Virus record (IMG/VR): IMGVR_UViG_3300000101_000036
Coordinates: 12,621-43,585 of that record
Reading direction: 5' to 3' (one strand)
DNA from: a virus
Length of the DNA: 30,965 nucleotides
The notes beneath the pieces were generated by a model. That model did not search any database and was not told the DNA's origin. It saw nothing but the letters and a program-made list of their open reading frames with translations. Positions within the stretch are counted from its first letter, which is position 1. Every line of letters begins with the position of its first letter. Below, one piece after another: positions 1 to 30,965 of the stretch. Both the position numbers and the translations under genes were made by a program.

Positions 1-2535
1 GTTGGACTACTTGTAGGTGTTGGTGTCGGTGTGTTAGTCGGACTTGGGGTTGGCGTGTTTGTAGGTGTAGGAGTTGGAGTTACCACATCAACGTCCACAT
101 CAAAATCACAATTTGGTGTTGGGCTAGGTGTAGGTGTGTTTGTCGGTGACGGAGTTGGACTATTAGTCGGTGTTGGTGATGGTGTGTTAGTCGGACTTGG
201 GGTTGGCGTGTTTGTAGGTGTTGGTGTAGGTGTACTTGTAGGGCTTGGAGTAGGTGTAGGAGTTACCACATCAACGTCTATGTCAAAATCACAATTTGGT
301 GTTGGGCTAGGTGTAGGGGTATTAGTTGGACTTGGACTTGGTGTTGGTGTGTTTGTTGGACTTGGACTTGGTGTTGGTGTAGGTGTACTTGTAGGGGTAG
401 GTGTCGGCGTAGGTGTTACCACGTCAATATCTATATCGAAGTCACAATTTGGTGTTGGGGTTGGTGTAGGTGTACTACTTGCCGTTGGGGTTGGAGTACT
501 ACTTTCTGTAGGTGATGGTGTAGGTGTTGGTGTGGGTGTACTACTTGCCGTTGGGGTTGGAGTACTACTTTCTGTAGGTGATGGTGTAGGTGTTGGAGTT
601 ACCACATCAATATCAATATCAAAATCACAATTTGGTGTAGGTGATGGTGTTGGTGTGTTAGTAGGACTTGGTGTAGGACTACTTGTTGGTGTGGGTGTAG
701 GTGTCTCCGTACTTGTTGGAGTTGGTGATGGTGTATTTGTAGGACTTGGTGTAGGTGTAGGTGTTACCACATCAACATCTATATCAAAGTCACAGTTAGG
801 TGTAGGTGTTGGAGTGGGAGTATTTGTTGGGCTCGGTGTTGGTGTATTAGTTGATGTTGGACTTGGTGTTGGTGTGTTAGTAGGCGTACTTGTTGGAGTA
901 TTAGTCGGGCTAGGTGATGGTGTTGGGGTAGGTGTTACCACGTCAACATCTATGTCGAAATCACAATTCGGTGTTGGTGAAGGTGTTGGGGTATTAGTTG
1001 GTGTATTAGTCGGAGTACTTGTTGGAGTACTTGTTGGAGTACTTGTAGGTGTGTTAGTTGAGCTTGGTGATGGTGTTGGTGTAGGAGTTACCACATCAAC
1101 ATCTATATCAAAATCACAATCTGGTGTTGGACTTGGTGTTGGTGTGTTAGTAGGCGTACTTGTTGGGGTATTAGTTGGTGTGTTAGTAGGTGTACTTGTA
1201 GGGCTAGGTGTAGGAGTTGGAGTTACCACATCAACGTCCACATCAAAATCACAATTTGGAGTAGGTGAAGGTGTTGGGGTATTAGTTGGACTTGGTGTTG
1301 GGGTATTAGTTGATGTTGGTGTAGGGGTATTAGTCGGAGTACTTGTTGGTGTTGGTGTAACCAAATCTACATCAATATCAAAATCACAGTTCGGCGTTGG
1401 GGTTGGTGTAGGTGTACTACTTGTCGTTGGGGTCGGAGTTGAACTGCTTGTTGGGCTCGGTGTAGGAGTAGGTGTAACTAAATCTACGTCAATATCAAAA
1501 TCACAATTTGGTGTAGGGGTAGGTGTTGGTGTTGGATCTGGTTCTACTGTGATAGTCGGTGTTGGAGTAGGACTACTTGTTGGAGTGGGGGTAGGTGTAA
1601 CTAAATCCACATCAATATCGAAATCACAATTTGGAGTACTCGTAGGTGTTGGTGTTGGATCTGGTTCTACTGTGATAGTCGGTGTTGGATCTGGTTCTAC
1701 CGTAGGTGTTGGTGTAGGAGTAACTAAATCAACATCGATATCAAAATCACAGTCTGGTGTAGGTGTTGGTGTAGGTGTTGGATCTGGTTCTACTGTGGGT
1801 GTTGGTGTTGGTGTACTACTTTCTGTAGGTGTAGGTGTTACTACATCAATATCGATATCAAAATCACAATCTGGTGTTGGGCTTGGTGTAGGTGTAGGCG
1901 TACTACTTTCTGTAGGTGTAGGTGTTACTACATCAATATCTATATCAAAATCACAGTCTATCGTAGGGGTAGGTGTTGGACTACTTGTTGGGCTTGGTGT
2001 GGGAGTAGGGGTAGTTAGATCAACATCAATATCAAAGTCACAATCTGTTGTTGGACTCGGTGTTGGTGTAGGAGTAGGTGTAACTAAATCCACATCAATA
2101 TCGAAATCACAGTTTAGAGTTGTTGTGGGAGTAGGTGTTGGAGTTGGTGTGGTTAAATCCACGTCAACGTCAAAATCGCAATCTAATGTAGGGGTTGGTG
2201 TAGGTGTACTACTTTCTGTAGGTGTTGGAGTTGGTGTGGTTAAATCCACGTCAACGTCAAAGTCACAGTTAGGTGTAGGTGTTGGTGTACTACTTTCTGT
2301 AGGTGTTGGTGTAGGCGTTGGGGTACTACTTTCTGTTGGGCTAGGTGTAGGTGTTGGTGTAGGCGTTGGGGTACTACTTTCCGTAGGTGTTGGTGTAGGC
2401 GTTGGGGTACTACTTTCTGTAGGTGATGGTGTAGGCGTACTAGTGGGGCTTGGAGTTGGTGTTGGGGTAGGTGTACTACTTTCTGTAGGTGTTGGAGTTG
2501 GGGTAGGTGTACTTGTGGGAGTAGGGCTCGGCCCT
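1..2535 (-). repeat. Coding Thr-Pro-rich array with 18 CDFDxDxD units
   Basis: Read on the minus strand, this segment encodes (TP)n stretches with Ser, Asn, Glu-Ser-Ser and Val-Glu-Pro-Asp insertions, interrupted by 18 copies of a unit like [13 protein letters not shown]. On the plus strand the units are marked by tcaca/tcgca cores starting at 2263, 2176, 2107, 2038, 1951, 1864, 1747, 1624, 1501, 1384, 1249, 1114, 961, 790, 625, 442, 289 and 106. All spacings are multiples of three. Copies 1-4 and 7-10 have VDL after the acidic core, copies 5-6 and 15-16 have DIDVV, and the other late copies have DVDVV. The array continues past the window edge. Confidence 0.95.
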
Positions 2536-5500
2536 GGTCGTCTAATATCATCACATGGTCCTGTTGCAATATACTCAATAGTCGGAGCATATACTTTAGA
2601 TATGATTATCCAACAATTTACACCTGGCGATAATTTCTGAATTACATTAATCTCATCATTTTGTGAACCTAGATTAAATTCAATATTAACTGAATCTCCT
2701 ATATCATATTCTTCACTTAGTTCAATATATCTTATCTCTCCCGTATCAAAATGTTTTACTTTGAATGCATTCAGGTTGTCACAATCATCTAACCCTGTGA
2801 GATCTCTCTCAATCTCATCTATATCCGGCATGTCAGAACAATCTAACTTGTCTTGAAAGTATTGTTGCATTTTCATGTCCATGTTTTCGAACTTCTGTTC
2901 GTCATGTCCAACTAATATACAGTCTTCAGAATCACCATTGAAAAGGATAACTTCAGAACAATTACTTGAGATATCGTAAATTGATGTTGGATTAACATTT
3001 AAATGGTAGAACAGATCTCTAGCACAGTAGTCTAAATCAACTTTGAGTACTTCAATAGGGAAACCGTGTTCGTTAAAAATATAATCACCACTTTCATAGT
3101 AACCAACTTGATAACTACAACAAGGATCAGTCGGGTCGTCGGGTCTTGGATATAATTCTTCGGGATACTTTTCAGTAAATCTCCAATTCTCTCCCTGACT
3201 TCCATCTTCCATTGTTTTAGTCATTACCCATAATCTTGTGTTAGGTAAAAAACTAAACCTTTCATTTATTTTATTAATCTTTGTGGATCCCAAACAGTCT
3301 TTATTTTCAACTGTTACAACCTTATAATCATAAGAGAACGAATAACCACTAATAACGGCATCATTATAGTCTTGAGATGAGAAAGGACAATCTTTATATA
3401 CTCCCGAAAGTAATTGATCACCTATTACAACGTTTTCAATGTTTATTTTTTCTAAGGTATTATTATCTAAATAAGTTTGTATTTGATCCCAAGTTGTGTT
3501 ACCGTCGAGGATAACACCATTATTAACTTTTATAACTTTAGTGTTTTGTCTCAGACCATAATCAAACGTAGGTCTATATTGTACGATAGGTTGTAGGGTA
3601 TAACCTGAGTAATTATCACAAAAAGTAATACCAGACTGACTATTAAGAGGATCACTACTATCAGGATTATCCCCATCATCATAAGTGTCAAACGAATATT
3701 GTAAATAATGACTTCTTGATGTAGTAACATCATCACCATCTACAGGATCCCATTCAAACTTTTGTTGTAACCCCTCTATTCTTATTTTTTGATCACAATT
3801 CGCGGCATCTGTTATTGATATATCAATAATATCATTTTCTCTAACATTATTAACAACAAACGTACATCCTGAAACGTGATCAACAGTATATGTGTGACCA
3901 CTGATTGATTCATTATACCCACCCACACAATCTATGAATATGTTTAATGGCCACGATGTATTATATGGTGGACAATCGGTACATGGATCTCCATCATCTA
4001 CAGTATCTTCATTACCAAATGTAACTCCCGATACTTCAAAATATACATCCTCCATTAAGATACAATCGTCCTCATCCTCAGGTAATGTGTAGAAAGTATT
4101 AGGACCGTAAACCTTAACTTTAGGGTCACATTGTGTAGTGCCCGTTAGATATGTCGATTCCCAAAAGAAATCAAACGTACTTAAATCTAAACAATCTAAA
4201 TCCGCAGGTATGTATGCGTCACCGTATGGATCACCAGGGTTTGAAATATATAATTGTGTGTCGTACGTGAACGGCGTAATTCTTATTTTTTGGACACCAT
4301 CACTATCAGTAAAGATTTCGTGAGAAACTATAGGTACATTTTCATATCCATAGTTTTCACCATTAGTTGATAGTTGATTATTAAACCCATTTTCTATATT
4401 TTGATTTTCATCACTTGTTTCCGTATTACCCGTGATTCTTTCATATCCTTCTCCACCCGCGTGGTTACTAATGGTATCATAACCAGTATATGCCGTTTTA
4501 GTATAATATTTTTCATTTATTTGAGAGAATATGCTATTAACCGCATTGACCCATAAAGGATCCAATACATCTCTGTCAGGGTTTAGATTACATTTAAAAT
4601 CACATAGTAGTGGTAAGTGTTTTGACCCATCAAAGGTCGTTCCACCGTCGAAAACAACGTCGTTAATAGTTGTACATTCGGAAGTAGAAATAAATGGATC
4701 AAATAATTGTCCCCCTGTAAGTGTGATCGGAGAAGACGCCGTATATTCTTCCCCCATTAAAACTATCTTTAGGACGTAAGTGACTCCACTTACAACAGTT
4801 AACCCTCTAAATAAATCCTTGTCACCTAAAAAATAAACTTCTAAATCTTCCTCTATAGAGTGTTCGAAACCTAATTTAGGGTATAGATTATCCTCAACCT
4901 GTTCAATAGTACATGGTTTCAAATAATCGTGTTTAGATCTACCAATACGACTATTTTCTAAAATATTACCGCCCGTCCATAAAGTTGTTGCAGGAACAAA
5001 CTGTTCCACAATCTCCACCCAATGAGGACTCATTCTATTAATGAACTCATTGACTGTTGGGAAACTATATGGTGAACCCACCTTTTCCAAATACCCCCAA
5101 TAAACATCTTCTAATTGAATATAAGATTTTTGGTATTTTACAGTGTGTGAATTACGTATTTGTTCATTTAATACGTTATCCATATATTCTGCAAACGTAA
5201 AACCTGTTTGTGGTTGAAGAGTTTTTAATCCAAAACTCACCTCTAAATCTCTCGACTTTTTATATACATCATAATCAATACCTTGTGCAGAAGACAAGTA
5301 GATTTGTATATTTTTTCTATTTAAGGTTTTTGAGTCTACATCCGATAGTAATTCTGTCTTATTGTTATCAATCGTGTTGTGTAATTCATGTCCGTAATCT
5401 AATCCGTAAAATTGTCTATATAAATCAAAATAATCCTCACCATAAGTGTAGTCCTTATTTTTTGTTTTTATAATTTTAGGATTGGACAGTAAGTTAGAAT

Positions 5501-7247
5501 TCTCAGTATCTAATTCGGTTGAGGATCTATGTTGTAGAGATATTTCATACCAACCCGAACCTTTTTGAAAAAATACGTCATTATTCTCACTTACAATCTT
5601 TTGTACATCACCATACTTTGTTACACCTGTTAAAACTATAGGGTATTCATCAGTTTGGTATGTAGTTGAACCAGTGGTAGTTACTCCTGTATATGTAAAA
5701 GAAGATGAAATATCTTCAAAATCCATTTGACCGACAGTAAATGTTTTTTCTAACTGTGTTAAGTCATATATGTCACTATCGATATCAGAGGAAACCTTCT
5801 TAACGTCATCGTATTTGTATACGTGTTCATTAATTTTTATTAATGGTTCTGGTGCCCCGATAAATCTTAAGAAGAACTCAATAGATTTTCTTGTACCTTT
5901 TGCTTTATATATTCTTACAAGATTAATAACTAATCTTCTATAAAATTCCGCCTCTGCCTCAACCATATTCATTCCAAGGTTGTTACCTTCGAATTGACTA
6001 TCTATTCTTGAATAAAGTGTGTCTTCTAATGATTTTTCATCAAATAGATTTACAGAATCTAACCCTAATGTGTTTGATAGATTTTTTAATAGTACGTCAG
6101 GGATATTATTAATCTTATCATAACTCACATTTCTCATGTACGCTATGTTATCTATAAATTTCTTGACGGAATCAAAACCACTACCGTACAACTGAAACAT
6201 AGAAGACATTCTTTGATCTTCCGTATCAAATTCATTTAACGATGCTGTGGTTAGAAATCTTGAAATTAGGTTCGATTTATACTGATCAACTTCGTCACCT
6301 ATTGATTTTAAAGTTTGTAGGTATCCAATATAATCAGTACCACCAATCTTTATGTTCCAACCATCTTTAAATAATGGCCAACTAATTTTAGTTGTTGTGG
6401 TCTCTGTTTTAGACCCATCTAAAGAGTCCTTTGGTAATTTAAATTCGGCAGTGTACTTAGGTGTAGATTCTCTATCTAAAATTAGACTCTCTAATTCATC
6501 TAAACTTCCGAAAAACTCCTCTACTGTCTGACTGATTGGTCTAATTAAGAAACTCTCACTGTATGTGTTACCATTAAAGGGTCTTCCTTTAACCTTTACT
6601 GTTATAAGTCCGTCATTTCCTGCCTTAGTATAGGTTAGTATTGGATATTCAACCTCATCTATAATAACCGAATACTTAGAATAATTTTCAAAGAAATTTT
6701 TGAACTCATTACTGACATCGGGACTTACATTACTTAAAGGTTTTTCAAGTACAACATCTAATGGATTGAATATTTTTGATTTTTCAAACTTAAAAGTTGT
6801 TGTCCTCGCTTTAAGACTATAATTTATATTCTCCGCAGTGTATTGTGAAAATGATACGGGAGTTTCTTTGTCTATAAAGAAACCCGCAGGGAACTGTTCT
6901 ACTATATTATTAACTGAAGATGATAGTCTTTTACTTAAAGACCCAAATAATGTCTTAGAACCCGCGTCTTTGTCCTGTCTGAACTTTACTTTACCCTCTT
7001 TCTTTACGGATCTTTCCGATTTTGTTTTAGGTGCGTTAGTTTCTTCTTTAAGGTTCTCAATTGTTAAGAACTCAGAAAAAGGTACAGATGTAAAACTCTT
7101 AGTATCTCTTTGTGGTATTGTCTTATCTATCGAAAAATTTGTCGCAGTCAACTGACTTGACCCGTTAGTAATTTGATTACCAACTAAGTTGTCATTAAAG
7201 GTATCCCCTCCACTTGCAGATTGACTTGGAACTTTTCTTTTCGCCAT
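1..7247 (-). CDS. Giant baseplate/tail-fibre-like virion protein with Thr-Pro repeat tail (3' end beyond window)
   Basis: The minus-strand frame opens at ATG 7247 ([15 protein letters not shown]) and reads without a stop to base 1, giving at least 2415 residues; the C-terminus lies outside the window. I checked that both ends share one frame. Around residues 448-463 the motif [17 protein letters not shown] recalls the conserved KGT...LG segment of P2 gpI-type tail proteins, and [11 protein letters not shown] follows near 749-759. Residues of about 890-1560 are beta-rich-looking with scattered Cys. From about 1573 onward the chain is Thr-Pro-Ser rich and carries the 18-copy array listed separately. 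The start shares one base with the preceding stop (TAATG), so translation is probably coupled. Its position at the end of the baseplate operon suggests a distal tail or host-contact role. Virion protein is likely; the gpI relationship rests on short motifs only. Confidence 0.85.
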
Positions 7248-8161
7248 TATTCAGTGATATCATCAAAGTTTTTAGTTTCATCAATTTCGTCCCTTTCTTC
7301 TCTAACCTCGTAAAGTGTTTCGTTGAACTCATCTCTTACTTCAAACAAGTTGAATTGTTTGTAGATATTGTTTTCCGCAGTGTATATCGTATATATTCCA
7401 TCAGAAATAGATTTAGTTTGGTTACCGTAAAATGCGTAAGCCAATGTTGTCTCATCATGTTCTACCATATCAATTTCAATCGTTGTTGGATTAAAAAATG
7501 TGTTTGATAAAATTATATTTTGAGACGGTTCCCCAATAAAGGGAACTGTATTCGGTCTATTCGATGGTGCAGATGACGGAGTTACCGTCAAAAACAACAA
7601 ATTAGTTGCCTGATCTGTGTATTGATACCTTATCGCCTTTTGAGTTGTACTAGTTAAATTTGATGTGATCGGAGTACAGTAGAATGAAGATGTAACAACC
7701 CTATAAAAATTAGGGGTTTTACTTCCATCATCGTTCAAATACTCTACTCTATATCCAACTAAACCTTGAGGGTTGAATTTATTTCTATCTGTTGAGGGTA
7801 CATTACTTAAGTCTATAATAATCCCCCTTACCGATGGTAGTGATGCTAACACCCCACAATCAGTTATAGAAGTTCTTATTTGTTTAGGTCTAAGATGTAA
7901 GGTATATATACCTAACTCATCAAAGTCCGCTGTGTCTAACTTTAAATTATATAACCCACCTAAAATTTCTGCATCGGGTGCGTTTGGTGCATCCGTCGTA
8001 TCTGAATTGTGATAGATAGGTGTTAATATATCTTCCGAATTTAATTTTTTAAATTGTACAGGTGCGGACGACGTTCTCCCAGAGACATAATGATAGAAAA
8101 TTTCTACGTCTGCTGGTGACACATCTGCCGGTCTTACTGTTCCATAACTACCTACTGCCAT
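7247..8161 (-). CDS. Hypothetical virion protein (304 aa)
   Basis: I do not recognise a named family. The protein starts [18 protein letters not shown] and seems to be a mostly beta-strand structural protein. It has a central hydrophobic stretch near residues 95-120 ([15 protein letters not shown]) and a very acidic, charged C-terminus (residues of about 270-304, rich in Glu, Asp and Arg) that could form a helix. The stop overlaps the ATG of the giant downstream gene by one base, so the two are probably made together. The leader is AT-rich with an AAAGGAT element only two bases before the ATG, too close for an ordinary Shine-Dalgarno site. Its place in the tail operon argues for a baseplate or fibre-attachment part. 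Confidence 0.8.
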
Positions 8162-8186
8162 ATCCTTTTAATTAATAAATATTATT

Positions 8187-9104
8187 CTATTGTTTTTTAA
8201 CTTGGAAAAATCCATTTCCGTAGATATCTATTTCACCTACGTTATCAATTTCTCCTAATCTTAGGTTCATTTCTAAGACCCCTTGCTTACCTCTTTCAAC
8301 AAACACATCAGAAAAAATGGTTGGTTCATCAATAAAACCAATGAAATGTTCATTCCTTGTTAACATCTCATTAAAGACCTCTTCTTTTTGATAATCACTT
8401 GTTGTTCCTGTTATTGTTGTTATTCCATCATCATAATCTTTATATGATAAATTATCTATTGTATATCCCGTATAACTACCTACACCATCAGTACCGACCG
8501 TTGTTCCTTGGTATGTACTTTCACCGTATCTCTTTAATTCACTTAACCTACTTCTTCCTTTAGCCGCAAAATATATTGGACCATCTGAATCCTTTTCAAC
8601 ATAATCCAAATCATTTATATAATTTTGAGTGATCGTAACCCCCGTAGTATATGGTAACGTAAACGGACCAAACGATCCGTTAGGATTAGTGACAGTTGTG
8701 TTTTTAGGTACCGTAATTTTTTTCGTTATTTTTTTCTGAGTCCAATTATTACTTAAACTAATAGACACATTATAAGTACCTGCAGAAGGAAATGTATGTT
8801 GTTTATATTCTAAATTATTACCAAGACCCACACCGATAGTATCTACCGTACCATCACCATAATCAATGGAAAAGGTTTCGTTTTTTATTATCCTTAATGC
8901 ATCCCTGTTAACTGAATTATAAAGTCTTATTGTATTACCGGATGTATGTTGGTAATTAAAGTTTGTTATTTGTTCAACTTGTTCTATATCTCCCTCAAAT
9001 CCAACCATTCCCCCCATCTCATAACCTTTACTGTTTAAGTATATTGGTAAATGATATGTCGTACCCGTTACTGACCTTAATATTTTATAGTAATCTTTTT
9101 TCAT
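8187..9104 (-). CDS. Virion protein with PKD-like domain (305 aa)
   Basis: Residues of about 78-116 contain FSIDYGDGTVD followed by HTFPSAGTYNVSIS. This is the pattern of a PKD-type Ig-like fold (a D/WGDG turn, then H-x-F/Y, then G-x-Y-x-V). PKD domains usually mediate protein or carbohydrate contact on extracellular or virion proteins. The C-terminus (VLEMNLRLGEIDNVGEIDIY) looks like a further beta domain. The start codon overlaps the stop of the upstream 315-aa gene by four bases (ATGA), a coupling arrangement typical of phage morphogenesis operons. I infer a tail or baseplate accessory protein; the exact part is unknown. Confidence 0.8.
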   Translation of the reverse strand: MKKDYYKILRSVTGTTYHLPIYLNSKGYEMGGMVGFEGDIEQVEQITNFNYQHTSGNTIRLYNSVNRDALRIIKNETFSIDYGDGTVDTIGVGLGNNLEYKQHTFPSAGTYNVSISLSNNWTQKKITKKITVPKNTTVTNPNGSFGPFTLPYTTGVTITQNYINDLDYVEKDSDGPIYFAAKGRSRLSELKRYGESTYQGTTVGTDGVGSYTGYTIDNLSYKDYDDGITTITGTTSDYQKEEVFNEMLTRNEHFIGFIDEPTIFSDVFVERGKQGVLEMNLRLGEIDNVGEIDIYGNGFFQVKKQ

Positions 9105-10048
9105 GAAGATGCGTCGTTTTCGTTTAATGGTGGTTCTGCAGTGGGTGATGGTGGGGATACAAAGTCCTCACTTAACTCGTAAAACTTTATTGGGTCTCCA
9201 CTCATTCCTTTTCTATTCGAGGTGTAGGGGGATGATCCATCGTATTCCGAAATTGTATAATGATAAGTGGGTATGTCCGTCCTATTCATTTCAACTTGAA
9301 AGTATAAATCTTCTTCCTCCGTTACAGTTGGTGTATTTGTTATTTGTTTATTTGCAAACTGTACTTTAGTTCCGTCCGCAGAATTATAAAATTTTGCCGT
9401 CATGTAAAACGTAGTACCCGTAAGTTCGGTCTCTTCTAAAACAGTATCATCATGAAACCAAAAAAGGTACATGTTCTCCTTGTTTCTCATACTTGATCCA
9501 AAAAATACAGGTACATATATTTTTTCAAATTTGTTTGTAAAGGTTACTCTTTCACCAATTGCGGGTGCTAAATTTTTTGCAAAAACCAATCTTCTATTGG
9601 ATCTATTAGGTGGTTCATTATTGGGTGTTTTATAAAACTCCAACCTAAAAAAACTGTATTTTAAGTTAGCCATTAATTTATCTGTTTGACTAATACCTAC
9701 ATTCTTATAATCTAAAGTGTAATTATTTGACGAATCCTTAAAATAAAAGTGAAACCATATATCGGTCTGCTCCACACTATTTACTGTTGTTGTAAATAAA
9801 GACGCCGATGCCGCTTCACTATTGTCTTCTGCGGGAGCCGTAGATGCGGGTGGTGGTTGACCATTACTAGATATATATGGTTTATGGATATATCTATTAG
9901 TCTCATAGTTCTCCACAGGGTTAATAATATCCCTTAAAACCTCATCCTCATACGATTGAAAATTCTCATCCCAACCCGCATCGGTTTTAAAGTTTTGTTC
10001 CTTATTAATTAATAAGTTCTTGTTATTTTGGTTGAATCTAATTTTCAT
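9101..10048 (-). CDS. Hypothetical virion protein with Pro-rich tail (315 aa)
   Basis: No family is recognised. The N-terminus (MKIRFNQNNKNLLINKEQNF) is polar and there is no signal peptide. A low-complexity Ala/Pro segment sits near residues 65-85 (PPPASTAPAEDNSEAASAS), likely a flexible linker between two beta-rich parts. The C-terminus is Pro/Ser/Glu rich (FVSPPSPTAEPPLNENDASS). The ATG directly abuts the TAG stop of the upstream 581-aa gene, and the stop overlaps the next ATG by four bases. Context in the baseplate block makes a structural role likely. Confidence 0.78.
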   Translation of the reverse strand: MKIRFNQNNKNLLINKEQNFKTDAGWDENFQSYEDEVLRDIINPVENYETNRYIHKPYISSNGQPPPASTAPAEDNSEAASASLFTTTVNSVEQTDIWFHFYFKDSSNNYTLDYKNVGISQTDKLMANLKYSFFRLEFYKTPNNEPPNRSNRRLVFAKNLAPAIGERVTFTNKFEKIYVPVFFGSSMRNKENMYLFWFHDDTVLEETELTGTTFYMTAKFYNSADGTKVQFANKQITNTPTVTEEEDLYFQVEMNRTDIPTYHYTISEYDGSSPYTSNRKGMSGDPIKFYELSEDFVSPPSPTAEPPLNENDASS

Positions 10049-11794
10049 CTAGCACAGTCCGTCGTTATCCTCAGTGAAATTAGTGAGACCGTCATTTTTA
10101 TTCATAAATGTCTCTTCATTTCTAAGGTAAAAGTTTATGTCAGATTTGACGTAATGTTGTCCATTTGTGAATGGGTGGTTTGTACCAAACCCATCAGGAT
10201 CAACATAACCATGATCATATAAATCTCTCCATTTCCATAAGACCCTATATTCGTCGTAAGTAGAATTCTCTGGTAGTCCATATATTTGATCCGTATTTGC
10301 GGTCTCCACATATGGTGATAATTCTCTTAGTTTAACTCTTTGATGAGGTTGGTAGTATAACCCTAAGGGGTTTGTAACAGTCGATCCCGCATTTGGGTCT
10401 ATTTGTCCGTGATTAAAAATATTAAAATCAATTGTGTATTTGTGGAATGACTCAGATAATATTGTTTCTTTAAAATCTTCTTTACTATACTCCACAAATG
10501 CTCCCAACATAACATCATCTTTCTGAAGTTCAGTACCCCGACTAAATGTAAAACCGCTATTAGTAAAATTGGTTGACTGAAGTCCTGAATCTGACCCCGC
10601 AAATGTTCTATTAAAATGATTATCCACCCAATTATTGTGGAAATGAAATTTATATCCATGTCTTGGGGGATATTGGAAATATCCATTACCATTTTTAAAA
10701 ACCTTTGTTACGTACGCGTCGGTAATTGTATATCCTAAATTATTTGTTAAACCATTTATATCTATCTCATCTTTAAAGTGAAATAGGACCGTTTCAGGTC
10801 TATTCTGTACCGTATACACATCATTTCTATTGTCTGCAGTTTCAAACTGTAATTTTCTTTCTATTTCAAAAACAGGTGTTTCAAAACCTGTTCTATCTAT
10901 TATACAGTCGTCGGTATTTGTAAGTATTTTATGTTTATGAACATAATACTCAGATGTTGTTCCCGACATTCTTAATTTGTCTATACATCTTTTACCAAAA
11001 ACAACTCCACTCATTGTTTGAGAACTAGATAGTGCCGACTTTTGTATGATTAACACATATTTCTCAGAGTCAAATATTTCATTACCTACTGAAGATATTG
11101 GGAATATTCTATCTAATTCAGTACCACTACTTATTGAAGTTCCTGAGACTATTACAAATTCCCCCTGTTTCATATTATGTGGTATTGGACTTATAAGTTC
11201 GTAGTAGTTCGGATACTCCGTTACCCTAAACGGTACCCCGTTAGATGCGGTAAAACTATACTCGGTATTACCCGATAGGGTATACTTCATTTGATGTGTT
11301 GAATCTTTATCGTAGACATACGATAAGAACACATTCCAATTAGTGGAAGCTGAGTCTATTTCATTTATTACTCTATGTGTGGTGTCACCAGTTATAAATA
11401 TATTAGAGTCGTAGGTCCCCATTGTGGTTCCTGTTGGAATAGACACTTCCCTAACATAGTCGTTCCTAATGAACGCAAATTCATTATATGGTAAGTACCC
11501 CGTAAAATCGGCGTCAAGACCATCACCAATGACATAAAGGTTATTCAGTAAGGGATCATAGGTGGTTGTTCCACTATAAGTGTTTCTAAACACCATGTTC
11601 ATCTTACCATAAATTCTATATTTGGTACTTTCATTACGTTCCTTTCTATAAAGTTCCGCAATGTCTAATACTATATTTTTATCACCTTCTCTTAATAAAC
11701 TTTTATCTTCTTCAAAATTTATTCTTAGAGTTAAGTCTTCGGATTCCGCCTTTTTATATCTCTTACTCGGCGATACAATTTTCTTTTTTATCAT
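10049..11794 (-). CDS. Hypothetical baseplate/tail structural protein (581 aa)
   Basis: No family is recognised from motifs. It starts MIKKKIVSPSKRYKKAESED, a basic N-terminus, and continues as a Thr/Gly/Tyr/Asn-rich chain without membrane segments. This is typical of beta-structured phage tail proteins. It is close in size to T4 gp10 (about 600 residues), but I see no sequence motif that would support that identity. Its ATG overlaps the stop of the 1294-aa gene by four bases, and its TAG stop abuts the next ATG, placing it inside the tightly packed baseplate operon. Structural role likely, specific role unknown. Confidence 0.82.
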   Translation of the reverse strand: MIKKKIVSPSKRYKKAESEDLTLRINFEEDKSLLREGDKNIVLDIAELYRKERNESTKYRIYGKMNMVFRNTYSGTTTYDPLLNNLYVIGDGLDADFTGYLPYNEFAFIRNDYVREVSIPTGTTMGTYDSNIFITGDTTHRVINEIDSASTNWNVFLSYVYDKDSTHQMKYTLSGNTEYSFTASNGVPFRVTEYPNYYELISPIPHNMKQGEFVIVSGTSISSGTELDRIFPISSVGNEIFDSEKYVLIIQKSALSSSQTMSGVVFGKRCIDKLRMSGTTSEYYVHKHKILTNTDDCIIDRTGFETPVFEIERKLQFETADNRNDVYTVQNRPETVLFHFKDEIDINGLTNNLGYTITDAYVTKVFKNGNGYFQYPPRHGYKFHFHNNWVDNHFNRTFAGSDSGLQSTNFTNSGFTFSRGTELQKDDVMLGAFVEYSKEDFKETILSESFHKYTIDFNIFNHGQIDPNAGSTVTNPLGLYYQPHQRVKLRELSPYVETANTDQIYGLPENSTYDEYRVLWKWRDLYDHGYVDPDGFGTNHPFTNGQHYVKSDINFYLRNEETFMNKNDGLTNFTEDNDGLC

Positions 11795-14700
11795 AATGGA
11801 CCGAAGTTTTTAATAAATTTATTCCAAGAACTTTTACCCGTCCTTAGACCAAAGTAAAAGAAGAAAGGCCCACCAAGTGGAACCTCATTTGGTGAATAAT
11901 TATCGTCAGAACACTCACGGAATGGTGGTAAAATGCTACCGTCATAGTAATGACTATTTATAAGTTCTGTTGGATCTCCACCGGCATCATTATATGGGTC
12001 CACCTCCATTAATCCTGAATAGGTCCACCCACCTTGGTATTTGGTTGAGTATATATTATTTCTTGACCAATCTTGGGTTTCTGAATTGGTGACAGTATAC
12101 GTAGTCTCATTGTTTGAATTGGTACCGGTCGTTACAAGACCACCAAATCCGTCACCTTTTTTATCCCACCTATAATATGGAATGTCTTGAGCCGTTTCGG
12201 TTAAATTACCCGCTGAGTTTATACATATTCTAAGTAATGTACCATCTTTTTCAACAATTGCGGTATCTTCATCATCTTCAGAAAACCTAAAAGGAAGACT
12301 TAGTGGTCCCACACCATCAAAATACTCAGCACCATTAACAGGAAAGTACGGACTGTCTTGATCTTCATCGTCATATCCATATATTCCAAGTTGAGAATTA
12401 AAATTTAATAGTTGGACAATATCTCCGTCCATTGACCCATTACCCCTTTTATCAAAAAGATCTTGTACTTTTAGTTTTCCCTTTTCTTTGACCTCTTTAG
12501 AGGATATGACCCACTCCATTAGGTCGTTTATGTCTTGGTATGATGTATTTCCAATACTCTTAGATACTGAACAATTTACATCCAATTCAGGGTCCACACA
12601 TATTTCCTTAATGAACATGTTTCTTGGTCCTAAATCCATTATTGTTGTTGGGAATAATATTTCGGGATTAGTCTGACTATTTTCTTCATTCTTACCCCCA
12701 ATAAAATCAGTACCATCATATGGTGTTGATCTATAATAGTAGTGTACTCCAGTATGGTCCTCTTCACGATGTATAACATCTTTACAATATTTTGCATTGT
12801 TACCTCCTTTTCTTCTTCTAAATTGGAAGAAATATAGTGATCCGTTTAACCAACTATTACTAAATGTGTAAGATGTTATCCCACCACACATAAGTTTCCC
12901 AAGTAACTTTCTTCTTGAGTAATTTAGAATCATTGCTCTGTTCTTACCCGCGGCAGCAATTAAAGTATAGACACCATCTCTAAATTCTGAATGTCCTGAC
13001 GCAGTACCTGCAGGGATCCCTGTTTCTCTATCTGGTGCATGACCGTCCACTATTCGACACCTTCTCGAGGTATATGGGTCACCCGATTTACCGGCTTCCT
13101 TATACCACGCACTAATTGATGCCACGATATCAAATACTGGTGGGGTATAGTTACACGGATCTTCAGTGTCTATAAAGATGTCGGGATAAGTACTTCCTTG
13201 TGTTCCTTGCCCAACCCAATAATTGTAATCATTTGTTCCTCCAGCGTTATTCAGAAATGCCTTTAATGACATGTCATTATCAGGGTCGTAAATAGTATCA
13301 TACTTAGAACAACCCGATTCCGCCAATTCACCAGATGTTGTATTTATCTGTTTTTCACCATAGAAATAGACGGTGTGAATGGTAAATTGACCGTTAGCGG
13401 ATAATACAGTGCCCGACACTGAGGTGGGTAAGGTATTATTCATATCTGTATTATTATAATCATAATAAGCACTAAATATTTCATAGGAAAGTCCATTATA
13501 TCTATCAGTAACAGCGCTGTCAAACGGAGAATCAGATCCATATCCGATAAATAGATAAGAATATACCGCTGGTGATGTAATTGTATATACCCCTGTATCG
13601 GGGTCAACATCACCAACTTCGGGCGAAACAATAAACTTTATAATGTAGTTTTTATCAATATTATTCCCTGTTATATTTAAATCCAAATAGTCAGGAGATC
13701 CTGATGAAGTGTTATCGTTCGGATCATATGGGTGGTTAACAACCATATTACTATTTACCGCGGTTAAACCTGAAACATTCACAATTGACTCTAATGTACT
13801 ACTATCGGTATTACTTGGGGGATCCACTTCGTCACCATCACCATTTACAAGAACTATCTCGTATGTGTCACCACCAGGAGCATTGTCACCACCCGTTAAT
13901 GGGTCTTTTGAACATTCATAACAATCCGGGTAATTAATCAATTCTAAATTTCTAATTGTTGCAATTTGAATTTGTCGTCCGAATCTGGCAATCTTTCTTG
14001 CGGTACCTTTAAAGGGCCTATATTTAACGACAGGAATTTTAATATCATAAAGAATTTCAGCAACATCAAATATAAATTCAACGATAAAATCAAATGCAAA
14101 TTGAGTAATAATCAAATAAAGTCTTTCTAAAAAATTTAAGATGGTTGTGATTAGAAACTTAAATTTGTGATTTCTAACCGCGTCGGTAATTGGAAAGTAC
14201 TCATTGTTATTCGAACAATCTTCTTCAATAGAAGGTTGTATTTCTTTAATTCCAATAAAAGATTCGTTTCTATCTTTCGCAAAGAACGGAAATACTCGTT
14301 CCCCCCAAGACTTATTATGATATTGATTAATGAATGAAGAAACGGTGTAAACTCTATTATACCTAAAAGAGTAAAACATGTCATTTGCAAACCCATTATT
14401 ATTAATTCCTGTAATATCATTATGTGCATCGGAAGGATAATCATCTAAATTATCTGAAAACGCATATGCTTTGGGGTGAATCTCATTACCCGATTGGTGT
14501 TCTTTTATTTGGGGTATTAAGTATTTCCCCCTATATTGTTTCCTTGCACCATTGTCATTTTGCATTGAAAGTCTAAATCTGTATGTTCCTCTTGTGGGAA
14601 TTCCTCTTTGGGTATCTTTAGTTTCCACTAATTCACCGAATTCGTTTGTAATTCTGTATCCCATATTCATGGGTACTCTAAAGAAAAAATTACCTTCTTT

Positions 14701-15675
14701 GTCTATTTGGGAATCTAACTGTATAGCCTCGAGTATGGGTCTTTCATAATTTGGAGTTCCGTCAGTATTTTCTTCATAATATCCTGAAAATCTAATAGTT
14801 TCAATATCCCCCTCAGCCGAAATTAGTCCACATTTTTCACCCATTTGGTTGTCAACATTACATCCAACCCTCACAGAATCTTTTCCTGAGTCGGTAAAGG
14901 TTCCACCCATCATAATTGAATATGGTTCTATCCTAATACCTTGTTCGGATAAATCATAATCTGTTCTTGTAATACCTATTTCACATAAATCCTCATTACC
15001 CCAAAAAGGGTAAACCTCTAAACTCTCTTCAAAAGTTAATGTCTGTGGTAAACTACCAATATCAGAACTACTTCTAAATGAGTAATTGTTTTCAAACTTT
15101 TCTTCAGAAACTCCCTCATAAATAAAATCATAGGGTACTAATGACTGACACCCCATGTCGGACAAATCTACATCGACATGTATTGTTTGTTTACCAACAG
15201 GGACCCCCCATATCATAAAATCACCAGCGTCGTTAGTCTTTACGGTGTACTTATAATATTTTTCATAAACATATAGTACTTCCTCTCTTGTTAGAATGTC
15301 TTCTTGGTCGGGAAATGTACCTGTAGGAGTATGTCCTGTGTGTTGTTTTCTTTTTGGAAACAGATTGTACTTGTATCCGTCTGTATTTGTGTCCTGTGTT
15401 AATTTATATGGGTAAAGCGCAGATACTACAGGATCTTGTTCATCAACATCGTCCAAGGGTATAAAAATAGATACTCTTGCGTTTGCAACACCAAATCCTT
15501 GGTTTGCACTAATTCTACCACAAACAACCCCATAATCGGCACAAAGAGATGTGTATGCATCTTTTTGACTAAATTTGAGTGAAAGTATTTCTAATAAGTC
15601 ATAATCTTGTTTTAACTCTACAGTCAATTTTTGATTATTACCTATTTCAGTACGTATTCTGTGTTTCTGCATCAT
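11791..15675 (-). CDS. Large baseplate wedge-position protein with CarboxypepD-reg-like domain (1294 aa)
   Basis: This gene sits directly after gp25 and gp6, the position of T4 gene 7 (about 1030 residues), so a wedge role is inferred. Near residues 50-73 (VCGRISANQGFGVANARVSI) and 146-166 (AGDFMIWGVPVGKQTIHVDV) it shows the G-x-V...A-V-x-I and G-x-F-x-x-x-x-V-P-G pattern of a carboxypeptidase regulatory-like Ig fold, split by an insertion. Residues of about 503-547 are long, hydrophobic and helical-looking, unusual in a virion protein. They are followed by a basic stretch and a CYEC motif. The C-terminus ends FYFGLRTGKSSWNKFIKNFG. Two ATGs lie in tandem at 15675 and 15672. A 60-base AT-rich gap precedes the gene, the only real gap in this block. 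Virion role fairly sure, gp7 equivalence uncertain. Confidence 0.85.
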   Translation of the reverse strand: MMQKHRIRTEIGNNQKLTVELKQDYDLLEILSLKFSQKDAYTSLCADYGVVCGRISANQGFGVANARVSIFIPLDDVDEQDPVVSALYPYKLTQDTNTDGYKYNLFPKRKQHTGHTPTGTFPDQEDILTREEVLYVYEKYYKYTVKTNDAGDFMIWGVPVGKQTIHVDVDLSDMGCQSLVPYDFIYEGVSEEKFENNYSFRSSSDIGSLPQTLTFEESLEVYPFWGNEDLCEIGITRTDYDLSEQGIRIEPYSIMMGGTFTDSGKDSVRVGCNVDNQMGEKCGLISAEGDIETIRFSGYYEENTDGTPNYERPILEAIQLDSQIDKEGNFFFRVPMNMGYRITNEFGELVETKDTQRGIPTRGTYRFRLSMQNDNGARKQYRGKYLIPQIKEHQSGNEIHPKAYAFSDNLDDYPSDAHNDITGINNNGFANDMFYSFRYNRVYTVSSFINQYHNKSWGERVFPFFAKDRNESFIGIKEIQPSIEEDCSNNNEYFPITDAVRNHKFKFLITTILNFLERLYLIITQFAFDFIVEFIFDVAEILYDIKIPVVKYRPFKGTARKIARFGRQIQIATIRNLELINYPDCYECSKDPLTGGDNAPGGDTYEIVLVNGDGDEVDPPSNTDSSTLESIVNVSGLTAVNSNMVVNHPYDPNDNTSSGSPDYLDLNITGNNIDKNYIIKFIVSPEVGDVDPDTGVYTITSPAVYSYLFIGYGSDSPFDSAVTDRYNGLSYEIFSAYYDYNNTDMNNTLPTSVSGTVLSANGQFTIHTVYFYGEKQINTTSGELAESGCSKYDTIYDPDNDMSLKAFLNNAGGTNDYNYWVGQGTQGSTYPDIFIDTEDPCNYTPPVFDIVASISAWYKEAGKSGDPYTSRRCRIVDGHAPDRETGIPAGTASGHSEFRDGVYTLIAAAGKNRAMILNYSRRKLLGKLMCGGITSYTFSNSWLNGSLYFFQFRRRKGGNNAKYCKDVIHREEDHTGVHYYYRSTPYDGTDFIGGKNEENSQTNPEILFPTTIMDLGPRNMFIKEICVDPELDVNCSVSKSIGNTSYQDINDLMEWVISSKEVKEKGKLKVQDLFDKRGNGSMDGDIVQLLNFNSQLGIYGYDDEDQDSPYFPVNGAEYFDGVGPLSLPFRFSEDDEDTAIVEKDGTLLRICINSAGNLTETAQDIPYYRWDKKGDGFGGLVTTGTNSNNETTYTVTNSETQDWSRNNIYSTKYQGGWTYSGLMEVDPYNDAGGDPTELINSHYYDGSILPPFRECSDDNYSPNEVPLGGPFFFYFGLRTGKSSWNKFIKNFGPL

Positions 15676-15735
15676 ATCATATAAATAGATTGGAACCTAA
15701 TTTCCCTTAATTAATAATAATACAGAAAAAGAATT

Positions 15736-17568
15736 TTAAAATGTAGTGGAACCTAAAGATTTAACCCTAATTTTTATGTCTTTATTAGGGAATCTAATTT
15801 GGAAGATTTGATTACTCTTCATAAAAATTGTTGAATCTGATTGAGCAACTTGTTTTGTCTCTTCGTCAGTATATCCTTGACTTACTTCCGCTGTGGAATA
15901 TTCTCCACCTGTTTTTCCGAAAACTCTTAAGTCAACAACATTAACAATACCTGATATATTTGATATTTCTTTCTGTAACTCACCTATGAATAGTGGGTCC
16001 CCCATTTTTCTTTTCTCTATATTGAAGAATGATGTAGATTGATTAACAACATCTTTAAGTATGTCTGTCTGATTAATGTTTTTATCAACTAATAAGTCTA
16101 TTTCTAACCCCAAATCAAGGACTTCTCCACTTTGTATGTCGATATAGTCATTAATCATTCTATAGTTCGTTAGATACCTTAATATGTTGTTTTTAAGTGT
16201 TGTTGAGACAGTATCGTTTAAGTTACCCTCATCATCATAGGAAAGAAGTTTTATTTTAACTTTATTATCTTCTTCCATGACATTTACCTTTGCGGGTGCT
16301 CCGTATGTAGACGGCATGGTCTCTATTAAAACTTTATAATCATTAAGTGTTACCGCCCTATCCTGAGCCGCAAAGTTATATCCAACCATATTTCTTATTT
16401 CCTCAATCGTTGGTTGATCTGATCCACCCACCGCCGGAGTTACATTGGTTGCATTTAAAGAACGTATAACTTGATTGTTCACATTTCCTAATGGTCCTGC
16501 CACATTAAACTCTACGTTTTCTATACTTGTTATTACATTTACACCAAGATTACTATTTTTACCCCCACCTACTCTATATTTTATGAATACGGTCGAATTT
16601 TTCTTAGGTGTTGACCCTAATGATAAATTATTTAAGTACGAACCTAAGTTAACCTTCAACGTACCTTCATTGAACTTGTCTAGATTATCAAGTGGATCAA
16701 TATTGCCAGATCCAAAAGTCACTGACATATATCCTTCAGGTGTATATTCTGAAATAAATTTGTTTGTTACTCTTTTATATTCACCCGCAGTAAAGTTATC
16801 CGTATCCGATGTTTTGGTTTTATTAGGAAGAAATACTTTATCCTCCATCAAACTTTTAACTTCATACCATCTATTTTTTTCATTTTGAAATTCAGATGTT
16901 GAGGGGTTAGATGTGAAGTTAGTACCTTCCTTATGAATTATTGATGTTACACCTAACACATTTTGTTCGGGTAAAAACAGTTTTAAAAATGGTTTTTGGT
17001 CTTGTGATCCAATTACTCTTCTGAAAACTCTTGAAACACCATTAACTATTGCATCTCTTTTAGTTATTGTATATGACACCAATTTATTGTTACTATCGAA
17101 GTTTGGTATTTTAAGTCTGTTAGGTTCTCCTTTACTATTAAATGGGCTTGAGAAATCTATGTCCTCTATAGTTTCAAATGTTTGTCCTCCACCCGATACT
17201 TGTGCCCCTGCTTTGAGTATACCCAAATATCTCTCATCTTCTTTATCACCTCTTACAGGTACGTTAACTGAAAAATCGGATAAAGCAACCGACGGACGAT
17301 TACCAGGTACATTAATACCATATGTTTTTGCAATATGAAAAAGTGACCTTCTTTGTTGTGCAAAATCTAACATCGTTTCTTGCCAAACTCTATCAATGTG
17401 ATAGTGTAGGTTATCACCTATCGCGGCGTTAAGATCTAACATCACCGAATAAATCGATGCATCGTTAGTGTTCTTTATTAAATCAGGATAAAAGTCCTTA
17501 GTTAAATTAACTAATTCCTCCCTTAATCCTGCGAAGTCTCTTTTAGCGTATGATATTTTTTTTGCCAT
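15736..17568 (-). CDS. gp6: Baseplate wedge subunit, T4 gp6 / gpJ-like
   Basis: At 610 residues it is close to T4 gp6 (about 660). The N-terminus (YAKRDFAGLREELVNLTKDF) with the following NDASIYSVMLDLNAAIGDNL is typical of gp6/gpJ baseplate proteins. The C-terminal half carries the characteristic sequence of the family: GGSDQPTIEEIRNMVGYNF, then AVTLNDYKVLIETMPSTYG, then a C-terminal domain ending in NISGIVNVVDLRVF. In contractile tails gp6 dimers link the wedges into the ring around the hub. The gene follows gp25 with a one-base gap, the same wedge neighbourhood as in other contractile systems. The start MAKKISYAKRDF is clear. Confidence 0.93.
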   Translation of the reverse strand: MAKKISYAKRDFAGLREELVNLTKDFYPDLIKNTNDASIYSVMLDLNAAIGDNLHYHIDRVWQETMLDFAQQRRSLFHIAKTYGINVPGNRPSVALSDFSVNVPVRGDKEDERYLGILKAGAQVSGGGQTFETIEDIDFSSPFNSKGEPNRLKIPNFDSNNKLVSYTITKRDAIVNGVSRVFRRVIGSQDQKPFLKLFLPEQNVLGVTSIIHKEGTNFTSNPSTSEFQNEKNRWYEVKSLMEDKVFLPNKTKTSDTDNFTAGEYKRVTNKFISEYTPEGYMSVTFGSGNIDPLDNLDKFNEGTLKVNLGSYLNNLSLGSTPKKNSTVFIKYRVGGGKNSNLGVNVITSIENVEFNVAGPLGNVNNQVIRSLNATNVTPAVGGSDQPTIEEIRNMVGYNFAAQDRAVTLNDYKVLIETMPSTYGAPAKVNVMEEDNKVKIKLLSYDDEGNLNDTVSTTLKNNILRYLTNYRMINDYIDIQSGEVLDLGLEIDLLVDKNINQTDILKDVVNQSTSFFNIEKRKMGDPLFIGELQKEISNISGIVNVVDLRVFGKTGGEYSTAEVSQGYTDEETKQVAQSDSTIFMKSNQIFQIRFPNKDIKIRVKSLGSTTF

Positions 17569-17569
17569 C

Positions 17570-18022
17570 TTATATGTTAATTATTATAAAATCTGATGAA
17601 CTAAACGCACCATTATTAACTGTGTAATCAATTTTAACTTTTGCGGTGTATGGTTTAGTTGATTCATCCGCAAGTCTAAATAATCTTTCATCATCTTCTT
17701 CATCCACTGTTGTTACAGGATCGGAATCATCTTCTGAAGAAATCACCTTAATTGAATTAATATCTAGATTCGGTAAATATTTCTTACAACCCTCCCTTAT
17801 TTCTTCCTCAATTAAATTAAACGTAACCATATCATTTTGATCAAAGATGTATTCATATATTCTTGTCCCAAAATCAGGTAAATAATATCTACTACCCTTC
17901 TTCGTAAGAATAAGGTGAATAAGGTTTGCCCTGACCTCTTTTTCAGGGTTTGTAGTCATTTTTAAATAGTCTCCTGTCAAACTCTCTCTGAAAGGAAAGT
18001 CAATTCCATATGTTACTGCCAT
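17570..18022 (-). CDS. gp25: Baseplate wedge subunit, gp25/GPW family
   Basis: Its length is 150 residues when started at MAVTYGIDFPFRES (T4 gp25 is about 132). A longer frame opens at 18070, but that start lies inside the terminator hairpin and would add a hydrophobic, non-family leader, so I reject it. The gp25/GPW core is visible: NPEKEVRANLIHLILTKKGS followed by YYLPDFGTRIYEYIF, where a P-x-F-G-x-R/K-x-x-x-x-x-F pattern is the family signature, then a helix LIEEEIREGCKKYLP. gp25 nucleates sheath assembly on the baseplate. It is the first gene after a strong terminator, so it probably starts a new transcription unit with its promoter in the short AT-rich leader 18023-18062. Confidence 0.92.
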   Translation of the reverse strand: MAVTYGIDFPFRESLTGDYLKMTTNPEKEVRANLIHLILTKKGSRYYLPDFGTRIYEYIFDQNDMVTFNLIEEEIREGCKKYLPNLDINSIKVISSEDDSDPVTTVDEEDDERLFRLADESTKPYTAKVKIDYTVNNGAFSSSDFIIINI

Positions 18023-18062
18023 ATTAATAAATATAATCAATACTAAAATGGTTGTAAATAAA

Positions 18063-18085
18063 AAACCCACCTTGATGGTGGGTTT
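18063..18085 (-). terminator. Rho-independent terminator after nrdA
   Basis: AAACCCACC (18063-18071) pairs perfectly with GGTGGGTTT (18077-18085) around a five-base loop. On the minus strand the stem is followed by a T-rich run (GGTGGGTTTTTTATTT). It lies about 30 bases past the nrdA stop and before the gp25 leader, dividing the DNA-metabolism block from the baseplate block. Confidence 0.88.
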
Positions 18086-18116
18086 ATAAAAAAGAGTAAA
18101 ATATGGTTAAAAAACC

Positions 18117-20570
18117 TTATGATCCACATCCTTCACACTCAAAAGGTGAGTCGTCAGGTCGTATTGTCGGTTGTGAAACCATTTCTAATTCTTTATTATC
18201 ACTTATTATTGAGTTGGAAGTCGGCATATTATTTTTTTCAACCACCTCTTTTTGTGGTTCCGACTCTACCTCAGGTGTTTTCTTCTTGGATGTACTTACA
18301 CCTAAACCTTTAAGTGGGTCAACCGCAGATTTTGTTCTTAAGTAATACATTCCTGTTTTTAAACCTAAGTTCCATCCATGTAAATGTGCCGCCAATAACT
18401 TCGCCTTTGTAGCGTTACTTATAAAAAGATTAAGTGACTGTGATTGATCAATAAAAACAGATCTTTTCGCGGCCATATTCAGTAACGTTTTTTGAGACAT
18501 TTCCCAAACAGTCTTATAAACTTCCTTTACATCAACAGGAATTTCAGGAATGTTTTGTACAGACCCATTCTCCATTATAAGTTTGTTCTTGATTTCGTCA
18601 TTCCACAAATCATTTTCCATTAAACTTTGTACGAGGTGTTTATTAATAACAATAAATTCACCACCTAATGTTCTTCTTGAATATAGATTAGAAGTGAATG
18701 GTTCGAATGCCTCGTTATTACCTAAAATTTGTGCTGTGGATGCTGTTGGCATTGGAGCCAATAAAAGTGAATTCCTAACACCATACTTAACCACCTCTTT
18801 TCTAAGTGATTTCCAATCCCATCTACCTGATAAATCATTATCTTTTAATCCCCACATTTGATATTGGAAAATACCTTTTTCTATTGGTGATCCCGAAATA
18901 GACTCATACGGACCAACATCAGAAGAAATGTCTTTAGATGAGGTCATTGCCGCAAAATAAATAGTTTCAAATATGTCTGTTTGGAGTGTATCCGCAACCT
19001 CTGATTCGAAAGGTATTTTAAGAATACAAAATACATCTGCCAAACCTTGTATACCTAACCCAATTGGTCTATGTTTAAAATTAGATCTCTTAGTTTCTAC
19101 GGTAGGGTAGAAATTTAAGTTGATTACGTTATTTAAGTTTCTTACCACTTGATAAACATAATCATATAGTAGATCGTGACTAAATTCCCCATCTACGATA
19201 TATTTTGGTAGTGCGATAGACGCAAGATTACAAACCGCCTGTTCTGTGGGAGAACTATATTCAATAATTTCCGTACATAAATTAGATGATTTAATTGTCC
19301 CTAAATTCTTTTGATTTGATTTAGAGTTGGCGGCGTCTTTATATAACATGTACGGTGTACCTGTTTCGATCTGTGCCGTCAATATCGCATCCATAAGTTT
19401 TCTTGCCTTCACTACTTTTCTACCTTTACCTTCTTGTTCATATTTCTCATATAACTCAGTAAAGTTTTTAGATTCAGGTGAATCATAAACATCAGATAAA
19501 CCAGGTGCTTCGTCAGGTGAGAATAAAGTCCAATCCCCATCTTGTTTAACCCTTTCCATAAATAAATCAGGAGTCCACATTGCAAGAAATAAATCTCTTG
19601 CTCTCATCTCTTCCTTACCATGATTTTTCCTTAGGTCAATAAATTCAAAGACGTCGGCATGCCATGGTTCAAGGTATATTGCAAATGAACCTTTTCTTTT
19701 ACCACCTTGATTAATCCATCTCGCAACTTCGTTGTAAGTTTTCATCATTGGTAACAATCCGTCTGACTCACCACCCGTACCTTTTATGTATGAACCTTTC
19801 GCTCTTACATCATGTACATGTAATCCAATACCTCCAGCCCACTTAGATATGTTAGCAACATCCTTTACGGTATTAAATAATGAATCTATATCGTCACCTT
19901 TATTACCAATAAGGAAACAAGATGACATTTGTGGTCGTCTTGTACCCGCATTAAATAAGGTTGGTGTTGCATGAGTATAAAAGTGTTGAGACAGGTCATT
20001 ATAAATTCTAATCCCTTCTTCTACATCACCATTACATATTCCCATTGCAACTCTCATATACATGTATTGAGGTCGTTCAACAATCTTCTGACTGATTTTT
20101 AATAGATATGATCTCTCTAAAGTTTTAAACCCAAAATAATCAAAATCAAAATCCCTTTCTTGTACAACCGCACCATCAATGGTACTTTTGTTTTTCATAA
20201 CGAATTCATATAAATCGTCAGATATTAGTGAAGATTCTTTACCTGTTCTTGGTTCAATAAAAGAGTATAATTCTTTTATCGCTTGTGAAAACCTTTTAGG
20301 TGTGGTTTTATGTAAATTGGTAACCGCTAACCTACCTGCAAGTTTTGCATAATCAGGGTGAGTCGTCGCCATAGCCGCCGCAGTTTCTGCCGCCAAAGTA
20401 TCTAACTCTGTTGTTGTTATCTCATCATATATTCCTTGCGTGACCTTTAAAGTAATATATGTTGGATCTACATAATCTAAGTTTAAATCAGAACACAATG
20501 CGGATATTCTCCTTGTGATCTTGTCATATTTCATTTGTTCTAAAGAACCATTTCTCTTTTTTACTTTCAT
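18117..20570 (-). CDS. nrdA: Ribonucleotide reductase class I, large (alpha) subunit
   Basis: Reduces ribonucleoside diphosphates to deoxyribonucleotides for phage DNA synthesis, working with NrdB. At 817 residues it is slightly longer than T4 NrdA (about 754). An ATP-cone-like region opens the protein (VKKRNGSLEQMKYDKITRRI). Active-site cysteines are in RRPQMSSCFLIG, SSNLCTEIIEY and QAVCNLASIAL. The radical-transfer Tyr region is MPTASTAQILGNNEAFEPFT followed by SNLYSRR. The C-terminus ends CEGCGS, the redox-active Cys pair that regenerates the active site, preceded by a poorly conserved linker with SKKKTPEVES. It starts 12 bases after nrdB, so the pair is co-transcribed in the order nrdB-nrdA, the reverse of T4. 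It is followed by a strong terminator. Confidence 0.97.
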   Translation of the reverse strand: MKVKKRNGSLEQMKYDKITRRISALCSDLNLDYVDPTYITLKVTQGIYDEITTTELDTLAAETAAAMATTHPDYAKLAGRLAVTNLHKTTPKRFSQAIKELYSFIEPRTGKESSLISDDLYEFVMKNKSTIDGAVVQERDFDFDYFGFKTLERSYLLKISQKIVERPQYMYMRVAMGICNGDVEEGIRIYNDLSQHFYTHATPTLFNAGTRRPQMSSCFLIGNKGDDIDSLFNTVKDVANISKWAGGIGLHVHDVRAKGSYIKGTGGESDGLLPMMKTYNEVARWINQGGKRKGSFAIYLEPWHADVFEFIDLRKNHGKEEMRARDLFLAMWTPDLFMERVKQDGDWTLFSPDEAPGLSDVYDSPESKNFTELYEKYEQEGKGRKVVKARKLMDAILTAQIETGTPYMLYKDAANSKSNQKNLGTIKSSNLCTEIIEYSSPTEQAVCNLASIALPKYIVDGEFSHDLLYDYVYQVVRNLNNVINLNFYPTVETKRSNFKHRPIGLGIQGLADVFCILKIPFESEVADTLQTDIFETIYFAAMTSSKDISSDVGPYESISGSPIEKGIFQYQMWGLKDNDLSGRWDWKSLRKEVVKYGVRNSLLLAPMPTASTAQILGNNEAFEPFTSNLYSRRTLGGEFIVINKHLVQSLMENDLWNDEIKNKLIMENGSVQNIPEIPVDVKEVYKTVWEMSQKTLLNMAAKRSVFIDQSQSLNLFISNATKAKLLAAHLHGWNLGLKTGMYYLRTKSAVDPLKGLGVSTSKKKTPEVESEPQKEVVEKNNMPTSNSIISDNKELEMVSQPTIRPDDSPFECEGCGS

Positions 20571-20582
20571 CTTTGTTACTTA

Positions 20583-21557
20583 TTAAAAATCCATGTCTCC
20601 GAACGCAGAATCTATATCTTCTTCGGTTTCGTTATTAACACCCGCCTTTTGGTATTCCGCCACTCTTTTCTCGAAAAAGTTAGTCTTTCCTTGTAATGCA
20701 ATGTTTTGCATAAAGTCAAATGGATTTTCAGTGTTAAATTTCTTTTCAATATTTAAAGAATCTAACAATCTATCGGTAACAAATTCTAAGTATTGTTCCA
20801 TTAAATCCGCATTCATACCGATTAACCTAACCGGTAGTGCCTCAAGAATAAATTCCTTCTCAATCTCTAATGCTGAAAGAATTATTTCTTCAATTCTACC
20901 TTCAGGTAATTTATTTTGAATATGTTCATTGTATAAATGACATGCAAAATCACAGTGAAGTCCCTCATCTCTTGAAATAAGTTCATTAGAAAAAGTTAAA
21001 CCTGGCATTAACCCACGTTTTTTGAGCCAAAAGATAGAACAAAATGATCCTGAAAAGAAAATACCCTCTACCGCTGCAAACGCAATAAGTCTCTCTGCGA
21101 ATGAATCTGACTCAATCCACTTCAACGCCCATTCCGCTTTCTTTTGAATTGCAGGAATGGTCTCAATCGCGTTGAATAATCTGTCCTGCTCTTCAGTATC
21201 TTTAATTAGAGAATCAATTAGTAATGAATATGTTTCTGAGTGAATATTTTCCATTGCAATTTGAAAACCATAAAAGAATTTTGCTTCGGTATATTGTACG
21301 TCGTTAATAAAATTTTCAGCAAGATTCTCATTAACAATACCATCAGATGCCGCGAAGAACGCCAATACGTGTTTAACGAAATGTCTTTCATCATCGTTCA
21401 ATTTGTTAGTCCAATCACTAACATCTTGTTGTAAATCAATTTCTTCCGCAGTCCAAAAACTCGCTTCTTGTTGTTTATAGTACTTCCAAATATCGTTATG
21501 TGTTATTGGGAATAGGACAAATCGTCCAGGATTTTCTTGTAAAATCTTTTCAGTCAT
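20583..21557 (-). CDS. nrdB: Ribonucleotide reductase class I, small (beta) subunit
   Basis: It makes the diiron-tyrosyl radical used by NrdA. The protein has 324 residues, starting [20 protein letters not shown]. Diiron ligands and radical Tyr are visible with exact E. coli spacing: D72, E103, H106 and Y110 (31, 3 and 4 residues apart, as in D84, E115, H118 and Y122). The second ligand set is in [13 protein letters not shown] (Glu) and RDEGLHCDF (E-x-x-H). The radical Tyr is present, so this is a Tyr-type rather than a Tyr-free enzyme. The C-terminus ([13 protein letters not shown]) is acidic and aromatic, as expected for the tail that docks into NrdA. The gene lies between gp41 helicase and nrdA. 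Confidence 0.97.
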
Positions 21558-21583
21558 GTTTTAAATGTATTTAGTTAAATTAA

Positions 21584-22975
21584 TTATATGTTGTGTGTTT
21601 TTTTGTACATCTCAGCAGCACGGTTGATACCTTGTTCTTGTTTCCTCATTTGATGACCCAATAAGGTTTCTTGTTCCGTGACATCGATATCCATGAATTC
21701 GTTATCGAATTTACAATTGTTAAAGTTCACACCATCTCTACCAACTCGCGACTTAATTAAACTCATATTAGCCGTCTTATTATCTTTTTGTTCTAAACTC
21801 TTTGCAATTGAAAGAATTATATGTGCTGTTTGTGCCTTTTTTATTGACCCACCCATATCATCGACATTTACAATATCCGCCGAAATTGAACTTCTATTAC
21901 CTTGGGATGCAGTCCATAATGCCATATTCAAGTCATAACACATTGCATCTAATTGTCTAATAACGGATCCCTCACCTTTCCACTCTTCGTCATATCCTTT
22001 AGATCTATCCGCAATCATACAATCCACATAGTCAATAACAACTAAGTCTGCCTTAAACCCTTGTGATTGTAATTTTAATAATTTTCTTTTAACATCACTA
22101 ACCGTGGTGTTGTAATTTTCCATTCTGATGATCTTTAAACCACCAAAAGAATCTCTTTCCTGACATTCACGTGCTTTCGTAATTGTTTCTAATTTAGATT
22201 CAGGACTTGCAACTTGTTGATCGGTACTAAGTCCTGACCAACATGTAAAATGTTTTTGTTTAATTTGTGTTAGGGTATCCTCAAAAAATATTTGTACAAC
22301 TTTGTGTCCTGTATTTGCCGCAGTATTCGCGAACTTAGTAAGGATAGTTGATTTACCAACACCTGTAGGTGCCAATATCATACCTAATTCACCTGTCCCG
22401 ATACCACCTTTTAAAAGATCATCTAACCCCCTTATTCCTGTTGGGATTGGTACTCTTGGGTCAATATCTAATGCGTTATCAAGATCATCGAATATGTCAA
22501 TAATATCGTCGTCTGTAGCACCTACCTGTAGTGACACATTAACCATATCCGCAATTTTATCATATGACTCAAAATCACCCTTATCGATGATTTTTAGTGC
22601 ATCACTCATTGTTTTTCTTAAATTTTGTTGTTTACAAAAATTAAGTGCAGTGTCCTTTACGTAAGTCTGACCTACAACAACTTCATCTAAATTCTCTATC
22701 GAATGAAGTGTCTCACTATGTAACCTACCGGCTAATGGATTATTTGCCGTTTCAGTCATTATCTTTTGTTTAAGAGTCTCATATGTCGGAATAGTTTTAT
22801 ATATGTCCTGTAACTCTTTTACGTGTGTAATAATGTATTTAAATGAATTATTATCAAAGTACCTACTTTCAAGAACCTCCATTATTTGTTCACCATATTT
22901 GGCATCTTCAATAATAGATTTTATTAACGCTTGTTGGAATTGATTTCCTAATTTTCCGAAGTTCATCTCACTCAT
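21584..22975 (-). CDS. gp41: Replicative DNA helicase, T4 gp41 / DnaB-like
   Basis: Hexameric 5'-3' helicase that unwinds DNA at the replication fork. At 463 residues it is close to T4 gp41 (about 475). The N-terminal domain (FGKLGNQFQQALIKSIIEDA) is followed by a RecA-like core with Walker A in LAPTGVGKST near residue 205, Walker B in ADLVVIDYVDC, and later DnaB-family segments (GEGSVIRQLDAMCYDLNMAL, then TASQGNR). The tail AEMYKKTHNI is polar. The start is six bases after the stop of the 150-aa gene and has an AAAGTACT leader without a purine-rich Shine-Dalgarno. No gp61-type primase gene is visible in the window, so the primase must lie elsewhere or be replaced. Confidence 0.94.
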   Translation of the reverse strand: MSEMNFGKLGNQFQQALIKSIIEDAKYGEQIMEVLESRYFDNNSFKYIITHVKELQDIYKTIPTYETLKQKIMTETANNPLAGRLHSETLHSIENLDEVVVGQTYVKDTALNFCKQQNLRKTMSDALKIIDKGDFESYDKIADMVNVSLQVGATDDDIIDIFDDLDNALDIDPRVPIPTGIRGLDDLLKGGIGTGELGMILAPTGVGKSTILTKFANTAANTGHKVVQIFFEDTLTQIKQKHFTCWSGLSTDQQVASPESKLETITKARECQERDSFGGLKIIRMENYNTTVSDVKRKLLKLQSQGFKADLVVIDYVDCMIADRSKGYDEEWKGEGSVIRQLDAMCYDLNMALWTASQGNRSSISADIVNVDDMGGSIKKAQTAHIILSIAKSLEQKDNKTANMSLIKSRVGRDGVNFNNCKFDNEFMDIDVTEQETLLGHQMRKQEQGINRAAEMYKKTHNI

Positions 22976-22981
22976 AGTACT

Positions 22982-23434
22982 TTAGTTTTGTTGTAAATTA
23001 TAATTCATATATTTTGTCGTTATATCCTCTAAAGAGAAGGTCTCACTTAGTCCACCTAATACTCTTCTTAAGATCGGTCGAATGTCCACAGAATATCTCA
23101 CCTTAGGATGATAAATATGTGCAGGGAATGCCCTTGAAATAAATACATCGTCATTCTGCTTAATCTCCACTCTGAAGTATTCATCTGGGTCTGGACCCTC
23201 GTTGTTCAAAGGGTCGAAAACGGGAAAATAATGTTGATCTTTATGTAGATAATCCAAAGTTTTTTGTTTTAAATTTTCTTCGATTTCTTCACAAATATTT
23301 TTAACATCGTAGTGAAGATCCATAGATCTTTTAACTTTCGGGTTAAATCCTCTGACATTAAAGAACCTTTGGCAGATAATATTATCATTCAAGGTTAATA
23401 GAAATTCAAGTTTTGTTGTTTCGTTGTTACTCAT
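22982..23434 (-). CDS. Hypothetical protein with internal duplication (150 aa)
   Basis: No family is recognised. Residues 16-40 and 94-118 align without gaps as an internal repeat of the form N-D-x-[IV]-5x-R-x-F-4x-[FY]-x-P-K-V-[KR]-x-S-[MV]-D-[LI]; nine of 25 positions are identical. The two copies are 78 residues apart, separated by a charged helix and a Pro/Asp-rich turn (VFDPLNNEGPDPDEYF). The start overlaps the end of the 5' nuclease gene by eight bases and the stop is six bases before gp41, so it belongs to the replication operon. A small replication accessory factor is a reasonable guess from context only. Confidence 0.8.
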   Translation of the reverse strand: MSNNETTKLEFLLTLNDNIICQRFFNVRGFNPKVKRSMDLHYDVKNICEEIEENLKQKTLDYLHKDQHYFPVFDPLNNEGPDPDEYFRVEIKQNDDVFISRAFPAHIYHPKVRYSVDIRPILRRVLGGLSETFSLEDITTKYMNYNLQQN

Positions 23435-24443
23435 TTGTTTTAATTTTTATAACTCTTTTATTTTTTTCCTTACGAGTTAAACGTAAGAAAGGGTTAAGGA
23501 ATTTTATCCACGCATCGTCTGATTTAGGTAGGACGGTGAATAACCCATCTTCCATCATCATCTTCATTGTGTTCTTATAGGATCTTCCTTCGGGATCCAA
23601 TTTTTCATGTATAAGGTCTGTGATTGTTTCTCTCGCGATATCTGTGAGAAACGGTTGATCTAAACTTACAATACTTTCATTGAGACTAAAAAACTCCTCT
23701 CCGTAAATACCGTATTTTGTAACCCCCGTTAAAAGATTTTTTATGGTTTTATTATCTTTATCCTCCTCGAACAATTCGTTTGAACGTTCAACGAGTTCAT
23801 TTAGAGTAACGGGTCTTGTCTTTAACTCAGGAAAAAGTTTTAATATTTTCTTAGTCCCTAAATTATAGATTCCTGTGATATTGTCTGATCGATCACCACA
23901 CACAATCTTAACGATTTTAACGTTCTGTATGTGTAGTTCTTGATGTTCATATTGTATTATGTCATCTTGACCGTATAGTTTCCTGTGTGATGGGTTATAT
24001 ATCTTTGTTGTGTCAGATACTAATTGAGTTAAGTCCCCATCAGAAGAGTAGATAATTATGTTTTCGGTACTTTTTTGTGCGTATTCCGCAATACCGTCAT
24101 CCGCTTCGCAGAATTCAAACTCACCTTGTCTAACATATAGTTCTTCGAGGTACTGTTGAATTCTTCTTCTTTGTCTTGTGTATGATTCTTTTTCTTTGTC
24201 AGTTCGGATTCGTTGTCTTCTATTCTCCTTATAACGAGAGTACATCTTTTTACGAGTGGAAGCACCATCTTCTCCGTCCCAAAAAACAACGATTTTGTCT
24301 AACTTATAAAGTTCAAATGATTTTCTTAAAGTATTAATGAAATGATATATACCACCAATATGATTACCCTTATAGAAGTAATTTTTTACTCCATAAAATC
24401 CGATTGTAAGTAAGTTATCTCCGTCTACTAATAATACTGACAT
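23427..24443 (-). CDS. rnh: 5'-3' exonuclease / RNase H (FEN-like)
   Basis: Removes RNA primers and 5' flaps during lagging-strand synthesis. At 338 residues it is somewhat longer than T4 RNase H (about 305). The conserved acidic residues of the FEN/PIN-type nuclease are visible: VLLVDGDNLL at the N-terminus, KIVVFWDGEDGASTRK, then EADDGIAEYA, IYSSDGDLTQLV, and VCGDRSDNITG leading into the helix-hairpin-helix-like segment NLGTKKILKLFPEL. The basic segment YSRYKENRRQRIR follows the family pattern of a helical arch. The gene begins 26 bases after uvsX and overlaps the next gene by eight bases. Confidence 0.92.
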   Translation of the reverse strand: MSVLLVDGDNLLTIGFYGVKNYFYKGNHIGGIYHFINTLRKSFELYKLDKIVVFWDGEDGASTRKKMYSRYKENRRQRIRTDKEKESYTRQRRRIQQYLEELYVRQGEFEFCEADDGIAEYAQKSTENIIIYSSDGDLTQLVSDTTKIYNPSHRKLYGQDDIIQYEHQELHIQNVKIVKIVCGDRSDNITGIYNLGTKKILKLFPELKTRPVTLNELVERSNELFEEDKDNKTIKNLLTGVTKYGIYGEEFFSLNESIVSLDQPFLTDIARETITDLIHEKLDPEGRSYKNTMKMMMEDGLFTVLPKSDDAWIKFLNPFLRLTRKEKNKRVIKIKTNE

Positions 24444-24469
24444 TTTTACCTTTTATAGGTTCAACAATT

Positions 24470-25465
24470 CTATACCTCCTCTTTGATATCAAAGTCACCT
24501 TCAATACCCAATTGGTCTTTCCAAAACTCTGCGTGTTCTTTTTTGTACTCCTCTAACGATTTCTTTTCCTCAGTAGAATCTTTTCCACTTAAGAACCCGT
24601 GTGCGGTTACTATAATCCTACCATCTTCATAACCAAGACCATTTACGTGGTTTTTCATGATAGAAATTTTTGTTCTTGTTGCGAACTTTACCTTTCTCTT
24701 ATCCTTAACGGCAGAAATAGGGTTAGTACCCGCATTTTTCTGATTACCAAATCTAAATACAAGTGTAGAGTTTAACCATATTGATTCTCCACCCTTCGCC
24801 TTAATTTTTGGTTGACTAAATGGATTGTCTGGAAGTTCCACCCAAGGTTGATTTACAATAACAAGTGTGTTTGTAAATTCTGAATCGACTCTTCTTGATC
24901 CTGAAATTCTCTGATTTATACCCATTCCGATTTTATCGGCTAACGTCGATGCGTTATGTTGTTTACCACCTTTACCGTCAAAGGTCATTTTACATGGTAC
25001 CGAACCAACCGAATCCCACAAGAATAGTAAATCATATTCCAATTCACCTTTCTTCTGAGCGTCTATTAATTCGTTTATATAATCAGTAATTTGTTCTATG
25101 TATTGAAATTCGTTATTGAAAAGAAAGAATCCATCATATTCGATTTCTCCTGTTTCTTCATCGACCGTTTCATCGAGATCAAGACCCATTAATTTTGCAT
25201 GTGGGAAATCCCATTTCTGTTCTGTAATTATAAAAACAGGAAGTACACCTTTTTTCTGTGCATCAACCGCAGTTTTAACAAGTGCAGTTGTTTTACCTGT
25301 ATCTGAATGACCTAACATCATATTAATATGTCCCATACACGGACCTGGTAGTCCCGTCGCATCTAAAAACGCGTCACCTAAATCAAAAAACTTGTCAGAC
25401 TTAAACTTCGCCTGTTTTGAGAACTTTGATTTAATACTTTTAAAATCTTTTTTCTTAATTGCCAT
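24470..25465 (-). CDS. uvsX: RecA-like recombinase, T4 UvsX-like
   Basis: Strand-exchange ATPase for recombination-dependent replication and repair. The protein has 331 residues, shorter than T4 UvsX (about 390), mainly at the C-terminus. Walker A is GHSDTGKT at residues 52-59, a standard GxxxxGKT. Walker B is in YDLLFLWDSVGS. The loop region KGGKQHNASTLADKIGMGIN and the following NTLVIVNQPWVELP fit RecA/UvsX DNA-binding and core segments. The tail is acidic (IEGDFDIKEEV). The start MAIKKKDFKS lies just downstream of a structured intergenic element and close to gp32, the single-strand protein with which it competes and cooperates on DNA. Confidence 0.94.
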   Translation of the reverse strand: MAIKKKDFKSIKSKFSKQAKFKSDKFFDLGDAFLDATGLPGPCMGHINMMLGHSDTGKTTALVKTAVDAQKKGVLPVFIITEQKWDFPHAKLMGLDLDETVDEETGEIEYDGFFLFNNEFQYIEQITDYINELIDAQKKGELEYDLLFLWDSVGSVPCKMTFDGKGGKQHNASTLADKIGMGINQRISGSRRVDSEFTNTLVIVNQPWVELPDNPFSQPKIKAKGGESIWLNSTLVFRFGNQKNAGTNPISAVKDKRKVKFATRTKISIMKNHVNGLGYEDGRIIVTAHGFLSGKDSTEEKKSLEEYKKEHAEFWKDQLGIEGDFDIKEEV

Positions 25466-25480
25466 ATTGTGTTTTAAAAT

Positions 25481-25559
25481 GGACCCACCCGTAGGGACCG
25501 ACTAATCGGTTCTGTAGCTCCACCAGATGTTTCCATCAATAATTCTTGTGGGTGGGTCC
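25481..25559 (-). ncRNA. Candidate structured RNA between gp32 and uvsX
   Basis: A perfect GC-rich 10-bp stem, GGACCCACCC (25481-25490) with GGGTGGGTCC (25550-25559), closes a 59-base interior holding two more hairpins. On the minus strand these are GATG-GAAA-CATC (a GNRA tetraloop, 25526-25537) and ACCGA-TTAG-TCGGT (25497-25510). This gives a three-way-junction layout in an otherwise very AT-rich genome. It is in the transcript as the gp32 3' UTR and uvsX leader. The last stem strand is followed by ATTTT, so termination or attenuation before uvsX is possible. I do not match it to a known riboswitch or ribozyme. Confidence 0.6.
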
Positions 25560-25566
25560 GTGTTAA

Positions 25567-26412
25567 TTAAAATGGTAGGTTATCGTCTACTTTTGTTGTT
25601 GATTGTGCATCTTCCACTTCAACCTTAGGTGTCATTGTTGATCCACCAAATGTTTCCTCACCACCCAAAGAAGAGATAAACTTCTTAGCGTCTTTGTCCC
25701 AAATAGGGTTTTCACCCGATGCGACTAATTGTAAGTATTCAACAGGTTTAATAGAATAAACATCTCTCCAAGTCTGTGGGTCGTTTGTCCACGCATTTGA
25801 TACTTCAGGATCACTATGTAATGCTGACTTATCTTCTTGGATAATTGAATTAATTGTGGTGTATTCTCTTCCGTTGTTCGCCTTTGTTACGGCTAATGAT
25901 AGAATTAAATCTCTACCCTCAACAACATCAGTAATGTCACCTTTACTTCTAATGATTGGAATAATTTTATCTAAATTACCATCACCTTTATAGTTGTGTT
26001 TAAATCTCCAAAATTTTGGACCATCTTGTTCGTTATCTCTATCAATAACTTTAACTATATAGAATTTTTTTGCTCTATAGTTTCTTGCCAAGATTTTATC
26101 ATCCTCACTTCCTGTTGATAATAAACTTTGTCTAACCTCATTTAAAGGAGATACGTCACCATCTTGAGATGGATCATAAAGTTTTAACCACTTTCCATCC
26201 ACCTGTACTTCGTGGAATGCGATTTCTTGAAATGGACTTGTTCCATCAGTTGTTGGGAGAATTCTAATTCTCTTTTGTCCTGATTGTGTCCCTTTAGGAA
26301 GAATTGTTGTGAAGTACCTTTTAAGTCTTTCTTCACTTGAAATTCTGTTGCCGCCCGCGGCCGGTTGTGTGTTCTTCTCATATTGAGAAAGAATTGCATC
26401 GATTGAACTCAT
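25567..26412 (-). CDS. gp32: Single-stranded DNA-binding protein, T4 gp32-like
   Basis: Coats single-stranded DNA and coordinates replication, recombination and repair. Starting at MSSIDAILSQYEK gives 281 residues (T4 gp32 is 301). A longer frame from 26469 adds a hydrophobic leader out of family and begins inside the upstream hairpin, so I reject it. The fold is suggested by FHEVQVDGKWLKLYDP and FWRFKHNYKGDGNLDKII, and the C-terminus is acidic with an SSB-like tip, DDNLPF. There is no Cys in the protein, so the zinc ribbon of T4 gp32 (one His, three Cys) is missing although the His of AFHEV remains. The gene stands first after a terminator and directly upstream of uvsX. Confidence 0.88.
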   Translation of the reverse strand: MSSIDAILSQYEKNTQPAAGGNRISSEERLKRYFTTILPKGTQSGQKRIRILPTTDGTSPFQEIAFHEVQVDGKWLKLYDPSQDGDVSPLNEVRQSLLSTGSEDDKILARNYRAKKFYIVKVIDRDNEQDGPKFWRFKHNYKGDGNLDKIIPIIRSKGDITDVVEGRDLILSLAVTKANNGREYTTINSIIQEDKSALHSDPEVSNAWTNDPQTWRDVYSIKPVEYLQLVASGENPIWDKDAKKFISSLGGEETFGGSTMTPKVEVEDAQSTTKVDDNLPF

Positions 26413-26447
26413 AATTTTAAATTTTAATTTATTAATGTTATATAAAA

Positions 26448-26476
26448 AAGATACATAAAAAAAGTTCAAGAGTCAA
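26448..26476 (-). promoter_or_regulatory. Possible sigma70-like promoter for gp32
   Basis: On the minus strand TTGACT (26476-26471) is followed after exactly 17 bases by TATCTT (26453-26448), about 35 bases before the gp32 ATG. The -35-like box lies in the loop of the terminator hairpin. In an AT-rich spacer such matches can arise by chance, and a Bacteroidota host would prefer a different consensus (TTTG boxes), so this is weak. Confidence 0.25.
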
Positions 26477-26489
26477 CCCCTTGAACTTT
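26461..26489 (-). terminator. Terminator hairpin upstream of gp32
   Basis: AAAGTTCAAG (26461-26470) pairs perfectly with CTTGAACTTT (26480-26489), a 10-bp stem with a nine-base loop. On the minus strand it is followed by a T run (CTTGAACTTTTTTTATG). The plus side is also T-rich. It ends the small-gene block and isolates gp32, which T4-type phages regulate separately. Confidence 0.75.
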
Positions 26490-26515
26490 ATTAATTTTTT
26501 TATATGTGGTATTTT

Positions 26516-26887
26516 CTACTTAAGTGTCAGTAAATAAGACAGTTTGTTGATTTGTGCCAACATTTCGTCTTTAATGTTTAGTAGATCTGTATCTTTTGGG
26601 TTTATTTCCATTTGGTGTAGACTACCCCTTACGGTCTTAATCATTCCAAGTACGTCAACGTCAGAAAGGTTTTGAATAGATATATGTGTTTCTTCCTCTT
26701 CTAATTTAAATCTACCGTAAATACCCATTGCAATTTCAACGAAACTATCAATTAAACCATCTAACACATTATACGTTTCTCCAAACGACACATGTTTTGC
26801 ATGACTCTTAGTTTGCCAATGTAGTACCTTAAGTTGTGATTGTAATTCAAGAAAGAATTTTATATTACCACTCAACCTCATTTTCAT
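26516..26887 (-). CDS. Dps/ferritin-like small protein (123 aa)
   Basis: The N-terminal half, LKVLHWQTKSHAKHVSFGET followed by YNVLDGLIDSFVEIAMG, resembles the first helices of Dps proteins (HW..K....H......DELID...E). H32, D47 and E51 keep the exact 15- and 4-residue spacing of the Dps ferroxidase ligands; the first ligand candidate H23, in the HW pair, is nine rather than 12 residues before H32. The rest is helical, ending LAQINKLSYLLTLK. At 123 residues it is shorter than bacterial Dps (about 150-165). Starts at 26887 or 26881 are both possible. The gene overlaps the upstream coding frame by 17-23 bases. Ferritin-like fold is inferred, iron or DNA binding unproven. Confidence 0.72.
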   Translation of the reverse strand: MKMRLSGNIKFFLELQSQLKVLHWQTKSHAKHVSFGETYNVLDGLIDSFVEIAMGIYGRFKLEEEETHISIQNLSDVDVLGMIKTVRGSLHQMEINPKDTDLLNIKDEMLAQINKLSYLLTLK

Positions 26888-27518
26888 CCGGTTTTTCTTG
26901 ATTAAATGAATCTCTCATTTCACCTGGATTATAATCCGAAACATCTTGTTTAGTTATAACGTACTCATTTTTACCACTCGCCTTCATATCAAGTTGTTTC
27001 TGAGAGAAAAAATCTGAAGGATTTTGATTAAACGGATATGAATCCAAAGACCTCATTTCAAGTCTTTCAACCGGAGTAGGTTCTTTCATATCTTCAACTT
27101 TAGATTCTAAACTATCTATTTTGGTTATTACGTTATCCATTTGAGATAATTTACTTTCTAAATCATCTAATTTAGAGAAGAGATCCCCCATTTTACCCAT
27201 AACTTGGTCATTATCACTCTTAGAAGAGTCTAAGTCATTTTTAATATTTTGAGTCATGTTAACGAGATCTGTAATATCAACTTCTTCAACATCTACGTCA
27301 CCCTCAGGTTCTTCCGCGGAAACGTCATCTACAGGTACATCACCTGGCTCCTCAGGAATATCGTCAACAGGAATATCATCTACGGGTGCATCACCAACAG
27401 GTTCTTCCGCAGGAATATCTTCTATCGGTTCTTCTTGTTCTTGTATTAATTTCTTACCGTACTTATTAATACTACGGTATCTCATTAATTCTTCGTGTAG
27501 TTGTTTTTCTAAATTCAT
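26865..27518 (-). CDS. Acidic coiled-coil protein (217 aa)
   Basis: No family is recognised. After a basic N-terminus (MNLEKQLHEELMRYRSINKY) comes a low-complexity acidic region near residues 30-80 with imperfect repeats of the form PVDDIPVDDIPEEPGDVPVD. A predicted coiled coil of about residues 85-145 follows, with heptads such as LFSKLDDLESKLSQMDNVI. A more conserved-looking C-terminal part (LEMRSLDSYPFNQNPSDFF) ends the chain. Acidic coiled-coil proteins of this size in T4-like phages include capsid-core or assembly chaperone proteins, but no motif ties it to one. It starts three bases after the 67-aa gene. Confidence 0.75.
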   Translation of the reverse strand: MNLEKQLHEELMRYRSINKYGKKLIQEQEEPIEDIPAEEPVGDAPVDDIPVDDIPEEPGDVPVDDVSAEEPEGDVDVEEVDITDLVNMTQNIKNDLDSSKSDNDQVMGKMGDLFSKLDDLESKLSQMDNVITKIDSLESKVEDMKEPTPVERLEMRSLDSYPFNQNPSDFFSQKQLDMKASGKNEYVITKQDVSDYNPGEMRDSFNQEKPDENEVEW

Positions 27519-27521
27519 CTT

Positions 27522-27725
27522 TTAATCTCTTAATAATTGTCTACCGTCTTCGGTAATGTATTTTTTATTAATTCTCTCTACGAGACCATCTTTACTTTTG
27601 ATTGTATAACATTCACCTGTGTTCATATCACACACTTCTTGTTCCGTTCCCTCCTCATTAAGGTTCTTAACTGTCTTATTTCTTAAAAAACCATCAATTG
27701 CCGATCCTATTTTGATATTGCTCAT
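27522..27725 (-). CDS. Small hypothetical protein with CxxxxGEC motif (67 aa)
   Basis: This short but convincing reading frame starts MSNIKIGSAIDGFLRNKTVK. Its core is EQEVCDMNTGECYTIKSKDG, with two Cys seven residues apart that could form a disulphide or bind metal with other residues, followed by a charged C-terminus (KYITEDGRQLLRD). It is spaced three bases from the next gene and 46 bases from the large upstream gene, so it is probably translated with both. No function can be given. Confidence 0.7.
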   Translation of the reverse strand: MSNIKIGSAIDGFLRNKTVKNLNEEGTEQEVCDMNTGECYTIKSKDGLVERINKKYITEDGRQLLRD

Positions 27726-27771
27726 AATATTCTTTTTATTATAAATATCAAGTTTTTACTAATTGTCCTCT

Positions 27772-30700
27772 TTATCGTATATTAAAATAAATAACGTCCC
27801 CTTCTTGTAGTTTTAAATCCTTCATTAACTGTTTAGATAACGCCATTCCACTATAAACTTTCTTATCACCGATCATTAAGGTAGACCCCCCTTCATCTGC
27901 GGGTCCCGTTATTTGTCTTGTCCCTTCAGTACTATCTAATACAGAAGAACTCACGATGGTTTTAGTTATACCGTTTTTTGGGTTTTTGAAATCTGTTGAA
28001 GATGCGGTAAGTAGATAATCAGACACTTGTGATGGTGTAGTATTATTTTTCTTGGTCAAATATGGAGAATAAAAATTTAATCTGTAAAAGTTATTACTGG
28101 ATTGATTTATCTCTGTAAAAGGTACTTTACTTGGTTTAACCGTAATTTCAGAGGAAACCTGTGTAGGTAAAGACATATTTAAATTGGTTGGTCCATCGAA
28201 TTTACTTACAACCGTTCTAAACCAAATTTTATTCTGATATTTTACTTTCTGTATTGATTGGATATTCTTATACCCATTAAATGGTACTCCCAAATTGGTT
28301 ATCCCACTTTCTTTGAGTAGTTCTTCTCCCTCTATAATGTTACCTCCCCTATCGGTTTTGAAATTACCGTCAGGTGTTGATATTATTTCTGAAGTATCAT
28401 TTTTAGTTTCTGACTTAATCTTAGCCAATGCGCTTTTCATTATTTTATCATACATAACTCTATATGATGCGGTAAATGATTCTTTTGGGTCGGGTAAACT
28501 TGCACTTGGCATTCTAACCCCTTTAAAGTTTGTTCGTATAGTGTTATTTTCAATTGTATGAGATACCTCGACAATCCAATATGCCCCTTCAAATAAAGGA
28601 ACATTTTTAAGTTGGAAGTACATTGTAGGTTGTATCATTACGTTACCCATACATTCCACCGTACATTCATAAGATCTTACTTTATAAATGTCATATAGGT
28701 TAGTACTAACTTGTGCTACTCCCGATCCTGATTCCGATCTTGCAGTGTTTTCTAACGCAACATTACTCTCAAAAGTCTCTTTGAATTGTGATTGATCTAA
28801 ACTTATAGATTTAAATATACCTTGATTTTGATCACCGAAACTAACCTCAAACGCAACCACTTTGTTAGAATCTTTAAAATTTTTCTGTTCAAAGTAGTTT
28901 GGGTCGGTTATTAGTACGGGATTGTTATTCACATCACCCACATTAAATGTGTCGTTCTTGTATTTGTAGTCGTTACTAATAGTCGACGTATCAATATGAG
29001 ATGATGGTTTACCAACATACTGAACAATCATTTTAGGTGTAGAGTGTTCAACATCAACATCTAAAAATTTACCAAACAATAGTGACGCGACTTCTTCTGA
29101 TTTTTTAATCTTAGTTTTACCCGATTGATTACCATAAAAATTAACGTATGCGGGAAGTGGTCTAAAATCTAAGTTATTCCTTGATAACATTTGGGAAATA
29201 ACATTATATAATTTTAAATTTTGACTTTCCGCCAATTCAAATACCTGAAGTCTTTTTACGTCGTAGAATAAATCGTTACCAATATCTTTATTCGCCTTGT
29301 CCAAAAATAAGAACTCTTCCATTAGTAGTCTTTGTCCTATTGAATTTCCTGAAGACCATCTATCATTAAAGAGTTTAAACATACTGTATGTTTCCAATTT
29401 TAGTGGGTCCATACCAAACGTCCTCAACACACCCAAATTATTGTTATTGTCTTTAGTCCTTTTTAATTGTGGGAATTGGTTTAATAGTTTATTTGTAAAA
29501 GAATTAAACCTTTTTTCAAATGGTTCTACAATTTCGTCTCTTAAATAATTAGAAAATTCAACCTTGCTAATGTTACCTCCGTTTTTTCTATAACCCGCAT
29601 ATATTTGAATTATTGACCTATAGTGTAGTATGTTATCCTCATTAAGTATCATATCACTTGTTGAGAAAAATTCCGAGTAATATCCGTCCATATCCTCTCC
29701 AAGATACAATTCAATATATTTTGAGTTGTTTGTTAGTTGTGACGATTCATAACCTATATCGTATGTTCTATTACTAAATCCAGTATATAACCTAATTGCG
29801 TTTAGATTTAACTCTTTAGGGTTTGATAATGTTAGTTGTACTAAATTCTTATCGTCAACCAATTCTTTTGTAACGTATACTTGTTGTTCTATCTGTCTAC
29901 TAGTGATTAGTCTTAAATGATGTTCAATATTTGTTAAGTTATCATCGTCCTTCTTTTCTACCGTAACCAAGTCATGTAATAAATCTTGGAATTTGTCATA
30001 TTGTACAGTTTCAAACTGTTTATTAACTTGGAAAGTATCAACCTTTTCACTTGAAAATTTAATAAATGCATCCTCAAACTCATTTAGTATTGATGGAGAG
30101 AATGTTGCGATAAGGTCTATAACTTTCTTGTTGTTACCACTTATTACGCTATTCTGCCTAACCTCCCCATTATTGTTTTTACTTACGTATTGGTTATATG
30201 GTGGAAATGTTACACCACTGAACGCAAACTCTTCACCATGTATAAAACTCCAATCAACATTAAAATTATATTGTTCTGTTATGTTATAGTCTGTAGAGTA
30301 TGGATTATAGAAATTATCCTCATTTCCTCCTGTTCTTAACATGGTACCATGAGACGGTAAAATGGTATATCTTTTCTCACCTCCCACAAACTTACTATTA
30401 TCTACAAATGAGTTGTAGTATTTTTTCCCATTTTTATTGAATGGGTGTATATACATTATCTCATTTGTAATTGCATTATTGAAAGAGGTTGTTGTTGTGT
30501 CGTTCACGTTAAAATGTAGATACCCATTTATAACTTGGTGAAATATCCCCGAGTAATATGGATTTATACCTATATCGGTTTGGTTACTTTTCGTTATTCC
30601 TGAGTAAGTTATGTTTTGATTGTTATCAAAATACTCAGAACCATTTATAGATGTCTCCACCCCATTTAATATATCAACACCATCCAATACGTATGTTTTA

Positions 30701-30965
30701 TATCTATGGTAAATTGATCCCCACTTCACCATAAGGTGATATGGTATAAAGTGTGTCGAACTTATCTCTTTAAATATGTTTGACATTCTTGTTTTCTTAC
30801 CACTTTTTAACTCAATCTCCATATCTAAATCATGATACGGTAATGAATTTAGGAGTAAGTAAGCGGACGATTTATATTTACCCGAACTATTGGTATTATG
30901 AAAATCATTAAATAGTGCCTTATGAAAATAAGGGGTATTAATCATTGAACTTAGGTTCTCTTTAA
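27772..30965 (-). CDS. Large virion protein, baseplate hub-like C-terminus (5' end beyond window)
   Basis: The frame is open through the right window edge. The first ATG is at 30945 (MINTPYFHKALFNDF), but the sequence before it is coding-like and stop-free, so I treat the gene as truncated at its 5' end, with at least 1057 residues visible. Near residues 780-830 it has CMGNVMIQPTMYFQLKN followed by GAYWIVEVSHTIENNTIRT. This recalls the C-terminal strand-exchange region of hub proteins of the gp27/gpD type (GN...QPG...L...G.Y.V..V.H.I....T). The last 35 residues (GDKKVYSGMALSKQLMKDL, then LQEGDVIYFNIR) could be a small double-psi-type barrel. Hub identity is an inference; a large structural protein is likely. 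Confidence 0.8.
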   Translation of the reverse strand, partial: KENLSSMINTPYFHKALFNDFHNTNSSGKYKSSAYLLLNSLPYHDLDMEIELKSGKKTRMSNIFKEISSTHFIPYHLMVKWGSIYHRYKTYVLDGVDILNGVETSINGSEYFDNNQNITYSGITKSNQTDIGINPYYSGIFHQVINGYLHFNVNDTTTTSFNNAITNEIMYIHPFNKNGKKYYNSFVDNSKFVGGEKRYTILPSHGTMLRTGGNEDNFYNPYSTDYNITEQYNFNVDWSFIHGEEFAFSGVTFPPYNQYVSKNNNGEVRQNSVISGNNKKVIDLIATFSPSILNEFEDAFIKFSSEKVDTFQVNKQFETVQYDKFQDLLHDLVTVEKKDDDNLTNIEHHLRLITSRQIEQQVYVTKELVDDKNLVQLTLSNPKELNLNAIRLYTGFSNRTYDIGYESSQLTNNSKYIELYLGEDMDGYYSEFFSTSDMILNEDNILHYRSIIQIYAGYRKNGGNISKVEFSNYLRDEIVEPFEKRFNSFTNKLLNQFPQLKRTKDNNNNLGVLRTFGMDPLKLETYSMFKLFNDRWSSGNSIGQRLLMEEFLFLDKANKDIGNDLFYDVKRLQVFELAESQNLKLYNVISQMLSRNNLDFRPLPAYVNFYGNQSGKTKIKKSEEVASLLFGKFLDVDVEHSTPKMIVQYVGKPSSHIDTSTISNDYKYKNDTFNVGDVNNNPVLITDPNYFEQKNFKDSNKVVAFEVSFGDQNQGIFKSISLDQSQFKETFESNVALENTARSESGSGVAQVSTNLYDIYKVRSYECTVECMGNVMIQPTMYFQLKNVPLFEGAYWIVEVSHTIENNTIRTNFKGVRMPSASLPDPKESFTASYRVMYDKIMKSALAKIKSETKNDTSEIISTPDGNFKTDRGGNIIEGEELLKESGITNLGVPFNGYKNIQSIQKVKYQNKIWFRTVVSKFDGPTNLNMSLPTQVSSEITVKPSKVPFTEINQSSNNFYRLNFYSPYLTKKNNTTPSQVSDYLLTASSTDFKNPKNGITKTIVSSSVLDSTEGTRQITGPADEGGSTLMIGDKKVYSGMALSKQLMKDLKLQEGDVIYFNIR

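Follow-up and report, generated by a model that had tools for sequence, protein, structure and literature searches.

Repeat stalks between an anchor and a tip are known from the Periscope Proteins and bacterial fibrillar repeat adhesins. Their folded repeats of about 50–165 residues are very similar in DNA, often are joined by short linkers and vary in copy number by recombination (PMC9704523, PMC8201768). In phages, the genes of the BW3 proteins (T4 gp7, P2 gpI and A511 gp104) lie close to gp25 and gp6 in the baseplate operon. BW3 is typically where receptor-binding proteins attach, and in A511 it forms an extended chain that runs through connector dimers, much as a string passes through beads; inter-chain disulfides have been described in the tail and baseplate of phage Milano (PMC10811340). 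A further type of adhesin is built of SprB and cadherin repeats (Pfam PF13573, PF00028), which are folded beta domains.

We analysed a 30,965-nucleotide stretch of viral DNA (the window) that spans bases 12,621–43,585 of the 43,585-base IMG/VR record IMGVR_UViG_3300000101_000036; coordinates prefixed with L002 are those of the record. One of its genes encodes a protein with the layout of a fibre or adhesin, namely a conserved N-terminal part, a stalk made of a Thr-Pro array and a distinct, conserved tip domain. As in the fibrillar adhesins, the repeat number varies between close relatives (the arrays L004 and L005 differ by one unit). Unlike in these adhesins, the array belongs to a phage, and its unit is a core of 11 residues instead of a repeat of more than 50. 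Its cores are not near-identical in DNA (17 of 19 are distinct), its four-fold synonymous sites are saturated, and its long Thr-Pro linkers grow along the chain. We are not aware of a graded Thr-Pro array in any BW3 protein, and a limited literature search found no relevant or close equivalent of graded linker length in repeat proteins. SprB and cadherin repeats both occur in the next gene, along with two cores, whereas the N- and C-terminal parts of the array protein itself match no Pfam family.

An array gene in a baseplate operon

The array gene extends beyond window base 1 to L002:11927, and the missing stretch was fetched to give the complete protein of 2,646 aa. Core 19 is followed by a Thr-Pro tail of 35 residues and a conserved, cysteine-rich C-terminal domain of about 150 residues that occurs only with these arrays. 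AlphaFold models this domain confidently as beta-rich; it has no match in the PDB below E 0.04. For the array, pLDDT is mostly below 50 and no docking of cores is visible in the model.

Table 1. Position of the array gene, its parts and its neighbours (window coordinates unless prefixed with L002)
Feature	Position	Strand	Basis or remark
Array gene as far as it lies in the window (2,415 of 2,646 aa)	3..7247	minus	ORF and translation
Conserved N-terminal part without repeats (1,571 aa), putative wedge protein of the baseplate (gp7/gpI type)	2535..7247	minus	134 IMG/VR relatives
Coreless Thr-Pro leader (about 88 residues) ahead of core 1	2271..2534	minus	
Graded array, 18 in-window cores, linkers from 12 to 50 residues	78..2267	minus	
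Core 1 (11 residues)	2235..2267	minus	
Core 18 (11 residues), final in-window core	78..110	minus	
Core 19, outside the window	L002:12497-12529	minus	
Recent in-linker duplication between cores 15 and 16	450..596	minus	66 bp x 2.2, 96% match
Upstream neighbour (304 aa), possible partner	7247..8161	minus	Most conserved (68–98% identity)
Three more operon genes (305, 315, 581 aa)	8187..11794	minus	Order kept in relatives
gp6-like baseplate wedge protein	15736..17568	minus	PHROG 219/6 and Flavobacterium phage immuto
gp25-like baseplate wedge protein	17570..18070	minus	PHROG 261/43
Ferritin-like-looking protein (123 aa)	26516-26887	minus	LHWQTKSHAKH
Gene directly after the array gene (2,053 aa), outside the window	L002:5747-11908	minus	
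Separate gene with FFDxSGSM-motif domain	L002:3863-4993		Resembles von Willebrand A
Homologue of the second array gene, cut by contig end	L002:3-536		Variant cores

Upstream of the array gene lie genes for proteins of 304, 305, 315, 581 and 1,294 aa, whose order is conserved in relatives, and then the gp6- and gp25-like genes. The array gene thus sits in a baseplate operon, as genes for BW3 proteins do. Together with genes for a ribonucleotide reductase, a DnaB-like helicase, an exonuclease, a UvsX-like recombinase and a single-strand binding protein, the baseplate genes indicate a T4-like phage. The nearest isolates are Tenacibaculum and Cellulophaga phages for the reductase and include Flavobacterium phages for gp6, so that the host probably is a flavobacterium (Flavobacteriia). 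The 123-aa protein in Table 1, with its ferritin-like look, is encoded next to the gene for the single-strand binding protein.

In a pairwise profile comparison, the N-terminal part matched a protein from the immuto baseplate operon (2.6e-4), aligned at a KGT-containing motif. Tail_P2_I gave a weak match (E 0.054, in 2 of 26). Direct comparisons with T4 gp7 (0.26), A511 gp104 (0.38) and P2 gpI (0.57) gave no detectable match, a search of the PDB gave none, and the AlphaFold model of this part is poor (mean pLDDT 46). From its operon position, the immuto match and the weak Tail_P2_I signal, the N-terminal part is an unproven candidate for a wedge protein of the gp7/gpI type.

The 2,053-aa protein encoded directly downstream carries a Thr-Pro leader, two cores, cadherin domains and a dozen SprB repeats. 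Its cores lie 73 residues apart (73–93 at the widest in four relatives), which corresponds to the long end of the adjoining gradient. A domain with an FFDxSGSM motif that is encoded separately in this phage is fused after the array protein in L060 and L064.

The core motif and its spacing across arrays

The core follows the consensus C-D-F-D-[IV]-D-[VI]-D-x-x-T-P-T-P. Residues C, D, F, D and D at positions 1, 2, 3, 4 and 6 are invariant in all 117 cores of clade A, and C, D and F are invariant in 108 cores from other main-clade lineages. Among the window cores, diversity at the three codon positions is 0.145, 0.026 and 0.434. This pattern and the distinct DNA of the cores indicate strong selection at the protein level and not recent copying, in agreement with the selection for core identity that the first-pass annotation had proposed. 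Judged from the consensus, the core may form an amphipathic beta-strand, hydrophobic on one face and acidic on the other, with a single cysteine. Calcium bridging or disulfides at the cores are possible; for the latter, the cysteine links in the Milano virion provide a precedent, albeit in a different phage and in different proteins. An origin of the core from a host or prophage was rejected, as its pattern had no matches in the genome collection.

The 18 in-window cores of the first-pass annotation and their 17 spacings (29, 23, 23, 29, 29, 39, 41, 41, 39, 45, 45, 51, 57, 55, 61, 51 and 61 residues) were reproduced exactly. The further rise beyond base 1, for which it had proposed a check, holds for the one additional unit: the spacing between cores 18 and 19 is 67, the largest in the whole array. 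Spacing and position correlate with a Spearman's rho of 0.95 for the 17 in-window spacings (permutation P 5e-5, the lowest value that 20,000 shuffles allow) and of 0.96 once all 18 are included; from base to tip, the increase is about 2.8-fold. All window linkers have an even number of residues. After the coreless leader of about 88 residues ahead of core 1, the gradient starts anew from its lowest value: the spacing is long, drops and then grows. Such a long leader is present in nearly all arrays, with 38–116 residues in the others of the main clade.

With the N-terminal 1,571 aa as query we found 33 loci, and a profile search yielded 134 confirmed IMG/VR relatives, 80 of which were kept. Neither the N-terminal part nor the C-terminal domain had a relative among the isolates of the phage collection. 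Some distant relatives have Thr-Pro tails without cores and some end directly after the N-terminal part; the array thus is an optional C-terminal extension. The coreless Thr-Pro-rich tails of L066, L067, L072 and L104 contain small folded-looking domains between Thr-Pro stretches.

Scored with a motif pattern that includes variant cores, all 11 complete arrays rise, as do, judging by positive rho, all incomplete arrays that were scored. The complete arrays are those of the window (19 cores, rho 0.96), L007 (22, 0.95), L013 (18, 0.94), L023 (17, 0.96), L024 (11, 0.96), L015 (16, 0.90), L018 (10, 0.91), L021 (15, 0.79), L032 (8, 0.90), L060 (13, 0.89) and L064 (16, 0.93), with 11–22 cores in those of clade A. 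Rho thus ranges from 0.79 to 0.96 with a permutation P of at most 0.005 in each, values that should not be multiplied since the relatives share ancestry and the arrays are not fully independent. The order of linkers in relatives therefore is not random, which the first-pass annotation would have taken as a refutation, and we have hardly any doubt that the spacing gradient is real and conserved. The array of L016 has a spacing of 151 between two late cores, where it accommodates an additional domain of about 100 residues that looks folded.

IMG/VR contigs are mostly short-read assemblies, several contigs end within the array, and that of the window has undetermined bases, so repeats might have been collapsed or misjoined. 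It is extremely improbable that the gradient arises in this way, given the distinct DNA of most cores, the recurrence of the trend in all lineages and the presence of the same arrays in separate records, with 16 of 16 units shared between L004 and L005, 11 of 17 between L013 and L023, and 13 of 15 between L015 and L016.

We fitted first and last spacings in 11 arrays (ten complete ones, leaving out L023, and the nearly complete L004). The first range from 17 to 35 and the last from 50 to 86. The last/first ratio is 2.2–3.0 in ten of them, from 8 to 22 motifs, the exception being L064 with 3.9. In the same set, the slope tracks 1/n (r 0.94). Between lineages it varies fivefold, from 1.4 to 7.0 residues per unit, and there is no single fixed geometry; a concentric or spiral arrangement with a constant linker step per layer was dropped for this reason.

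Graded arrays also occur elsewhere. An unrelated 652-aa protein on the L018 contig (L055/L121, IMGVR_UViG_3300042731_005759) has a second array with spacings of 20, 20, 20, 19, 23, 23, 23, 37 and 63 (rho 0.86, P 0.002); its homologue in the window phage carries the variant cores CDFDVSFVEGSYPTPTP. In the tree of N-terminal parts, core arrays fall on two separate branches. On the second, with CTFDIDV and CEFVIDT cores, L096 rises (rho 0.80, P 0.0015), and L094 and L099 do so weakly.

Spacing by position and the turnover of units

The main rival to selection is an inherited cline, in which an ancestral order from short to long linkers was passed on through local duplication, loss and in-register recombination. 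Several observations are expected under such a cline too. Neighbouring units resemble each other more closely than distant ones do, the clade-A arrays have their core subtypes (LT, LV and VV) arranged by position, and the listed orthologous linker pairs between relatives (at least 85% identity) are identical in length. The unit that distinguishes L005 from L004 is an additional one of local length, and a slope that falls as 1/n is what internal duplication would produce.

Other observations are harder to reconcile with inheritance alone. The window and L013 share 92% DNA identity on both array flanks, yet none of 18 units is shared at 85% or more, and the best unit match (0.76) is about the background within an array (0.74). 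Divergence at four-fold sites is 0.24 between the flanks of the two but 0.52–0.59 among units within one array. The units therefore predate the split between the window phage and L013, and yet they are no longer orthologous, which points to arrays that exchange or replace units from a pool while the rise persists. The spacing also rises within a single core subtype, and the arrays of the unrelated gene and of the distant branch do the same.

We compared the arrays with two kinds of model; these order tests, and the register test below, were picked after the data had been seen. A positional trend with independent noise beat a random walk with drift, which was rejected as the poorer fit in all 12 arrays (summed log-likelihood gain 33). 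Statistically, the spacing thus is set by position and outlasts the turnover of units. We let arrays evolve neutrally in a simulation, with units duplicated locally or lost and with lengths that changed symmetrically. The gradient then fades slowly, and a rho of at least 0.79 is retained by about 60–70% of arrays after 2 events per unit. After 8 such events, the share has fallen to 7–17%, which speaks against an unselected cline, although, with event rates that were assumed, the simulation is indicative only. On balance, we lean towards a gradient that is maintained by selection, and an inherited cline seems rather unlikely as the full explanation.

As one of two options, the first-pass annotation had suggested slippage in the Thr-Pro linkers. 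Free slippage does not agree with the constant length of the listed orthologous linkers, nor with the poor fit of the random walk. The recent 66-bp duplication between cores 15 and 16 does show that duplication within a linker is one route to length. It is also conceivable that linker length reflects age, with units born at the N-terminal end and linkers that lengthen over time. Short linkers are N-terminal everywhere, as this requires, but the N-terminal cores are less alike than the C-terminal ones in 8 of 9 arrays, which contradicts it and leaves the idea with next to no credibility.

Possible functions of a graded stalk

The array protein probably is a baseplate fibre or adhesin, to judge from its layout and gene position. 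The explanation that we favour as a whole, a baseplate-anchored fibre or adhesin with selected graded spacing, is put forward tentatively and falls somewhat short of probable. A conserved N-terminal part of about 1,480 aa would sit in the baseplate of the T4-like phage, as its operon suggests, while the Thr-Pro leader and then the array would project outward and end in the beta-rich, cysteine-rich domain. The cores probably serve as docking or cross-linking points that would join adjacent chains or hold a partner protein, and the Thr-Pro linkers may be stiff, extended spacers. From base to tip, the spacing rises about 2.6-fold independently of unit number. Since it is set by position and survives the turnover of units, we take selection to keep a graded contact density, which would give a stiff stalk base with densely placed contacts and a more compliant tip where contacts are sparse. 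The adjoining cadherin/SprB adhesin gene with its two cores was counted as support. The least certain step is the mechanical one; a role of the gradient in stiffness and compliance is conceivable but clearly doubtful. The graded spacer in a tail fibre, as proposed in the first-pass annotation, is still the best reading of the linkers, with the fibre role itself deduced from context.

Alternatively, the cores could thread through several molecules of a partner protein or cap them, in the manner of the A511 BW3 chain across connector dimers (PMC10811340), with cargo that is larger or more widely spread at the tip. An isolated, strand-like core with fixed C, D and F would suit such an arrangement, and the conserved neighbour genes, above all that for the 304-aa protein, offer candidate partners. 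However, the 304- and 581-aa proteins have no sequence match to T4 gp8, nor the 304-aa protein to A511 gp105. Phages in which the protein with the N-terminal part lacks an array (L080, L110) have the 304-aa protein too, which thus is not array-specific. It had no family or PDB match, and a profile search of four neighbour genes against the PDB returned nothing significant. We regard threaded partners as unlikely.

Unequal spacing could also serve as a key that forces parallel chains to pair in full register and prevents slippage of identical cores. In the window array, off-register coincidences do drop about tenfold, to 469 as compared with 4,845 pairs at equal spacing. In most arrays, however, the rising order has no advantage over random permutations of its spacings, and L064 has six consecutive equal spacings of 27. 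The order test thus disfavours register as the cause of the rise, for which it is a very improbable explanation; it could be a side benefit.

Returning to the graded fibre, the array proteins may represent a class of stalks in which the spacer is graded by position, with an end-to-end ratio of about 2.6 that rescales to unit number and is selected despite the replacement of units. We hold this view with some reserve, as slightly less secure still than the explanation as a whole. If the array protein is a BW3 protein, its position is telling, since this is where receptor-binding proteins typically attach. Repeat stalks usually are described as uniform, with a length set by the number of units; here, the order of the linkers outlives the units themselves. 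With such arrays, it can be tested whether selection acts on how the repeats of a disordered protein are spaced, independently of their sequence, a question that otherwise tends to be a matter of discussion. If the graded reading is true, a single polypeptide would carry a genetically encoded gradient of mechanics or contact density, and if the mechanical reading is true as well, these arrays would be a natural template for protein fibres of graded stiffness.
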